Shown: positions 1 through 64,000, numbered from the stretch's first letter. The stretch is 64,000 nt of DNA from Campylobacter gracilis (GCF_001190745.1 NZ_CP012196.1:1736001-1800000), one strand, 5' to 3'. Numbers and translations: made by a program. Notes: generated by a model from the sequence alone, not told the origin.

Positions 1-466
1 ACTGATCGGTGCTTTCTTTTAGCTTATTTAGTGCTTCATCAATCTCTAGCGGTTTATAAAGCTCTAGCTCAGTAGGGACAATCTCATCGACCTCATCGTT
101 TAAATTTGGCTCCTTAGAGCTGATTGCATTATCTACCGCGTTTTGTTTCATTTCGTCACGATTTTTGTGAGAATTTACCTTATCGTGGTATCTGCGAAGC
201 ACTTTTGAGGCGCGCTCGACGATGAGATCGACGGCAGCGTAGAGATCTTTATCTTTTTGGCGCACGACGATAGTATCTTGATGCGCTAAATTTAATGAGA
301 AATCCACCACGAAGCCCTTTTTGCCTTGCTTCTCGTCGGCAGAAATTACACAACGCCCCGAGATAATGTCGAGATTATATTTTTCTAGCGTCTCAAATGC
401 GTTTTCGACATAATTTTTGATAGCTTCCGTTAGCTCAAACTGCTTACCTACGATATTTAAATTCAT
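1..466 (-). CDS. hpf: Ribosome hibernation promoting factor, long form (partial, 3' end outside window)
   Basis: About 155 residues are visible, starting MNLNIVGKQFELTEAI, and the reading frame runs off the left edge without a stop. The N-terminal S30AE/RaiA fold is recognisable, including the basic VLRRYHDKVNSHK stretch near residues 89-101. After an acidic linker comes the beginning of the C-terminal domain (ELELYKPLEIDEALNKL) that marks the long HPF form, which dimerises 70S ribosomes into inactive 100S particles in stationary phase. The start is supported by AAAGGAG eight bases upstream. It lies only 15 bases after the third prepilin-like gene, so it is probably co-transcribed with that cluster. 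The family call is firm; the operon link is inference from spacing. Confidence 0.9.
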   Translation of the reverse strand, partial: MNLNIVGKQFELTEAIKNYVENAFETLEKYNLDIISGRCVISADEKQGKKGFVVDFSLNLAHQDTIVVRQKDKDLYAAVDLIVERASKVLRRYHDKVNSHKNRDEMKQNAVDNAISSKEPNLNDEVDEIVPTELELYKPLEIDEALNKLKESTDQ

Positions 467-481
467 CGCCTCTCCTTTACA

Positions 482-1018
482 TTATGGTTTTTGAATAGTG
501 CGCCTATGATATGTAATCTGTGGCCTTCCCATAACTTCTACGTTAGATCTCACTACTACGTCTATAAGCGCGGCATGACTTAGAATTTTACCCACACCCT
601 TACCGCTTGGAAGCGCCTCGGATGAGCCTTGCCCAAAATTACTATAAGCGACGGTATGATCGGCATCTGCACCTAACTGTCTATCAAAATATCCAAATGT
701 CACGGTGATATCAAACATTTTTTCGCCTGCATTATTTGACGGGTACGCGAGCCTAATCCTATTTAACGTAGGATTAGTCGCAGCAGTAGCACCTCCATTT
801 TTAAGCTCGGTAGTTAGATACTGATGCTTTTGCATAGCAAGGACTGCTAACTCCGTAGCACTCTGAGCTAGCAGTAGCGCCTGCTCTCTGCCTTGGATAT
901 TATTGACGTCACGAGCCGTCATAGACGCGATAGATAGTGCCGTAATAGCCGTTGTTGATACAATGATGATAAAAAATATGGCTGCTACTAGAGCAAAGCC
1001 TTTTTGCATAGTTTTCAT
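482..1018 (-). CDS. Prepilin-like minor pilin/pseudopilin, PilX/GspK-like
   Basis: A 178-residue protein with a short basic leader (MKTMQKG) and then the hydrophobic helix FALVAAIFFIIIVSTTAI. This is the layout of a class III prepilin signal, cleaved after Gly, but the usual Glu at +5 is missing, as in PilX- or GspK-type minor subunits that sit at the tip of a pilus or pseudopilus. The rest is a globular domain I do not recognise. The start codon shares one base with the stop of the preceding gene (TAATG), so translation is probably coupled. Possible roles are DNA uptake (Cts-type competence) or type II secretion-like assembly; the sequence does not decide between them. Confidence 0.65.
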   Translation of the reverse strand: MKTMQKGFALVAAIFFIIIVSTTAITALSIASMTARDVNNIQGREQALLLAQSATELAVLAMQKHQYLTTELKNGGATAATNPTLNRIRLAYPSNNAGEKMFDITVTFGYFDRQLGADADHTVAYSNFGQGSSEALPSGKGVGKILSHAALIDVVVRSNVEVMGRPQITYHRRTIQKP

Positions 1019-2091
1019 TAGTACACCACCTGTGCTTTACAAACGTTTAGATCCAGCTCCGAAGGATCGAAATTTCTGCCGTCGTCTCTCATACATAGCT
1101 TAAGCGCAACGGCACCATTATCATCCTTAAACCTAAATAAGCTCACATCCTCTGCTAGTAACGAGCTGCTAGCCTTATCATATGAGTGTGCATCTTTTTC
1201 AACGGTGCTCCAAGGACGATAGTTATATTTCAATACTAGATCAAAATTCTTACTTAATACATTGCCGTCATTATCTCTCGTATATACAATACTATCCCTA
1301 CCCCCTAAATCCGGAACAATCGCGTAGGCACTATGAGCTATATAATACTGCTCAGAAAATTCCTGCGAATTATCATTATTCGGATTAAGCGGATACTGAT
1401 TTATCCTGATGGTTTCGCCTTGTATATTACCACTACCTGCATTGCTAGGTGTGCCTACAGCGATCAGAACACGATTGCTACCGTTTTCATCAATTCGCCT
1501 ATCGTAACCAAAGCCTATACCTACGCTAGTAGGTGAAGCATCATTCGTGACGACTTTAAATATAACAGCAACCTGAGTATTATTAGACGGAGTGTTATAC
1601 GCAGTAGCCCTTAAATTTCCAACTATATTAGCCACTTGGGGGAAATCGCTACCTAAAGATACCATATTAAATTCAGCCCTAGTATTTGCGATATAGCCGG
1701 CATCTTGTGTACCTGCCGTCCATGTGCTATCTTTTAGCTGAGACATCGACATAAAGCCGCTCCAGCCAGGAGTTCTCTGATTTATATTTCTCGTCTCTAC
1801 GCTTTGTCCGATCCACTCCAGTATGTCGTATCTCGGATCGGTAAGATCGCTAATCGGCACAAACTCGTTTGAGCTAAGCTCTCTGCCTATAGTAGAGCTT
1901 TTTATTCTATCCTCTAAGCGATTTGTGATTAGCATCATCGCATTTTGTGTTCTGGCTTCCAGCTGATTTACTGCACGTACATGCACGTAGGATTTGTAGA
2001 TCTTGGTGTATAGATCAGCACCGAACATCGAGATGATACCTAGCACTACGATAACAAACACAAGCTCTATAAGGGTGAAACCTCTTTTCAT
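1018..2091 (-). CDS. Type IV prepilin-like protein with N-terminal methylation motif
   Basis: The 357-residue product begins MKRGFTLIELVFVIVVLGIISMFG, a textbook prepilin peptidase site (G/FTLIE) with the conserved Glu at +5 and a long hydrophobic alpha-1 helix. The remaining 320 residues are a large soluble domain, longer than a major pilin, which suggests a PilW/GspJ-like minor subunit. It is the middle gene of three prepilin-type genes: 12 bases separate it from the upstream one and it overlaps the downstream one by one base. Its substrate and partner machinery are not in the window. Campylobacter uses such proteins in natural transformation; that role is inference here. Confidence 0.75.
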   Translation of the reverse strand: MKRGFTLIELVFVIVVLGIISMFGADLYTKIYKSYVHVRAVNQLEARTQNAMMLITNRLEDRIKSSTIGRELSSNEFVPISDLTDPRYDILEWIGQSVETRNINQRTPGWSGFMSMSQLKDSTWTAGTQDAGYIANTRAEFNMVSLGSDFPQVANIVGNLRATAYNTPSNNTQVAVIFKVVTNDASPTSVGIGFGYDRRIDENGSNRVLIAVGTPSNAGSGNIQGETIRINQYPLNPNNDNSQEFSEQYYIAHSAYAIVPDLGGRDSIVYTRDNDGNVLSKNFDLVLKYNYRPWSTVEKDAHSYDKASSSLLAEDVSLFRFKDDNGAVALKLCMRDDGRNFDPSELDLNVCKAQVVY

Positions 2092-2103
2092 CTCGTGCTC
2101 CTA

Positions 2104-2844
2104 TCAGTTATATCGTCTAGTGGCGGTTGTCTGAACGCCGACGCCGATATTAGATAAAAATGCTTTTAAAACTACTGATTTGGCAGTACCATCTTTAGCT
2201 ACGGCATCGTTTAGATCCGTGGCGGCGACCCTAACCATCTTTATATTAGTAGGGGCAGCAGACTCGTCGTTAGGCAGATCGCTAAGAACGCCTCTTATAT
2301 CAGTACCAGTAGCGTACTGCGCCGCGCTAAAAGGCTCTACTACATAATCTACATCGACATTAATCCTAGTATTGAGGATAAAATCACCCTTGCTACTAGA
2401 GCCCACCAAATCACCGACTGTTATATCGGTAGTAAATCGGTCGTAGTCGTCGATATCGTTATAACGAGCGCCACCAAAAGAAATTCCTTTTCTACCGAAC
2501 TGCTTTTTTGTGGCCGGAGCTTGAGCACTGACCTCGCGCCTGCTAGCTTCATTTAAAATCCCTGGTCTGACCTCGGGAGCACCATCAGCAGGCGGATTTA
2601 CCGTTAGAATTCTCTTCATGCAGCTTGAATCGCCTCCGCAGCTAGCATCTCCTGCGTATGCGCTATCCCACTGCGCTTTAGATATACGAGACATAAAAGC
2701 TTTAGCGTTATATACAAGCTCCTCTTTGATCGCAAGGGCATTTAGCTCGGTCGTCTGCGCGACGATACGCGGGATCGCCATCGTCGTAATCGCCAAAATC
2801 ACGATAGTAAAGATCAGCTCGATTAGAGTAAAACCTTTTTTCAT
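2104..2844 (-). CDS. Type IV prepilin-like protein with N-terminal methylation motif
   Basis: I start this at MKKGFTLIELIFTIVILAI, because AAAGGA precedes that ATG at good distance and the prepilin leader should be short; an in-frame start 42 bases upstream adds 14 residues that would lengthen the leader implausibly. The motif G/FTLIE with Glu5 and the hydrophobic helix are clear. The 246-residue product has two pairs of nearby cysteines (CGGDSSC around residues 69-75), possibly a small disulfide loop. It is the first gene of the prepilin cluster that leads into hpf. The family is secure, the specific pilus role is unknown. Confidence 0.78.
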   Translation of the reverse strand: MKKGFTLIELIFTIVILAITTMAIPRIVAQTTELNALAIKEELVYNAKAFMSRISKAQWDSAYAGDASCGGDSSCMKRILTVNPPADGAPEVRPGILNEASRREVSAQAPATKKQFGRKGISFGGARYNDIDDYDRFTTDITVGDLVGSSSKGDFILNTRINVDVDYVVEPFSAAQYATGTDIRGVLSDLPNDESAAPTNIKMVRVAATDLNDAVAKDGTAKSVVLKAFLSNIGVGVQTTATRRYN

Positions 2845-3097
2845 CTTACATCCTTTCTTTAAAATTTTGAAATTACGGAAACGCAAACTTACTCTGCGTT
2901 ATCGGTGCTAATTATACTATTGTTAAACTTAAATTTAGAATTTATCGCGTAAATTTTTTTCGGTTTTCAAAGATTTTTAAGCCCGAACGCACAAAAATTT
3001 TAAAGAAATTCCATTTTTAAATTTGAACGCAGAATTTAAGCTTGCATTTACTCAAAGACTATAAAATTACGAGCTAAATAAATTCCAAGGATTTTTT

Positions 3098-3745
3098 ATG
3101 ACAAATCTAAGTAAAATTCTATCCGCTCTCCTATTTATCGCGTTTATCGGCGGCTGCAGCGGCAAGGGCGACGGCGAGCTTTTTAATCTAAGCCCCGAGG
3201 CATGGTATTCTAAAATTTTAGAAGACATCAATAACGCCAGTATGGAGGATGCCGAGAAGCATTATACTAGCTTTTCTAGCGAGCATATCGCCTCTCCGCT
3301 GCTTGAGGAGATGACGCTCATTATGGCGTGGGCTTTTGTGGAGGATGAAAACTACGAGAAAGCAAACAAATACCTAGACGAATATATCCGCCTCTACGGC
3401 ACGACGCAGAAGATCGAATACGCAAGATTTCTAAAAATTAGAGCAAATTTCGATTCCTTTAGCCGCCCAAATCGTAACCAAAAGCTAATGCTAAACAGCA
3501 TCGACGAAATTCGAAAATTTATAGCTGAATACCCGCAGAGCGAGTATCGTCCGCTACTTGAGACGATGCTAACAAAGCTACGCCTTGCCGAGCATCAGCT
3601 AAATATCGACATCAAAGACCTTTACCAGCGCACCGATCGCGAAAGTTCTGCCAAAATTTACGAGCAGCGCATCGAAGAATCCCCGCTAAACGGCACTGAC
3701 GTCATTAAACCGCACTCGCCTTGGTATCGCGCGATTTTTGAGTAG
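3098..3745 (+). CDS. bamD: Outer membrane assembly lipoprotein BamD
   Basis: The 215-residue protein starts with a lipoprotein signal: hydrophobic stretch [10 protein letters not shown] followed by the lipobox IGGC with Cys20 as lipid attachment site. The mature part is helical and TPR-like (repeats around [17 protein letters not shown] and [19 protein letters not shown]), as in BamD/YfiO, the essential lipoprotein of the BAM complex that inserts beta-barrel proteins into the outer membrane. The length matches epsilonproteobacterial BamD. It is followed after only 8 bases by lon, the arrangement I know from related genomes. AAGGA precedes the ATG. Confidence 0.85.
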
Positions 3746-3753
3746 GAGGAGCG

Positions 3754-6270
3754 ATGCAACTGATGCAAAATACAACCTTCCCGAGCGATCTGCCTATCAT
3801 CGTCGAGGACGAGCTATTTTTATATCCCTTTATGATAGCGCCCCTTTTCATCGGCGACGAACATAACAAAAAAGCTCTCGATCTAGCCGCCAAAAACGAA
3901 TCTATGATAATGGTCGTAAGCTCAAAGTCAGAATTTAGCGGCGATAGAAGCTTCGGCGGTATCTATAACGCAGGCGTCGTGGGCTCCGTGATGAGAACCG
4001 TGCCACTTCCTGACGGTCGGGTTAAAATTTTATTCCAAGGCGCACTAAAAGGCAAAATCGTAAAAGAAATTTCGCAAGATCCGCTGGTCGCTACCGTCGA
4101 TATCATCCACGACGAGCGCGGCAACGACCAGAAATTAGACGCGCTGGTAAGCGTGCTGAAAGAAAAAACCAAGACGCTTAGCACTCTTACGCATTTTTTC
4201 CCGAACGATCTGCTAAAGACGATCGACGACGGCACCGACGCCGCGCGCGTTTGCGACCTAATTTTAAGCGCACTGCGTCTAAAAAAGCAGGTAGCCTACT
4301 CGTTTTTTACCGAGAGTAATTTGCAAAAGCGCCTTTTCAACCTCATCAACTACATCTCCGACGAAATCGAAGCCAATCGCCTAGAAAAGGAGATCAAAAG
4401 CAAAGTTCATTCTAAGATCGATAAGACGAATAAAGAGTATTTTTTAAAAGAGCAGCTCAAGCAGATCCAAAAGGAGCTCGGCGGCGACGCCGATCGCGAT
4501 GTCGAGATTGAGGAGTACCGCAAAAAGCTAGAGGCCAAAAAGCCTTATTTGGGCGAAGATGCCTACAAAGAGATCAAAAAGCAGATCGATAAATTTGCCC
4601 GCCTCCATCCCGACAGCGCCGATGCGGGGCTCGTGCAAAGCTATCTGGACTGGGTTTTGGAGGTGCCTTTTGAAAAGACCGCCAAACACAAAATGTCCAT
4701 CGAGGGAGTTACGGCGCAGCTAAACAAAGACCACCACTCCCTGAAAAAGCCCAAGGCGCGTATCGAGGAGTATTTCGCGCTAAAGCAGCTTTTAGAGCTT
4801 CGTGGCACAAGCGGCAAGAAGAGCAAAGAGGACGGCAAAAACGGCGGCGCGATTTTATGCTTCTATGGCCCTCCCGGCGTAGGTAAGACGAGCCTTGCAA
4901 ACTCCATTGCAACTGCGCTTAAGCGCAAACTTATCCGTATCGCTTTGGGCGGGCTTGAGGACGTAAACGAGCTGCGCGGACACCGCCGCACCTACATCGG
5001 TGCGATGCCTGGGCGTATCGTGCAAGGCCTCATCGAGGCAAATCAGATGAACCCTGTCATCGTCCTTGATGAGATCGATAAAATTTCAAGCTCATACAAG
5101 GGTGATCCGACCGCAGTTCTGCTTGAAATTTTAGACCCCGAGCAAAACTCGAGTTTTAGGGATTACTATCTAAATTTCAACATCGATCTTAGCAAGATCA
5201 TCTTTATCGCCACGGCAAACGACGTATCTCTCATACCTGCGCCGCTGCGCGACAGAATGGAGTTTATCGAGCTTAGCTCATACACGCCGCAGGAGAAATT
5301 TCAGATCGCCAAGGACTATCTGATCCCCCAAGAGCTACAACGCCACGGCTTAAAATCCGCCGACGTAGCGATCAACCCGGCAGCCCTTGCTGAGATCATC
5401 GAAGAATACACGCGCGAAAGCGGCGTGCGAAACCTGCGTCGCCAGATCGCAGCGATCTTCCGCAAGGTCGCAGTTAAAATTTTAAAAGACAAAGAGTTTA
5501 AAAAAATCGTCGTTACGACGAAAAATTTAAGCGAATTTCTAAATAAAAAGGTTTTCGAGATCGACGAGGTTGAAAAGCGCGATCAAATCGGCATCGTAAA
5601 CGGGCTTGCGTGGACTGCGGTAGGCGGCGACGTGCTCAAGATCGAGGCGGTCAAGATCAAAGGCAAGGGCGCGATGACGATCACGGGCCAGCTCGGCGAC
5701 GTGATGAAAGAATCCGCGCAGATCGCCTTTAGCGTCGTGAAGGTGCTGATCGACGAGGGCAAGCTCAAAGCGGCTCAAGACGCGAAAGGGGGCACAGAAA
5801 AAGCCTCACGCGCCAGCAAAAACTCCGCATTGCGCGCAAATGGCGGCGCATCTAAGAGCTCGGCGGCGGCACAAAATTTAGGCGTGGAGGAGAATTCCGA
5901 GGGTCAAAATTCCGAGCAGATTTATAATAAATTCGACCTTCACATCCACGTACCCGAGGGCGCGACGCCGAAGGACGGACCGAGCGCGGGCATCACGATG
6001 AGCACGGCGATCGCGTCGATTTTAAGCGAGCGCGAGGTGCGCGCCGATCTAGCGATGACGGGCGAGATCACGCTAAGCGGCAAAGTGCTGCCGATCGGCG
6101 GGCTTAAGGAGAAGCTCATCGCCGCGCACAAAGCCAAAATCGCCGAGGTTTTGATCCCGCGCAAAAACTACGAGCGCGACCTGGCGGAGATCCCGGACGA
6201 GGTCAAAAATGATCTGAAAATAACGCTGGTAGATCGGATCGAAGAGGTGCTGAAGCTGGCGCTGGTCTAA
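3754..6270 (+). CDS. lon: ATP-dependent Lon protease (La)
   Basis: The 838-residue product has the three Lon parts in order: an N-terminal substrate-binding domain, an AAA+ module with Walker A GPPGVGKT (from residue 372) and Walker B VIVLDEID (about 436), and the C-terminal serine protease domain with the Ser744/Lys787 dyad (in PKDGPSAG and GGLKEK). The 43-residue spacing of the dyad equals that of E. coli Lon. It degrades misfolded and regulatory proteins in the cytoplasm. Between AAA+ and protease modules, at about 673-720, there is an extra Ala/Ser/Asn-rich segment not typical of Lon. AGGAGG stands five bases before the ATG, a strong ribosome site. Confidence 0.97.
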
Positions 6271-6678
6271 ATAAAACGCCGCTTTAAATTTAGCCGCTTT
6301 AAATTTAGCCGCTTTAAATTTAGCCGCTTTAAATTTAGCCGCTTTAGCCGCACGCTTCGGCGGAATTTTAAAATATTTGTAGCAGTGCGAAATTTTACCC
6401 GTGCGAATTTCACCTGCACAAAATCTATCCGCACACGTTAAATTTATAAAATCATTGCGGTAAATTTCATACCCGTTTGAGGCAGCGTGAAATTTTATTG
6501 CGTAGCGACGCATTGACGCGCTTGCGGTAAAATTTCTTGCAATATTGCAAAAGCGTAAAATTTCGTAGAATTTCGCATACGCGCGATCGCGTAATGCTGT
6601 AAAATTTTATGACCGTTTAAAATTCAGCTCCGCTTCTAGCGCAAAATTTTATGAAATTTACCTCGCAAAAGGAATAAA
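6271..6678. other. Intergenic region between lon and the accessory module
   Basis: Apart from the tandem repeat at its start, this 408-base stretch holds only scattered AAATTT/AAAATTTTA words and GCG-rich blocks. A minus-strand open frame crosses it but runs over the repeat and into lon, so it is not a gene. It is the left flank of the restriction-modification island and may be its boundary. Confidence 0.6.
6278..6346. repeat. Tandem 15-bp repeat, four copies plus a partial
   Basis: Four perfect head-to-tail copies of GCCGCTTTAAATTTA start eight bases after the lon stop and are followed by a partial copy (GCCGCTTTA). Each unit contains the palindrome TAAATTTA that is common throughout the window. 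The array is non-coding on the plus strand. Perfect conservation between units suggests recent slippage or unequal exchange, so copy number may vary between strains. Confidence 0.9.
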
Positions 6679-6849
6679 ATGTTTGATTTTAAAAAAGAGT
6701 TTAGACAGCTTTACGCGCCAAAGCAGGTGCCGCAAATTTTAACCGTCCCGCCTGCAAATTTCGTCTGCGTCCGAGGCGAAGGCTTGTTTAATATGAAGTT
6801 AAATTTTATCCGAGCGCTAGCGACAACAAAAACGGACGAGCAAAGATGA
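6679..6849 (+). pseudogene. Truncated 5' remnant of a GyrI-like small-molecule-binding protein
   Basis: A 56-codon frame begins MFDFKKEFRQLYAPKQVPQI and continues to FVCVRGEG. This is the N-terminal end of the GyrI-like (YdeI-type) family, in which a KKEF/LY-P motif is followed by the V-x-V-R/D-G-x-G strand. After VRGEG the resemblance ends abruptly and a short unrelated tail leads to a stop that overlaps the next gene by four bases (ATGA). Family members are roughly 150-210 residues, so about three quarters is missing. AAAGGA precedes the ATG. The simplest reading is that the restriction operon was inserted into, or deleted up to, this gene. I do not find the missing part elsewhere in the window. 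Confidence 0.6.
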
Positions 6850-7556
6850 AACAAAAAGATTTCGTGATAGCGGCGATGATAGAGCTTGGCGGTGCAGCGA
6901 CTCTATCGCAACTTTATTCTGCGACCGACGTTAGTTCGTGGTCGGCGAAAACGCCATTTGCTTCTATACGGCGTATCGTCCAAGAAAATGCAGAGTTTTT
7001 TAAGATTCGCCCGGGTCTTTGGGGCTTAAAGTCGCTTGAGACGCAAATTTTAAAAGAGTTTGAAAGTGGCGCGAATCCGCGAGATAGCTTCACTCACTCC
7101 TATTTTCAAGGCCTTATCGTAGAGATCGGCAACCTGCGCAAATTTCAAACCTATGTGCCGCCACAGGATAAAAATAAAAGCTTCGTCGCAAGCAAAAAGC
7201 TGGACGACCTCACTTCGCTAAAGGCGATTTACGAATTTGCCTACCCGAGCATACTAAACAAGGCGCGCAGCGTCGATGCGATCTGGTTTAACGAGCGAAA
7301 TCTACCTTACGCGTTTTTCGAGGTTGAGCACTCGACGGACTTTAAAAATTCTCTCAATAAATTTTACGAACTTCAGGACTTTAACGCCAAAATGTTTATC
7401 GTCGCGGATGAGGGCAGGTTGAGGCAGTTTCAAAGCGTGATAAGCGCGTCGATATACAAAGATATTGCCGGTAACGTGAAATTTGCGAGCTACGAAAGTA
7501 TCGCTAAACAATACGACTTAGAAAGCGAGAGCACGAAAGTAAAAATGGGGGTTTGA
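6846..7556 (+). CDS. Winged-helix (HARE-HTH-like) protein with nuclease-like C-terminal domain, R-M associated
   Basis: The 236-residue product begins with an about 60-residue helical domain (KDFVIAAMIELGGAATLSQLY ... SIRRIVQENAEFF ... GLWGL) that matches the HARE-HTH pattern found in restriction endonucleases and in the HrgA-type proteins of Helicobacter restriction loci. The C-terminal half has a PD-(D/E)xK-like strand pattern, VDAIWFN followed by YAFFEVEHSTDF (about residues 140-162), except that Glu takes the place of the catalytic Lys. It may therefore be an accessory or target-recognition protein rather than an active nuclease. It is the first intact gene of the operon and its stop overlaps the start of the next gene by one base. 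Confidence 0.6.
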   Translation: MKQKDFVIAAMIELGGAATLSQLYSATDVSSWSAKTPFASIRRIVQENAEFFKIRPGLWGLKSLETQILKEFESGANPRDSFTHSYFQGLIVEIGNLRKFQTYVPPQDKNKSFVASKKLDDLTSLKAIYEFAYPSILNKARSVDAIWFNERNLPYAFFEVEHSTDFKNSLNKFYELQDFNAKMFIVADEGRLRQFQSVISASIYKDIAGNVKFASYESIAKQYDLESESTKVKMGV

Positions 7557-7747
7557 TGAAAGAATTTGAAGTAGAGATCACCGAAACTTTGGCGAAAAAG
7601 GTCGTGATTAAAGCGAAAAATAAAGAAGAAGCGTGTAAGATCGCGCGGACGGCTTACGAAAATTGCGAGATCGTTTTGAGTGCAGAGAACTTCGTCTGCG
7701 CGGACTTTAAAGCGACGATCGCGGACGAGCCGAAAACTGAAATTTAG
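7556..7747 (+). CDS. DpnD/PcfM-like small protein
   Basis: A 63-residue protein starting MKEFEVEITETLAKKVVIKAKNKEEACKIA and ending around NCEIVLSAENFV-ADF. This is the DpnD/PcfM pattern: a beta-rich start with V-E-V/I-TETL, a helix of the form EEA-KIAR, and a closing I-V-L-x-A-E/D-x-F/V strand. The family was named from the pneumococcal DpnI cassette and from conjugative plasmids; its function is unknown. I start at the ATG that overlaps the previous stop (TGATG) rather than the TTG one codon earlier. It sits between two restriction-type proteins, which argues for a role in the system, for example regulation. Confidence 0.7.
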   Translation: MKEFEVEITETLAKKVVIKAKNKEEACKIARTAYENCEIVLSAENFVCADFKATIADEPKTEI

Positions 7748-7754
7748 GAAATTT

Positions 7755-8576
7755 ATGGAACCAAATTTAACGAAATTCGATGACTTTTTACGCTCACTTA
7801 GAAAAACAAATGCAAGCCTTGACTACTTTACCGACTTTGAAAAATGCGGCAAAAATCTAAAAGCCGTTTCTATTAAGCTCCACACGCTTGATTTTTTACT
7901 CGGTTCAAAGGATTTGAAAACAGATATTTTCACTCTTTTCGGGCAAAACAAATGGTGTTTCGATGTGTTAAATTTACTCATTGCCGTTCGCGATAAAAAC
8001 ACGGACGTGATAGCGACTAGCGGTGAGCTAACGAAACTCGGAACGTATTTTAAAAGTCCCGAAAAAATTTATGAGTTTTGCCAAGAAAGCGGACTAGATA
8101 AAATTTTTACGGACGGAAAGGTTAAAAATTTGCACGATTACGTATTTGGCGTGGAAGTTGGACTCGATACAAATGCGCGAAAAAATCGCGGAGGCGTAAA
8201 TTTCGCACGAACGATTTCAGAGTATCTTAAAAGTGAAAATATCTGCTTTCAAACCGAGGTCAGCAGTAGGAATTTTGCTCTAAATTTAGGAAGCGATCAA
8301 AAGATTTTCGATTTCGTCATTAGCATAGGCGGCGTAACATATCTGATCGAGGCGAATTTTTACGGCACGGGCGGCTCGAAGCTAAATGAAGTCGCAAGGT
8401 CTTATATCGAAATAGCACAAAAGATCGCGCTTTGTGGCGGATTTAAATTTATCTGGATAACCGACGGACAGGGGTGGCTGGCGGCTAAAAACAAACTGGA
8501 AGAAGCCTACAAAAGCGTTAAAATTTATAATCTCGCCACGCTTTATTACTTTATAAAAGAGCTTAAAAATGTTTAA
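7755..8576 (+). CDS. Type II restriction endonuclease, DpnII/MboI-like (GATC)
   Basis: The 273-residue product resembles the DpnII/MboI endonuclease family that cuts unmethylated GATC. Recognisable elements are the N-terminal helix with LRSLRKTNASLDYFTDF, the middle part around LLIAVRDKN, the segment VFGVEVGLDTNARKNRGG, and the nuclease core KIFDFVISIGGVTYLIEANFYGTGGSKLNE, where Asp and the EAN pair fit a metal site. ATG at 7755 follows a GGAAA ribosome site eight bases after the previous stop; earlier in-frame codons overlap the DpnD-like gene and are not needed. Its 3' end overlaps the methylase gene by eight bases. Family call is good; specificity GATC is inferred. Confidence 0.82.
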   Translation: MEPNLTKFDDFLRSLRKTNASLDYFTDFEKCGKNLKAVSIKLHTLDFLLGSKDLKTDIFTLFGQNKWCFDVLNLLIAVRDKNTDVIATSGELTKLGTYFKSPEKIYEFCQESGLDKIFTDGKVKNLHDYVFGVEVGLDTNARKNRGGVNFARTISEYLKSENICFQTEVSSRNFALNLGSDQKIFDFVISIGGVTYLIEANFYGTGGSKLNEVARSYIEIAQKIALCGGFKFIWITDGQGWLAAKNKLEEAYKSVKIYNLATLYYFIKELKNV

Positions 8577-9384
8577 GTTAGCCGATGATTTTAAGCTTTT
8601 TAAAGGCGATTGCTTCAATATTTTGCCTAAATTTAAAGGCGAGTTTGACCTCATTTTTGCCGATCCGCCCTATTTTCTCTCAAACGATGGACTCAGTATT
8701 CAAAACGGGCAAATCGTAAGCGTAAACAAGGGCGAGTGGGACAAAAGCTACGGTATCGACGAGATAGATAAATTTAATCTCGAATGGCTCGCGCTCGCCA
8801 AAGATGCACTCGCAAACAACGGCAGCGTAATGATAAGCGGGACGTATCATAATATATTTTCAATCGGTCGGGCGCTGCAAAAGCTGGACTATAAAATTCT
8901 AAACGTCATCACGTGGGCGAAGACCAATCCGCCGCCGAATTTTAGCTGCCGCTATCTCACGCACGGCTCGGAGCAGATCATCTGGGCAAGAAAAAGTGAG
9001 AAATTTAAGCATATTTTCAACTACGAGCTAATGAAAAAGCTAAACGGCAACAAGCAGATGCGCGACGTATGGAGCTTGCCCGCGATCGCACCGTGGGAGA
9101 AGGCGTGCGGCAAACATCCGACGCAAAAACCGCTGCCGCTTTTGGTGCGGTTAATCTTAATGGCGAGCACTCAAAATAGCGTCGTTTGTGATCCTTTTGC
9201 AGGCTCTGCGACGACCGGCGTAGCTGCGAATTTACTAGGACGAAAATTTGTAGGTATCGAAAAAGAGGACGAGTTTATAGATATCGCCGTAAAACGCAAA
9301 CGCGATCTGGACGCGAATTTCGCCAAATTTAGGCGAAAGATTGTGGATTTGCGACTATTAGAACAAGAGAGTTTGAAGTTTTAA
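8569..9384 (+). CDS. Site-specific DNA adenine methyltransferase, beta class (DpnA/M.HpyAIII-like)
   Basis: The 271-residue protein carries the catalytic motif IV DPPY at residues 32-35 and the AdoMet-binding motif I DPFAGSATTG at 208-217. Motif IV before motif I with the target domain between them defines the beta class, like DpnA (M2.DpnII) and M.HpyAIII. TQKP upstream of motif I is the usual motif X. It transfers a methyl group from AdoMet to N6 of adenine, most likely in GATC, protecting host DNA from the endonuclease encoded just upstream. It is the last gene of the operon. No alpha-class partner (DpnM/Dam) is present in the window. Confidence 0.9.
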   Translation: MFKLADDFKLFKGDCFNILPKFKGEFDLIFADPPYFLSNDGLSIQNGQIVSVNKGEWDKSYGIDEIDKFNLEWLALAKDALANNGSVMISGTYHNIFSIGRALQKLDYKILNVITWAKTNPPPNFSCRYLTHGSEQIIWARKSEKFKHIFNYELMKKLNGNKQMRDVWSLPAIAPWEKACGKHPTQKPLPLLVRLILMASTQNSVVCDPFAGSATTGVAANLLGRKFVGIEKEDEFIDIAVKRKRDLDANFAKFRRKIVDLRLLEQESLKF

Positions 9385-9954
9385 AATTTAAGCATTGAAT
9401 TTTAGTGCGCTTTTTGCTTCGCAAATTTGCAACCGCAAAAGAAATATACGTTGCTAGTTTTAAAATTTTAAGCTTCGCAGGCTATTTGTTATTCGCCGCG
9501 TTTGCTACCCGTCTTTTTCACTCCGCTAAAGCAGCTTGCGAGCAAGAGGAAACTCCAAGCTGTGGCTTGAGCCGATTCTTAAAAAGCTGCGAATGTAAGG
9601 CATGAAGTAAGGACGGGAGTTTGCGTGCGATTAAATTTAAAACCGCCTCATATAGCTGCGCGATATTTTCACTCATCTTGTCGCGTTCAAAATTTACAAT
9701 ACAACTTCGAAGATTATTTTGCAATGCCCTCCTTATCCATCCGCTCAAATTTAAAATTCTCGCCGATTTCGTCAAAATTTAGTCGTCGCGTATTGCGTTC
9801 GGACGCACACAAATTTAAATCTTTGCCTATTTTTGCTACATTTGTCTAAATTTAATTCCGCCTACCTTGCTCATCGCGCCGCGCCAAATCCCCAAATTTA
9901 ACCCCAGCTTAAGCATAAAGCTTGTATACTTTGGCTTTAAATTTAAGGCGGCAA
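9385..9954. other. Intergenic region downstream of the R-M operon
   Basis: About 570 bases with no gene I can support. Short open frames exist on both strands (the longest 85 codons on the minus strand), but none has a convincing ribosome site or recognisable protein pattern. I looked for the missing C-terminal part of the GyrI-like remnant and did not see it. Confidence 0.5.
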
Positions 9955-10854
9955 ATGAGATCACAGAACGAATTTTTCGGCGTTTTCATCACGCTTCTTG
10001 GCGGCGTATTATGGGGATTTAGCAGTGTTTGCGGGCAGTATCTGTTCACGCAAAAAGGCGTCAGCGCCGACTGGCTCGTGCCCTACCGCCTGAGCCTTGC
10101 GGGGCTTGCGATGGTAGCGTATTATGTCGCTCGCTCGCCGCGCCTAGCCTTTGCGCCGCTAAAAGATCGCGTGCTTTTGCCGCAGCTGCTCATCTACGCG
10201 TTTTTTGGGCTTATGATGACGCAGTATTCGTACTTTTGCGGTGTCGAGCTCTCAAACGCCGCCGTCGCGACCGCGATCCAGTACTCCGCGCCCGCGCTCA
10301 TCCTTGCCGTCGTTTGCTTTTTAGAACGACGCGTGCCTAAAAAGGTCGAGCTCATCGCGCTCATTTTCGCGGTGCTGGGCGTCGTGCTGCTCGCCACCCA
10401 CGGCGATCTTGGCTCGCTGGTTATCAGCGCGGAGGCGCTGGTTTGGTGCCTGATTAGCGCGCTTGGCGTCGTGATTTATAGTCTCATCCCAACGAAGCTA
10501 AATCAAAAATACCCCGTCCCGTTAAATTTAGGCTGGGGTATGGTTATCGGCGGCGGTGCGCTTGCGCTTTACACGCGGGTTTGGCAGCTAGGCGGCGTGA
10601 GCGATGCGGACGGCTTTGCGGTGCTTGTCGCGGTGGTGATTTTAGGCACGATATGCGCGTCTAGCTTTTACATGACGGGGCTAAAGATAATAGGCGCGAG
10701 CAGGGCGAGCATGATCGCGTGCATCGAGCCGGTGAGCGCCGCGGCGTTTGCCTATTTTTGGCTGGGGACGGAGTTCGTGTTTCTTGATTTTGCCGGCTTT
10801 ACGCTCATCATCTCGTGCATATTTTTGCTGGCTAAAGATAGGAAAAAGGCGTAA
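9955..10854 (+). CDS. EamA/DMT family transporter
   Basis: The 299-residue membrane protein has about ten hydrophobic segments arranged as two EamA repeats, each opening with a G-x-x-W/G-F pattern (GGVLWGFSSVCGQ at about residue 14; SAEALVWCLISALGVVIY in the second half) and closing with conserved A-x-x-xE-P (MIACIEPVSAAAFAYFWLGTE). Members export or import metabolites such as amino acids, carboxylates or nucleotide sugars; substrate cannot be read from sequence. I start at the ATG preceded by AAGGCGG; a TTG 33 bases upstream is less likely. The YrdC-like gene follows after 13 bases, suggesting co-transcription. Confidence 0.88.
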   Translation: MRSQNEFFGVFITLLGGVLWGFSSVCGQYLFTQKGVSADWLVPYRLSLAGLAMVAYYVARSPRLAFAPLKDRVLLPQLLIYAFFGLMMTQYSYFCGVELSNAAVATAIQYSAPALILAVVCFLERRVPKKVELIALIFAVLGVVLLATHGDLGSLVISAEALVWCLISALGVVIYSLIPTKLNQKYPVPLNLGWGMVIGGGALALYTRVWQLGGVSDADGFAVLVAVVILGTICASSFYMTGLKIIGASRASMIACIEPVSAAAFAYFWLGTEFVFLDFAGFTLIISCIFLLAKDRKKA

Positions 10855-10867
10855 ATTTGGAGAAGAG

Positions 10868-11290
10868 ATGATCTATTTGGCGCAGACCGATACGACGGCG
10901 GGATTTTTGAGCAAGGATTTTCGCGAGATAAACGCGCTAAAACGCCGAGCCGCGGATAAACCCTGCCTCATAACAACGGCTAAGCTTAGCGAGCTAAAAA
11001 ATCTCGCTCGCGTGCCCGCTAAATTTAAAAATTTAGTGCGCCGCGCGAGAAAAACGACCTTTTTATATCCGAACGGCACCGCCGTGCGCGTCGTAAAAGA
11101 GTGCGCTCATGAGGAGTTTTTGAGGCAATTTGACTGGCTCTACTCCAGTAGCGCAAATTTAAACGGGCAAAACTTCGACGAAGCCTGGGCGAAAGCTGCG
11201 GCGGACGAGGTCGTGGATCAAAATTTCAGCCAAAACGCAAGCTCGAAAATCTATAAAATTTCAAAAACTAAAATTTTGCGGATTAGATAG
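10868..11290 (+). CDS. Sua5/YciO/YrdC-like family protein, short form
   Basis: A 140-residue protein that starts MIYLAQTDTTAGFLSKDF, matching the opening of the YrdC fold (Y-P-T-D-T-x-x-G). Later pieces, KPCLITTAKLSEL and FLYPNGTAVRVVKE, fit the family's middle strands, and SSSANLNGQNFD near residue 98 resembles the conserved S-S-A-N-x-S-G motif. Full YrdC/TsaC proteins, which make threonylcarbamoyl-AMP for tRNA t6A, are about 190 residues and have a more basic RNA-binding cleft. This short version is common in Campylobacter and its activity is uncertain. GGAGAAG precedes the ATG, and the frame begins 13 bases after the transporter gene. Confidence 0.75.
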   Translation: MIYLAQTDTTAGFLSKDFREINALKRRAADKPCLITTAKLSELKNLARVPAKFKNLVRRARKTTFLYPNGTAVRVVKECAHEEFLRQFDWLYSSSANLNGQNFDEAWAKAAADEVVDQNFSQNASSKIYKISKTKILRIR

Positions 11291-12398
11291 AGCTGTCGAT
11301 TAAAATTTACACGCGCAAAGAGCGCTCAAAAAGAGGCGCTAGTTTATAAATTTAGGCGACTGTGTAAATTTAAATTGCTCTATAAATTTCACGAACCGGA
11401 AAATTTCGTCACATATAAACTGCACAAATACCGTCTGGAATTTTAAAAAATCGCGAAAGGATCATGGCAAACTCGCGGAAAAATCATATAAAAAGCTGTA
11501 AATCCCCCCCCCTCCCTCCCGTTGCCTTCAAATAGTAAAATTCCTGCCGTTTTCGAAGCAGTAAAATTTCACTATTGCTAGCTTTGAATGAAATTCTATC
11601 GCCAGATACTCTCGATCAAAATTTTAACTCGAGTGAGCTAAGATTGTCGCTAGAAATTCTAGCATCCCGAGCATTTTCGATTAAAATTTTAAAGATCGGG
11701 CATTGCCGCCGGTTTTTATCCGAGCCGCTATGCGCCGTTTTGATCGAAGCTCCACCGACGCCGCTTTTGCCTTTGATTAAAATTTGATCTTTTAAAAAAG
11801 CTCCTCTGGCGCCGCTAAAATCAAAATTTCGCTGCTGCGCCAATAGTTTTAAAAAAATTCAGACGCCGCTTCTGCCGACACCTATTCAATTAAAATTTTA
11901 TCGCCGCTGCAAGTATTACGATCAAAAATTCTATCATCGCTGATTGTATATCAAAAGTCCCGCCACCGCTGCCTCATCGCTGCCGCCGCCGATACTACGC
12001 CTTTGGTCGCCGCTGCCGCAGCAGCAAGCGCCGCAAAGCCGTCCGCGTAGCTCACGCCCTTTAGCTGCCAAACTTACGTGTAAGACGCAAGTGCAGCGCC
12101 CCATTGCTGTGCTACGACGGCAGATAAAATTTCCACCGTCGCGGAGCGTATCAAAGCAAACGCTGAAAATTTTAAAATTTAAACCGCCTCTCGCCGTGCG
12201 GCACCGATAAATTCCAACTGATAAACTCCGCTAGCCAGTCCATCATTTTCGCATAAATCATAAATTTCCATAAATTTAACGCCGCCTTTCTTGCTTTATA
12301 TTAAAATTTCGCTAAAATTACCGCATTAAATTTGAGGCGCAAACGGAGCTTAAGCTTAAACCGCTTGCGGGCAAATTAAATCCATTCAAGGAGCTTTT
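11291..12398. other. 1.1 kb intergenic region rich in GAT(C/T)AAAATTTTA words
   Basis: No open frame here has a recognisable product. The stretch 11600-11940 repeats a loose pattern: GATTAAAATTTTA or GATCAAAATTTTA (near 11617, 11681, 11776, 11816, 11888, 11919) separated by GCCGCTGC-like blocks. A run of nine C (11504-11512) followed by TCCCTCCC lies upstream. The last 100 bases probably hold the promoter of the GntP gene (a TAAAAT-type -10 near 12313). Whether the repeats are decayed coding DNA or true intergenic repeats is unclear. Confidence 0.5.
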
Positions 12399-13775
12399 AT
12401 GAGCGGTGTTGCGTTAATCATCTGCTTCGCCATAGCGGTCGTCGTGATGATTTTTTTGATCTCCAAAGCAGGCGTTCACCCGTTTTTGGCGCTAATGCTT
12501 ATCTCCCTGGCGCTCGCGATCGTCGCGGGCATACCGCTAGCCAAGATCCCCGCGATTATCGGCGACGGATTCAGCGGCACGTTTAAGAGTATCGGTATCG
12601 TCATAATCTTCGGCGCGCTCATCGGCACCGTGCTCGAAAAGACGGGCGCGGCGCTCAAACTCGCCGATATGGTCGTAAACGTAGTCGGACAAAAGCGCCC
12701 CGAGCTTGCGATGCTCATAATGGGCTGGATCGTGGGTATCCCCGTATTTTGCGACAGCGGCTTCGTCGTATTAAATCCGATCCGAGAAGCTATCAGCAAA
12801 AAAATCGGCGAAAATCCGGTCGCTCTTGCAGTAGCGCTCTCGGGCGGACTCTACGCCTCGCACGTATTCATCCCGCCGACTCCCGGACCGATCGCCGCAG
12901 CAGGCGCCGTAGGTCTAGGCGGCAATCTACTGCTCGTAATCGCAATGGGCGCGGTAGTGTCCTTGCCGGTGCTGATCGCTACATACTTTTTTTCTAAAAA
13001 AGTCGCCAAGAGCGTGCATATAAGCGAGGCCGAAGCGAATGAAGTCATCGCAAAAAGCTACGACGATCTGCTTAAACAATACGGCAAATTGCCAGGCGGA
13101 TTTTTGAGCTTAGCCCCTATTTTGGTGCCGATCCTATTTATGGCGCTGGGCTCCGTCGCCAAGATCTTAAAAGTAGGCGGATTTGCGGGCGAAATTTCGC
13201 AATTTTTAGGAAATCCTATCATCGCGCTAGCCTTGGGCGTAGTTTTTGCGGTATTTCTGCTCGCACAAACCGGCAAACTAGGCGAATTTAGCGAGATCAC
13301 CAACGAATCCTTAAAGATAGTAGGCCCGATCCTCTTCATCACCGCAGCGGGCGGAGTGCTAGGCAAGGTAATCACCGACGCCGGCTTCGTAACCTACATC
13401 AAGGACAATGCGACCGCGATTAAAGCCGCGGGGATTTTCTTCCCGTTCTTAATCTCGGCAGTCCTAAAAACAGCGCAAGGAAGCTCCACCGTGGCGATCA
13501 TCACTACAGCTTCGATTATGGGCGCATTTAACGCAGACGGCTCGCTGATGCAGGTGCTGGGCTTCACCTCCGAAATGTCCGGCGCACTCGTCGTAATGGC
13601 GATCGCAGCGGGCGCGATGACCGTTTCGCACGCTAACGATAGCTACTTCTGGGTCGTTACGAATTTCAGCAAGATGAACCCGCAGCAAGGCTACCGCACA
13701 CAGACCATGCTAACCCTAATTATGGGCATTACGGGCATGATCAGCGTGTGGGTTTTGTCGCTGTTTTTGATCTAG
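12399..13775 (+). CDS. GntP family permease (gluconate/glycerate:H+ symporter)
   Basis: The 458-residue integral membrane protein has 12 or more hydrophobic helices and the GntP hallmarks: FGALIGTVLEKTGAALKLAD, GIPVFCDSGFVVLNPI (residues about 115-130), GGLYASHVFIPPTPGPIAAA, a near-central ILVPILFMALGS helix, and AGAMTVSHANDSYFWVVTNFS near the end. The family moves sugar acids such as gluconate, fructuronate or glycerate with protons. The glycerate kinase gene 333 bases downstream on the same strand makes glycerate the likeliest substrate; that is an inference from context. AAGGAG precedes the ATG. A strong inverted repeat follows the stop. Confidence 0.92.
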   Translation: MSGVALIICFAIAVVVMIFLISKAGVHPFLALMLISLALAIVAGIPLAKIPAIIGDGFSGTFKSIGIVIIFGALIGTVLEKTGAALKLADMVVNVVGQKRPELAMLIMGWIVGIPVFCDSGFVVLNPIREAISKKIGENPVALAVALSGGLYASHVFIPPTPGPIAAAGAVGLGGNLLLVIAMGAVVSLPVLIATYFFSKKVAKSVHISEAEANEVIAKSYDDLLKQYGKLPGGFLSLAPILVPILFMALGSVAKILKVGGFAGEISQFLGNPIIALALGVVFAVFLLAQTGKLGEFSEITNESLKIVGPILFITAAGGVLGKVITDAGFVTYIKDNATAIKAAGIFFPFLISAVLKTAQGSSTVAIITTASIMGAFNADGSLMQVLGFTSEMSGALVVMAIAAGAMTVSHANDSYFWVVTNFSKMNPQQGYRTQTMLTLIMGITGMISVWVLSLFLI

Positions 13776-14108
13776 GTTAGCTTATTCTAGCCGCTACCGC
13801 GCTAAATCAGTGCAGAGTGCAATACGGTATCTACCAGTGGCTAGCTACATAAAATTCTTTAAATTTACGTAGCTAGCCGTACCGCGCAAATGCCCTAGTA
13901 TTAAAATTTCGTATAGCGAAGTTTTAAATTTACACACAAAGCCTCAAGGAGCAAAATTTTAAAATTCCACGACATGAAATTTAAAATTTGCCCCATAAAT
14001 TCGGCAACGAGATTTTAAAATTCTACTCTTGCTTCAGTCTTGTCATCGTAAATTTAGCCTACGCACTGTAAAATTCCAAAATTTTAAAATACCAGCTAAA
14101 GGAAAAAT
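13776..14108. other. Intergenic region between GntP permease and glycerate kinase
   Basis: Contains the inverted repeat at 13839-13878 and otherwise dense AAAATTTTA words, with AAAGGA before the kinase ATG. No open frame of interest. The gap is long for an operon, so the kinase may have its own promoter. Confidence 0.5.
13839..13878 (+). terminator. Inverted repeat downstream of the GntP gene
   Basis: Perfect 10-bp arms GGCTAGCTAC and GTAGCTAGCC enclose a 20-base AT-rich loop, whose ends can add four more pairs (TAAA/TTTA) after one mismatch; outer bases CGGTA and TACCG could extend the stem. There is no clear U-tract, so this is either a weak terminator, an mRNA-stabilising stem or a palindromic binding site between the permease and kinase genes. 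Confidence 0.5.
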
Positions 14109-15245
14109 ATGAAAGTTTTAGTCGCGATCGACTCGTTTAAGGGCTCGCTTAGTTCGCTTGAGGCGGGCAACGCCGTAAAATCAGGCATCGAAAAGCTAGG
14201 TTGCGAAGTGCTCGTCAAACCTATCGCAGATGGCGGCGAAGGAAGCGTTGAAGCCCTTGCCGACGCGCTAAAAGCTAGGTTCATGGACGTCATCGTAGCA
14301 AACCCGTTAGGCGAAAAAACGCCCGCGCGCTACGCCTTAAAAGGCGAGCTAGGCATCTTAGAAATGGCGTCCGCATCGGGTCTGCCGCTCATCGAAAAAT
14401 CGCGCCGCAACCCGCTAAAAACGAGCACTTATGGCTTTGGCGAGATGATAGCGCATGCGATTGCGCACGGTGCGCGAAAGTTTATCATCGGCATCGGCGG
14501 AAGTGCTACGAATGACGCGGGTATGGGTATGCTGCGCGCGCTTGGTTTTAAATTTAAAGATGCGAATGGCGCAGAGCTTGCGGGAGCAGGCGAGGATCTG
14601 ATTAAACTCGCCACGATAGATTACACTTCGGTGCTGCCGCATCTTAAAGAATGCGAGTTTCTCATCGCCTGCGACGTGGATAATCCGCTCTTCGGCGAAA
14701 ACGGCGCAGCATATATTTACGCTCCGCAAAAGGGCGCGGATGCGGCGATGGTAAAGCAGCTCGATGCAGGGCTTATAAATTTCGCAAGCGTCGTAAGCAA
14801 GCACCTCGGACGCGAGCTTTGGAATAGTCCCGGAGCAGGAGCCGCCGGCGGGCTGGGCTTTGGCTTCGTGAGCTTTCTAAACGCGACGCTTAAGCCGGGC
14901 ATCGACATCATTACCGAAGAGATCGGACTGGATCGCGATATGAAAGGCGCCGAGCTCGTCATCACAGGCGAAGGAAGGCTAGATTTTCAAAGCTCGATGG
15001 GCAAAACCCCCTGCGGCGTCGCGAAGATCGCCGCTTCCTACGGCGTGCCCGTAATCGCGCTGGCAGGCGGTATCTCGCCCTGTGCCGGCAGCTGTAATGA
15101 GCGAGGCATAGGCGCATTTTTTTGCATCCTAAACGAACCTATGAGCCTTGAGCGCGCGATGGAAAAAGAGACCGCAACACAAAATTTAGCCCGCGTCGCC
15201 GAACAAGCGGTGAGATTGTTTCTGCTAGGGCACGGCGCTAAATAA
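14109..15245 (+). CDS. Glycerate kinase (GlxK/GarK class)
   Basis: The 378-residue protein shows the class II glycerate kinase signature: MKVLVAIDSFKGSLSSLEAGNAV at the start, PIADGGEGSVEAL at about residues 38-50, IIGIGGSATNDAGMGMLRALG at about 118-138, LIACDVDNPLFGENGAA near 180, and GAGAAGGLGFGF near 240. The GarK/GlxK type phosphorylates D-glycerate with ATP to 2-phosphoglycerate, feeding lower glycolysis directly at enolase. The upstream GntP permease is the natural partner for uptake. AAAGGA stands six bases before the ATG. Length is normal for the family and no defect is visible. Confidence 0.93.
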   Translation: MKVLVAIDSFKGSLSSLEAGNAVKSGIEKLGCEVLVKPIADGGEGSVEALADALKARFMDVIVANPLGEKTPARYALKGELGILEMASASGLPLIEKSRRNPLKTSTYGFGEMIAHAIAHGARKFIIGIGGSATNDAGMGMLRALGFKFKDANGAELAGAGEDLIKLATIDYTSVLPHLKECEFLIACDVDNPLFGENGAAYIYAPQKGADAAMVKQLDAGLINFASVVSKHLGRELWNSPGAGAAGGLGFGFVSFLNATLKPGIDIITEEIGLDRDMKGAELVITGEGRLDFQSSMGKTPCGVAKIAASYGVPVIALAGGISPCAGSCNERGIGAFFCILNEPMSLERAMEKETATQNLARVAEQAVRLFLLGHGAK

Positions 15246-17115
15246 GGCTTTTTGGGCTGAAATTTTAAGGCGCGTCCGCTAAAGCTTACATCGAGCGCGG
15301 TATACATGCGTGGCAGGTGCGGTTGCGAAATAAGGCGGCGACGGCTTGCAGCAGACAAACACGACAAAGTGCGGCAGGAGGCGAGAACAGCGAAGAAACG
15401 AAATTATTTGCGTGCTTTAAAGGCACGGCGTGATATTGACGCAGATGCGGTGACGCGCAGCTTACAAGGCGCAAAAATATACGCGAAGAAGCAGGCGAGA
15501 GCCTACAACGATGGACGTTAGTAAAGCGGCGGCTTGCGGCAAGAGGAGGATACGGGCTATGACGTACATGCGCGGCAAGTAAATACTATACGCGGCTTGA
15601 TACGGGCGGCAAAATTTCATCCACCATAGACCACGGGTAAGCAGATAATTTTGTATTAAAGCGGAGCTTTGCCGAAATTCTAGCGCGTTTGAAAATACGG
15701 AGCAATAGGACAGGAGGTAAGACGGCGAGTGGCTCAGCAGTAACGCAGCGGCGCGAAATTTTACGGCGCAAAAATTTATTTTACCGCGCGATACATACGC
15801 AAGGCGCGATCTAAAACTCATTTTTCAATCAAGCGGCTCGCGGACCCTCGCAATACATACCTCAAGGCATGATTAAGACAGACAGAATTTTAAAATTTAA
15901 CCGCTGTATTCGCAGTCTATGAGATTTGCAACATAAATTTAAAAGTAGCGATCCGTCTTATGAAATTCCGTTTCGAATTTTAGCCCGCGATATGTCCGTC
16001 TTGAGGTGAAAAAGGCCGCTCAATCGCAAGATCGCGCTTCTTGCAAAGATGACGGCGGCCGACGGCGGCGCATTATTTCGCCTGCTCGCAAAGCCCGTCA
16101 GCCTTCCGATGACGCTTTGATGAGAGGCGGGCTGCGTCTGCGCAAATTCGTATTATTAAGATCGCGGATTTGCTTATCGCTAAATTTAGTGCGGATGCAA
16201 CCGCCCTGCGCCGCTACGACAGAGCTGGGCTTGCGTTAAATTTGCTCCGATCGCGCTGTATTTTGCGATAAAAATTTATAAAATTTTATTTTTGGTCGGC
16301 GCCGCAAAATTTTATAAAGCTCCATTTTAAAATTTTCAGCACGGGCACGTACCGATCAGGTCGTCAAGCTAAAATCAAATATCAAAATTCCAAGCGACAA
16401 ATGCAGAAAACCCTCGCGCCTAGCGTATCTGCCGTGGCGGTGCGGACACGCTAAATTTATCGCTTTTAGGACGCAAAGACGCGCAGGCGCGGGCAAAATT
16501 TATTGATTTTAGAGTTTCAAGCATCGAATTCGCGCGCCTAGGCTAAATTTAAAATTTAAAGCGCGCGACGCTTCGGACGCATCCACGCGACTGCAAGTGC
16601 TCATAAAATTCGCCCGAAGCAAGGTTTGTAAAACTGCGGACGGGCACAAAATTTATCGTCGCAAAAATCAAATTCGCGAAAGCAAAAAGGCTCCGCGAGC
16701 GCTCGCTGCCGCACCCGCCCGAGCAAATTAAAATCGCATGATCCGCCTAGCCGGCATACGTGGAGGGCGCCGCTGCGGGCATTTGCACTTAAATCCGGTG
16801 TAATCGCAATGCGATTTAAAACCACGCCTGCTTAAATTCGCGCCGTTTCGGTTCGCTCGCAATCACATCTCGCCGCAGTAGCGCTATAAATTTGCGCCGC
16901 CGCGATTTGTGCGCATTCAATCGCTACGGCAAGGGTAAAATTTCAAAATCCAGGTCCATACGCGCCGATTTGCACCGCCCAAAATCGCTCGGATCGAATT
17001 TACGCTACCGCAATCCGCGTAGATTAAAGCGCCGCCGCTTAAAAGCGCAAATTTTACCTCTCAAACGGCGGCGAGAAATTTCGCTAAAATTTCATCTCTC
17101 AATTCGGCGCGCGGT
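15246..17115. other. 1.9 kb stretch without a recognisable gene
   Basis: The longest non-coding stretch in the window. Short open frames on both strands (largest 183 codons at 16892-17443, antisense to dnaQ-like coding DNA; 119 codons at 15462-15821) have no protein-like pattern and no ribosome site. The first 600 bases contain loosely repeated TACAT(A/G)CG(C/T)GGCA-like words (near 15300, 15563, 15790, 15853); the rest is AAAATTT-rich with GCG blocks. It may be decayed accessory DNA between glycerate kinase and the conserved dnaQ-rpe block. Confidence 0.5.
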
Positions 17116-17922
17116 TTATAAAATTTCGCCCTCGCCGCGCTCCGAAATCTGCGGCTTAGGCAAAGCCAGGCTTTTTGCGGTTTTGCTAAAAAGTATCAGA
17201 TCCTCGGTACTTTGCACGCTCCACGGCAGCCGCGAGAGCGCGAATTTGAAAATTTCAAAGCAGGAAACAGCGTCGCTAAGTGCGCGGTGGTGGACGTTTT
17301 GCACACCTAAAAGCTCTTTTAGCGAGCCCAGCCCATATCTTTGTGCCTCGATCGTGCGGCGCGCGAGCTCGACGGTGCAGAGCCTGCGATTTAAAAGCAT
17401 CCCAAAGCCGCATTTTTGCAGGCTTGCGTCGATGAAGCCGTAGTCAAATTTGACGTTGTGCGCCACAAAAACGCTATCGCCTAAAAACAGCCTAAACCGC
17501 TCCAGCACGCTAGCTAGCGGCGGCGCGCCCACAAGGTCGTCCGCGCAGATCCCCGTAAGCTCCGTGATATTTTCGGGCACGACGGGCGCGTAAACGAAGC
17601 TTTCGAAGCGATCGAGCTCCTGCGTGCCGCGCGTTTTTATCGCGCCGATTTCGATGATCTGGCCGTTTGAGAGCCCGCCGTTCGTCTCGATGTCTACGAA
17701 GCAAAAAATTTCATCCAAAATGTCCGTCTCGCGGGTCTTGAGCGTGATTTTGCCGCTATCTAGCTTTATTATCTCTATACCCAGCGCCCGCCACATCGAG
17801 AGGTCTTTGGGCTCAAAAAGCTCGGTAATTTCGGCAATATCGCTTGCTTTTGAGATAAAATCGTAATAATTTATGCTCTTTTGAGCCAGTAAATTTATGA
17901 GATTTTCGATTCTATGCGTCAA
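17116..17922 (-). CDS. DnaQ-like 3'-5' exonuclease (DEDDh)
   Basis: The 268-residue protein has an N-terminal 70-residue helical extension followed by an exonuclease domain of the DNA polymerase III epsilon type. Exo I is FVDIETNG with Asp77 and Glu79, Exo II is FVAHNVKFDYGF, and Exo III is HHRALSDA with the general-base His of the DEDDh group. It would remove 3'-terminal nucleotides in proofreading or repair. It starts with TTG, preceded by GGGG, and follows rpe by 21 bases in the same direction. The long N-terminal part is typical of the Campylobacter/Helicobacter form. Whether it is the replicase proofreading subunit or a separate exonuclease is not certain. Confidence 0.85.
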   Translation of the reverse strand: MTHRIENLINLLAQKSINYYDFISKASDIAEITELFEPKDLSMWRALGIEIIKLDSGKITLKTRETDILDEIFCFVDIETNGGLSNGQIIEIGAIKTRGTQELDRFESFVYAPVVPENITELTGICADDLVGAPPLASVLERFRLFLGDSVFVAHNVKFDYGFIDASLQKCGFGMLLNRRLCTVELARRTIEAQRYGLGSLKELLGVQNVHHRALSDAVSCFEIFKFALSRLPWSVQSTEDLILFSKTAKSLALPKPQISERGEGEIL

Positions 17923-17943
17923 AATTTTACCCCTATGCCGCGC

Positions 17944-18585
17944 CTAAATTTTAAGCGCACGGATTGCCTCCGCGTAGTCGTTTGAAGAAAATATGTAGTT
18001 GCCCGCCACCACGACGTCGGCGCCCGCTTCGTCGATATCTGCGATATTCAGCCCGTTTACGCCGCCGTCGACCTCGATGAGGCATTTTGCGCCTTTGCGA
18101 TCGATCAGATCGCGCAGCTGCTTAATTTTCTCAAGCGCCGAGGGGATAAATTTCTGCCCTCCAAAGCCCGGATTGACGCTCATTAAAAGCACCATATCGA
18201 CCTCGCCCAAAATAAACTCCAGCGCGCTAAGCGGAGTGTGCGGATTTAGCACAACCGCGGGCGAGACGCCGCTGCGGCGTATATGATCTATGAGTCGCAG
18301 AGGATGCTGCTCCTCCTCGATGTGGAAGCTAAGAAATTTCGGCTTTAGCGGCAAAAAAAGATCGACGAAAAACGGCACGTTTTTAACCATCAGATGGATG
18401 TCTAAAGGCTTACTGCTTGCCTTTGCCACGGCGCTTGCTACGAGCGGTCCGATCGTGAGATTGGGTACGAAATGCCCATCCATCACATCTACGTGAATGA
18501 GATCGGCGCCCGCTTCGCAGACTGCGCGAATTTCCTCCGCAAGCCTTCCGAAATCCGCCGATAAAATGCTGGGTGCGACATACAT
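17944..18585 (-). CDS. rpe: Ribulose-phosphate 3-epimerase
   Basis: A 213-residue TIM-barrel enzyme that interconverts ribulose 5-phosphate and xylulose 5-phosphate in the pentose phosphate pathway. Visible motifs are APSILSADFGRL at the start, HVDVMDGHFVPNLTIGP (residues about 32-48, metal ligands and catalytic Asp), LMSVNPGFGGQKF (about 135-147) and EVDGGVN with the second catalytic Asp near 172. Length is usual. It diverges from rpmB across a 144-base promoter region and leads into the exonuclease gene. Confidence 0.96.
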   Translation of the reverse strand: MYVAPSILSADFGRLAEEIRAVCEAGADLIHVDVMDGHFVPNLTIGPLVASAVAKASSKPLDIHLMVKNVPFFVDLFLPLKPKFLSFHIEEEQHPLRLIDHIRRSGVSPAVVLNPHTPLSALEFILGEVDMVLLMSVNPGFGGQKFIPSALEKIKQLRDLIDRKGAKCLIEVDGGVNGLNIADIDEAGADVVVAGNYIFSSNDYAEAIRALKI

Positions 18586-18692
18586 TAAGATTCCTTTAAA
18601 ATTTCAAAATGCGGAATTTTACTTAGTTTTGTCATAAATTTCGCTAAATTTAAACCGCGGCGGATTTTAAGCATAATTTGAAATTTTTTCGA

Positions 18693-18698
18693 TATAAT
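18693..18698 (+). promoter_or_regulatory. Predicted -10 box of the rpmB promoter
   Basis: TATAAT preceded by a T-rich stretch (AATTTTTTCGA) without a clear -35, which is the usual sigma-70 promoter style of Campylobacter. It lies 32 bases before the rpmB ATG and would also drive the K+ channel and argJ genes downstream. Confidence 0.65.
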
Positions 18699-18729
18699 CG
18701 CCATTTATTTTAATCATCAAGGATTTATT

Positions 18730-18921
18730 ATGGCAAGAAGATGCGCAATCACCGGCAAAGGTGCGATGGTAGGGAACAACGTCAGCCACGCAAATAACAG
18801 GACCAAAAAGAAATTCCAGGTCAATCTACGCACCATCCGCGTTCAACTAGAAGACGGCTCAACCAGACGAATCAAAGTAGCCGCCTCAACTCTACGAACT
18901 ATGAAAAAACAATCAAAATAA
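18730..18921 (+). CDS. rpmB: 50S ribosomal protein L28
   Basis: The 63-residue basic protein begins [22 protein letters not shown] and contains [13 protein letters not shown] and an [14 protein letters not shown] end, the complete L28 pattern. Length is the usual one for Campylobacter. It has a good ribosome site (AAGGA) and a TATAAT promoter just upstream. The K+ channel gene follows after 18 bases. Confidence 0.97.
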
Positions 18922-18939
18922 CCTCTTAAAGAGGAATTT

Positions 18940-20070
18940 ATGTCTGTTTTGGACAAGATCAAGCGATTCCTCGACTGGTCCGGCTCGACTAAGCCGGACA
19001 TCAACCTCTATACAGAAATTTACGACCAGCTACGCCCTTTTCGCTTACCGCTGATAACCATCGTGCTGATGATGCTAATCGGCACATTAGGCTATGTCTT
19101 TATAGCGGGCTTTTCGCTCGTAGACGCCTTTTATCAAGCAGGCATGACCTTCACGACGGTAGGTTTTACCGAAGTAGCGCCCATATCGCCGGCGGGTAGA
19201 ATTTTTACCGTCTTATTCATCCTCATGGGCTTTGGAACCTTTTCGTTTTGCCTGGGCGTCGTCGTCGAGGTCATAAAAAACGGCAAACTTCAAAATTTAC
19301 TTAGGGAGCAACGAATGATCAATAACATCGCAAGGCTCAAAAACCACTACATTATCTGTTACAACAACATCTACTGCGCCGAGCTTGCCAAGCAGTTTCG
19401 CGAAAATCATCTGCCTTTCGTGGTAATAGACCCCGATCCCGCTCTAGCCAAAATCGCCGAGGAAAACCGCTATCCATATTTCATCGTAGGCGAGCCGCAC
19501 GTAGAAACCACGATGCTAAAAGCGCATCTGTCATCTGCAAAATCCGTCATCACGCTAAGTCCAAATTTAGCCGATAATATCGCAATAATCTCGCTAGTGC
19601 GCCTATACGAAAAGGAGCTTGGTCGCATAACCCCCTACTTCATCATGGCAAATAGCGATGATGACAGCGACACCGAGAGGCTAAAAAAACTCGGCGCAAA
19701 TTCTATCGTCTCACCATCCAAACTCGCTGCACAAAGGCTCTCTGCGATCAGCGTGCGTCCTGATATGGAAAACATTTTGGAGCGATTTTTGTATAAAAAA
19801 GACTCGCTTATCGATATCGAGGAGATCACGGTGCCCGATTTTTCGTGGATCCGCTTCAAGCGCCTAAAAGAAACTCGCTTGCGCGATCTTACAAACGCCG
19901 ACGTCGTGGGAATCAAAGAGCCCAACAGCCGTTTCATCCCGATGCCAGATGGCGACTACCTCATCGGTACTGGAGTAAAATTTTTAGTCATCGGCACGGC
20001 AGAGGGCATCCGCAACACTAAAAAACTCATCCGCAGCAAATACAAGCCACAGGAGATGAGATATGTTTAA
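18940..20070 (+). CDS. Potassium channel protein with RCK (TrkA-N/TrkA-C) domains
   Basis: The 376-residue product has two membrane helices (about residues 33-58 and 85-110) flanking a pore loop with filter TTVGFTEV near residue 77, in place of the canonical TVGYGD. A TrkA-N/RCK domain follows (HYIICYNNIYCAELAKQF, FVVIDPDP), though the usual glycine-rich nucleotide loop is altered, and a TrkA-C-like domain ends the protein. This is the layout of MthK-like channels and H. pylori KchA, which take part in K+ homeostasis. AAAGAGGA precedes the ATG. It overlaps argJ by eight bases, so the two are co-translated although functionally unrelated. Confidence 0.88.
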   Translation: MSVLDKIKRFLDWSGSTKPDINLYTEIYDQLRPFRLPLITIVLMMLIGTLGYVFIAGFSLVDAFYQAGMTFTTVGFTEVAPISPAGRIFTVLFILMGFGTFSFCLGVVVEVIKNGKLQNLLREQRMINNIARLKNHYIICYNNIYCAELAKQFRENHLPFVVIDPDPALAKIAEENRYPYFIVGEPHVETTMLKAHLSSAKSVITLSPNLADNIAIISLVRLYEKELGRITPYFIMANSDDDSDTERLKKLGANSIVSPSKLAAQRLSAISVRPDMENILERFLYKKDSLIDIEEITVPDFSWIRFKRLKETRLRDLTNADVVGIKEPNSRFIPMPDGDYLIGTGVKFLVIGTAEGIRNTKKLIRSKYKPQEMRYV

Positions 20071-21256
20071 AATCACTAAGCTCGAGGGCGGCTTGCAGAA
20101 TGTCGAGGGCTTTTATTTTGACGGCGTAAATTCGGGTTTTAAAAAACAGGGGAACGATCTGGGATTTATCCGCGCAGATGAGCCCTTTGCCATAAGCGCG
20201 ATCTTTACGAGCAATAAATTTCAAGCCGCGCCGATTAGGCATTTCAAAAGGGCACAGGAGCGCGCGGGCGGGGAGCTTAAAACAAATTTTATCCTCGTAA
20301 ATTCTAAAAACGCAAACTCGATGACCGGGGAGCAAGGCATCGCCGATATCGATGAAATTTTTAGCGAACTTGGCAAAAAGACCGCTCTGATAAACCCCGT
20401 TATGAGCTCCACCGGCGTCATCGGCTACCGCCTCAAAAAGGAAAAAATTATCGCCGCCGCGCAAAATTTTAACCTCTCGGCGCGAAACTCAGACGCCCTA
20501 GCCACCGCCATCATGACGACAGATACGATAAAAAAAGAGCTTGCGTATGAAATTTCTTTAGAAAACGGCGAGAAATTTCACATCGCGGCCGTTTGCAAGG
20601 GCGCGGGTATGATCAATCCCACGCTTGCGACCATGCTCTGCTTCGTTCTAACCGATGCAAAAATCCCGCGCGCTGATATGGACGAGCTGCTAAAAAAGGC
20701 AGCGGAGCAGAGTTTCAACACCATAAGCGTCGACGGCGACACCTCCACAAATGATACGATTATGCTCTGCAGCAGCGCTAAATGCGCTTACGAAAAGGAT
20801 GCCTTCGCGTCCGCACTAAACGCCCTGACGCGCGAGCTTGCGCTAATGCTTGTAAAAGACGGCGAAGGCGCAACCAAGCTGGTGCGATTTAGGGTAAGCG
20901 GCGCCGCAAATGCCGAAGACGCTCGCAGGGCGGCGAAGGCGCTAAGCAATTCGCCGCTTGTTAAAACGGCGATCTTCGGCGAAGATCCGAATTGGGGTCG
21001 CATAGCCTCGACCATAGGCGCCTGCGGCATCGAATGCGATGAAGAAAAGCTGCGTATAAAATACGACGACGTACTGCTTTATGACGCGCAAAATCGCGAG
21101 CTGGACGCCGCGCGCGAGGCCGCGGCCCACGCCGTAATGCAGCAAAAAAGCTTTACGATCTGGTGCGATTTGGGGCTCGGAGAGGGCGATTTTAGCGCGT
21201 ACGGCTGCGATCTTAGCTACGACTACGTAAAAATCAACGCCGATTATAGATCATAA
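20063..21256 (+). CDS. argJ: Glutamate N-acetyltransferase / amino-acid acetyltransferase
   Basis: The 397-residue ArgJ moves the acetyl group from N-acetylornithine to glutamate in the cyclic arginine pathway. The self-cleavage site sits in GMINPTLATMLCF with Thr190 as the nucleophile that becomes the N-terminus of the beta chain. Other family marks are STGVIGYRL near residue 118, SVDGDTSTND near 225, DGEGATKLVRF near 270 and FGEDPNWGRI near 305. ArgJ may also acetylate glutamate from acetyl-CoA; monofunctional and bifunctional forms cannot be separated by eye. It overlaps the K+ channel gene by eight bases. Confidence 0.95.
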   Translation: MFKITKLEGGLQNVEGFYFDGVNSGFKKQGNDLGFIRADEPFAISAIFTSNKFQAAPIRHFKRAQERAGGELKTNFILVNSKNANSMTGEQGIADIDEIFSELGKKTALINPVMSSTGVIGYRLKKEKIIAAAQNFNLSARNSDALATAIMTTDTIKKELAYEISLENGEKFHIAAVCKGAGMINPTLATMLCFVLTDAKIPRADMDELLKKAAEQSFNTISVDGDTSTNDTIMLCSSAKCAYEKDAFASALNALTRELALMLVKDGEGATKLVRFRVSGAANAEDARRAAKALSNSPLVKTAIFGEDPNWGRIASTIGACGIECDEEKLRIKYDDVLLYDAQNRELDAAREAAAHAVMQQKSFTIWCDLGLGEGDFSAYGCDLSYDYVKINADYRS

Positions 21257-21503
21257 AGATTCACAGCTCGCTTCATAACCTAAAAATCTCGTCTCGAAAA
21301 TAGCGAATAGCAGCAGGGCTTTAAAGCTCTGCTCTTAAAATTTTATCATTTAAATTTGCCTGTTTTAAATTTTTAAAGGCTAAAAATTCTACCTCTTAAA
21401 ATCTGGAATCTCATGCGTGAAATTCAGTCTAAATTTGATAGCTGAAATTAGGTTTTAAGCGCTTTATTGATATACTTGAATAAATTTTTCAAAGGAGTAA
21501 AGC

Positions 21504-21734
21504 ATGTTTCATGAGTACAGAGATTTAATCACTGAGTTAAAAGGCAAAAACGCGCGATTTGATTCGCTTTTTGAGAAGCACGACGAGCTGGATCACAAGA
21601 TCGCCGACGCACAAGCCGGCAGAGTGCATATGAGCGATCTGGAGATCGATGCGATGAAGAAAGAAAAGCTTCGCATAAAAGATGAGCTAGGCAGCTTGCT
21701 AGCGCAATATAAAGCCGAAAAGGCAGATAAATAA
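21504..21734 (+). CDS. YdcH-like small coiled-coil protein (DUF465)
   Basis: A 76-residue, charged, helical protein: HEYRDLITELKGKNARFDSLFEKHDELDHKI followed by a second helix EIDAMKKEKLRIKDEL. This is the DUF465/YdcH pattern. Function is unknown; the family is cytoplasmic and forms a helical hairpin. AAGGAG precedes the ATG, and a TATACT -10 lies at 21472-21477, so it is probably a single-gene unit. Confidence 0.85.
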   Translation: MFHEYRDLITELKGKNARFDSLFEKHDELDHKIADAQAGRVHMSDLEIDAMKKEKLRIKDELGSLLAQYKAEKADK

Positions 21735-22598
21735 AGTTGCTTGCGGCGAAATTAAGATGCAGCAGAGTGCTAGCAAGGCTAATTTCGCCGCCAAGCTTTA
21801 ATCCGTGTTTAGAATTTTCTAATCGCAATAAGTTTAACCGCCTAAATTTGCCTCGCATGATAGAGATATTAAAACAGCGCGCCAAAACGAGTTAAAATTT
21901 ACATCGCACGCTTCACCATATTGACACCACTAAATAATTTTTACGCATCGACTCATCACTGCATATACCGACTGCGGTATTAGCGCAATCAAATATAATT
22001 CGTCTCGGCTCTCTATCGCCCCCCCTTCCGCTTCCAAAGATATCTCTTGCTGAATTCGTTTTGCGCTACAGAGCAAATTAAAATTTATGCTGCATCGCCT
22101 TGCAGCCTGGCTCTTAAATTTTACTTCGCAGCGAACATTTTTTAGAAAATTTCAAATCTTGTGCTTTGCTTATTGCGGGCGCAATACCCACTTTAAAATT
22201 CCGTATTTTGAAGGAATCTGAAATAGCGCTAGAATTTTAAATTCCCGTTCACGCTAGCCACGAAATTTTAAATTCATACCTCCAACTAAGCGCTAGTTTA
22301 TGTTAGAGCTTGCTTTTTAGTCGCTCCACGGAATTTAGCCAAGCTTGCTTATTTTAACCCGCTTCGTCGAGCTTTAAAAATTTATATTATTTCTTTGATC
22401 GTATCGGATAATGCCTGCCGGCACGGAATTGCTCAAGCCACCCTATTTGCTATATACGCAATTAAAAGCGGCGCTAACGCGGAATTAAATAATATAAGTG
22501 GATCTGTAAAAGGTGTGAAATTTAATCATAGAATTTTAAGCGCTAAGGATTTGCGATAGAATTTCGCCGCGCAAATCAAATCCCAAAGCTAGCCTAGC
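21735..22598. other. Intergenic region of 0.86 kb
   Basis: No supported gene. Mostly AT-rich with AAATTTTA words; a C7 run lies at 22019-22025 and a small hairpin (ATACCG/CGGTAT) near 21966. The minus-strand frame across its first part reads antisense through the YdcH-like gene and has no protein pattern. Confidence 0.5.
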
Positions 22599-23039
22599 CT
22601 ACTCGAAAACCTTCGCTTCTAAGCCATGTAGCCTTTGCAAGCCGATATCGATATATTCGTTAAGCTTCTCATTATTTTCCAGCAATTTGTCGTAATAGCT
22701 CTTGGCTCTTTCTCTCGCGGTCGCATCAGGCTCGATATACTTTAGCCCACTTTTGAAAAATCCTTTAGATTCCACAAAATAGATCGAGTGGATCTTCTCG
22801 CAATGCGATAGCCCTGCTTCAGTGTAGTTTAAAATCGATTCGTACGCGATGTTGCCTAACAGCTCCTGCAGCCTATTTGCGGGATTTTTGAAAAACTCGG
22901 CAAACTCCTTATACGGCGTAAAAACCTGATCAAGATTTTTCATCGCATCGCCGTAGATACCCTTTTTCAGGCGGAACATCGTCATTTCTTGAGAACTTAC
23001 AAACTTCTCTATTGCTTTTATCGTATCGTTTTTATTCAC
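22599..23039 (-). CDS. Hypothetical protein
   Basis: A 146-residue, mostly helical soluble protein that I do not recognise. It starts with GTG, eight bases after AAGGG. It has no signal peptide or membrane helix and a single cysteine. Helical segments such as ARERAKSYYDKLLENNEKLNEYIDIG suggest a bundle. It lies downstream of the Fur-family regulator gene, in the same direction, with a 134-base gap, so it may or may not share its transcript. Confidence 0.6.
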   Translation of the reverse strand: MNKNDTIKAIEKFVSSQEMTMFRLKKGIYGDAMKNLDQVFTPYKEFAEFFKNPANRLQELLGNIAYESILNYTEAGLSHCEKIHSIYFVESKGFFKSGLKYIEPDATARERAKSYYDKLLENNEKLNEYIDIGLQRLHGLEAKVFE

Positions 23040-23173
23040 TGAATTTTCCCTTTTAAAATATGAAACGCTCGGATTATATCGTTTGTTTTATAAAAATCCG
23101 TTAAAAATCGGTTAAATTTTGCCCTGGCGTTTTAGCCAAATTTCCTTGAGCGCTTTTGATTAAATTTCCCGCC

Positions 23174-23527
23174 TCAGCCGCCACACTTCTCGCACAATCC
23201 TCGCACAAGCACGCTTTTGACATTTTTTTGTGACAAAGCTGGCATCGAAATCTCCTCCATTTTATGGCAGCTTTCGCAGACAAAATACGCTTTTGCGCCG
23301 TCGGTGAGCTCATAAAAGCTTTTATGATTGTTTTCGCTGGTAATTATCAAATTTTTCTCTTCCAAAAGCGCTATATTGCGATATATTGTGGTTTTATTAG
23401 CACCCGTTTGTTCTACTAGTTCATCGTAGCTTACCGGACATTTTTTCTCGCTTAGGATCTGCACGATCTGCACTCTAAGCGCCGTAGGAGCGATATCGTG
23501 ACTCGCTAAAAAATCTTTGGGATCCAT
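23174..23527 (-). CDS. Fur-family metalloregulator, probably Zur
   Basis: The 117-residue protein has an N-terminal winged helix (SYDELVEQTGANKTTIYRNIALLEEKNLI, residues about 33-61) and a short dimerisation part with two Cys pairs, CESC near residue 84 and CEKC near 113, that form the structural zinc site of Fur-family proteins. It is shorter than Fur or PerR of Campylobacter. Divergent transcription from znuA, 113 bases apart with a repeat element between, makes a zinc uptake regulator the best guess. It would repress znuA when zinc is plentiful. Assignment to Zur is inference; the Fur family is firm. Confidence 0.82.
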   Translation of the reverse strand: MDPKDFLASHDIAPTALRVQIVQILSEKKCPVSYDELVEQTGANKTTIYRNIALLEEKNLIITSENNHKSFYELTDGAKAYFVCESCHKMEEISMPALSQKNVKSVLVRGLCEKCGG

Positions 23528-23582
23528 TTTACGCCTTTTTTAAAATTTAAGCGATGATAGCGAAATTTAGATAAATTTATAT

Positions 23583-23613
23583 TAAGTTGCAACTAAGTTG
23601 CTTTTGATATACT
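23583..23613 (+). promoter_or_regulatory. Candidate Zur operator and znuA promoter
   Basis: Two direct copies of TAAGTTGC (23583-23590 and 23594-23601), one helical turn (11 bp) apart, enclose the 10-bp palindrome AGTTGCAACT (23585-23594). A -10-like TATACT sits directly behind at 23608-23613, so a bound repressor would cover the -35 region. The position in the shared promoter of a Fur-family regulator and znuA supports an operator. Binding itself is inference. Confidence 0.5.
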
Positions 23614-23640
23614 TCCGCAATTTTTTTGGAAAGGAATTTT

Positions 23641-24567
23641 ATGAAAAAGCTTATTTTCACGCTTTTAGCAGCTAGTTGCGTAGTATTCGCCAAACCTACG
23701 GTCACCACGACCATACTTCCTACGAAGTATTTTGTTGAACAGATCGCAGGCGATACTTTGCAGGTAAATACGATGGTCGGCAAAGGCGCTGATCCGCACA
23801 CATACGAGCCTAAGCCTTCGGAGATGAAAATGCTAGAAAATAGCGATCTGTATTTTGCAGTCGGTATAGAATTTGATGAAGTCTGGTTGCCAAAGCTTGC
23901 CGCATCGTATCCAAAGATGAAGATAATCCGCACAGAAGATGGCATCACCAAAATGGCTATGGCAGAGCACCACCATCACGACGAACACGATCATAGCGCA
24001 CATCACGATGACCACGATCATGACGCGCATCATGAGCATGGCGACAAAGATCACGAGGCGCACGAGCACCATCATCATCACGGCGGCCTAGACCCACATA
24101 TATGGCTAGATCCGCAGCTTGTAAAAATTCAAGCTAAAAATATTAAAGACGCATTAACCAAACAGTATCCTAAGGATGCTAAAATTTACGAAGCAAATTT
24201 CGATAAATTTGCCAAAAAGCTTGACGAGCTGGACGCTTACGCAAAGCAAAAATTAGCGGGCGTCAAGGGAAAGAAATTTATGGTTTATCATCCGTCTTGG
24301 GGCTATTTCGCGCATCGATACGATTTAAAGCAGATCGCAGTCGAAGTGGAGGGCAAAGAGCCTAAGCCTGCGGATTTAGCCGAGCTGATCGAGGAAGCCA
24401 AAGAGGAGAAGATCAAGGTGATTTTCGTCGCACCGCAGTTTTCCAAAAAGGCAGCGCAAACCATCGCCGCACAAACAGGCGCAAAGGTGATGGAGATCGA
24501 TCAGCTGCCGCTAGATTGGTACGAGACGATGAAAAAGACGATCGACGTTTTCGGAGAAAATTTGTAG
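23641..24567 (+). CDS. znuA: Zinc ABC transporter substrate-binding protein ZnuA
   Basis: The 308-residue protein has a Sec signal (MKKLIFTLLAASCVVFA, cleavage near residue 18) and the cluster A-I solute-binding fold. Zinc ligands are likely His in GADPHTYEP (about residue 57), LDPHIWLDP (about 153), FMVYHPSWGYFAHRYDL (about 215) and an Asp/Glu near the end. Between the first two lies a His/Asp-rich loop of about 40 residues, which in ZnuA proteins gathers zinc in the periplasm. I start at the ATG after GGAAAGG rather than the TTG five codons upstream. The permease and ATPase genes znuB/znuC are not in the window; the next gene is a NicO-type protein. Confidence 0.93.
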   Translation: MKKLIFTLLAASCVVFAKPTVTTTILPTKYFVEQIAGDTLQVNTMVGKGADPHTYEPKPSEMKMLENSDLYFAVGIEFDEVWLPKLAASYPKMKIIRTEDGITKMAMAEHHHHDEHDHSAHHDDHDHDAHHEHGDKDHEAHEHHHHHGGLDPHIWLDPQLVKIQAKNIKDALTKQYPKDAKIYEANFDKFAKKLDELDAYAKQKLAGVKGKKFMVYHPSWGYFAHRYDLKQIAVEVEGKEPKPADLAELIEEAKEEKIKVIFVAPQFSKKAAQTIAAQTGAKVMEIDQLPLDWYETMKKTIDVFGENL

Positions 24568-24570
24568 TTG

Positions 24571-26724
24571 ATGAAATTTATTAAAATTTTACTTTTATCC
24601 GCGATCTTTAGCTCGCGGATATTTGCGTGCGCTCTGTGCGCCCTATACACGCCCACTGCGCACGTTAGCATTACCCCTGTCGCACAAGACGGCAAGATCG
24701 TGAGTCTGCATTTTTCGTGGCTTTTCTCTCAAAATTTTACCGACGTCATAATGCAGACCTACGATATAAATTCCAACGGCAAGCTTGAAAATAGCGAGCT
24801 TGCCGAGATAACTAAGGCGATGACCGATTACCTGACCCCCAAAAACTACCTTTGCGAGGCGGAATTCTACGATCAAGCGCCAAAAAACGCAAAGCCTGCG
24901 CTTAGCAACCTCGTAGGCACGCAAATTAAGGGAAATTTTAAAAATGCAATAAGCCTCGTCAAAAAGGGCAGACTCGTGTTCGAGTTCGATCAAAAGGTCG
25001 GCTTCGAGCTGCAAAATAACCGCGTTCTTAAAATTTCCATTAACGACGATCAGGGATTTTTCAATTTCAAAATGCTTGACGATAAGCCCATTAATCTGGG
25101 CGAGGGCTTTGTAGCGAAGCCTAATTCAAATTTAGCCACCACCTTTATAGAATTTAGCGGCGAAAAGCCAAAGATCGCAGATAAAAAACCGCCAATTTCA
25201 GGCGCGCCGAACTCCGATTTAGCGCAGGATGATCTTGCATCTAGCCAGCAGAGTCTTGCGGGCTCAGAGGATAAACTTGCGCAAAGCAGGCAAACAAAAC
25301 CTAATGCCAGCTCGGCGCGCAGATCGAACCAAAGATCCGTCGGCGATATCGTTTCGGAAGCTGCAGCAGAGGCGCAAAAAAATATCGCCGCTTCGGATGC
25401 TCTCGCGCAGATTAATAAAACAGCCAAAAAGGACGCGCAGGCAAAAGATGGTCCCGCAAATTCTGCGGCGTCTGTAGATAAAGACGCGGGCGAAAATTTT
25501 GCGGCGAGACGAGATAATTCTTTAAATTCTACGCAAAATTTTGCGACTCCGCCCGAGGAGAGTTCCTTAAATTTAGTGCAAAATAGCGCGAGCAAAAACG
25601 GCGCTGCATCCGGTAGCAGCGATATTTCAAGCGAGCAGCACAAAGAGACTGCGCTGGGATTTGTCGCGCAAAAGACGATGGATTTTATGAAAAGTCTCAA
25701 AACGGCGTTTCGTGCAAGCAGCGAGCATGCAAGCGCAAGCACCATCCTATGGGTCTTGGCGCTTTCTTTTATATACGGCTTTTTCCACGCGGCAGGCCCT
25801 GGGCACGCGAAGCTGCTAACGGCGAGCTATTTCTTAGCCCATGGCGGCAGCTACGTCAAAGCCTTTGGATTTGCCCTTAAAATCGGGCTTCTGCACGTCT
25901 TAGGAGCGCTCGTTTTGGTAAGTGCGAGCATGTTCGTGCTGCAAAACGTCGCAGGCATAGTTTCTGCAAACTCTGCCTCGATCACCACGAAAATTTCGGC
26001 GCTTCTGATCATCATTATAACGGCGCTCATCATCTACGACAAAGCTCGCCGCGTAAGATCGGGCGCCGGCCACGATGCGGGCTGCTCCTGCGCCGCTTGC
26101 GCTTCCGCCGCAAACACCGCAGAGACGGACGCGCACTTAAAAAATACAGCGTTTGCAAACGCCGGGAATTCCGCTGGCGCAGCGTCAAAGAGCTATAAAT
26201 TTTCTAAATTTAATATTCAAAGCGGCGAATCCGCGCAGTATTTAGATACTCAAAATTTAGACGCCGCAACGGCAGAGCTAAATTCAGATTCAAATTTAGC
26301 CGCAAATTTAGAGGAAAACTCGTCTAGCCAAAACAAGCAAAAACAGACTTTGAATTCTACAAATTCCAAAAACCAAACCTCGTCTCGCTCGCTGCAAAAT
26401 GGCGCGACTGGCGGCGGCGAGAGAGGGCGAGAGTGGCTTATCGCGCTTGCGGCGGCGCTCGTACCCTGCCCAGGTACGATCCTGATTTTTGTACTTGCCT
26501 TCAGCCTCGGAAGCTTCGCGCTTAGCGTCGCAAGTGCGCTTTTCATCGGTTTTGGAATGAGCGTCGTGATATTTTTAGCCGCACTTTTCGGCGCGAAGGC
26601 AAACGAGCTAAGCTCGAAGCGGCTCGTAAGCTTGAAGCTTTACATCGAATTTGCGGGGCTTTTCGTGATGTTCGGGCTCGGGATTTTTATGTATTTCATC
26701 TCAGACACCCTCAGGATACTGTAA
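24571..26724 (+). CDS. DUF1007-NicO (RcnA-like) fusion membrane protein
   Basis: This 717-residue protein joins two parts. After a signal peptide (ILLLSAIFSSRIFACALC) residues 20-197 are a periplasmic DUF1007 domain (AHVSITPV, FSWLFSQNFTDVIMQTYDINSNGKL). From about 390 comes a NicO/RcnA-type transporter with the hallmark HAAGPGHAK, helices on both sides, and LVPCPGTILIFVLAFSLG in the second half. Two low-complexity Ala/Ser/Asn-rich stretches (about 198-356 and 490-620) separate them and split the transporter; the second contains CSCAAC, a possible metal site. The family moves Ni2+ or Co2+. Placement three bases after znuA and behind a Zur-type operator suggests zinc-linked transport. ATG is chosen over an adjacent TTG. 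Confidence 0.85.
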   Translation: MKFIKILLLSAIFSSRIFACALCALYTPTAHVSITPVAQDGKIVSLHFSWLFSQNFTDVIMQTYDINSNGKLENSELAEITKAMTDYLTPKNYLCEAEFYDQAPKNAKPALSNLVGTQIKGNFKNAISLVKKGRLVFEFDQKVGFELQNNRVLKISINDDQGFFNFKMLDDKPINLGEGFVAKPNSNLATTFIEFSGEKPKIADKKPPISGAPNSDLAQDDLASSQQSLAGSEDKLAQSRQTKPNASSARRSNQRSVGDIVSEAAAEAQKNIAASDALAQINKTAKKDAQAKDGPANSAASVDKDAGENFAARRDNSLNSTQNFATPPEESSLNLVQNSASKNGAASGSSDISSEQHKETALGFVAQKTMDFMKSLKTAFRASSEHASASTILWVLALSFIYGFFHAAGPGHAKLLTASYFLAHGGSYVKAFGFALKIGLLHVLGALVLVSASMFVLQNVAGIVSANSASITTKISALLIIIITALIIYDKARRVRSGAGHDAGCSCAACASAANTAETDAHLKNTAFANAGNSAGAASKSYKFSKFNIQSGESAQYLDTQNLDAATAELNSDSNLAANLEENSSSQNKQKQTLNSTNSKNQTSSRSLQNGATGGGERGREWLIALAAALVPCPGTILIFVLAFSLGSFALSVASALFIGFGMSVVIFLAALFGAKANELSSKRLVSLKLYIEFAGLFVMFGLGIFMYFISDTLRIL

Positions 26725-26931
26725 TCGCAAGGTTTTAATGCAAATTTTAAAAAGCGGCTCGCGTGAAATATAAGTTTATGCAATGCGTTAAATTTTAAAT
26801 CCAGTGCAGATCTAATTTCAAAGAGTAAGATTTTAAAATTTTACGCCGCACGGACTGCGTAAATTAAATTTCGATCTCGGCTATTCATTATGCGGCGGAA
26901 TTCACTCTTTATAAATCACGTTAAATTTTGC

Positions 26932-26937
26932 TACAAT
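26932..26937 (+). promoter_or_regulatory. Predicted -10 box upstream of the DUF3137 gene
   Basis: TACAAT after a T-rich stretch (TTAAATTTTGC), 29 bases before the ATG, fits a Campylobacter sigma-70 -10 element. Confidence 0.45.
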
Positions 26938-26965
26938 ACTGGCGAAATTTTTATCAAGGATAGAT

Positions 26966-27916
26966 ATGTCGCCTGCTCTGCAAGATGTCGTTTCGCAGAC
27001 TTTAACCGAACAAAAAGCGTGCGCTAGAGCTTTTAATAGATACCGCTACCTCAGTATAGCCGCCTTTTTTACAGTCCTATTCGCAATAATGTCTCTAGAC
27101 GGCGTTAAAGCAGACACTCCTCTGATAAAAATTGCCGAATTTTTGGGCGCCCTGATCTTTTTTCCGATCTTTTGGATATTTTTTCTGCATTGCGCCGGTC
27201 AAAAAACCGAAGCGGAAATTCGCTACTACAAATTTTACAAAGAGATATTCGTCCACGCCGTAATAAACGATATGAACGCGGATTTAAACTATTATCCCTA
27301 TACCGGTATGCAAGAAGAGGAATTTCAAAAATTTAGAATTGGTAGGAAATCTGGGATCGAAAGCGAGGATCGGATTACGGGCGTGCACTGCGGGATTCAA
27401 TTTAGCCTCAGCGAGGTACATAGTAATAGTAGGTTTTACATGGGAACGGATAATCCGCTCATAGCGGCGATTGCGTTGATCAAAATATTCTACGATAACT
27501 ATATGGACTTTAACGGCAATGTATTGATCTGCGAACTCGCGAAAAAAACCTCGGGTAAAACGATAGTGGTAAGTAGGGAGCTAAACGCCAAGATCTTCGG
27601 CGAAAAAGAGATGATGGACGATGTGGATTTTATGCGCGATTTTCGCGTGTTTGCGGATGACAAAGTAGAAGCGCGCTATTTGCTAACGCCCGCGTTTATG
27701 GAGCGTCTGCGCGAAATAAATCGCGAAACGAACGGCGAGTTCAGCTTGAGCGCGGTATTTATGGATAAGCGTTTATATCTATTTTTAAAAGGCGCGCCGG
27801 ATCTTTTCGAAACTACGCTTTTTGATAGGCCCGCTAGCATAGAGCTCGCGCTCGAATACCAAACGCAGATCCGCAAAATTTTAAGCCTAATCGAAACACT
27901 TAAACTCACAAATTAG
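26966..27916 (+). CDS. DUF3137 family membrane-anchored protein
   Basis: A 316-residue protein with two adjacent hydrophobic helices near the N-terminus (YLSIAAFFTVLFAIMSL, residues about 28-45, and FLGALIFFPIFWIFFLHC, about 60-78) and a large cytoplasmic domain containing GKTIVVSRELNAKIFGEKE and a C-terminal part with FMERLREINRETNGEFSLSAVF. This matches DUF3137 (galanin-like) proteins, whose function is unknown. CAAGGATAG precedes the ATG. It seems to be transcribed on its own. Confidence 0.75.
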   Translation: MSPALQDVVSQTLTEQKACARAFNRYRYLSIAAFFTVLFAIMSLDGVKADTPLIKIAEFLGALIFFPIFWIFFLHCAGQKTEAEIRYYKFYKEIFVHAVINDMNADLNYYPYTGMQEEEFQKFRIGRKSGIESEDRITGVHCGIQFSLSEVHSNSRFYMGTDNPLIAAIALIKIFYDNYMDFNGNVLICELAKKTSGKTIVVSRELNAKIFGEKEMMDDVDFMRDFRVFADDKVEARYLLTPAFMERLREINRETNGEFSLSAVFMDKRLYLFLKGAPDLFETTLFDRPASIELALEYQTQIRKILSLIETLKLTN

Positions 27917-28515
27917 CAGGGCGCATTGCGGCTGAAATTTTGCATCGACTAAATTTAGGCCGGGCGGAATTTTTCGGCGAAGCATAATTTCGGCAAAACG
28001 TAAAATTTAATCAGCGGCGCAATCGCTCGGTAGTTGCCCGAAATTTAAACGGGCGATACGATTAGAGATATGAAGCACCCGCTAATAAATTTAAAGCAAA
28101 AGCACCCTCCGTGTCTAAAAATTTATAAAATTTGACCGCGTTTCGCATCGCAGCCTCTAGCTTTTAGTGCCAAACCTGCATAGCGGCAAAATTTAATCGG
28201 CAGCGCCCGCGATGATGAAATTTAAAAACAGATCCACAAGGACGAAATTTAAATTTAAAAACAAGTCCGCGACTAGAGTTAAATTTGACACGCAAACGGC
28301 GCTTACAAAAGCCGCACGCTAAAAGGTATCTGCCCGGACACATGCCGCAACGTACCTCAAGCGCCGGCTCTGCACGTACTCAAGTTCCGCCAAAATCCTT
28401 GCCGCGCGTTCCCGCGTCGCCTCATCAAACGCCGTCGTAGGCTGGATTGTAAATTTAAATTATAAAGAATTGTATGAGGCGAAATTTAAAATTCCGCCTC
28501 CTAAGCGGAAAAGGA
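27917..28515. other. Intergenic region between convergent DUF3137 gene and serA
   Basis: About 600 bases between two convergent genes. It contains the serA terminator candidate at 28476-28500 and otherwise AAATTTAAA-rich repeats, including two near-copies of AAATTTAAAAACA(A/G)(A/G)TCC around 28220-28265. No gene is supported. Confidence 0.5.
28476..28500 (-). terminator. Terminator-like hairpin after serA
   Basis: The arms GAGGCGAAATTT and AAATTCCGCCTC pair over 12 positions with one mismatch and almost no loop; on the minus strand an AT-rich tail follows. It lies 15 bases beyond the serA stop and fits an intrinsic terminator of the pheS-to-serA run. Confidence 0.6.
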
Positions 28516-30093
28516 TTAAAGCGCCGCGTAGCGCACCATTAGGCAGGTTTGAAGCGCCGCCAGTTTATCGAGCGTGCTTTTTTGCACTTCGGAATCGACC
28601 AAAATGACCGCCAAAGCGTCCCCCTCCTCGCCTCTGCCTAAGCGGAAATCCGCTATATTGATATTTTCGTCGGCTAGGATCGTGCTTACGGATTTGATAA
28701 CGCCCGGCACGTCGGTGTTTTTAAAGATTATCATCTTGCCTTTCGGCTTAAAATCGGTCTTAAATCCGCCGATATTTACGATGCGCTCCTCGCTTCCGTC
28801 AAAGACCGTACCCGCGACGTTTGAGATCGCTTCGTCGGTCATGATTTTTACCGCGATCTCGCTTTTATAGACGCTGTTTGTAAGCTCGCCGAAGCTCGTT
28901 TCAATCCCCTTTTCATCCGCAAGAAATTTAGCGTTGACGTAATTTAGCGAATCGCCCAAAGAATCGTGCAGCGCGCCTACGATGGCAAAAACGAGCATCG
29001 ATTTTAGATACTGAACCACCTCGCCGCTGCCCTCGATGCGAATCGATTTGATCGGGCCTTTGTTGATCTGCGCCGCAAGATAGGCCATTTTGGAGACCAA
29101 ATTTATATACGGCTCGATACCGCGCGGCAGATCCTCGAGCTTAAGCGGCAAATTTAAAGCGTTTGGATAGTTTAAGCCGCGCGCGGCGCTGATCGCCTGC
29201 TCTGCGGCTTCTCGGGCGATATTGCTTTGCGATTCGAGCGTATTTGCTCCAAGATGCGGAGTCGCGCTTAAATTTTCGATATCCAAAAGCTCGTGATCGG
29301 TCGCAGGCTCTTTGTCGAAAACGTCAATGCCGAGATACGCGATCTTGCCGCTGCGTAGATTGTTTGCGAGCGCTTTTTCATTATACAGCCCGCCTCTGGC
29401 GCAGTTTATTAGGCGTACGCCGTCTTTCATCTTCGCTATTTGCGGCTCGCCTACCATATTTATCGTCTCTTGATTTTTCGGCGTATGGATCGTGATGAAG
29501 TCGCAAGATAAAATTTCGTCGAAATTTTTCGTATATTTTACTCCGAGCTTCGTGGCCTTTTCGGGCTCGATATACGGATCGTAGGCGATGACGTTCATCC
29601 CAAACGCAAGCGCGCGAACCCCCACGCGCGAACCGATATTTCCAAAGCCGATGATGCCGAGACTCTTTTTATAAAGCTCGGTGCCGTACCATTTCTCGCG
29701 CTTCCAAATTCTATTAATTTTCAGATCGTTGCAGGAATTTACATATTTGCGCGCCGCATTTAGCAGATGGCACATAGTCATTTCGACCGCGGCGATGGTG
29801 TTTGCCGTAGGTACATTCATCAAAATAATGCCGCGTTTGGAGCAGCCGTCGATGTCGCAATTATCGACGCCCACGCCCGCGCGCACGATCGCTTTTAGCT
29901 TGGTGCCGGCGCCAAGGAATTTCTCATCCACCGCCGTAGAGCTTCTGGTGATCGCAACATCCGCATCGCCTAAAATTCCGTAAAGCTCGCTCTTGGGCAC
30001 GCTCGTAGCGTCGATTACTTTAACGTCCGATTCTTGCTTAAGCAGATCAAAACCAATTTTGTGGATTGCGTCGCAGACTATGATAGTTTTCAT
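28516..30093 (-). CDS. serA: D-3-phosphoglycerate dehydrogenase
   Basis: The 525-residue long-form SerA makes 3-phosphohydroxypyruvate, the first step of serine synthesis. The NAD-binding loop is LGIIGFGNIGSRVG (about residues 140-153), with LINCARGG near 230, and the catalytic His in ATPHLGANT (about 280). An intervening ASB domain and a C-terminal ACT domain (KNTDVPGVIKSVSTIL ... NIADFRLGR, from about 455) follow; the ACT domain may bind serine. I start at MKTIIVCDAIHKIG, preceded by AAAAGG; an upstream in-frame start adds ten poorly fitting residues. It follows rpsA, as in C. jejuni. Confidence 0.95.
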   Translation of the reverse strand: MKTIIVCDAIHKIGFDLLKQESDVKVIDATSVPKSELYGILGDADVAITRSSTAVDEKFLGAGTKLKAIVRAGVGVDNCDIDGCSKRGIILMNVPTANTIAAVEMTMCHLLNAARKYVNSCNDLKINRIWKREKWYGTELYKKSLGIIGFGNIGSRVGVRALAFGMNVIAYDPYIEPEKATKLGVKYTKNFDEILSCDFITIHTPKNQETINMVGEPQIAKMKDGVRLINCARGGLYNEKALANNLRSGKIAYLGIDVFDKEPATDHELLDIENLSATPHLGANTLESQSNIAREAAEQAISAARGLNYPNALNLPLKLEDLPRGIEPYINLVSKMAYLAAQINKGPIKSIRIEGSGEVVQYLKSMLVFAIVGALHDSLGDSLNYVNAKFLADEKGIETSFGELTNSVYKSEIAVKIMTDEAISNVAGTVFDGSEERIVNIGGFKTDFKPKGKMIIFKNTDVPGVIKSVSTILADENINIADFRLGRGEEGDALAVILVDSEVQKSTLDKLAALQTCLMVRYAAL

Positions 30094-30117
30094 TAAATTT
30101 AACCTTTTGAAGTAGGT

Positions 30118-30141
30118 CCGCAAGGCGGGGGTGCCTTGCGG
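30118..30141 (-). terminator. Perfect hairpin between rpsA and serA
   Basis: CCGCAAGGC and GCCTTGCGG form a perfect 9-bp GC-rich stem with a six-base loop. It starts six bases after the rpsA stop and ends about 25 bases before the serA ATG. No U-tract follows, so it is more likely an mRNA processing or partial attenuation site that sets rpsA expression above serA. Confidence 0.6.
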
Positions 30142-30147
30142 GAGGAA

Positions 30148-31815
30148 TTATTTATTTAGTTGATCTTTGATTAGATCCCCTAGGCTTTGCTTCTCGTCGT
30201 CGTTGCTATTGATCTCGTTTAGCGCCTCGCGCTCCTTCTGATGAGCCAGTCTGCGCACGCTTAGGCGGATTCTATTTTTCTTCTCGTCGATGAAAGCGAT
30301 CGCAGCCTCGATCTCGTCGCCTACTTTTAGGCTATCTACGCTTACGTTGCCAAGATCTTCCTTGCGGATAAGCGCGTCGATACCGCCTCCAAGCTCGACA
30401 AAAATTCCGAACTCTTTAATATCGCGGATCTTGCCTTTTACGACATCGCCTTGATTGTGACTCTTGGCGTAATCGCTAATAGGACTATCGCCGAGCTCTT
30501 TGTGGTTTAGAGAAATTTTTTGAGTATCTTTGTCGATCTTAATGATCTTAACCTCGATCTCATCGCCCACTTTGAATAAATTTTTGCACTTCTCGCCGCG
30601 ATCCCATGAAGCGTCTTCATTATGCAAAAGTCCCTCTACACCGTCGATCCTCACAAACGCGCCGAAGTTTGTAATCGTAGTGACGCTACCTTTGAGCACG
30701 TCGCCCACTTTATGCTTAGCAACGAACTCGTCAAACGGCTTTGTAAGTAAATTTTTAAGGCTTACGCGCAATCTGCGCTCGCTAGGGTTGATCTCTACGA
30801 CCTCAACGTCAAGCTCCTCGCCCTCGCTGATAAAATCTTTCGGATTTTTGATATTTTTATCCCACGAAATTTCACTGATATGCAAAAAGCCCTCGATGTC
30901 GTTGCCAAGATCGACGAACGCGCCGTAAGGCTCGATATTGCTTACTTTTACGCGGATAGTATCGCCCACTTCCAGGCTATCTTTGATCTCGTTCCAAGGA
31001 TCGGGCATCGCCTCTTTTATCGAAAGAGAGAGATGTTTTTTATCGTTGTCGTATTTGATAACTTTAACCGGAACCTTATCGCCCTCTTTGTAGAGCGAGC
31101 TTGGATTTACAGGACCTTTGTATGAAATTTCGCTGTAGTGCACGAGTCCGTCCACGCCGCCTACGTCTACGAACATACCGTAGGTGGTGATTTTTTTTAC
31201 GACGCCTTCGATAATGCCCTCAGTAGCGATTACTTTCTCGATCGCCTCTTTGCTTGCTTTGCGGTCCTCATCAAGTAGCTTCTTGCGCGATACTACAATG
31301 CTTTGTTCGTCTCTATCAACTTTAATGATCTTTACCTTGAAATTTTTACCGACGGCGCCATTTGGATTTTTAAGCGCGCTTTGCGAGCGAGGCATAAAAA
31401 ATTCCACATCATCTGCATTAGCACAAACGAAACCGCCCTTATTAAACGATAGAATTTTAACGTCATAGACATTCTCTGCGTTTTCGTCATAGGAGTCGAT
31501 GAACGCCTTTACTTTTTCCTTCTTTAGAGCCTTTTTATACGATACGACCGGGCGACCGCCTCTGCTTCCGATAATAGCGACTTTGATGTCATCTCCTACA
31601 TTAACCTGCGGGTTTCCTTGCTCGTCGCTCACTTCGGCGGCGTCCAAAATGCCCTCCGACTTCCTGCCTACGTCTATGAAAACCTCGCCGTCCTTAAGGG
31701 CGATAACCTTACCTGTGACAACCTCGTCGCGAGACTTCCCGGTGTCATACTCCTCTAACAATGTCGCAAAATCTTCCTCTGCGTGGTTTTGAACCTTCTC
31801 GTTCACCTCAGCCAT
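30148..31815 (-). CDS. rpsA: 30S ribosomal protein S1
   Basis: The 555-residue protein has six S1 RNA-binding repeats, recognisable by their strands: VTGKVIALKDGEVFIDVG, VVKKITTYGMFVDVGG, VKVSNIEPYGAFVDLG, VTTITNFGAFVRI, IRDIKEFGIFVELG, plus a more diverged second repeat. S1 brings mRNA to the 30S subunit. The length matches Campylobacter S1. It sits between ispH and serA as in C. jejuni, with a 112-base gap upstream that could hold its own promoter. Confidence 0.96.
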   Translation of the reverse strand: MAEVNEKVQNHAEEDFATLLEEYDTGKSRDEVVTGKVIALKDGEVFIDVGRKSEGILDAAEVSDEQGNPQVNVGDDIKVAIIGSRGGRPVVSYKKALKKEKVKAFIDSYDENAENVYDVKILSFNKGGFVCANADDVEFFMPRSQSALKNPNGAVGKNFKVKIIKVDRDEQSIVVSRKKLLDEDRKASKEAIEKVIATEGIIEGVVKKITTYGMFVDVGGVDGLVHYSEISYKGPVNPSSLYKEGDKVPVKVIKYDNDKKHLSLSIKEAMPDPWNEIKDSLEVGDTIRVKVSNIEPYGAFVDLGNDIEGFLHISEISWDKNIKNPKDFISEGEELDVEVVEINPSERRLRVSLKNLLTKPFDEFVAKHKVGDVLKGSVTTITNFGAFVRIDGVEGLLHNEDASWDRGEKCKNLFKVGDEIEVKIIKIDKDTQKISLNHKELGDSPISDYAKSHNQGDVVKGKIRDIKEFGIFVELGGGIDALIRKEDLGNVSVDSLKVGDEIEAAIAFIDEKKNRIRLSVRRLAHQKEREALNEINSNDDEKQSLGDLIKDQLNK

Positions 31816-31927
31816 ATGCTTCCTTTAAATTTATTTGTGCTTTTTTGAAAAGAACTAAAATGCGCGATTCTAGCTAAAATTTGCTTTCGATTTGATAAAT
31901 TTCTAAGAGTAAATTTGATAAGAGGGC

Positions 31928-32764
31928 TTATAAATTCTGTGTTAAATTTTCGATTCGCGCCACTACCTTTTTGATGATCCAATCAGGCGTGCTAGCTCCT
32001 GCGGAGATGCCGCAGAGGCTTTTGTTTTCAAACCAAGAGCGTTCAAGCTCGCTTTCGTTTTCTATGAGATAGCTGTCTTTGCAAAAATTTTGCGAAATTA
32101 AAAAAAGCTGTTTGGTGTTGGAGGAATTTTTCCCGCCTACGATTATCATCACGTCGGCCTTTTGTGACAGGCTTTTTACGGCCTCTTGATTCTCCAGCGT
32201 CGCATTGCAAATCGTATTAAAAATTCTCAGCTCCCTAGCGCGCTGCATCAAAAAATCCGCGATTTTAGTAAAGCTTTCTATCTTTTTCGTAGTCTGCGAA
32301 ACGAGCGCGACGCGAGGTCCAAGCTTGACGTCTTGCAGTTCTTTCGTATCCATAATCACGAATACGCGCGATTTTGCGTAGGATTTTACACCCTTTACTT
32401 CGGGGTGATTTTTATCGCCGAAGATCACGATGTCATAGCCTTCCGCGCTCATCTTTTCTACGATCTGCTGCGGCTTAGTCACGAAGGGGCAGGTAGCGTC
32501 GATGAGCTCTTTATTTTGCGCCTTTAATCTTTGCAGATCGTCCTTTTGGATCCCGTGCGTGCGGATGATGAGCTTTTGCTCGTCCTTGATCTCACTAACG
32601 CCCTCTAAGGTTTTGACGCCGAAATTTTGCCTTAGCCTATTGATCTCTTCGGAGTTATGTATGAGCTCGCCGATCGTAGCGGCCTCGCCGGCGCTTTCTG
32701 CGATCTTGATCGCGCGCTTGACGCCAAAGCAAAAGCCGTAGCTTTTAGCCATCTCAATCTTCAA
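31928..32764 (-). CDS. ispH: 4-hydroxy-3-methylbut-2-enyl diphosphate reductase (LytB)
   Basis: The 278-residue iron-sulfur enzyme catalyses the last step of the MEP pathway, giving IPP and DMAPP. The three Cys that hold the cluster lie in GFCFGVKRA (Cys12), DATCPFV (about Cys93) and NTICNATLENQEA (about Cys190); the proton-relay Glu is in NHPEVKG or the following segment and THGIQK is also conserved. Its start overlaps the aroA end by 11 bases. Neighbour order aroA-ispH-rpsA is conserved in Campylobacter. Confidence 0.96.
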   Translation of the reverse strand: MKIEMAKSYGFCFGVKRAIKIAESAGEAATIGELIHNSEEINRLRQNFGVKTLEGVSEIKDEQKLIIRTHGIQKDDLQRLKAQNKELIDATCPFVTKPQQIVEKMSAEGYDIVIFGDKNHPEVKGVKSYAKSRVFVIMDTKELQDVKLGPRVALVSQTTKKIESFTKIADFLMQRARELRIFNTICNATLENQEAVKSLSQKADVMIIVGGKNSSNTKQLFLISQNFCKDSYLIENESELERSWFENKSLCGISAGASTPDWIIKKVVARIENLTQNL

Positions 32765-34028
32765 CGCCGGCTCCGATCTGTCTTAAAATCGCGGCGAAGT
32801 TCGGAAACGACGTCGCGATACAATCGCTATCCTCGATGATCATCCCCGATCTTAAACCCAAAATCGCAAAGCTCATCGCGATACGATGGTCGCCGCACGG
32901 CGTGATGATCGCCGCGTTCGCCTCGCCGCCTTCGATCTGCCAGCCGTCCTGTAGCTCGCGCGCCTTAATACCGCAGGCGCGAAGCCCTTCGCAGGTTACT
33001 TTTATGCGGTCGCACTCCTTCACGCGCAGCTCGGCGGCATTTCTAAGCACGCTACTTCCCTGTGCACAGGCAAAGGCGATCGCAAGCGCAGGCGCCTCGT
33101 CTATAAGCCACGAGATATTTTCGCTCACCTCCACGGCGTGAAGCGGCGCGTAAGCGACCTCTATATCGCCGATCTGCTCGTAAATTTCGCTCGTTTTATG
33201 AAATTTTACTTCAGCGCCCATGCGTTTTAAAATTTCATACGCCTCTATGCGGGTTTTATTTAGCAGCATATTTTTTAGCACGATACACGAGCCGGGAGTT
33301 ATCGCTGCGGCGACGGCGAAAAAAAACGCCGAGCTGGGGTCGTTTGGGATAAAAATTTCAAACGGTTTAAGCGGAGAGCTAAGCGGCGCGACTTCGATCT
33401 CAAGACCGTTTTGCGAAATTTGCGCGCCCATCGCTTTTAGCATCCGCTCGCTATGATCGCGGCTAAGCTCGGGCTCACTAAATTTACACCCGCTGCCGCG
33501 CAAGGCCGCTAAAATAAGAGCGGTCTTGACCTGTGCGGACGCGATTTTGCTCGCGTATTCAAAATATCCGAGCTTTTGCCCGAGCACCGCAATCGGCGCC
33601 TTTTCGCCGCCTGCTCGTCCGTAAATTTTAGCGCCCACCTTGCAAAGCGGATCCGCAACGCGCCTCATCGGACGCTCGCTTAGATACCGATCGCCGCACA
33701 GCACGAAAAAGCCCTCGCATCCCGCCAAAAATCCCATAAATAGCCGCATCGCCGTACCCGAGTTGCCGCAATCAAGCGGAACGTTAGGCTCTTTGATAAT
33801 CTCCGGCGGAGTGATCAGAATTTCGCCCTCTACGCGCTGTACGCTAGCGCCCAAAAGCTCCACGATCTTTAGCGTATTTAGCGTATCCTCGGCGGCTAGA
33901 TAGTTTGAAATTTTACTCGTCTCCTCCGCTAGCAGCGAAAAGATCGCCGCACGGTGCGAGATCGATTTGTCCGCGGCGATATTTGAAATCTCCGCCCGCA
34001 AAGGGCTTGCTTGCGCAAAAATCCTCAT
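32754..34028 (-). CDS. aroA: 3-phosphoshikimate 1-carboxyvinyltransferase (EPSP synthase)
   Basis: The 424-residue enzyme joins shikimate 3-phosphate and PEP in the chorismate pathway. Motifs: DKSISHRAAIFSLLA near residue 20, DCGNSGTAMRLFMG near 86, DRYLSERPMRRVADPL near 110, and RVKECDRI near 335 with GDHRIAMSFAI near 385. It overlaps pheT by four bases and ispH by 11, implying translational coupling inside the pheS-pheT-aroA-ispH cluster. Confidence 0.96.
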   Translation of the reverse strand: MRIFAQASPLRAEISNIAADKSISHRAAIFSLLAEETSKISNYLAAEDTLNTLKIVELLGASVQRVEGEILITPPEIIKEPNVPLDCGNSGTAMRLFMGFLAGCEGFFVLCGDRYLSERPMRRVADPLCKVGAKIYGRAGGEKAPIAVLGQKLGYFEYASKIASAQVKTALILAALRGSGCKFSEPELSRDHSERMLKAMGAQISQNGLEIEVAPLSSPLKPFEIFIPNDPSSAFFFAVAAAITPGSCIVLKNMLLNKTRIEAYEILKRMGAEVKFHKTSEIYEQIGDIEVAYAPLHAVEVSENISWLIDEAPALAIAFACAQGSSVLRNAAELRVKECDRIKVTCEGLRACGIKARELQDGWQIEGGEANAAIITPCGDHRIAMSFAILGLRSGMIIEDSDCIATSFPNFAAILRQIGAGVED

Positions 34029-36355
34029 CGCAGCCCAAGCCCCAGTTCGCTGCTAAGTGCAGCTAAAATTTTATCGGTAAAGCCCGCTACTTGCTCGTCG
34101 CACAGCGTTTTTTGAAGGTCTTGAAATACAAGTCTGATCGTCAGGCTCTTTGAATCGCCCAGGCTTTCGTCACTGTAAAGATCGCTTGGGATAAGCTCCT
34201 TTAGCGCCTCGATTTTAAGGGCGTCTATACACTGCTTAATCTGCTCGAAGCGCATTCCGCTCGGCACCAAAATGCTTAGATCGCGCGATACGCTAGGGAA
34301 CTTCGAATAAGCGTCCGCTACGATATTTTCAAATTTAAGCTTGGAAAAATCGATCTCGCACAGATAGCTTTTATCCAGATCGCGCCCCGCTTCTACGGCG
34401 TAATCCACGCGCCCGATAAAGCCCACTATCTCGCCGCCCTGCTCGATCTGCGCCTGCTCGAATTCGCTTAAAAATTTCAAATTTTCGCCGGGCAGCCTGA
34501 CCTTAAATTTACCGATGACGCTTTGGATTAAATTTGCAAAATACAAAAAATCCACCGCAGCGGGTTTTGCGCCGACCGCGATAGAGGGCTCCGCCTTTAG
34601 TCCGCTAGCGATAAAGCCCAGTCTTAGGCACTGCGAACCGTCCGCATCAAATACCTCGCCTAGCTCAAAAAGCTTGACGCTTCTGCGAGAATTCTTTAAA
34701 TTTCGCTCAGCAGACTCCAACAGATGATTAATCAGCGTCGGTCTTAGCGCGTCCAGCTCGCCGTTGATCGGATTTAAAATTTTAACCTTGCACGGCGCAA
34801 AGCCTAAGCTTTGCAGCGCCTTGCTATCGTCAAATACATAATGCACGCACTCGAAAAATCCCACTGCTGCCGCCTTGCTGCGAAGCTTGCGCCCATTACA
34901 TAAGCTTACGTAGGTATCGTTTAGGCGGTTTTTTTCGTAGAAGCTTAGCGGCGCGGCGGCGATATTGTCGATGCCCACGATACGCACTATCTCCTCGCAC
35001 ACGTCGTGAGAATTTACGATATCGTGGCGGAAAGGCGGCACCTTGGCGGTGATGAGATCGGCCTCGACGCCTACATCAAAGCCCAGCCTTTTTAAAATTT
35101 TTACGATCTTATCGCGCGGAATTTGTGCGCCGATCATTGAGTTTATCTCTTTTTCGCTAAAGCCCACGATAAGCGGCTCCAAAGCGTTTGAAATCTTTTG
35201 TGTGCCCGCATATAGGCTAACGGCTTTATTTTTAAGTAGCAATCTAAATAGCAGATCTAGCCCTAGCCTAAGCTTTGGCTCGCTGCCTCTACTTGAGCGG
35301 TACACGTGCTCATCGCCCTTTAGGCTTTTGTTTTCGTTTACTGCTTTGGCGATAATTAGTGGCGCGGTGTAGTTTGCCTCTAATAGCACTACTTTGCTAC
35401 TGCAACACGCCTTTAGCTCTGCGTCTTGGCAAATCCCTGCTACGCTAAGCAGTCTCTTGCCCGCATAAACGCCGAACTCACCGTTTGGCATAGGCTTTAT
35501 GTCAAGTGCCACCTTGCCATCTACGGAAGCGATCTTTTCAAAATCATAAGCGCGCAGTAACACTCCGGTAGAATGAGTAGCGTAGTTGATGAAATTTTGC
35601 ACCGCGCAGCTTTGCAAAATACCAACGCTTGCAAGACGCAAGGTCTGCTTTAAATTTAACTTCAGCTCGCCTTTGATCTCGTAAGCCCGAAAGGCAAATT
35701 TAGCGCTTACCTCATCGCTTGCACGCACGCTTAAAATTCTACCGATACCAGGCGCTCCGTCGGCATCTTCAAACTCGTGTTTTTCCTTTAGCGGCAGATC
35801 AAGCGCTGCGCCTAGATCGCGCGCTATGCCTAAGATGCTAAGGCAGTCGCCGCGATTAGCGGTAAGCTCGATCTCGATAAGATCGTCGTTAAAAATTTCA
35901 TACTCGCGCAGTTCCTTGCCGAGCACGAGCTCGCCGATGCTGCTATCAAGCACCATAATGCCGTCATTCGTCTTAGCAAGCCCAAGCTCGGTTGCCGAGC
36001 AGATCATGCCAAAGCTCTCCACGCCGCGAAGTTTGGCAGGCTTTATCTCAAGGCCACTAGGCAGCACGGCGCCGATTAGGCTAACCGCTACGTATTGCCC
36101 CGCCTCAACATTTTTCGCGCCACAGACGATCTGCAAGCTCTGCTTACCGACATCAACCTCGCAAACGTTTAGATGATCGGAATTTTCGTGACGACGCTTG
36201 CTTTTTACGAGCCCTACTACGACGCCTTTAGGAAGCGAAATTTTATCGTGAGCGTCAACCTCAAGACCGATGGAATTTAGCGTAGAAAGCAGCCTTTCGC
36301 TTGGAATTTCGCTTATGTCGATCCACTCTTGCAACCAATTTCTCGTTATTATCAT
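34025..36355 (-). CDS. pheT: Phenylalanine-tRNA ligase beta subunit
   Basis: The 776-residue beta subunit has the family order: N-terminal region with WLQEWIDIS, a tRNA-binding OB domain (residues about 40-150), B3/B4 editing domain ([19 protein letters not shown] near 165), B5 domain ([18 protein letters not shown] near 395), the catalytic-like core ([21 protein letters not shown] near 530) and a C-terminal FDX-ACB anticodon-binding domain ([15 protein letters not shown] near 690). With PheS it forms the alpha2-beta2 enzyme. It overlaps pheS and aroA by four bases on each side. Confidence 0.96.
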
Positions 36356-37347
36356 TTAAACTGCTCCAATAATCTAATATCGCCTTCAAATAGTGAGCGC
36401 AGATCGGGGATACCATGCAGCAGCATCGCAAATCTCTCCACGCCGAGCCCGAATGCGTATCCGCTGACATTTTTCCAGCCTACTGCTTTAAAGACGTTGG
36501 GATCGACCACGCCGCTGCCTAGCACCTCGAGCCAGCCCGTCTGCTTACAGACGCGGCATCCCTCGCCGTGGCAGAAAATGCAGCTGATATCGACCTCAGT
36601 GCTTGGCTCCGTAAACGGAAAGAAGCTCGGACGGAAGCGCACCTTTACGTCGCCGAACATATAGCGCAAAAATTCCTCCAAAACGTATTTTAAATTTGCA
36701 AAACTCACCCGATCGCCCTGCTCGACTACGAGGCCTTCTACCTGATGAAACATCGGCGTGTGGGTTAGATCCATATCGCGACGAAAGACCGCGCCCGGGG
36801 CGATCATGCGCACCGGCGGAGCTTTAAATTTCTCCATCGTGCGGATCTGAACGCCGCTAGTGTGCGTGCGTAACAGCCGCCCATCATTTAGATAAAACGT
36901 ATCTTGCATATCGCGCGCGGGATGGTATTTGGGTAAATTTAACGCTTCGAAATTATGAAAGTCGTCCTCGATGAGCGGGCCGCTTTCGACGCTAAAATTT
37001 TGCGCGATGAAGTAGTCAATGATCTTATCCATCGTCTCCATCACGGGATGCAGCGCGCCGCAGCTTACGTTTTCGTTAAAAAGCGTGACGTCGATTGCTT
37101 CATTTTTCATCGCCTCTTTTTGCTCCGCCGCTTCCAGGCTCGCCTTTTTTGTGGCGATGAGCTCGCTGAAATAATCGCGCTTTTCATTCGCGCTTACGGC
37201 AAGCTCTTTTTTCTGCTCGGGGGCGGCAGATTTAAGCTCGGCAAAAAGCTGCGTTATGATGCCTTTTTTGCCGAAAAGCTCCAAGCGCACGGCTTCTAGC
37301 TCGCCAAGGCTTGCCGCAGCGTCGATTTTTGCTTTAATCTCTTGCAA
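36352..37347 (-). CDS. pheS: Phenylalanine-tRNA ligase alpha subunit
   Basis: The 331-residue class II synthetase subunit starts with a coiled-coil arm (about residues 1-85) and carries motif 2 (FHQVEGLVV) and motif 3 ([20 protein letters not shown]) for ATP and Phe. The segment [19 protein letters not shown] near 130 is typical of PheS. It is the first gene of the run down to serA and diverges from the HIT gene across 129 bases. Confidence 0.97.
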
Positions 37348-37435
37348 ATTCTATCCTTGTAGTTAAATTTAATGGCGCGATTGTAGTTAAAATTTGATAA
37401 AAGCTAGGTAAATTTGCGTGTTTGGATTTTTTGGC

Positions 37436-37441
37436 TATAAT
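37436..37441 (+). promoter_or_regulatory. Predicted -10 box of the HIT gene
   Basis: TATAAT behind a T-rich stretch (TTGGATTTTTTGGC), 36 bases before the HIT-family ATG and in the divergent region facing pheS. Confidence 0.6.
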
Positions 37442-37476
37442 CGCGGCTAAATTTCAACCTCATAAAAGGATCTAAA

Positions 37477-37833
37477 ATGAACGTATTCGAAAAGATTGTA
37501 AACGGCGAAATCCCGTGCAACAAAGTGTTAGAGAACGAAGAATTTTTGGCTTTCCACGACATCAACCCAAAAGCGCCGATCCACATCCTGGCGATCCCTA
37601 AAAAATGCTACGAAAACTTCCAAGTAACGCCTCCCGAAGTGATGAGCAAAATGAGCGCTTTTATCCAAGAAGTAACCCGAAAAATGGGGCTTGATAAGAG
37701 CGGATACCGTCTCGTTTGCAACTGCGGCGAAAACGGCGGACAGGAGGTGATGCACCTGCACTTTCATATCCTCGGCGGAATGAAGCTACCGTGGGACCGC
37801 GTCAGCGACCGCAATACCGAAGAGAATTTTTAA
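37477..37833 (+). CDS. HIT family (HINT-like) nucleotide-binding protein
   Basis: The 118-residue protein ends with the histidine triad HLHFHILGG near residues 99-107 and starts FEKIVNGEIPCNKVLENEEFLAFHDINPKAPIHILAIPK, both typical of the HINT branch that hydrolyses AMP-linked compounds. AAAAGGA precedes the ATG. The place next to pheS is the same as in C. jejuni. The physiological substrate is unknown. Confidence 0.92.
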   Translation: MNVFEKIVNGEIPCNKVLENEEFLAFHDINPKAPIHILAIPKKCYENFQVTPPEVMSKMSAFIQEVTRKMGLDKSGYRLVCNCGENGGQEVMHLHFHILGGMKLPWDRVSDRNTEENF

Positions 37834-38376
37834 GGCTAGAGCTTAAAGTCTACTTAAAATCAGAATTCCGTGAAATTGCAAAATTTTGCGGAATTTGCAA
37901 AATTCTTTGAAATTTTTAAAATTCCGCTTCATTTATAAACACCGAGGTTTTAAAAATAATCAAAATAGTAAAACTACAAGCTAAAATTTATCATCAGACG
38001 GCTAAAGAGCAATATAAATTATCACAAACGAACTCTTAGCAAATGCTGTTCTTTGGCTATAAAGCCTTGGCTTTTAGAATTTTTACGGCTACGAAATTTG
38101 AAATCGTCAAGGAATTTTAACGACGCGGCAAAATTTTAAAAGAAACTGAGCTTTACAAAAAGAGTCATGTTTGTACATGACAAAAGAGTTAAATTTCAAC
38201 GATATGAAATTTAAAACCTACATAAATTTTACTTTGAATGAGTGATTCTACTTCAGTTTTCAAGCAGGATTTAAAATTTTAGTGTGAAATCATAATCTTA
38301 GAATTTTAAAAATTTAAATAGTAAATTTAAGTTTAGGGGCATATGCCCCTAAAAATTTTGAAAGGATTTGCGAGGA
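37834..38376. other. Intergenic region between convergent HIT gene and dps
   Basis: About 540 bases, AT-rich, with many AAATTTTAAAA words. It contains the dps terminator candidate at 38332-38353 and a short palindrome TCATGTTTGTACATGA near 38164. No gene is supported. Confidence 0.5.
38332..38353 (-). terminator. Terminator hairpin after dps
   Basis: TTTAGGGGC and GCCCCTAAA form a perfect 9-bp stem around an ATAT loop, 24 bases beyond the dps stop; an AT-rich tail follows on the minus strand. A bidirectional role is possible because the arms are A/T at both bases. Confidence 0.75.
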
Positions 38377-38820
38377 TTATTTGCTTAGCATTGAGCTTAG
38401 CATCCATAGGCGTTTTTCATAATCGCCGTAGTGATCCTGCGCGATATTTGAAGTCGTATCGTCGCCCTCTTCTTCGGCTACTTCTTGAAGCTTTTTAAAT
38501 TCTTTTACCAAATACTCGTAAGCTTTTTTAACATCCTCAAGTACCTCAGATACACTATAGCTATCTTTTACGCTAATCGGAGCGTCTTTTGAAAGCTCAA
38601 TTAGATCCTTGGCCTTAGTTACGGCCTTGCCACCTATTTGAAGTGCGCGCTCAGCCATATCATCAAAGAGCTCGCCCATCTCGTCGTATGCTTTCTCGGT
38701 GTAAGCGTGAACCTGCGCGAATTGTAAGCCCTTAACATTCCAGTGATAATCGTGGAATGCAACAAAGAACGCATGAGCGTCCGCCTGAAGTTTGTTTAGT
38801 TGTTTTACTGTTTTTGACAT
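38377..38820 (-). CDS. dps: Dps-type ferritin-like DNA-binding/iron storage protein
   Basis: The 147-residue protein is a four-helix Dps: LNKLQADAHAFFVAFHDYHWNVKGLQF gives the first ferroxidase ligands (His near 23 and 26), and AYDEMGELFDDMAERALQIGG the partner Asp/Glu (about residues 44-60). Dps dodecamers (NapA in Helicobacter) oxidise and store iron and protect against peroxide. TATAAT is seen at 38849-38854 on this strand with AT-rich dyads upstream. A strong terminator follows, so it is a single-gene unit. Confidence 0.95.
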   Translation of the reverse strand: MSKTVKQLNKLQADAHAFFVAFHDYHWNVKGLQFAQVHAYTEKAYDEMGELFDDMAERALQIGGKAVTKAKDLIELSKDAPISVKDSYSVSEVLEDVKKAYEYLVKEFKKLQEVAEEEGDDTTSNIAQDHYGDYEKRLWMLSSMLSK

Positions 38821-38846
38821 TGTGTCTCCTTTATTTAAAATTGCTG

Positions 38847-38882
38847 TAATTATAGCAAGATTTTCTTAAATTATAATTATAC
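38847..38882 (-). promoter_or_regulatory. dps promoter with AT-rich dyad elements
   Basis: On the minus strand a TATAAT -10 (38849-38854) lies about 30 bases before the dps ATG. Just upstream is TTATAATTAT (38871-38880), which together with the TAATTATA of the -10 region resembles half sites of Campylobacter Fur/PerR boxes. Peroxide or iron control of dps would make sense but is inferred. Confidence 0.4.
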
Positions 38883-38973
38883 TAAGTAATAAATTTTATC
38901 TTTTAGTGGAATTTTGAAATTATATAGCTTTTAAATTTATCTACAATTTTTTGAAATTTCAGCTATGCTGCAT

Positions 38974-38979
38974 TATAAT
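38974..38979 (+). promoter_or_regulatory. -10 box very close to the M23 peptidase start
   Basis: A consensus TATAAT ends only eight bases before the ATG at 38988. Initiation about seven bases downstream of the box would give an mRNA with almost no leader, and no Shine-Dalgarno sequence is present. Confidence 0.45.
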
Positions 38980-38987
38980 GCCGCATT

Positions 38988-39905
38988 ATGAAAAACAAAT
39001 TTATGATAACCATAACCGACCTTAACGGCTCTAGGAATTTTTTGCTCTCGCAAATCATCAAAAAGATCGCGTTATATTTGGTACTATTTGTTTTTACCGT
39101 TTTCGTCACGGGTGCGCTATATATCAGGTATCTGGGCTCAAAAATCGACAGCCTTTCGCGAACCAAAACCGAGCTTAACGAGCTAAATCAAAAACTTCGC
39201 GACGGTATCGCGGCAAGTCAGATGGAATTTGAAGCCATCGAGGGTAAAATTTCGGATTTGGAGCATCAGTTTGGGCTCGATCCTGAGGAGGATGAGCGCG
39301 CGATCGACCGCCTATCTCACATCAAGACTACTTCCGAACAAGAGATCAAAGAGCGCGCGCAAAAGATCATCAACGAAAAATTCTCCGACGCGCTGATAAA
39401 AGAAATTTTTATGCAGATCCCAAACGGCAGGGTCATGCGCACTCATCAGCTCAGCGAGAAATTCGGCTGGCGCAACCATCCCATCTTAAAGCGCAAGCAG
39501 TTTCACCCAGGCGTTGATCTACGTACGCCGCCTAAAACGCCTATCTACGCGCCTGCAGACGGCATCATCCAATACAGCGGAGCGGGCGCTACGGGCTATG
39601 GCAATCTAGTCGAGATCCGCCATAATTACGGCTTTACGACACGATATGCGCATTTGGATTCAAATTTAACTCGCAAAGTAGGCGAGTTTGTAAACAAAGG
39701 CGATCTTATCGCTTTCAGCGGTAACACCGGGCTTAGCACCGGGCCCCATCTGCACTACGAGATTAGATTTTTGCAGCTGCCGCTAGATCCGTTAAATTTC
39801 ATCAACTGGAACGAAAAAAATTACAAAGAAATTTTTACTAAGGAGGAAGATGTCCCATGGCAATCTTTAATAAAGGCGATGCAAACACCGCTCAAACAAC
39901 AATAA
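38988..39905 (+). CDS. M23 family murein endopeptidase (Csd1/Csd2-like)
   Basis: The 305-residue protein has one N-terminal membrane helix (about residues 22-46: IALYLVLFVFTVFVTGALYI), a coiled coil (about 50-90), and a C-terminal LytM/M23 domain. Zinc ligands are in HPGVDLRTP (about residues 170-178) and GPHLHYEIR (about 245-253). It would cut peptidoglycan cross-links in the periplasm. The following bactofilin gene overlaps it by 49 bases; the same pairing in H. pylori (csd1-ccmA) determines helical cell shape. Only one such peptidase is here, while Helicobacter has two side by side. Confidence 0.87.
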   Translation: MKNKFMITITDLNGSRNFLLSQIIKKIALYLVLFVFTVFVTGALYIRYLGSKIDSLSRTKTELNELNQKLRDGIAASQMEFEAIEGKISDLEHQFGLDPEEDERAIDRLSHIKTTSEQEIKERAQKIINEKFSDALIKEIFMQIPNGRVMRTHQLSEKFGWRNHPILKRKQFHPGVDLRTPPKTPIYAPADGIIQYSGAGATGYGNLVEIRHNYGFTTRYAHLDSNLTRKVGEFVNKGDLIAFSGNTGLSTGPHLHYEIRFLQLPLDPLNFINWNEKNYKEIFTKEEDVPWQSLIKAMQTPLKQQ

Positions 39906-40273
39906 TCTCGTCAGGCACGCTCATCAAAGGAGAGCTGCACCTGTCGTGCATTTTGCATATCGACGGCAATGTCGAAGGCGACGTGATCTCCGATAATACC
40001 GTCGTCATTGGTAAAAATGGTACCGCGCGCGGCTCGATCAGGGCCAAGCATATCGTAATCAGCGGCAAATTTTTCGGCAATATCGAAGCCGAGCTCGTCG
40101 AGCTGCTAGGCGGCGGTGTGCTCGTAGGCGACGTGCTATCGCAAAGCTTCGGCATCGAAGTGGGCGCGAAATTTAACGGAAAAAGCGCGGTAAGTGGCGG
40201 CGATCAAGCCTTAGTCATCGACGGCAGCGCAAGCGAAGACGTCAAGCTCATCGACAAAGCTCTAGGCGAATAA
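39857..40273 (+). CDS. Bactofilin (CcmA-like polymer-forming cytoskeletal protein)
   Basis: The 138-residue bactofilin has the repetitive beta-helix core: TLIKGELHLSCILHIDGNVEGDVISDNTVVIG and further six-residue turns to about residue 105, with short unstructured ends. It forms non-polar filaments at the inner membrane and steers the peptidoglycan hydrolase encoded just upstream. AAGGAGG lies 11 bases before the ATG, inside the peptidase gene, and the 49-base overlap is unusually long. The nearest named homologue is H. pylori CcmA; I leave the symbol open. Confidence 0.88.
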   Translation: MAIFNKGDANTAQTTIISSGTLIKGELHLSCILHIDGNVEGDVISDNTVVIGKNGTARGSIRAKHIVISGKFFGNIEAELVELLGGGVLVGDVLSQSFGIEVGAKFNGKSAVSGGDQALVIDGSASEDVKLIDKALGE

Positions 40274-40536
40274 TCGCGCATATTTGGAATTCTTGGGATT
40301 TTAAAGGCTTTGAAACTCGCAGAATTTCGGAATTTAAAAGCCTAAAAAATTCCTATACTTCGAAATTTTTGAATTTGAAATTTTAAGAATTCTGAATATT
40401 TTAAAATTTTCTAAATATGGAATTTATACAAAATTTACTGCAAAAAACGCAGATTTTAAAATTAAATTTAAAAACGTAACGAGATCGTTTACAATTTTAA
40501 CCTCATCGTCGCGCCTGCTTTAAAAATTTGGCGACG

Positions 40537-40806
40537 TTATTTTTTAGAATCTTTCGAGTTAATCATAAATTTATCAATCAAAATAGCTAGCACTACAAAT
40601 ATAATCACGAATGCGATTACATAGGTAACTTTAAGTTGATCTACTCCTTTCTCAAAAGCGAGAAAATCTACAACAAAAGATGGATTATAAAAATTTCCAA
40701 ACAGGGAGGCTAGCGTATCGATGCTATTCATATAAAAACCAGCTCCCAAAAAAGCAGCCACAAGTGCAATAATAATACCCATCAACCTTTTAGCGTTAGA
40801 CGACAC
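40537..40806 (-). CDS. Small two-helix membrane protein of unknown function
   Basis: An 89-residue protein with hydrophobic helices at about 8-27 (LMGIIIALVAAFLGAGFYM) and 60-80 (TYVIAFVIIFVVLAILI), joined by an about 35-residue loop, and a lysine-rich tail. It starts with GTG behind AAAAGGA, and TATACT (minus strand, 40836-40841) is a likely -10. I do not recognise the family. Confidence 0.6.
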   Translation of the reverse strand: MSSNAKRLMGIIIALVAAFLGAGFYMNSIDTLASLFGNFYNPSFVVDFLAFEKGVDQLKVTYVIAFVIIFVVLAILIDKFMINSKDSKK

Positions 40807-41186
40807 GGTAAATCCTTTTAAAAAATATATTTGAAGAGTATACCCCCCATTAATCTTAGCTTAAATTTCTTGCGATGACGAAGGTAGAAAATTTAAGGAT
40901 CGGAATTTATATGCAGAATTTACGCCAGATTTTACTGGACCACTATAAATTTAAAGGGGATTTTAACGTAAAGTTATAGTAAATTTTGGAATTAAGCTTC
41001 AAAAATTTTTGAATTTGCAAGGCAAGCGAATTTATACTTAAAATTTTACTATAATAAATATGAATTCTTTTGATAGCCTCTTTTGACTCATTATAGCTCT
41101 TTGTGCCGCTAGCTCAAAATATCCGCGAGCTGAGCTAATTTAAGCCCATTATTAGATTAGTTATGTATAATGCGATTTCTTTTTGT
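40807..41186. other. Intergenic region upstream of tRNA-Ser
   Basis: Holds the promoter of the small membrane protein gene at its left edge and, before the tRNA, TATAAT-like words (TATGTATAATGCG near 41163) that may be the tRNA promoter. No gene is supported in the rest. Confidence 0.5.
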
Positions 41187-41277
41187 GGACAGATGGGTGA
41201 GTGGCCGAAACCACACCCCTGCTAAGGGTGCAGCTTCTAACCGGGGCTCGAGGGTTCAAATCCCTCTCTGTCCGCCA
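41187..41277 (+). tRNA. tRNA-Ser (anticodon GCU)
   Basis: A 91-base class II tRNA. The acceptor stem pairs GGACAGA with TCTGTCC, the discriminator is G and the CCA end is encoded. The anticodon loop CTGCTAA gives GCU at 41221-41223, reading AGC/AGU. A long variable arm (GCAGCTTCTAACCGGGGCTC region) marks serine, and the T arm is GAGGGTTCAAATCCCTC. Confidence 0.97.
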
Positions 41278-41328
41278 CTACTTTAGAATCTAAATCAATA
41301 AAATTTCACTTCCGTGGTTCAGTCGATT

Positions 41329-41958
41329 CTAGCCGCCTAGGATACTGCCTAAAAGCAGCACCGGCATCATTAGCGGCATTACGATGAGTCCTTGTATGTC
41401 GGTATCCATTTTCGCATCGCGCTCGCTTTTGATCCCGCTATCGACCGCTATACGCGCGGGGTACTCGATCGGCACGCTTAGACGGTGCGATCTGCGCAGC
41501 TCGTCGTGATCTTTTAGGCGCTTAAAATATTTGCCTTCGATCAGATAAGAGTAGCGAAACGTAGAGCTATACGCGGGCTCCAGCTGCTCTGGGTCGTCCA
41601 TCAGCTTAGCCTGCACGGATAGTGGCAGATCGTATTTTACGAGCTCGATTTCGTGCTGGATATATGCGGCATCGCTGCCCTCGTTATATCTGTCGATCGT
41701 AAGCATGCTTACGTTGCGCCTTATCGCGTCTTTATTCAGCGACGCCAGACTCGCAACCTTGGCGCGCACAGCGCTAAGATTCGCATCAAATACGTAATCG
41801 TAAATCTCACCACTCATTCGCAGCTGACCGCCGGACGCCGCGCTCATCGCGACGATGTGCTCGCGCCCTTGCATGTAGCCCGGCAAATTCTTACTCGCAC
41901 ATCCGCTAAAAACTCCACAGCATAGCGCCAAAACCACGCCGTAAATCCAAAATTTCAT
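41329..41958 (-). CDS. Hypothetical lipoprotein
   Basis: A 209-residue protein with a lipoprotein signal (GVVLALCCGVFSGC, lipid Cys at about residue 19) and a C-terminal hydrophobic segment LIVMPLMMPVLLLGSILGG that could re-enter the membrane. Between them is a soluble domain I do not recognise. AAGGAAG precedes the ATG. It stands alone downstream of tRNA-Ser in the opposite direction. Confidence 0.65.
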   Translation of the reverse strand: MKFWIYGVVLALCCGVFSGCASKNLPGYMQGREHIVAMSAASGGQLRMSGEIYDYVFDANLSAVRAKVASLASLNKDAIRRNVSMLTIDRYNEGSDAAYIQHEIELVKYDLPLSVQAKLMDDPEQLEPAYSSTFRYSYLIEGKYFKRLKDHDELRRSHRLSVPIEYPARIAVDSGIKSERDAKMDTDIQGLIVMPLMMPVLLLGSILGG

Positions 41959-42330
41959 AAACTTCCTTTGTAAAATTTAAAGACGGATTGTATTAAATTT
42001 TACCTTAACGAGAATGGAATTTTACGGTGTGGCAGAATAGAATTCTGCGGCGGAACTCCATGACGGCGACGCGTAGAATTTCGCGCGGATTTGCATTAAA
42101 TTTCGATGAAATTTAGCAAGACGGGGTTGGAATGCGCGGAAGAGGCAAAAGAAGCGCAATGGCGCTGCCAAGATTTTAAAATTTTAAAATCTCAAGGAAA
42201 TTTCGCGGAAAGAGACGAGCCATTTATGCGTCAAAATTTAACCTTCATCGCGAGCTTGCTTTTAAATTTTAAAATTTTACAGCAGGCTTTAGAATTTAAA
42301 ATTCCAAAGCCCTTTTTGATATGCGGCGCG
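41959..42330. other. Intergenic region left of the acyl-CoA dehydratase genes
   Basis: About 370 bases. A plus-strand open frame starting at 42106 runs through most of it and then antisense into the dehydratase gene; it has no ribosome site or protein pattern. AAAATTTTA words are dense near 42175-42300. Confidence 0.5.
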
Positions 42331-43548
42331 CTACTTTCTATTTGCGTTAGCAAGCATCAACTTTATGCGGTTTTCTTGATTTACCGCGCTTGCGCCCGGG
42401 TCGTAGTCGATAGCGGCGATGTTTGCTTGCGGGTAGTTCTGTTTGATCTTTCGGATCATTCCGCGCGCGATGATGTGGTTTGGCAGACAGCCAAAGGGCT
42501 GCGCGCACACGACGTTTTGTATGCCGTGACGCATAAACTCGACCATCTCCGCCGTCAGCAGCCAGCCCTCGCCCATCTTCACGCCGTGACCGATGTAGCC
42601 GTCGGCGGCGGCGCGAACCTCGCTAAATGGGCTTGGCGCACGAAAGCCAAAGCGCTTCATCTGCTTAATCATCATGCGCTGAAAAAATTCCACTATCTTA
42701 GCGACCGCAAGCGAGCCGTAATACGCCGCGCCGCCCTTGCCGTAGAGCTGCTTGTCGTAGACCGCATCGTAGATGCAGGTAAGCACAAAGTCCATCAGCC
42801 CCGTATTTACGGGCTCGGCGTTTTCGCGGATGAGGTAGGCGTTTAGACCGTTGTTGCCGATGGGCGAGTATTTGAGATAAATTTCACCCACGATGCCTAC
42901 TTTTACTCGCGGCTTATCGTCGCGCTCGATTTTAGCGAACTGCGAGAGGATAAATTTGAAATTTTTCTTGAGATTGAAAAACGATCTTTGATCGGTCAAA
43001 TTTTTGATCCGCTCGGCGCATAGTTCGTAAATTTCATTTGTTTGATTTTTGATCTTTTCGTAGGGCTTGCACTGATTATACAGCCCCATCATCAAATCGC
43101 CGTAAAATATCGCGGCAAAGAGCTTTAGAAGCGATTTTTTGCCGAGACTAAATTCATTCTCATCTAGCGATCCAAAATTTAACGAGATCGCGGGGACGTA
43201 GCTAAAGCCGCTGTCCTCAAGCGCTTTACGAAGCAAATTTATGTAGTTGCTCGCTCTGCAGCCGCCGCCCGTTTGGCTGATGAGAAGCGCTACTTTGTGC
43301 GTATCAAACTCGCCACTTTTGAGCGCGTCGATAAACTGCCCGATGACGAGCAACGCGGGGTAGCACATGTCGTTATGCACGCTGCGAAGCCCCTCCTCGA
43401 CGATATTTTGACGATTTTCGCCGAGCAAGACGCTCTTATAGCCCTCGTCGCGCAGCACACCTTGCATAAAGCGAAAATGCGGATCGATCATCGTGGGGAT
43501 CAATATCGTGTGGGTGGCTTTCATATCTTTCGTAAATTTAGCAAACAT
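42331..43548 (-). CDS. 2-hydroxyacyl-CoA dehydratase-like (DUF2229/D-component) protein
   Basis: The 405-residue protein resembles the iron-sulfur subunit part of 2-hydroxyacyl-CoA dehydratase/activase-related proteins. NDMCYPALLVIGQF near residue 60 and SQTGGGCRASNYINL near 90 supply Cys candidates for a cluster, and VGIVGEIYLKYSPIGNNGL near 220 and ENISE-like ends are typical. The start ATG shares one base with the stop of the activase gene (TAATG). In clostridial relatives this region is fused to the activase part in one 1400-residue chain; here the two are separate genes. The substrate is unknown. Confidence 0.75.
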   Translation of the reverse strand: MFAKFTKDMKATHTILIPTMIDPHFRFMQGVLRDEGYKSVLLGENRQNIVEEGLRSVHNDMCYPALLVIGQFIDALKSGEFDTHKVALLISQTGGGCRASNYINLLRKALEDSGFSYVPAISLNFGSLDENEFSLGKKSLLKLFAAIFYGDLMMGLYNQCKPYEKIKNQTNEIYELCAERIKNLTDQRSFFNLKKNFKFILSQFAKIERDDKPRVKVGIVGEIYLKYSPIGNNGLNAYLIRENAEPVNTGLMDFVLTCIYDAVYDKQLYGKGGAAYYGSLAVAKIVEFFQRMMIKQMKRFGFRAPSPFSEVRAAADGYIGHGVKMGEGWLLTAEMVEFMRHGIQNVVCAQPFGCLPNHIIARGMIRKIKQNYPQANIAAIDYDPGASAVNQENRIKLMLANANRK

Positions 43549-46502
43549 TAGCGCGCATCCTTTCTTGCTTCTTGTTGCGCGCCTTGCCTTTCGCGCTCTA
43601 TCATAGTCGCTTTTAGGCTACGCAGACGAATTTTAACGGCGCCTAGGTTCGTAACCTCGTCGATTTTAAGTTGAGTGTAAATTTTACCGTTTTGACGCAG
43701 TATGTCGCGCACCTCGTCGCCCGTAATCGCATCTATCCCGCAGCCGAAGCTCACTAACTGCACCAGCTGCATGCGCGGGTATTTACAGACGAACCGCGCC
43801 GCGCTATAAAGCCTGGCGTGGTAGGTCCATTGATTAAGGCTTTTCGTCTGCACCCTGCTAAGCGGCAGCGCGTCCTCGCTAAGCACTATAAAGCCCAAGG
43901 AATTTAGATAGCGATCGATGCCGTGGTTGATCGTCTTGTCGATATGATACGGACGACCCGCTAGCACGACGGCGCTGGCACCGCTGCTTTGTATCTCTTT
44001 TAGGGTCTCCTCGCCTTTTATTAAAACGGTATTTTTATAGTTTTGCAGCTCCTTAAGGCCTTGCAAGACGGCGTTTTTCACAGCGTCGGAATGAAATTTA
44101 TACCCGGCGTCCGCGAGCTCAGCTTGCATCGTTTTGCAAAACGAATCTTGCATATTAAGATCCACGTGCGGATAGAGGAATTTTTTCTCCTCCAGCGCGC
44201 CTACGTTCGCGCGTATCAGCTCGGGATAGTATGCGACTACGGGGCAGTTGTAGCAGTTCTCGCTGATATTTTCATCTAGGCTGTAGCTCATACACGGATA
44301 GAAGATAAAATCGACGCTCTTGTTTAGCAGATCGTAGATGTGGCCGTGCACGCTTTTAGCCGGGTAGCAGACGGTATCGCTCGGTATGCTTTGGCTTGCT
44401 AAAAACAGCGTCTCTTTTCGCGGCTTTTGCGACAGCACGACGCTCATGCCTAAATTTTCAAAAAACGCACTCCAAAACGGGATCATCTCAAACATATTCA
44501 AAACAAACGGAATTCCGACCCGCGGCGCATCCTGCTTCGGCGGCTTGCGATATTTTCGCAAAAGCTCGTTTTTAAACTCAAACAAATTCGTAATGTCGTG
44601 GCGGATCTCCTTGCCCGCGCCGCGCTCGCATTTATTTCCCGAGACGAATTTAGTATCGCCGAAGTAGCTGATCGTAAGCGGGCATTTGTTCGTACAGAGC
44701 TTGCAGACGCTAAATTCGCTGCGATGAGTGAAATTTTCAAGCTCTGCACGACTGATCATATCAGTGTGCTCGTTTGCGTTATTTTTGGCAAAAAGCGCCG
44801 CGCCGTATGCACCCATAAGCTCGCTGATATCTAGACGGATCACATCCTTGCCGAGCTCTTTTTCAAAAGCCCGCAGCACGGCGTTGTTTAAAAATGTCCC
44901 GCCTTGCACTACGATGTTTTGACCCAAATCGTCGGCGTTTCGCACGCGGATGACCTTGTAAATCGCATTTTTTATGACGCTAATAGCAAGTCCAGCGCTG
45001 ATATCCTCGATCGTAGCGCCGTCCTTTTGAGCCTGCTTAACCGAAGAGTTCATAAAAACCGTGCAGCGGCTACCGAGCTTGGCAGGATGGGTCGCAAAAA
45101 GGGCTAAGCTTGCAAAATCTTTAATGTCGTAACCCAAAGAATTTGAAAAAGTCTGCAAAAACGAGCCGCAGCCCGAGCTGCACGCCTCGTTTAACACGAT
45201 AGAATCGATATTGCCATCTTTAATGGAGAAACACTTAATGTCCTGCCCGCCAATGTCTATGATGAAATCGACCTTTGGATTGAAGTGGCGCGCGGCGCTG
45301 TAATGCGCGATTGTCTCGACGATACCGTAATCGAAGCGAAAGGCGGTCTTAATGAGATCCTCGCCATATCCGGTAACGCCGCTGCCCTTGATCTTGATGC
45401 GACCCTCGCAAAGATCGTATAGCTCCTTAAGACGCGGCAGCAGGATATCGACCGGATCGCCTTTATTGGAGGAGTAAAATTTATACAGCAGCTCGTAGTT
45501 TGCACCCATAAGCACGACTTTGATCGTAGTGCTACCGCAATCCACGCCCAAATACGCGTCTCCGCTGTAGGTGTGGATATCCACCTTAGGCACGCTTGCG
45601 CGGGCGTGGCGAGCGGTGAACTCGTCAAATTCCGCTCTGTCTTTGAAAAGCGGCGGCTCGGCTTCCAGCGCGGTCCTGTCGGGCTCTTTTTTTAAAAGCG
45701 CGATCGTCTCATCTAAATTTAACGTCTCGCCCGTATCTTTTGCGTACAGCGCGCTGCCGTAAGCCACGAAGTAAGGCGCGATGTCGGGGAAGGTCGCGGT
45801 TTCGTCGGTGAGCTTTAGTACCTCTTTAAAGCGCACCTGAAGGCCTTTTAGGAAAAACAACGGACCGCCCAGAAACAGGATATTGCCCTTAACTTCGCGA
45901 CCTTGCGCGAGTCCAGAAATCGTCTGCTCGACGACCGCAGCGTAGATACTAGCGCAAATATCCTCTTTTCTAACGCCCTGATTTAATAGCGGCTGAATGT
46001 CGCTTTTGGCGAACACACCGCAGCGTGAAGCGATCGGGTAAATTTTATTTGCCGCAAAGCTTAGGCGATCAAGCTCCGTGATATCTAGATGCAAAAGATT
46101 GGTCATCTGATCAATAAATGCGCCGGTACCACCCGCACACGAGCCATTCATCCGCTCCTCAAGTCCGCCCGTGAGAAATAAAATTTTAGCATCCTCGCCG
46201 CCCAGCTCGATTACGACGTCGGTCTTCGGAAACATCCGCTTGACGCCGAGCGAGGTAGCGAAAACCTCCTGGACGAACGGAATTTTACAATTTTTGGCGA
46301 TACCCATACCCGCCGAACCCGCTATGGCGACGCTGAATTGCTCGCCTGCGTAGGTTTTTTGGATTTGCAAAATTTTATCCAGCACCAGCTCTTTTGGCTT
46401 TGCTAAATGCCGCTCGTAGCTCTTGCTTAAAATTTCATATTTTTCGTTTAAAACTACCGTTTTAACAGTGGTTGATCCTACGTCAATGCCTAAAAAAATC
46501 AC
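43548..46502 (-). CDS. Acyl-CoA dehydratase activase-related protein (double BadF/BcrA ATPase)
   Basis: A protein of about 985 residues with two ASKHA-type activase domains. Each has the phosphate loop (GIDVGSTTVK at the start; GVDCGSTTIK near residue 320) and the Cys-containing loop of the family (GSCAGGTGAFIDQM near 120; EACSSGCGSFLQTF near 440). A Cys-rich joint (CKLCTNKCP, CERGAG) and a DUF2229-like domain (SIPSDTVCYPAKSVHGH) complete it. Such activases drive ATP-dependent electron transfer into radical dehydratases. I use the GTG directly before the first motif; a TTG 45 bases upstream is open but lacks a well-placed ribosome site. Rare in Campylobacter as far as I know. Confidence 0.78.
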   Translation of the reverse strand: MIFLGIDVGSTTVKTVVLNEKYEILSKSYERHLAKPKELVLDKILQIQKTYAGEQFSVAIAGSAGMGIAKNCKIPFVQEVFATSLGVKRMFPKTDVVIELGGEDAKILFLTGGLEERMNGSCAGGTGAFIDQMTNLLHLDITELDRLSFAANKIYPIASRCGVFAKSDIQPLLNQGVRKEDICASIYAAVVEQTISGLAQGREVKGNILFLGGPLFFLKGLQVRFKEVLKLTDETATFPDIAPYFVAYGSALYAKDTGETLNLDETIALLKKEPDRTALEAEPPLFKDRAEFDEFTARHARASVPKVDIHTYSGDAYLGVDCGSTTIKVVLMGANYELLYKFYSSNKGDPVDILLPRLKELYDLCEGRIKIKGSGVTGYGEDLIKTAFRFDYGIVETIAHYSAARHFNPKVDFIIDIGGQDIKCFSIKDGNIDSIVLNEACSSGCGSFLQTFSNSLGYDIKDFASLALFATHPAKLGSRCTVFMNSSVKQAQKDGATIEDISAGLAISVIKNAIYKVIRVRNADDLGQNIVVQGGTFLNNAVLRAFEKELGKDVIRLDISELMGAYGAALFAKNNANEHTDMISRAELENFTHRSEFSVCKLCTNKCPLTISYFGDTKFVSGNKCERGAGKEIRHDITNLFEFKNELLRKYRKPPKQDAPRVGIPFVLNMFEMIPFWSAFFENLGMSVVLSQKPRKETLFLASQSIPSDTVCYPAKSVHGHIYDLLNKSVDFIFYPCMSYSLDENISENCYNCPVVAYYPELIRANVGALEEKKFLYPHVDLNMQDSFCKTMQAELADAGYKFHSDAVKNAVLQGLKELQNYKNTVLIKGEETLKEIQSSGASAVVLAGRPYHIDKTINHGIDRYLNSLGFIVLSEDALPLSRVQTKSLNQWTYHARLYSAARFVCKYPRMQLVQLVSFGCGIDAITGDEVRDILRQNGKIYTQLKIDEVTNLGAVKIRLRSLKATMIERERQGAQQEARKDAR

Positions 46503-46761
46503 ATCTCGCTCTTTATTGAATAAATTTTTACTCGGCCGAATCCTCAAATTTAGCGCGAGCCTTCTAAATTAAAATTTGCATTTTATAGTAATATTTTTAA
46601 ACGCAAATAAAATCAGGATATATTTTATCTTTTTCTATAGAAAAAGACGATTTTTAGGCGTTTAAAATTAAAAATTTTAATGGAAAAGTTACAAAATTTT
46701 AGATTTAATGTGAGTAGATTTTGCGCGAAATTTTTTAAAATCTCGCGCATTATAAAAAGAA

Positions 46762-46781
46762 CTTCCTTTTGAATTGGGAAG
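46762..46781 (-). terminator. Terminator after the rpsP-rplS operon
   Basis: On the minus strand CTTCC and GGAAG pair around a short loop and are followed by TTCTTTTTAT, a usable U-tract. It lies 16 bases beyond the rplS stop. Confidence 0.6.
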
Positions 46782-46796
46782 CATAAATTTAAAGGA

Positions 46797-47153
46797 TTAT
46801 TTTCGAAGCTCTTTGATTTTAGCCGCTTTACCGCGTCTGTCGCGTAGGTAAAATAGCTTCGCGCGGCGAACGCGTCCTTTTCTTAGAACCTCGATGCTTT
46901 CGATACTCTCGCTGTAGATCGGGAAAATTCTCTCTACGCCTACGCTATTTGCGCCGATCTTGCGGATGATAAAAGTCTCGCTGACGCCGTTTCCGCGACG
47001 CGCAATGCAGGTGCCTTCAAAATTTTGAATTCTGCTCTTATCGCCCTCTTTGATCCTGATGGCTACCTTTAAGGTGTCGCCGGCACGGAAATCAGGCACA
47101 CTTTTGCTTGTGATCTGAGCGTCCTCAAACGCTTGGATATATTTGTTTTTCAT
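46797..47153 (-). CDS. rplS: 50S ribosomal protein L19
   Basis: The 118-residue L19 shows [35 protein letters not shown] and the C-terminal [21 protein letters not shown]. It sits at the 30S-50S interface. Its start overlaps the trmD end by four bases, the standard rpsP-rimM-trmD-rplS arrangement. Confidence 0.97.
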
Positions 47154-47851
47154 AAATTTCCTTTATTTCTGGCGATTTTTCGGTACATATCCGGGCGGAA
47201 GAACCTCGTTTTACATAGCGCCATTTGATTTTTTAAACTGCGCATTTTAGCGTGATTACCCTTTAAAAACTCTGAAACTATAGGTAAATTTTCAAAAACA
47301 TCAGGCTTTGTAAATGCGGGCGCCTCTAAAATTCCGCCTTCAAAGCTTTCTTCGACGAGCGAGCTTTCGTTGCCTAAAACGCCCCTTATATTGCGGCTTA
47401 TCGCATCGCACATACAAAGCGCGCCGAGCTCTCCGCCGGTAAGGACGAAATCGCCGATGCAAAAAATTTCATCTACATATCTTTCGACTATGCGCTCATC
47501 GATCCCTTCGTAGCGCCCGCAAATAAAACATAGGCTCTCTTTGTCGCTTAGACGCTTGGCGTCGTTTTGGTTAAATTTTTTACCGGCGGGCGAGAGGTAG
47601 ATAAACTTGGCGTTTTTAAATTTAGCTCTTACCTGCTCGATCGTCCCAGCAAGCGGCTCCGTGCCTATCAAAAGCCCCGCACCGCCGCCGATCATATAAT
47701 CATCTACCTTTTTATACCGATTTGTCGTGAAATTTCGCGGGTTAAAAAAATGCGTCGAGATTATTTTCTTATCGACCGCACGCTTTAAAATCGAGTCCTC
47801 AAAATACGGCGCGATGAGATTTTCAAATAGCGAAACGAAGATAAAATTCAT
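47150..47851 (-). CDS. trmD: tRNA (guanine37-N1)-methyltransferase
   Basis: The 233-residue SPOUT enzyme methylates G37 of tRNAs to prevent frameshifting. Knot motifs are visible: [16 protein letters not shown] near residue 52, [17 protein letters not shown] near 108, and [23 protein letters not shown] near 131-153. It overlaps rimM and rplS by four bases each. Confidence 0.97.
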
Positions 47852-48378
47852 GAGTTTTCCAAAATCGCGCGCGCATTTTGCGTAAAAATTTTACGCTCGC
47901 TAAGCGAAATTTCTTTCACATAGGCGTCCACGTAGGGGATGAAAAATTCTTTCGGCAAAGTCTGCGAGATTAAGCTTTCATCCGTTTCTACCTCAAAAAG
48001 ATAGCCGCTTCCGATCTGCGATATGTCCCTTACGCGCCCCAAAACCGCGCCGTCTTCATAAATTTCAAGCCCGATAATATCGAAGTAAAAGAACTCGCCC
48101 TTTTGCAATTTGCAAAATTTCCGCGTGTCCTCTTTGCTTCGGTAAAGGATTTGGTTGGTTAAATTTGCCGCCGCTTCTACGCTTTCGTAATTTTTAAAAA
48201 TAGCGCTAAAGTTTGCGCCGCTAAAGGATAGAATTTCTAAAATTTCGCCGTTTCGCAGATAAAATTTGGCGCCTTTTTTAAACTGAGAGGGGAAGTCGCT
48301 GCGATCGAAAATTTTAACCGCGCCCTTTAGGCCGATAGTCCGACCGAGCTTCGCGACCTCTAAAAGATCATCAGGCAT
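47848..48378 (-). CDS. rimM: Ribosome maturation factor RimM
   Basis: The 176-residue protein has the N-terminal RimM beta-barrel ([23 protein letters not shown]) and the C-terminal PRC-like barrel ([40 protein letters not shown]). It helps mature the 30S head with S19. It overlaps khpA by eight bases and trmD by four. Confidence 0.93.
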
Positions 48379-48613
48379 CTTTGGCTTTGACGGTAATTTT
48401 ATAATTGATCGGATCTTTTGCTTTATAGCCGATGATGACGGTTTTTATGGCGTTTATCATTTTGCCGTCCTTGCCGATGAGTTTGCCTGTATCGGCCTTG
48501 TCGGCATAGACGATGATCTCGGTAAAGTTTTCACCGACCCGCTTTTGCGTAGAAACGGACTGCGGATAGTCGGCGATCAACTTTGCGTATTCTTTTATAA
48601 AATTTTCTACCAT
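48371..48613 (-). CDS. khpA: KH-domain RNA-binding protein KhpA (YlqC)
   Basis: The 80-residue protein carries one KH domain with the GKLIGKDGKMINAIKTVI loop (GxxG at about residues 42-45), preceded by the VENFIKEYAKLIADYPQ helix. KhpA proteins bind RNA and act in ribosome or small-RNA biology. It lies one base from rpsP and overlaps rimM, its usual place. Confidence 0.92.
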   Translation of the reverse strand: MVENFIKEYAKLIADYPQSVSTQKRVGENFTEIIVYADKADTGKLIGKDGKMINAIKTVIIGYKAKDPINYKITVKAKDA

Positions 48614-48614
48614 T

Positions 48615-48845
48615 TTATTTGCTTGTGATTTGAGCGACCCTATCGCTTAACTTCGCGCCTACGCTCTTCCAGTATGCCAAACGCTCCGCGTCGAATTTAA
48701 TATTATCGCTATCTTTTAGCGGGTTATAAAAGCCGATCGTCTCGATAAAGCCGCCGTCGCGTCTTTTCCTGCTATCCGTTACCACGATGCGGTAAAAAGG
48801 CTGCTTCTTTCTTCCGATTCTTGTAAGCCTAACAACTGTTGCCAT
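48615..48845 (-). CDS. rpsP: 30S ribosomal protein S16
   Basis: The 76-residue S16 reads [30 protein letters not shown] and [11 protein letters not shown], the complete family pattern. It leads the rpsP-khpA-rimM-trmD-rplS operon; AAGGAGA precedes the ATG and two stem-loops lie in the gap to ffh. Confidence 0.97.
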
Positions 48846-48878
48846 TTTTTCTCCTTAAATTTTTGTAAGTTTTAGAAC

Positions 48879-48934
48879 TTGCAGATGGCTAAAACTTAAA
48901 CATCTGCAAACTCTACCGAGAGGCTATCTCGGTA
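48879..48934 (-). terminator. Two adjacent hairpins between ffh and rpsP
   Basis: TACCGAG/CTCGGTA (48914-48934) has the ffh stop codon in its loop, and TTGCAGATG/CATCTGCAA (48879-48909) is a perfect 9-bp stem right after it. Neither is followed by a strong U-tract. They may set partial termination or protect the rpsP operon mRNA after processing. Confidence 0.55.
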
Positions 48935-50264
48935 AATTTTGCCTTTGAGCGATTGAGGCAAGCCCCTGCATGCCGCCCTTGCCCGAAAATTTTTTCGCAA
49001 GCTTCGAAGCGCCCGCGAACTGCTTCAAAAAGCGGTTCACCTCCACCTGCGAAAGCCCTGCGCCGACAGCAAGTCTGCGCTTACGCGAATTATTTAGCAG
49101 ATCGGGATTTTCGCGCTCTTTCGGCGTCATAGAGTTAATCATCGCTTTGATATGAAGTATCTCTTTTGAGTTTTCCAAATCGATATCTTTTATCTTATTC
49201 GCCATGCCGGAAAGCCCGGGGATCATGCCGATTAAATTTTTCATATTGCCGAGCTTTTTCACGCTTTCGAGCTGATTTACGAAATCGTTGAAATTAAACT
49301 CGCCCTTTTTGATCTTTTTGTTTAGAGCCTTGGCTTCTCTTTCGTCGAAAACGGCGCTTGTTTTCTCGGCTAACGTCGCCAAATCGCCCTCGCCCATAAT
49401 GCGACCAGTGATTCTATCGGGTATAAAGCCCTCCAGATCGGCCACCTTCTCGCCGGTTCCGATAAAGCGAAGCGGGATGCCAAGCTGCTGAGCGATACCA
49501 AGAGCTACGCCGCCTTTGGTATCTGCGTCGAATTTGCTTAAGATCACGCCCGTAAGGCCTAAAATTTCATCAAATTTAGCGGCCGTTTTAATGCCGTCTT
49601 GACCGCTCATAGCATCCGCTACGTAAAAAATTTCATGCGGATTTAGAGCTTTTTTCATCTCCGCAAGCTGCGCCATTAGCGCCTCATCGATCGCAAGACG
49701 TCCCGCCGTATCTACGAGCAGTACGTCATAGAGCCCGCTTTTAGCCTTGCTTAGCGCCTTCTGCGCAACCTTTAGCGGATCGCTCTCGCCCTCGATGAAA
49801 AATAGCTCGATCTCGTTTGCTTCGCAAAGCTGGCGGAGCTGCTCGACCGCGGCTAGGCGCTGCAAGTCGCACGCTGCGACCAAGACCTTTTTTTTACGAA
49901 GTTTCAGATAGTTCGCGAGTTTTATCGTGCTTGTGGATTTTCCGCTTCCTTGAAGTCCCGTCATCAAAGCTACCGTAGGAGGCGTGCTAGCGAATACAAA
50001 CCCCTGGCTGCTGCCTCTAGGCGCCGTTAAAATTTTAGTCAAATTTGTCTTGATGGACTGCAAAAACGGCTTCTGTCCTATCGTACCGATACGAAGATCG
50101 GCTTCGACGAGCGCCAAAAAATCCTTTACGACTTTGTGGTGCACGTCGGCCTTTAAAAGCGCTTTTTTTAGCGTCTCCAAGGCGTTTTTTAAAGCTTTTT
50201 CGTCATCGATTGTTTTTAATTTATTGACCGCGTTTTTAAACGACTCGCTTATGATCTCAAACAC
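48924..50264 (-). CDS. ffh: Signal recognition particle protein Ffh
   Basis: The 446-residue SRP54 GTPase has an N domain helix bundle, G domain with G1 GLQGSGKSTSTIKLA (about residue 106), DTAGR (about 188), SKFDADTKGG (about 245) and the C-terminal methionine-rich M domain that binds signal sequences and SRP RNA (GNMKNLIGMIPGLSGM to the end, with the RKRRLAVGAG RNA-binding part). It delivers membrane proteins to FtsY. It is followed by rpsP 78 bases on, as in C. jejuni. Confidence 0.96.
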   Translation of the reverse strand: MFEIISESFKNAVNKLKTIDDEKALKNALETLKKALLKADVHHKVVKDFLALVEADLRIGTIGQKPFLQSIKTNLTKILTAPRGSSQGFVFASTPPTVALMTGLQGSGKSTSTIKLANYLKLRKKKVLVAACDLQRLAAVEQLRQLCEANEIELFFIEGESDPLKVAQKALSKAKSGLYDVLLVDTAGRLAIDEALMAQLAEMKKALNPHEIFYVADAMSGQDGIKTAAKFDEILGLTGVILSKFDADTKGGVALGIAQQLGIPLRFIGTGEKVADLEGFIPDRITGRIMGEGDLATLAEKTSAVFDEREAKALNKKIKKGEFNFNDFVNQLESVKKLGNMKNLIGMIPGLSGMANKIKDIDLENSKEILHIKAMINSMTPKERENPDLLNNSRKRRLAVGAGLSQVEVNRFLKQFAGASKLAKKFSGKGGMQGLASIAQRQNLPR

Positions 50265-50330
50265 TTTGATCCCTTATAAAATTTTTAAACTTGCGATGTT
50301 ACCTAAAATTAACTTAAAAGCCATTGAATA

Positions 50331-51080
50331 TCAGAGATCCTTAGGAATTTCAAAGCCGAATTCGTTGAAGCTTTTATCTAGCGGAGCTTTAAATTTAAGC
50401 CCTAAAATTTCAGTCTCGTATGAGTGCAGAAACATCCGCTTCGCGCGGCTTTTGGCGTATTTTTCATCGCCTATTACGCCGAATCCCGCATTTGCCAGAT
50501 GCACGCGGATCTGATGCGTCCTGCCCGTCTCGATCCGCACTTTTACGAGCGATTTTTTACCGCTTACCATAAGCGGATAAACCTCGCTAAATGCGCTCTT
50601 GCCGTTTGGCGAAATTTTAGAAAAGGCGCCGCTTCTAGTTTTTATCGTCAAAATCGGCTCGCCAAATTTCATCTCTTCGCTCACGATCCCCTTCACAATC
50701 GCGATATAGCTTTTTTTCACGCGCAAATTTTTAAACTCCGCAATCGCCGCTTCGCGAAATTCCTCGTTCTTATATAGCAGCACGACGCCGCTAGTCTCCT
50801 TATCCAGGCGGTTTAGAAGGCCGAATTTATAGATTTTTTCCAAATTTTCGCTGCTCATAAAGGGCGGCTTATTGACCGCCAAAACGTTCTCATCCTCGTA
50901 AATGATAGCTGGTTTTGCGGGCTTCATCACGCTAAATTTAGTATTTTCGCCGAGCATCTCGCGCGCTAGAGCGATCTTTGCGCCGCGCGCGCTCACAAGC
51001 CCCGCATCGATGAGCGCTTTGGCTTCGTTGTGCGAGATGTTTTCCTGCGCCGCCAGCAGCTTATAGGCTTTTTCTTGCAT
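50331..51080 (-). CDS. RluA-family pseudouridine synthase
   Basis: The 249-residue enzyme has an N-terminal S4-like part and a catalytic domain with GLLNRLDKETSGVVLLYKN (catalytic Asp near residue 93) and ETGRTHQIRVHLANAGFGVIGDEKYA near 200. It isomerises uridines in rRNA or tRNA; which positions cannot be told. I start at MQEKAYKLLAAQ, where AAGGAAAG precedes and the ATG shares one base with the waaA stop. Confidence 0.9.
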   Translation of the reverse strand: MQEKAYKLLAAQENISHNEAKALIDAGLVSARGAKIALAREMLGENTKFSVMKPAKPAIIYEDENVLAVNKPPFMSSENLEKIYKFGLLNRLDKETSGVVLLYKNEEFREAAIAEFKNLRVKKSYIAIVKGIVSEEMKFGEPILTIKTRSGAFSKISPNGKSAFSEVYPLMVSGKKSLVKVRIETGRTHQIRVHLANAGFGVIGDEKYAKSRAKRMFLHSYETEILGLKFKAPLDKSFNEFGFEIPKDL

Positions 51081-52468
51081 TAAATTCTTTCCTTGATTAA
51101 ATTTTCTATCTCTTTCAAATCGCAAATTTTATCTATCCGCGTGCCCTTTAGTGGCTCTTTTAAAGCGTTGGAAATTTCGTTCGCCTCGCACAGAGCGATA
51201 TTTTGTACGAGCGCGTACAGCGCCTTTTGGTTATGAAAAAATCGCCCGCTGATGATCGGCACGCCGAAGCTCGCCGCCTCGATCGGGCTATGTCCGCCGA
51301 TATTTCGCAAAAAGCTGCCGCCCAAAATCACGACGTTTGAAATTTTATAAAAGTTCGCTAGCTCCCCGAAGGCATCGAGCAAGATGAAATCGCTCCCAAG
51401 CCCCGCGCCGTCGCTAAACCGCTCAAAGCTAAGCCCATGCTCGCGCGCCCAAATCTCACAAATTTCACGCACCTTTTCAAAGCGCTCCGGATGTCTCGGC
51501 GCCAGGATGATTTTTAGTTTTTGCGGCGCGGCAGTCGAAGTCGCCGTATTCGGTGCGGTAAAATTTAAAGACGCGCCGTTTAAAGGCGCCGTATTCGGCA
51601 CGGCGGACGAAGCGTTGCTTGAGCTCGCCGTATCCAAAGAAGCTGCGTTTAAATTTACCGGCTCAAGCGAGCCCGTCTCGCCGTGAAGCTCAGCCGCAGG
51701 CAAGCTTTTATCGCTGCGGGTACTCGCTGCGCGCGGGTCTTTTTCGGGCGCATTCTGCGAGCTGCGAAATTTTATAAAATCGTTTAAATTCGATAAAATG
51801 AGCTCCTCTTCGCCCTCATGAGTATTTGAGATCGTAAGCACGAAGCTACTTGCGGCCGCGGCGGAATAGTCTTTCGTCGCAACGGCGATATTTGCGCTTT
51901 TCACGTTGCCCGCGACCTTTATATTTTTTGCGCCGAGCTCCCGCAGCCGCGCCGCATCAAGCTCGCTTTGCGCAAGCACCAGATCGATATTTTCAAACGC
52001 TTTTCGATAATAAAACTTAAAGCGCAGATAGCTCGCGTAAGAGCGGTCGCTAATGCGCGCGTTTAGCAGGATCACGTAGCTTCCACGCGCCTTGGCGGAA
52101 CGGATCAAATTTAGCCACAGCTCGGCTTCAAAGATCACCAGCACGCGGCTGCCCGTAAGCCAAAACGGAAGCCAGTTTTCAAACGGCAGGTAGCGAGAGT
52201 TCGGCGTGAGCGCACGCGCCGCACCGAAGCCCGTCTGCGTGGTCGTGCTAAGCGCGACGCTCTCAAATTTAGAAATTAGCGGCGCAAGAGCGTTTACCTC
52301 GCCCAAGCTGCAAGCGTGAAAATGTACCGCAGCGGGGCTAAATTTAGGGTTTTTGTATAGAAAAAATCGCGCCTTCAGGCTCGTGCGGTATTTTTTTTTA
52401 AAGCTTAGGATAAAAATAAAAGGCGCAGCTGCAAGCCACGCCAAAAACGCCAAGGCGGTGTAGATCAC
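51080..52468 (-). CDS. waaA: Kdo (3-deoxy-D-manno-octulosonic acid) transferase with internal insertion
   Basis: The 462-residue enzyme attaches Kdo to lipid A at the inner membrane. It has the N-terminal membrane anchor (TALAFLAWLAAAPFIFILSF), the GEVNALAPLI and TTQTGFGAA motifs of the first lobe and LAPRHPERFEKV and ILGGSFLRNIGGHSPIEAASFGVP of the second. Family members are near 390-420 residues; an Ala/Ser/Asn-rich insert at about 234-316 explains the extra length. It starts inside the end of the zinc-ribbon gene (four-base overlap). The order glyQ-nif3-zinc ribbon-waaA-rluA is shared with Helicobacter and Campylobacter. Confidence 0.92.
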   Translation of the reverse strand: MIYTALAFLAWLAAAPFIFILSFKKKYRTSLKARFFLYKNPKFSPAAVHFHACSLGEVNALAPLISKFESVALSTTTQTGFGAARALTPNSRYLPFENWLPFWLTGSRVLVIFEAELWLNLIRSAKARGSYVILLNARISDRSYASYLRFKFYYRKAFENIDLVLAQSELDAARLRELGAKNIKVAGNVKSANIAVATKDYSAAAASSFVLTISNTHEGEEELILSNLNDFIKFRSSQNAPEKDPRAASTRSDKSLPAAELHGETGSLEPVNLNAASLDTASSSNASSAVPNTAPLNGASLNFTAPNTATSTAAPQKLKIILAPRHPERFEKVREICEIWAREHGLSFERFSDGAGLGSDFILLDAFGELANFYKISNVVILGGSFLRNIGGHSPIEAASFGVPIISGRFFHNQKALYALVQNIALCEANEISNALKEPLKGTRIDKICDLKEIENLIKERI

Positions 52469-53172
52469 TCGGCTTCTTTATATAAAATTCTGCCGCAATA
52501 CGGGCAGGTTACGATGTCGTCGCTTTTGATGACCGCAGAATAGGTCTTATCGCTTATGCGCATAAAGCAGCCGTAGCAGGCCTGTTTGCGCACCGGCGAG
52601 ACCGCCGTATTGCCCGCCCACTTGCGGATCTTTTCGTAGAATGAAACGGTTTTTGGATTCATCGCCTGCATTAGCTTATCGCGCTTGGCGTAGATCGCGC
52701 CGCGAGCGACCTCAACCTCGCCCATCTCGGCGCTTACCTGCTCCTGCAAGCTTTTTAGCTCGGCTTCAAACGCCTCTTGCTTTTCGCTCTGCTCTTTTAC
52801 GAGCGTTTCCTTTGCGGCTACGATCTTTTCCAGCCTTTCGATCTCCTCGTTTGTGGCTTCGAGCTGTTCTTTTGCGATGTCCTCTTCGACGCTAAGGGCT
52901 TTGATCTCCTTTTCGGTCTTTGCCGCGCCGCTTTTTTTGCCCGTGCTTTTTAGCTTGGACGAAAAGGCGCTAAGCTGCGCGTTTGCTTGTAAAATTTGAG
53001 ATTTTAGCTCGGCGATCTCCGCATTTAGAGTTTCGATCTGTTCTTTTGCGCCGTTTATTTCAGTGCTTTTTTTACTCAGCTTCTCCTGTGCGGCCTCGAT
53101 TTTAGGCTTAAATCCGTCCAGCTGCTTATCGAATTCGCAAAGCTCTACCAATTGGCTTAAATATTTGTTCAT
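52465..53172 (-). CDS. Coiled-coil zinc-ribbon protein, HP0958 (FlgZ)-like
   Basis: The 235-residue protein is one long coiled-coil hairpin (about residues 10-175) with a C-terminal C4 zinc ribbon: CYGCFMRIS near 200 and CPYCGRILY at the end. This is the layout of H. pylori HP0958, which in that organism stabilises RpoN and binds flaA mRNA and is needed for motility. The neighbours (nif3-like before, waaA after) are the same as in H. pylori, which supports orthology. Role here is uncertain because some high-GC Campylobacter are not flagellated. Confidence 0.85.
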   Translation of the reverse strand: MNKYLSQLVELCEFDKQLDGFKPKIEAAQEKLSKKSTEINGAKEQIETLNAEIAELKSQILQANAQLSAFSSKLKSTGKKSGAAKTEKEIKALSVEEDIAKEQLEATNEEIERLEKIVAAKETLVKEQSEKQEAFEAELKSLQEQVSAEMGEVEVARGAIYAKRDKLMQAMNPKTVSFYEKIRKWAGNTAVSPVRKQACYGCFMRISDKTYSAVIKSDDIVTCPYCGRILYKEAE

Positions 53173-53181
53173 CTTCTTCCT

Positions 53182-53904
53182 TTAATAATACGTAAATGGA
53201 TTTTTTTGCTCACTTATTATAACTTCAATTTCGCTTTTTTGCAAGAAAGGTGCGAGCGCGCGCCCAAAATAGCGCTCACTTTCAAAATGATTTATATCGA
53301 TCAAACTCACGCCGTTTTCTAAATTTTGAAGCGCCGCGTGATATTTTATATCGCCCGTGATGAAGCAATCCACGCCCAAGCTTTGGTTCAGTTCGCTTCC
53401 GCTGCCGGTGCAAAGCGCGATATTTCGGATGAAATTTTTCGTCTTTACCGCGCGCAGATGCTCGATACCAAGCTTGCGCTTTATCTGTGCGCACAGAGCT
53501 TCAAAGCTCAAATCCGCGCGCATGAAAACCAAAAATTCCCGCTCATCCGTAATTTCAAATTTTAAAATTTCGCGCGCTACGAACCCGTTTAAAACGTGCT
53601 TGTCAAAGTTCGTATGCATCGCGATGAGAGAGATGTTTTTGCGGATCATATCATAGATCAAATTTGCAGGATATAGCCGCGGATCAAGCGATTTTAGCGG
53701 GCTGAAAATCAGCGGGTGGTGCACCACGAAAAGCGAGTCCGCCTCCGCCTCGCGCACCAGCTCGCTAGTAACGTCGAGGCTTAGATAGATTTTTGAAATT
53801 TCATCATCCAAGTTTCCAAGCATTAGCCCGCTATTATCCCACGCCTCCGCGTCGCAAAATGGCGCGGTGGCGTTTAAAATTTCATAAATTTCGCCCGTTT
53901 TCAT
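53182..53904 (-). CDS. Nif3-like dinuclear metal centre protein
   Basis: The 240-residue NIF3/YbgI protein shows AEAWDNSGLMLGNLDDEI near residue 20, SLFVVHHPLIFSPLKSL near 57 (metal-binding His pair), IAMHTNFDKHVLNG near 95, CFITGDIKYHAALQNLENGVSLIDINHFESE near 187-215. Family members form hexameric rings with a two-metal site, some acting as GTP cyclohydrolase-like hydrolases; the substrate is unknown. It lies five bases from glyQ and nine from the zinc-ribbon gene. Confidence 0.92.
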   Translation of the reverse strand: MKTGEIYEILNATAPFCDAEAWDNSGLMLGNLDDEISKIYLSLDVTSELVREAEADSLFVVHHPLIFSPLKSLDPRLYPANLIYDMIRKNISLIAMHTNFDKHVLNGFVAREILKFEITDEREFLVFMRADLSFEALCAQIKRKLGIEHLRAVKTKNFIRNIALCTGSGSELNQSLGVDCFITGDIKYHAALQNLENGVSLIDINHFESERYFGRALAPFLQKSEIEVIISEQKNPFTYY

Positions 53905-53909
53905 AAATT

Positions 53910-54908
53910 TTACTTTTCGCTTTTATCCGCTTTGTCTGCGGCGTTTTTCTTGCCGTGGGCGTTCTTTAAATTTGCGCCCGTGGAATTTGCGTCCACTGCG
54001 CCGCCGTCTTTGCCGCTTTTTTTATCACTGCACGTTGCGGCGTCCAGCTCTGCGACATATTTTTGCGGATCTGCGTAGCAAAGCGCGCAGTTTTTGGCAA
54101 GATCGCGGATCTTTAAAATATAATCCTGCCTCTGCGTGACCGAGATCGCTCCGCGCGCGTCAAGGACGTTGAACGTGTGCGCCGCGAGCATGCAGTAATC
54201 ATACGCAGGAAGCGCCAGGCCGTGCTTTAGGATGCTTTTGCACTCGCCGAAGCAGTTTTCAAACTGACTAAAAAGCATCGCGGTGTCCGCAAGCTCAAAG
54301 TTGTATTTGCTAAACTCGAACTCGCCCCTTTTATGCACGTCGCCGTAGCTCACGAGCCCCGCCTTGTCGTCCCAGACGATGTCGTAAACGTCGTCTTTGT
54401 TTTGCAGATACATCGCCAAACGCTCAAGTCCGTAGGTGATCTCGCCGCTTATGAGCTCGCACGTGATGCCGCCCACCTGCTGAAAATATGTAAACTGCGT
54501 CACCTCCATGCCGTCCAGCCAAACCTCCCAGCCAAGCCCCCATGCTCCCAGCGTCGGGCTCTCCCAGTTGTCTTCTACGAAGCGGATATCGTGACTTTTA
54601 AGATCTAACCCCAGCTTCTCTAAGCTTTTTAGATAGAGCTCTTGGATATTATCGGGGCTCGGTTTTAAGATCACCTGAAACTGATAATACGCGCCCAAAC
54701 GGTTTGGGTTTTCGCCGTAGCGCCCGTCTGTGGGGCGACGCGAGGGTGCTACGTATGCCGCGCGCCAAGGTTTGCTTCCTAGGCTACGCAAAAAGGTAGC
54801 CTGATGATATGTGCCTGCGCCCGCGGGCATATCGTAGGGCTGAACGAGCAAGCAGCCCTGCTCGTGCCAGTAGTTTTGAAGCGTCAAAATAATCTGTGAA
54901 AACGTCAT
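53910..54908 (-). CDS. glyQ: Glycine-tRNA ligase alpha subunit
   Basis: The 332-residue alpha subunit of the two-chain glycyl-tRNA synthetase carries the ATP/glycine core: [79 protein letters not shown]. The usual chain is near 290 residues; this one ends in an extra 40-residue Asn/Ala/Lys-rich tail after about residue 292. The beta subunit gene glyS is not in the window, as in Campylobacter. AAAGGA precedes the ATG. It leads the operon running to rluA. Confidence 0.95.
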
Positions 54909-55001
54909 TTTTATCCTTTTATCGATATGTAAATTTAAATTTTATCTTCCAAAGCGCCTTTCAAAGCCTGCTTCAAAAGCTCTTCGTGGCTCTTAAATTT
55001 T

Positions 55002-55403
55002 TCAAATTTCAGCCGAGCATTCGCCCGCTTCCGTAGGCTCGTTCGCAAAATCAAAAACCGCGTAATCGCCCGCTTCGATATGTAATTTTTCGCCGGTTTC
55101 ATCGCGATCATTTTTGCGGCACTGCTTCGCGGATTTGCAAGCTTCGTCGTGGCTTTCTTTATGGTGCTGTTCCTTCTAGCAAGTGCCTATTAGCACGGAG
55201 TATTCGCCCTGCGCGCCGTTTTCATAGTCGTAATACGCAGCATAAATTTCGTTTTTCGCGGCGCTGCTTCTGCTAGCGTTAAATTTTAAAAACTCGCCCC
55301 ACAAATTTGCGATCACCCCTCGCCCGCTCATCTCATCTGCGTTATTCGTGCGAGTCTTTAGCCCACAAATTTCAAAGCCTTCGCTCAATTTTAAAATTTT
55401 CAT
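55002..55403 (-). pseudogene. Decayed GyrI-like/AraC effector-binding domain protein
   Basis: The frame opens MKILKLSEGFEICGLKTRTNNADEMSG and runs to AQGEYSVLIGTC, the first half of the GyrI-like/AraC effector-binding fold, then hits TAG at codon 76. Reading on in the same frame, after a lysine-rich stretch, gives IEAGDYAVFDFANEP, the expected next strand of the domain, before a second stop at 55002-55004. Members are about 150 residues. So the gene seems broken by a nonsense change and has lost its end. It lies three bases beyond the purE stop, on the same strand. A functional 75-residue protein cannot be excluded. Confidence 0.6.
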
Positions 55404-55406
55404 AGA

Positions 55407-55907
55407 TTAATCTTCAAGCAGCACTTCGATCTGCTCGGAGTCCTTTTTCAGAGCCTCCGCTTTTGCGGCGCGATCTACCTTTAGTTTCGAGCTTAGCACC
55501 TCGTCGCTTAGAGCTAAAATTTGCACCGCCAGATACGCCGCGTTTTTCGCGCCTGCCTTGCCGATCGCAAGTGTCGCGACGGGGATACCCGCAGGCATCT
55601 GCACAGTCGAATACAGCGCATCTACACCGCTAAGCGCGCTACCGCCGAGCGGAACGCCTAGCACCGGCTTGGTCGTATTTGCAGCGACCGCCCCGGCAAG
55701 ATGCGCCGCCATGCCCGCCGCGCAGATGAAAACCTGCGCACCCTTTTTCTCGGCGTCCGCGACGTATTTAGCCGTACGGGCGGGACTTCGGTGCGCCGAA
55801 GATACGATCATCTCGTATGGCGCGCCGAATTCGTTTAAAATTTTAGCCGCCTCGTAAACGACCTCGTAATCGCTCTTTGAGCCCATTATTATAGAAACAA
55901 ATTTCAT
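55407..55907 (-). CDS. purE: N5-carboxyaminoimidazole ribonucleotide mutase
   Basis: The 166-residue class I PurE converts N5-CAIR to CAIR in purine synthesis. Motifs are SIIMGSKSDYEVVYEAAKIL near residue 5, VSSAHRSPARTAKYV near 40 (catalytic His), AAGMAAHLAGAVAANTTKPVLGVPLGG near 68 and the QMPAGIPVATLAIGKAGAKNAA run near 110. The ATG I choose follows AAAGGAGA and overlaps the U32 gene stop by four bases. Confidence 0.96.
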   Translation of the reverse strand: MKFVSIIMGSKSDYEVVYEAAKILNEFGAPYEMIVSSAHRSPARTAKYVADAEKKGAQVFICAAGMAAHLAGAVAANTTKPVLGVPLGGSALSGVDALYSTVQMPAGIPVATLAIGKAGAKNAAYLAVQILALSDEVLSSKLKVDRAAKAEALKKDSEQIEVLLED

Positions 55908-57172
55908 TCTATCTCCTTTCTTAAAAAGCAAAACTCCGCAAGCTTCGCGGGTAGCTTAATCTCATTTAGATTGCCGCTGTGAATCTCGCTAAATTCCTTA
56001 CCGCTGCGGCTTTGCAGCTTCTTAAATTTTAAATATGGCTTGCCGTCAAGCTCGTAAATTTCGCCGATTTCATTATCGCAAGCGCAAATTTCAAAACCGC
56101 GCGGAGCAAAAATTTCATAGCTCTCACCAGGCAAAATTTTATCCTTGACGTTTATAAACTCGCCGTCCTGCGAGATAGCGCAGACCTGATGCGTGCCAAG
56201 CTCGATGCTGCGGTCTAAATTTTGCGTATCCTCTCGCTCGTACGGGCGCTTTATCAAATATCCGTCGCTAAAGCCGCGGTTTTTAAGCGTCGCGATCTCG
56301 CGCTCGTAAACACGGGCCTCAAATTTATCGCTCGCGGCATCGTCGATCGCCGCGCGGTAGGCGTTCGTGGCGCACGCGACGTAGTATTCGCTCTTGGTGC
56401 GCCCTTCGATTTTGAAGCTGTCGATCGCGCCCGTTTGCATGATCTTTTGCACGTGCGAAATGAGGCTAAGATCCTTCGCGTTCATTACGAAAGTGCCCTC
56501 CCCTTCACGCTCTTGCAAGCGGAAAAGCGCGCTGGTTTCGGGATTTTTCGCATAAATCTCATAGTTAAATCTACAGTCGTTCGCGCAGCTTCCGCGGTTG
56601 CTGAAGCGTCCGCTTTGCACCGCGCTAACAAGACAGCGCCCGCTGTATGCGAAACACATCGAGCCGTGCACGAAAATTTCGATTTCTAAGTTTGGAATTT
56701 TATCTTTGATCTGCACGGCGTCTTTGAGCGTCATTTCGCGCGCCGCGACAATGCGAACGGCGCCCAGCTCCGCCCAAACCTGCGCATCCAGATAATTTAG
56801 CACGTTGGCCTGGGTAGAGACGTGGATCGGGATTTGCGGCGCTACGGCTCGCGCGAGACTTGCGACGCCTAAAGTGGCGATTAAAATTCCATCCACGCGC
56901 AGATCGCGAAGAAATTCCAAATGCCTTTCGATGTTTCCTAGCTGGCCGTTGGTCGCAAAGCCGTTTACGGTCGCATATAGCTTCTTGCCGCGCTCGTGCG
57001 CGTACGCGACGCCCTGCGCGAAGCTTTCCTTGCTAAATTCCTTCGCGCTTCGCTGGCGCAGCGAAAATGAGCCCGTGCTTGCATACACGGCGTCCGCGCC
57101 GTAAGCCAGGGCGATTTTTAGTTTCGTTAAATTCCCAGCAGGAGCTAAGAGTTCGGGTTTTTTCAAATACAT
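55904..57172 (-). CDS. U32 family peptidase (TrhP/RlhA-type)
   Basis: The 422-residue protein has the U32 signature: KPELLAPAGNLTKLKIALAYGADAVYAS, FVHGSMCFAYSGRCLVSAVQSGRFSNRGSCANDCRF with its Cys set near 170-203, and IDSFKIEGRTKSEYYVA near 255. Members of this family act in hydroxylation of tRNA U34 or rRNA rather than proteolysis, using iron-sulfur chemistry; which subgroup this is cannot be settled by eye. It precedes purE with a four-base overlap, as in C. jejuni. Confidence 0.9.
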   Translation of the reverse strand: MYLKKPELLAPAGNLTKLKIALAYGADAVYASTGSFSLRQRSAKEFSKESFAQGVAYAHERGKKLYATVNGFATNGQLGNIERHLEFLRDLRVDGILIATLGVASLARAVAPQIPIHVSTQANVLNYLDAQVWAELGAVRIVAAREMTLKDAVQIKDKIPNLEIEIFVHGSMCFAYSGRCLVSAVQSGRFSNRGSCANDCRFNYEIYAKNPETSALFRLQEREGEGTFVMNAKDLSLISHVQKIMQTGAIDSFKIEGRTKSEYYVACATNAYRAAIDDAASDKFEARVYEREIATLKNRGFSDGYLIKRPYEREDTQNLDRSIELGTHQVCAISQDGEFINVKDKILPGESYEIFAPRGFEICACDNEIGEIYELDGKPYLKFKKLQSRSGKEFSEIHSGNLNEIKLPAKLAEFCFLRKEIE

Positions 57173-57237
57173 TCCTAGTGATTTTTTAAGCGCGATTTTA
57201 CTACAATTTAGCCAAAATTTTATTTAAGGAGCAGTTG

Positions 57238-58026
57238 ATGCGAGCCGATCTACACAACCACACCTATCTTTGCAACCACGCTAGCGGCGAGCCGCGGCAG
57301 TATTTGGAAGCGGCGATCGCACGAGGCATAGAAATTTTCGGCTTTGCGGATCATGCGCCGATGAACTTCGATCAAAAATACCGAATGAGCTTCGAACAGA
57401 TGGAACTTTACGAGCGGATGATTAGGGGTCTGCGAGATGAGTTTAGCGGGCGGATCGACGTGCGGCTGGGATATGAGGTCGATTTTATGACGAAAAAAGA
57501 GCTAATGGATGAGCGGATTTTCGCGCGCGAGGTCGATTATCTCATCGGCTCGGTGCATTTTTTAAACAACTGGGGCTTTGATAACGAGGAATTTTTAGAT
57601 CAGTGGAGTGGGCGCGAAATAGACGACGTTTATCGCGAATACTTTGCGCTGATCTGCGCGCTGTGCAAAAGCGGTAAATTCGACATTTTAGGGCATATGG
57701 ATCTGATTAAAATTTTTAAATTTACTCCGAAAAAAGATATTAGAGTTTTGGCAGGCGGCGCGATAAACGCGATCAAAAAAAGCGGCATCGTCGTGGAGCT
57801 AAACTCCGCGGGGCTTCGCAAGCCCGCAAATGAAATTTATCCAAGCGACGCGCTTTTGGAGGTGCTTGCGGATGCGGACGTGCCGATCACGCTTAGCTCG
57901 GACGCGCACTCGGTAGCTCAAGTAGCACTAAACTACGATAAAATTTACGCCAAAGCGCGCGAGTTCGGCTACGAGCGGATCGCAGTTTTCAAAAACCGCG
58001 AGCGACAGTTCGTAAATCTGGCGTAA
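57238..58026 (+). CDS. PHP-domain histidinol-phosphatase (HisK-like)
   Basis: The 262-residue protein shows the metal ligands of the PHP fold: DLHNHTYLCNH near residue 4, GFADHAPMNF near 37, LGYEVDFM near 79, GSVHFLNNW near 105, FDILGHMDLIKIF near 150 and SSDAHSVAQV near 222. HisK-type members dephosphorylate L-histidinol phosphate in histidine synthesis. The ATG follows AAGGAG; a TTG just upstream is not needed. It diverges from the U32 gene. Confidence 0.88.
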   Translation: MRADLHNHTYLCNHASGEPRQYLEAAIARGIEIFGFADHAPMNFDQKYRMSFEQMELYERMIRGLRDEFSGRIDVRLGYEVDFMTKKELMDERIFAREVDYLIGSVHFLNNWGFDNEEFLDQWSGREIDDVYREYFALICALCKSGKFDILGHMDLIKIFKFTPKKDIRVLAGGAINAIKKSGIVVELNSAGLRKPANEIYPSDALLEVLADADVPITLSSDAHSVAQVALNYDKIYAKAREFGYERIAVFKNRERQFVNLA

Positions 58027-58033
58027 ATTTTAA

Positions 58034-58067
58034 CGCCAGCCGCCTTTAAATTTAAAAAGGCGTGGCG
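58034..58067 (+). terminator. Terminator-like hairpin after the PHP gene
   Basis: CGCCTTT and AAAGGCG form a perfect stem, extended across a two-base bulge by CGCCA/TGGCG. It starts eight bases beyond the stop. A clear U-tract is missing. Confidence 0.5.
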
Positions 58068-58116
58068 GCGAGAAATTTTAAAATTTTAAAATTTTCGGCG
58101 GCGAGAAATTTTAAAA
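58064..58116. repeat. Direct repeat upstream of glnA
   Basis: GGCGGCGAGAAATTTTAAAA occurs twice, 33 bases apart (58064-58083 and 58097-58116). It lies about 100 bases upstream of the glnA start and is the local form of the AAATTTTAAAA words common in this genome. Confidence 0.7.
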
Positions 58117-58219
58117 ATCGTGGCGCGCAAAACGGCGCAGATAAAGTCGAATTTCAACTAAATAATGTTAAAATCCGCCGTTAAATTTAGCCCGAATACG
58201 GGCGGAAAAAAGGAAAAAT

Positions 58220-59647
58220 ATGGGAAAATTTGTTAATGACGTGAAGGAATTTTTTAAATTTTGCGATGAAAACGAGGTCGAGTTCGTGGATTTTAGATTT
58301 ACCGATCTAAAAGGCACCTGGCACCATGTCGCTTACAACTACAAGCGCCTGCCGAAGGACTTCGCCGACGGAATTCCGTTCGACGCAAGCTCAGTAGCGG
58401 CATGGCAGCCAATCGATAAATCCGATATGATGCTAAAGCCCGATGTAGCAACGGCGTTTTTGGATCCGTTCACCGCGGACGTTACGATCATCGTCATCTG
58501 CGACGTTTACGACATCTACAAAAACGAGCTTTACGAAAAATGCCCGCGCTCTATCGCTAAAAAAGCCGAGCAGTTTCTACAAACCACGGGTCTTGGAGAT
58601 ACCTGCTATTTCGGGCCGGAGAATGAATTTTTCATTTTCGACGACGTAAAGATCATCGACGATATGAACTGCGCGATGTTTAAGGTAGATACCGAAGAGG
58701 GGCATTGGAACAGCGGCAAAAACTACAAAGACGGCTTTAATAGCGGTCACCGCCCGGGCGTAAAGGGCGGCTACTTCCCCGTCCAGCCCGTCGATTCGAT
58801 GGTCGATCTGCGCGCCGAGATGCTAAAGGTACTTGAGCAGATCGGGCTTGAGACCTTCATCTGCCACCACGAAGTAGCGCAAGGACAGGGCGAGATCGGC
58901 GTTAAATACGGCACTCTCGTCGAGGCCGCCGACAACGTGCAAAAATACAAATACGTAGTAAAGATGGTCGCGCACCTAAACGGCAAGACCGCGACCTTTA
59001 TGCCAAAGCCACTCTACGGCGATAACGGCAGCGGAATGCACGTGCACCAATCGATCTGGAAAAAGGGCAAAAACACCTTTTACAAAAAGGGCAACTACGC
59101 AAATTTAAGCGACGCGGCGAGGTGGTATATCGGCGGCGTGCTAAAGCATGCGCGCAGCGTCGCGGCGTTTACGAACCCGAGCACCAACAGCTACAAGCGC
59201 CTGATCCCGGGCTTTGAGGCGCCGTCCATTCTAACTTATTCGAGCCAAAACCGCTCCGCTTCGATCCGCATCCCTTACGGCAGCGGCGAGCACTCGGTGC
59301 GCGCGGAGATGCGCTTCCCAGATAGCACCGCGTGCCCGTATTTGGCATTTGCGGCGATGCTGATGGCGGGAATCGACGGTATCAAAAACAAAACCGAGCC
59401 GGTGGGGCCGATGGATGAGAATTTATTCAAACTACACCTAGATGAAATTCGCGAGCGTGGTATCGAGCAGCTTCCGCACACGCTTCGCGGCAGTCTAGAA
59501 GCGGTGATCCGCGATAATGAGTATCTGCGCCCGATAATGAGCGAGCTTTTTATCGAGACCTATCAGCATTTTAAATTTGAAACTCAGGTTTGGCCTTACG
59601 AGGCGCGCCCTACGCCGTTTGAGTTTGCGACGAATTATTCGTGCTAA
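58220..59647 (+). CDS. glnA: Glutamine synthetase, type I, without adenylylation tyrosine
   Basis: The 475-residue GSI makes glutamine from glutamate and ammonia. It has [16 protein letters not shown] near residue 20, the metal ligands [13 protein letters not shown] near 130, [25 protein letters not shown] near 225, [17 protein letters not shown] near 272 and [20 protein letters not shown] near 345. At the place of the adenylylation loop (NLYDL in enteric bacteria) it reads NLFKL, with Phe403 instead of Tyr. The same change is known for H. pylori GS, which is not covalently regulated. AAAAGGA precedes the ATG; a strong terminator follows. Confidence 0.97.
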
Positions 59648-59659
59648 AACGGGCTTATT

Positions 59660-59701
59660 TTATGCCGCACTGCCCGGTTTTTACGAGGCGGTGCGGCATA
59701 A
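59660..59701 (+). terminator. Strong hairpin terminator after glnA
   Basis: TTATGCCGCACTGCC and GGCGGTGCGGCATAA pair over 15 positions with only one G-T wobble, starting 13 bases beyond the stop, around a 12-base loop. The tail is short of U but the stem is the strongest in the window. Confidence 0.75.
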
Positions 59702-59776
59702 GGTCTTGGAATTTTAAAATTTCGCCGCACGCGAACTTTTAAAGCTCTACCGCATGCGCGAACTTAAATACCGCCC

Positions 59777-61030
59777 GTGAAGCTTCAACTCTTTTACTCT
59801 AAACGCGAAATTTTATACTTTCTGCTTATTTTACTTGGAATTTTATCGATAAATTTAGGCTTGAAATTTTATGAATTTAAAGAATTTCGCGCGAAAAACT
59901 ACGCTTTTTACGACGCGCAAATTTTAAACGCCTATACCAAAACGAACGAGCGCGGCCGCACCTACACGGTGCTAAAGCTCAAAACGGCGGATTTCACCCT
60001 CTACACGACTGCCGGGCTCGGGCGGGAATTTCACCGCTTCGCGCGCGTAAATATCGGCATCGTAACGAAAAACGTAAAATTTTTAGATTTTTTAAAGCAG
60101 CGCTTTTACGCGCCAAATTTTAAAATTTCAGCTGAGACCGCACCTTCTGGGGCAAAATGGCGCGCGATAAGCTTCGTTCGCGCCCAACACGAAGATGAGA
60201 TGACGGCGGATCTTTACTCCGCGCTGTATTTTGCGACCGAAATTTCAAAACCGCTGCGCGCTAGCGTGACGAACTGGGGCATAGCGCACATCATCTCGAT
60301 CAGCGGCTTTCATCTGGGCATTATCTTTAGCACGGTCTTTCTCTTGGCGATGCCGATCTACCGCTATTTTCAGGATCGCTACTTTCCGTACCGCAGCGCT
60401 AAGCGCGATCTTAGCGTCTTTGTGATCGTGCTGATGAGCGGATATCTCTTCGTGCTTGATTTTACGCCGAGCTTTCTGCGCTCGCTTGCGATGTGCTGCG
60501 TGGGGTTTTACCTTGCGATGCGAAATTTCTACGTCGTGAAATTTACGAACCTCTTTCTAACGATCGCGCTTCTGCTCGCGTTTTTCCCGCACCTGGCCTT
60601 TTCGATCGGATTTTATTTCTCCTGCCTCGGCGTGCTGTATATTTTCCTCTACCTGCACCATTTCGCGCCTAAATTTAAGCTCTGGCAGAACGTCATACTT
60701 TTTAATCTCTACGTTTGGCTCAGCATGAACGTGGCGGTCTATTATTTCTTCCCGACCGCTTCGTTGCAGCAGCTTAGCGTCATGCCGCTAGGATACGTGT
60801 TTGTAATCTTTTATCCGCTGAGTATCTTTTTGCATCTATTCGGGCTCGGCGGCGCGCTCGATACGCCGCTGCTTGCGTTTTTAAACTTTGCTCTACCGAG
60901 CTTTCAGGCGCAAATTCCGCCGCTTCTTTTCGCGCTTGCAAACATCTGCGCGCTTGCTGCGATTAAGCTTCGCTACGCAGCACTCGGTTGCGCGATAATC
61001 GGAATTTCGCCGATATTTTTTATAACGTAG
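59777..61030 (+). CDS. ComEC/Rec2-like competence membrane protein
   Basis: The 417-residue membrane protein has an N-terminal helix, an about 100-residue periplasmic part resembling the ComEC OB-like domain (AQILNAYTKTNERGRTYTVLKLK), and a competence channel domain beginning with HIISISGFHLGIIFSTVFLLAMP (about residue 172), the best-known ComEC motif, followed by six or more helices. It would carry single-stranded DNA across the inner membrane. There is no C-terminal beta-lactamase-like domain, the usual short Campylobacter form. It starts with GTG and has no clear ribosome site, so the start is uncertain. Confidence 0.85.
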   Translation: MKLQLFYSKREILYFLLILLGILSINLGLKFYEFKEFRAKNYAFYDAQILNAYTKTNERGRTYTVLKLKTADFTLYTTAGLGREFHRFARVNIGIVTKNVKFLDFLKQRFYAPNFKISAETAPSGAKWRAISFVRAQHEDEMTADLYSALYFATEISKPLRASVTNWGIAHIISISGFHLGIIFSTVFLLAMPIYRYFQDRYFPYRSAKRDLSVFVIVLMSGYLFVLDFTPSFLRSLAMCCVGFYLAMRNFYVVKFTNLFLTIALLLAFFPHLAFSIGFYFSCLGVLYIFLYLHHFAPKFKLWQNVILFNLYVWLSMNVAVYYFFPTASLQQLSVMPLGYVFVIFYPLSIFLHLFGLGGALDTPLLAFLNFALPSFQAQIPPLLFALANICALAAIKLRYAALGCAIIGISPIFFIT

Positions 61031-61109
61031 CGCGCGAAAATTCCAGCGGAAATTTTATCCGTTGGAATTTTATGCTAAAATCGCGCTTCAAATCTCATAA
61101 AGGATCAAA

Positions 61110-61400
61110 ATGTTTATTGCAAACCTCACTTACGTTAAAGAAATTAGCGAAGTCGATCGCTTTATCAACGAGCACAACGCGTTTTTAGACCGATTTTATG
61201 CGGCGGATAAATTTATCTGCTCAGGGCGCAAAGTCCCTCGCACGGGCGGTATCATCTTAATCAACGCCAAAGACCGCACGGAGCTTGATGAGATCATCGC
61301 GCAAGATCCGTTCTTCCAAAACGGCGTCGCAAAATACGAGATCATAGAATTTGCGCCGACGAAATTTGCGCCCGAGTTTTGGAGGCTTTTCGGCGAATAG
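61110..61400 (+). CDS. YciI-like protein
   Basis: A 96-residue protein of the YCII fold: MFIANLTYVKEISEVDRFINEHNAFLDRFYAADKF, then CSGRKVPRTGGIILINAKDRTELDEIIAQDPF, with the conserved His-Asp pair (His22 and an Asp near 70). Function of most members is unknown. AAAGGATC precedes the ATG and TAAAAT-like -10 words lie just upstream. It appears as a single unit. Confidence 0.88.
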   Translation: MFIANLTYVKEISEVDRFINEHNAFLDRFYAADKFICSGRKVPRTGGIILINAKDRTELDEIIAQDPFFQNGVAKYEIIEFAPTKFAPEFWRLFGE

Positions 61401-61575
61401 AGGGCTTGCGCGGGTCAAATTTTAAAATTTACGCACTCAAACACGCCTCCGAAATTTAGCCGTTTTGCGTGCGAAATGAAATTTTAACCTGAATTCAAAG
61501 CCGAAACGCAGTGGCAAATTTAGACAAGTTTAAAACTGAAATTATGCAAAAACGACCAAATTTAAAGGAGATCGA

Positions 61576-62349
61576 GTGTTGATAAAACTGCGGCTAGCGA
61601 AGCCGCAAGATGCGGACGCGCTGCTTGAAATTTACGCGCCTTACGTAAAGCAAACGGCGATCAGCTTCGAATACGACGTGCCCAGCACCGCGGAATTTGC
61701 GGAGCGCATCGAGCAAACGCTGCAAAGATACCCCTATCTGCTCGCTTACGCAAGCGATGAGGCGGCATGCGCGAACGACGAACGAAATGAAAATTTTAAA
61801 ATTTCTGCGAGTGCGGCGGGCGCAGGGAGTGAAATTTTGCCCGCAGACGAGGCGCGAAATCGCGCAAGCGCTGCGGCGAAACAAAATAGTGCAAATTTAA
61901 TCGCCTCGGCAAAACAAAGCGGCGTAAATTTAAAACACAGACAAATCCTCGGCTACGCCTACGCTTCGGCTTTCAAAGAGCGCGCGGCATACGATTGGTC
62001 GGCGGAGAGCTCTGTTTATGTATCGCAAAACGTGCGCGCTCTTGGTATCGGCAGGCTACTCTACGAAGCGCTACAGCGCGCGCTCAAGGCTCAAAACATC
62101 GCAGATATGAACGCTTGCATCGCTTGCGGTGATGACGAATATCTAAACGACGCGAGCGTGCGCTTTCACGAGCGCATGGGCTTTCGCTTCGTCGGCAAAT
62201 TCGAGCGCTGCGCCTATAAATTTGGCCGCTGGTACGATATGGCGTGGATGCAAAAGCCGATCGGCGAGCATCTGCAAAACCAGCCTACGATGAGGCCTTT
62301 CGCGCGCTTTAGAGATGAAATTTGCGCGAGCGCGGACATTGAAATTTAA
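61576..62349 (+). CDS. GNAT acetyltransferase (phosphinothricin-type) with internal insertion
   Basis: The 257-residue protein starts LIKLRLAKPQDADALLEIYAPYVKQTAISFEYDVPS and later reads ESSVYVSQNVRALGIGRLLYEAL, the acetyl-CoA loop, and ERMGFRFVGKFERCAYKFGRWYDMAWMQKPI. This is the PAT/BAR-like amide acetyltransferase branch, typically near 170-180 residues. A 60-residue Ala/Ser/Asn-rich insert at about 58-120 separates beta strands 3 and 4. It starts with GTG after AAAGGAG. Substrates in this branch are small amines or methionine sulfone; which one here is unknown. Confidence 0.85.
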   Translation: MLIKLRLAKPQDADALLEIYAPYVKQTAISFEYDVPSTAEFAERIEQTLQRYPYLLAYASDEAACANDERNENFKISASAAGAGSEILPADEARNRASAAAKQNSANLIASAKQSGVNLKHRQILGYAYASAFKERAAYDWSAESSVYVSQNVRALGIGRLLYEALQRALKAQNIADMNACIACGDDEYLNDASVRFHERMGFRFVGKFERCAYKFGRWYDMAWMQKPIGEHLQNQPTMRPFARFRDEICASADIEI

Positions 62350-62364
62350 TTTAAAGGAAAAACT

Positions 62365-63210
62365 TTGACCCATTTTATCATAGATGACGAAAATATCGAC
62401 GTCGATAATATCTTTGACGTTGTAAATCTCAAAGAGGGCGACGAGCTAAATATCGTCTCCAACACCGCCAAAAAGATCGGCGCCTTGACCCTTGCGCGCC
62501 TATCGAAGATGGGCGTTAGCATAGGCGAGGTCTTTACGATCGGCAAGCAAAGAAAGGATTTCGCCGATAAAATCATCGTGTTTTTGATGGGCAAACTCTG
62601 CGGAGCTGAGGGCAAGATCGGCATCGTCAGCAACGATAAATTTTACGACGACGTGATAGAATTTTTTAACAATCTAAACTACCGCAAAAATCCTAAATTT
62701 GAAAAGATCAGTCTAACCTCGCATGCCGTAGGAGCGAGCGCAAAACAAAGCAAAACAAACGGCGCGGCGGAGAAAAAAGCCGAAAAACCGGAGCCGAAAA
62801 CTGCAAAGCGGGAGCCAAAGGCCCAAAAGCAAGGGACAAAAGCCGCGAAGCGGGAGCCAAAGGCTGCAAATTCTAAAATCTCCAAAATAGAGCTTGCGGC
62901 GGCGGAGGCGCTGATCCCGCAGTGCGTGAGTCTGCAAGCCCTCTATGCCGCGTGCGTCGCAAAGCTCGGCAGAGCCAAAGGCTGCGAAGCCTACCGCGAG
63001 ATCAAGGACGGCGCGCGGGCGCGATACGCGAGCATCGCCTACGATAGCGACCTAAAAGACGGCGCCGTAAGGCGAAACGCGATCAAGCTCTACCGCGAAA
63101 GCGGCGGCGATATGGCGGAATTTCACAACAAACTGACGAGCGAATACAAACACGCGGGCCCTGAAATTTATAAAGAATTTAAAGAAAAACTCGTCGGAAA
63201 GATGATCTAG
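62365..63210 (+). CDS. PIN-like domain protein with Lys/Glu-rich repeat linker
   Basis: The 281-residue protein has a PIN-like N-terminal domain (residues about 1-110): FIIDDENIDVDN, ELNIVSNTAKK, KDFADKIIVFLMGKL and IGIVSNDKFYDDVIEF, giving an acidic set as in PIN/NYN nucleases. A Lys/Glu/Pro-rich linker (about 125-175) holds two copies of AKREPKA encoded by a 17-base repeat 42 bases apart. The C-terminal helical domain is not recognised. It starts with TTG after AAAGGA, 15 bases from the acetyltransferase gene. RNase activity is possible but unproven. Confidence 0.6.
   Translation: MTHFIIDDENIDVDNIFDVVNLKEGDELNIVSNTAKKIGALTLARLSKMGVSIGEVFTIGKQRKDFADKIIVFLMGKLCGAEGKIGIVSNDKFYDDVIEFFNNLNYRKNPKFEKISLTSHAVGASAKQSKTNGAAEKKAEKPEPKTAKREPKAQKQGTKAAKREPKAANSKISKIELAAAEALIPQCVSLQALYAACVAKLGRAKGCEAYREIKDGARARYASIAYDSDLKDGAVRRNAIKLYRESGGDMAEFHNKLTSEYKHAGPEIYKEFKEKLVGKMI
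62806..62864 (+). repeat. In-gene direct repeat encoding AKREPKA
   Basis: AAGCGGGAGCCAAAGGC at 62806-62822 returns identically at 62848-62864. The 42-base period keeps the frame, so copy number change would lengthen the linker without frameshift. Confidence 0.75.
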
Positions 63211-63471
63211 GCATTTCGGCACAAGGGTTTGAGGCGCAGGAATAGAGCATATCGCGACGTAGCGGCTAGAGCACGACCTGGCGACGTTAAGATGCGTCGT
63301 TGCGGCGTGCTATGATGTAGCGCAACTAGACGCAACCAAAATGAAAATATTCGTTTGCGTGGCATCGGTTTTATTTTGCCGTATATGACGAAGCAGAGCC
63401 CGGGCACTTAGGCATAGCAGCATAGTAAAGATATATACGACAAATTTCATTCTGCTAGGTCTAATCCGGGT

Positions 63472-63861
63472 TTAATCATAGTCGAAGTCGCCTAAATCAT
63501 ATCCGAAAATATGTAAAGTTTTTAAAGCTAATTCTCTGACCTCTATCCAAGATTTGTTCTGATAGACTAGATAATCGTAGGTATCTCCTTCTAGCAGGCT
63601 TTGATCTTTAAAGTATTTATAAATAAGCTCTGCAAGCTCTTTTAAGATCTCTCTTTCATAAGGTAAGAAGCAGAATTCAAATTTTTCGTCAAGGGCTCGC
63701 CAGCATTCATCACATAGTAGTTCTGCCATTTCTGACGGGTCTTCGTAGTATTCAGCCGTAGCATGCACTAAATATTTGACTTGATATTCCAAAGAAGCCA
63801 TTCGACTTAGGCGGCACATGAGCGCGCCTTTCTCAAATATCTCTTTTCCGTTAATTTGCAT
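63472..63861 (-). CDS. Hypothetical protein, acidic C-terminus
   Basis: A 129-residue soluble, mostly helical protein that I do not recognise. It has three Cys (CRLSR near residue 16, LLCDECW near 69) and an acidic end (YDLGDFDYD). AAAAGGAA precedes the ATG. The 260 bases between it and the PIN-like gene hold nothing recognisable. It is the last gene before the right edge. Confidence 0.55.
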   Translation of the reverse strand: MQINGKEIFEKGALMCRLSRMASLEYQVKYLVHATAEYYEDPSEMAELLCDECWRALDEKFEFCFLPYEREILKELAELIYKYFKDQSLLEGDTYDYLVYQNKSWIEVRELALKTLHIFGYDLGDFDYD

Positions 63862-64000
63862 TTGGGTTTCCTTTTATTGGGATGTGGGTTTGCCCGCATT
63901 ATATCGTAATATATTTTTAAAATTCTCGCAGAAATTATTATTTTATAAAACTACTATTTTAGAAGTGCAATTTGTTTTAAAGCCCTTTTCGCGCACTCCC

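What the first reader, a model, noticed from the sequence alone, without database searches (positions are those of the whole stretch)
6846..9384. Hybrid GATC restriction operon mixing DpnD-like and DpnII-like parts with a HARE-HTH protein
Four tightly coupled genes (overlaps ATGA, TGATG and eight bases, with one eight-base gap) combine a HARE-HTH/nuclease-like protein, a DpnD/PcfM-like protein, a DpnII-like endonuclease and a single beta-class methylase. In pneumococcus, DpnD belongs to the DpnI cassette, which cuts methylated GATC, while DpnII belongs to the opposite cassette. Finding both types in one operon, with only one methylase and a fourth protein of HrgA-like look, suggests an unusual or regulated R-M system. 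DpnD function is unknown, so this operon could reveal it.
Basis: partly seen in the sequence, partly recalled or inferred. Interest (0 to 1): 0.62.

Follow-up and report, generated by a model that had tools for sequence, protein, structure and literature searches.

The report
DNA-flip switch inside a restriction gene
A Campylobacter restriction-modification operon carries, inside its DNA-cutting-enzyme gene, a 0.3-kb piece of DNA that flips back and forth between related species and so turns the cutter on or off while the protective methylase stays whole; the flip sites look like the sites used by the cell's chromosome-separating recombinase XerH.

Summary
The four genes are real and tightly packed: P1 (winged helix plus nuclease-like), DpnD, DpnII endonuclease, beta-class methylase. 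All four occur in the same order in 10 Campylobacter genomes, with two further copies cut by contig ends, so the co-occurrence test passes. The DpnI/DpnII 'mixture' is not special: DpnD also accompanies a Sau3AI/MutH-like system in a sister genome. The HrgA link is weak.

The DpnII gene contains an inverted repeat (7913-7937/8229-8253) bounding a ~0.3-kb invertible segment. The segment is in the ON orientation (273-aa enzyme) in 4 genomes including the window, and inverted (stop at codon 65 of DpnII) in 8. Re-inversion in silico restores a 273-274-aa frame in 5 of the 8. The hidden segment is under purifying selection, the state changed at least 3 times on the tree, and the six central bases match between both arms of each genome. 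The arms carry XerH/difH half-sites (TGAAAR-N6-TTTTCA); the window's genome has only three exact matches: difH and these arms.

Best reading: a reversible ON/OFF inversion switch of the endonuclease alone, probably made by housekeeping recombinase XerH. The recombinase assignment and switching in culture are untested.

The parts
6846..7556 (+). P1: winged-helix (HARE-HTH-like) plus restriction-endonuclease-like protein, 236 aa
   Evidence: ORF; PADLOC REase_II PDLC03534 E=1.3e-6 on residues 88-223; sub-threshold HARE-HTH; AlphaFold model pLDDT 86.5; weak fold match to EcoT38I
7556..7747 (+). DpnD/PcfM-like small protein, 63 aa (ATG at 7556)
   Evidence: PF14207 E=2.3e-16, 60 bits, cut-off 25
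7755..8576 (+). DpnII/MboI-family restriction endonuclease gene, ON orientation, 273 aa
   Evidence: PF04556 E=8e-84 over profile positions 1-272 of 278; PADLOC REase_II
7913..7937 (+). Left inversion site; difH-like core TGAAAA-CAGATA-TTTTCA at 7915-7932, central hexamer 7921-7926
   Evidence: Inverted repeat 23/25 with 8229-8253; exact genome-wide motif search
8229..8253 (-). Right inversion site; core TGAAAG-CAGATA-TTTTCA at 8251-8234, central hexamer 8245-8240
7921..8245 (.). Invertible segment (about 0.3 kb, crossover inside the central regions); codons about 56-164 of DpnII
   Evidence: Inverted in 8 of 12 operon-bearing genomes, ON in 4; inner half-sites move with the segment, outer half-sites stay
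8569..9384 (+). Beta-class N6-adenine methylase (DPPY motif), 271 aa, 8-nt overlap with the DpnII stop
   Evidence: PF01555; nearest solved CcrM 6pbd and DpnA 5hek; present in all 10 complete operons in either state

Best explanation
The operon encodes a GATC-type (DpnII/MboI) type II restriction-modification system whose endonuclease alone is phase-variable by site-specific DNA inversion. Two short inverted sites inside the DpnII coding sequence recombine and flip the ~0.3-kb segment between them. In one orientation (the window's) the gene encodes the full 273-aa enzyme; in the other, translation stops at codon 65, before the conserved C-terminal half. The methylase gene downstream is untouched, so the chromosome can stay protected and the cutter can be switched back on safely. 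The most likely recombinase is XerH, the housekeeping chromosome-dimer recombinase, acting on difH-like half-sites whose central six bases differ from the true difH but match each other. Shown by sequence: both orientations, conserved sites, intact hidden frames, repeated switching across species. Inferred: XerH as the enzyme, switching within a culture, continued methylase expression in the OFF state, GATC specificity, and the benefit (restricting phage versus admitting DNA). The switch itself I rate at about 0.93, the XerH step at about 0.6.
For: Inverted repeat in the gene; as strong a repeat in 4 of 1000 codon-order shuffles and 2 of 1000 protein-preserving shuffles, without requiring a long spacer. 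Operon copies: 8 have the middle of DpnII inverted (G144, G142, G112, G044, G015, G059, G074, G150), 4 do not (window, G128, G083, and G146 by both junctions). OFF always stops at codon 65; flipping restores 273-274 aa in G144, G142, G015, G059, G074. G083 (ON) and G074 (OFF) have almost identical DpnII genes in opposite orientation (pS 0-0.02). At least 3 state changes on a P1+MTase tree. Hidden segment in OFF-OFF pairs G015/G059/G074 has pN/pS 0.08-0.16. The central hexamer varies between genomes (CAGATA, CCGATA, CAAATA, CGGATA) but is the same in both arms of each genome; outer half-sites stay and inner half-sites move. difH consensus TGAAAAC---A-TTTTCAAA (PMC2731167); XerH uses a 6-bp central region and reads the inner 5 bp of each arm (PMC5241119). 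TGAAA[AG]C-N5-TTTTCA has exactly 3 matches in the 2.28-Mb genome: difH at 1176037, about 12 kb from the cumulative GC-skew maximum of the region read, and the two arms. 0 of 18 non-operon DpnII genes have the sites. The genome's XerH matches PDB XerH 5jjv (E=1e-94). XerH is the only tyrosine recombinase orthologous between the window's genome and G142, and none lies near the operons. XerH recombines difH repeats placed away from the terminus (PMC3325230).
Against: No read-level or experimental evidence of both states in one culture; comparisons are between species-level genomes. The right arm's left half-site has GAAAG instead of GAAAA, and the G128/G142/G112/G044 group has one half-site changed to TTAACA, so the sites are not perfect difH copies; with a full-arm difH matrix the left arm ranks 4th and the right arm is outside the top 12 in 224 kb. 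H. pylori XerH recombination needs FtsK (PMC3325230), and the locus is about 0.57 Mb from difH. Two OFF copies (G112, G044) have frameshifted hidden segments, so the switch looks dead there. G142 is 91% complete, so another recombinase could be missing from its assembly, and serine recombinases were not searched.
Confidence: 0.8

Rival explanations
1. Same invertible switch, but made by a different recombinase (an unlinked phage-type tyrosine recombinase or a serine invertase), with the resemblance to difH coincidental.
For: Each genome holds several other tyrosine recombinases; the half-sites are imperfect; serine recombinases were not searched.
Against: No other tyrosine recombinase of the window's genome is orthologous to one in G142, and none lies near the operon; the exact difH-like motif occurs only three times in the genome, twice here.
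Confidence: 0.25
2. Rare RecA-dependent or replication-slippage inversion between chance inverted repeats, giving sporadic inactivation rather than a selected switch.
For: Two OFF copies have decayed; most sampled genomes are OFF.
Against: The sites are kept in the operon copies spanning two genera and in 0 of 18 other DpnII genes; central bases match between arms while varying between genomes; hidden segments are under purifying selection; repeats of 16-25 bp are short for RecA (own knowledge).
Confidence: 0.08
3. A single old inversion fixed in some lineages, with no continuing switching.
For: Species-level sampling only.
Against: At least 3 changes on the tree; near-identical DpnII genes in opposite states (G083/G074); intact hidden frames in 5 OFF genomes.
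Confidence: 0.03
4. One reading: a hybrid DpnI/DpnII operon whose oddity is the DpnD plus HrgA-like pair.
For: DpnD is confirmed and present in all 11 operon copies among the 150 family genomes searched.
Against: DpnD also occurs with a Sau3AI/MutH-like system and outside restriction systems on plasmids; P1 aligns with the HrgA-type protein only weakly at the HTH.
Confidence: 0.1

Closest known systems
HpyIII of Helicobacter pylori (HP0091/HP0092) and DpnII/MboI systems
   Same: DpnII-family endonuclease next to a single beta-class GATC methylase; in H. pylori the endonuclease gene is absent in some strains, where hrgA is found instead (PMC4687069)
   Different: Here the endonuclease is lost and regained by flipping an internal DNA segment; P1 and DpnD precede it
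Intragenic invertons (Chanin et al., cited in PMC11868660)
   Same: Inversion inside a coding sequence that introduces a stop or changes the protein (own knowledge of that paper, which is not held)
   Different: This one is conserved at one site across several species, sits in a type II endonuclease gene and uses difH-like sites
Phase-variable type I systems by hsdS inversion (S. pneumoniae, PMC4948785)
   Same: DNA inversion controls a restriction-modification system
   Different: Those change target specificity and methylation; here only cutting is switched and the methylase gene is untouched
Xer-family inversion systems of Mycoplasma/Ureaplasma (Xer1 at vpma; XerC at mba, PMC3599477)
   Same: Xer-type tyrosine recombinase flipping DNA at short inverted repeats
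   Different: Ureaplasma XerC bound the phase-variable repeats while a different recombinase, CodV, bound the putative dif site; here the arms match the half-sites of the true dif recombinase
difH/XerH chromosome dimer resolution (PMC2731167, PMC5241119)
   Same: Half-sites TGAAAA/TTTTCA around a 6-bp centre
   Different: Two inverted sites inside a gene, far from the terminus, with central bases unlike difH

Membership tests
DpnII/MboI type II restriction endonuclease | Match to PF04556 over the domain | tested here: met
   281.6 bits, cut-off 23, profile 1-272 of 278
DpnII/MboI type II restriction endonuclease | Cuts unmethylated GATC | not testable with these tools
   Needs expression and a cleavage assay
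DpnD/PcfM | Match to PF14207 above cut-off | tested here: met
   60 bits, cut-off 25
HARE-HTH / HrgA (Cj1602-type) | HARE-HTH above the Pfam cut-off, and homology to Cj1602/HrgA along the length | tested here: not met
   16 vs 25.9 bits; only a weak HTH-level match to the Cj1602-like protein
Invertible DNA element (inverton) controlling a gene | Inverted repeats bounding a segment found in both orientations in homologous loci | tested here: met
Invertible DNA element (inverton) controlling a gene | One orientation gives an intact gene, the other a truncated one | tested here: met
   273-274 aa vs stop at codon 65
Invertible DNA element (inverton) controlling a gene | Both orientations coexist in a clonal population | not testable with these tools
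   No reads available
difH (XerH site) | Half-sites TGAAAA and TTTTCA around a 6-bp centre | tested here: met
   Left arm exact; right arm has one change, TGAAAG
difH (XerH site) | Bound and recombined by XerH | not testable with these tools
   XerH is present but was not assayed

The most novel reading that the evidence does not exclude
A housekeeping chromosome-dimer recombinase (XerH) has been recruited, through dif-like sites evolved inside a coding sequence, to switch a restriction endonuclease ON and OFF reversibly while its methylase is spared; the altered central bases insulate the switch from the true dif site.
Probability: 0.55. Interest if true: 0.85.

Novelty: new variant of a known kind. 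Interest (0 to 1): 0.72.

Why it matters
Known phase-variable restriction systems mostly vary the methylase or the specificity subunit and so change the methylome. A switch that touches only the nuclease lets a population hedge between phage defence and DNA uptake without losing self-protection. If XerH does it, a recombinase present in every operon-bearing Campylobacter genome examined would be available for phase variation at any gene that evolves dif-like sites, and such switches can be sought by a simple motif scan. Genomes in the OFF state would be annotated as carrying a broken endonuclease although the gene can be restored by one inversion.

Tried and rejected
Chance repeat: rejected by conservation in the operon copies and absence from 18 other DpnII genes. 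Shufflon-type change of protein: rejected, because the inverted orientation always stops at codon 65. Assembly artefact: rejected, because the inversion is found in many genomes, including near-complete ones, with intact junctions. P1 as HrgA: not supported. P1 as a dedicated partner of the switch: unlikely, because P1 occurs alone between housekeeping genes in many genomes. Local recombinase gene near the operon: none found with the recombinases at hand (the hits listed there are neighbouring ORFs of the xerH loci). A full-arm difH weight matrix was less decisive than the core motif. The DpnD model was poor (pLDDT 70), so no fold search was run on it. PDB fold search on P1 gave only weak matches. 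Plasmid, phage and viral collections hold no inverted DpnII among the hits seen. The genome search column open_frame_aa lists 273-298 aa for OFF copies; the G074 sequence itself reads 64 + 125 aa, so that column was not used. Searches failed on a one-base coordinate slip; searches failed on file naming.

Full report
OBSERVATION. The window lies in a complete 2.28-Mb genome (G000:C1:1736001-1800000) of the Campylobacter family; the closest named relative found is Campylobacter showae CC57C (same locus as G144). The four genes are present as described, with small coordinate corrections. The 63-residue protein passes the DpnD/PcfM profile (60 bits, cut-off 25), the third passes DpnII (281.6 bits), and the fourth is a beta-class adenine methylase whose nearest solved relatives are CcrM and DpnA. 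P1 has only sub-threshold HARE-HTH but a type II REase match in its C-terminal half, and its model shows an N-terminal winged-helix-like domain followed by a restriction-endonuclease-like region, with weak fold support.

CO-OCCURRENCE. Among family genomes the order P1-DpnD-DpnII-methylase is complete in 10 genomes, with two further copies cut by contig ends. DpnD is found in 12 of 150 family genomes: 11 in this operon, and one (G061) 3' of a Sau3AI/MutH-like endonuclease and a C5 methylase (the identity of those two was read by eye from the sequence). DpnD is therefore better seen as a companion of several GATC systems than as a DpnI part. P1 also lives alone between housekeeping genes, for instance inside the histidine operon, and sometimes beside a methylase remnant.

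THE SWITCH. A tblastn survey showed that in many relatives the middle third of the DpnII gene lies on the opposite strand, between N- and C-terminal parts that keep their orientation. The window gene has an inverted repeat exactly at these borders, TTTGAAAACAGATATTTTCACTCTT at 7913-7937 against 8229-8253, 23 of 25 positions. Eight genomes are inverted and four, counting the window, are not (G146 is ON by both junctions although its contigs break inside the segment). In the inverted orientation the reading frame stops at codon 65 in each of the seven complete inverted copies, and the same stop appears when the complete ON copies are flipped in silico; flipping five of the inverted copies restores a 273-274-residue enzyme. 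In G112 and G044 the hidden segment has a frameshift. G150's contig ends at the right arm.

IT IS SELECTED AND REVERSIBLE. On a tree of P1 plus methylase the state changes at least three times among ten genomes. G083 and G074 have nearly identical DpnII genes (no synonymous difference outside the segment) in opposite states. Among the three inverted genomes G015, G059 and G074, the hidden segment shows pN/pS of 0.08-0.16, as low as the flanks; a gene fixed OFF would be expected to drift.

IT IS SITE-SPECIFIC. The bases outside each arm stay put and those inside travel with the segment, which places the crossover in the central 6-8 bases. The central hexamer differs between genomes (CAGATA, CCGATA, CAAATA, CGGATA), yet in each genome the two arms carry the same one, even where this changes an amino acid in the right arm (NIC, NIG, NIR). 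This is what strand exchange across a short spacer requires. None of 18 DpnII genes outside this operon has the motif.

WHICH RECOMBINASE. Published difH sites of Campylobacter and Helicobacter share TGAAAAC---A-TTTTCAAA (PMC2731167), and XerH reads the inner five bases of each arm around a six-base centre (PMC5241119). The arms here are TGAAAA-CAGATA-TTTTCA and TGAAAG-CAGATA-TTTTCA. In the whole genome the exact core motif occurs three times: at a difH near the GC-skew maximum of the region read (1176037) and at the two arms. The genome's XerH is a clear homologue of the crystallised enzyme (E=1e-94). G142, which carries the operon, has only one other tyrosine recombinase, and it is not orthologous to any in the window's genome. 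XerH is thus the best candidate, but this is inference: the half-sites are imperfect, a full-arm matrix does not single out the right arm, XerH in H. pylori needs FtsK (PMC3325230), and serine recombinases were not surveyed.

HOW IT LIKELY WORKS. Inversion removes the C-terminal half of DpnII, which holds the conserved core, from the reading frame. The methylase gene, with its own start overlapping the DpnII stop by 8 nt, is present in both states in all ten complete operons, so self-protection can persist and a return to ON is safe. A population would hold cutters and non-cutters, hedging between phage defence and uptake of DNA. Whether the methylase is expressed in OFF cells is not shown. 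The roles of DpnD and P1 are not settled.

KNOWN AND NEW. Intragenic invertons, hsdS inversion and Xer-family inversion in mycoplasmas are known. In the open-access papers searched I found no report of a type II endonuclease switched by an internal inversion, nor of XerH in phase variation; the library lacks most subscription papers, so this is not proof of novelty. I rate it a new variant of a known kind.

Noticed in passing
6679-6849: A 56-aa ORF ends in an ATGA overlap with P1; from memory its start resembles a truncated GyrI-like protein, but no Pfam family matched and no copy was found in related loci.
   Followed up: partly
9922-10854: An EamA transporter gene follows the methylase; its C. 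showae counterpart, also right after the methylase, is 93% identical, more than the operon genes themselves (66-87% for P1, DpnD and methylase), and G044/G128 have it too at about 68%.
   Followed up: no
L207:3831-6762: In G061, DpnD lies 3' of a Sau3AI/MutH-like REase and a C5 methylase: a third kind of presumed GATC system with DpnD.
   Followed up: partly
L134, L138, L139 (his operon); L132, L133, L136 (before purH): P1 occurs as a single gene between housekeeping genes, without restriction partners; in L134 a Cj1602/HrgA-like gene lies in the same his operon.
   Followed up: partly
L131 and L135: P1 followed by 3' remnants of the methylase, apparently decayed copies of the operon.
   Followed up: no
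L115, L117, L227: P1 relatives in a Lentisphaeria MAG (59%), an Ignavibacteria MAG (56%) and a Halobacterium plasmid (40%): wide transfer or bin contamination.
   Followed up: no
G112:C1:1752460 and G044:C1:1635384: OFF copies with frameshifted hidden segments, in the group that also has one half-site changed (TTTTCA to TTAACA), suggesting the switch is decaying there.
   Followed up: partly
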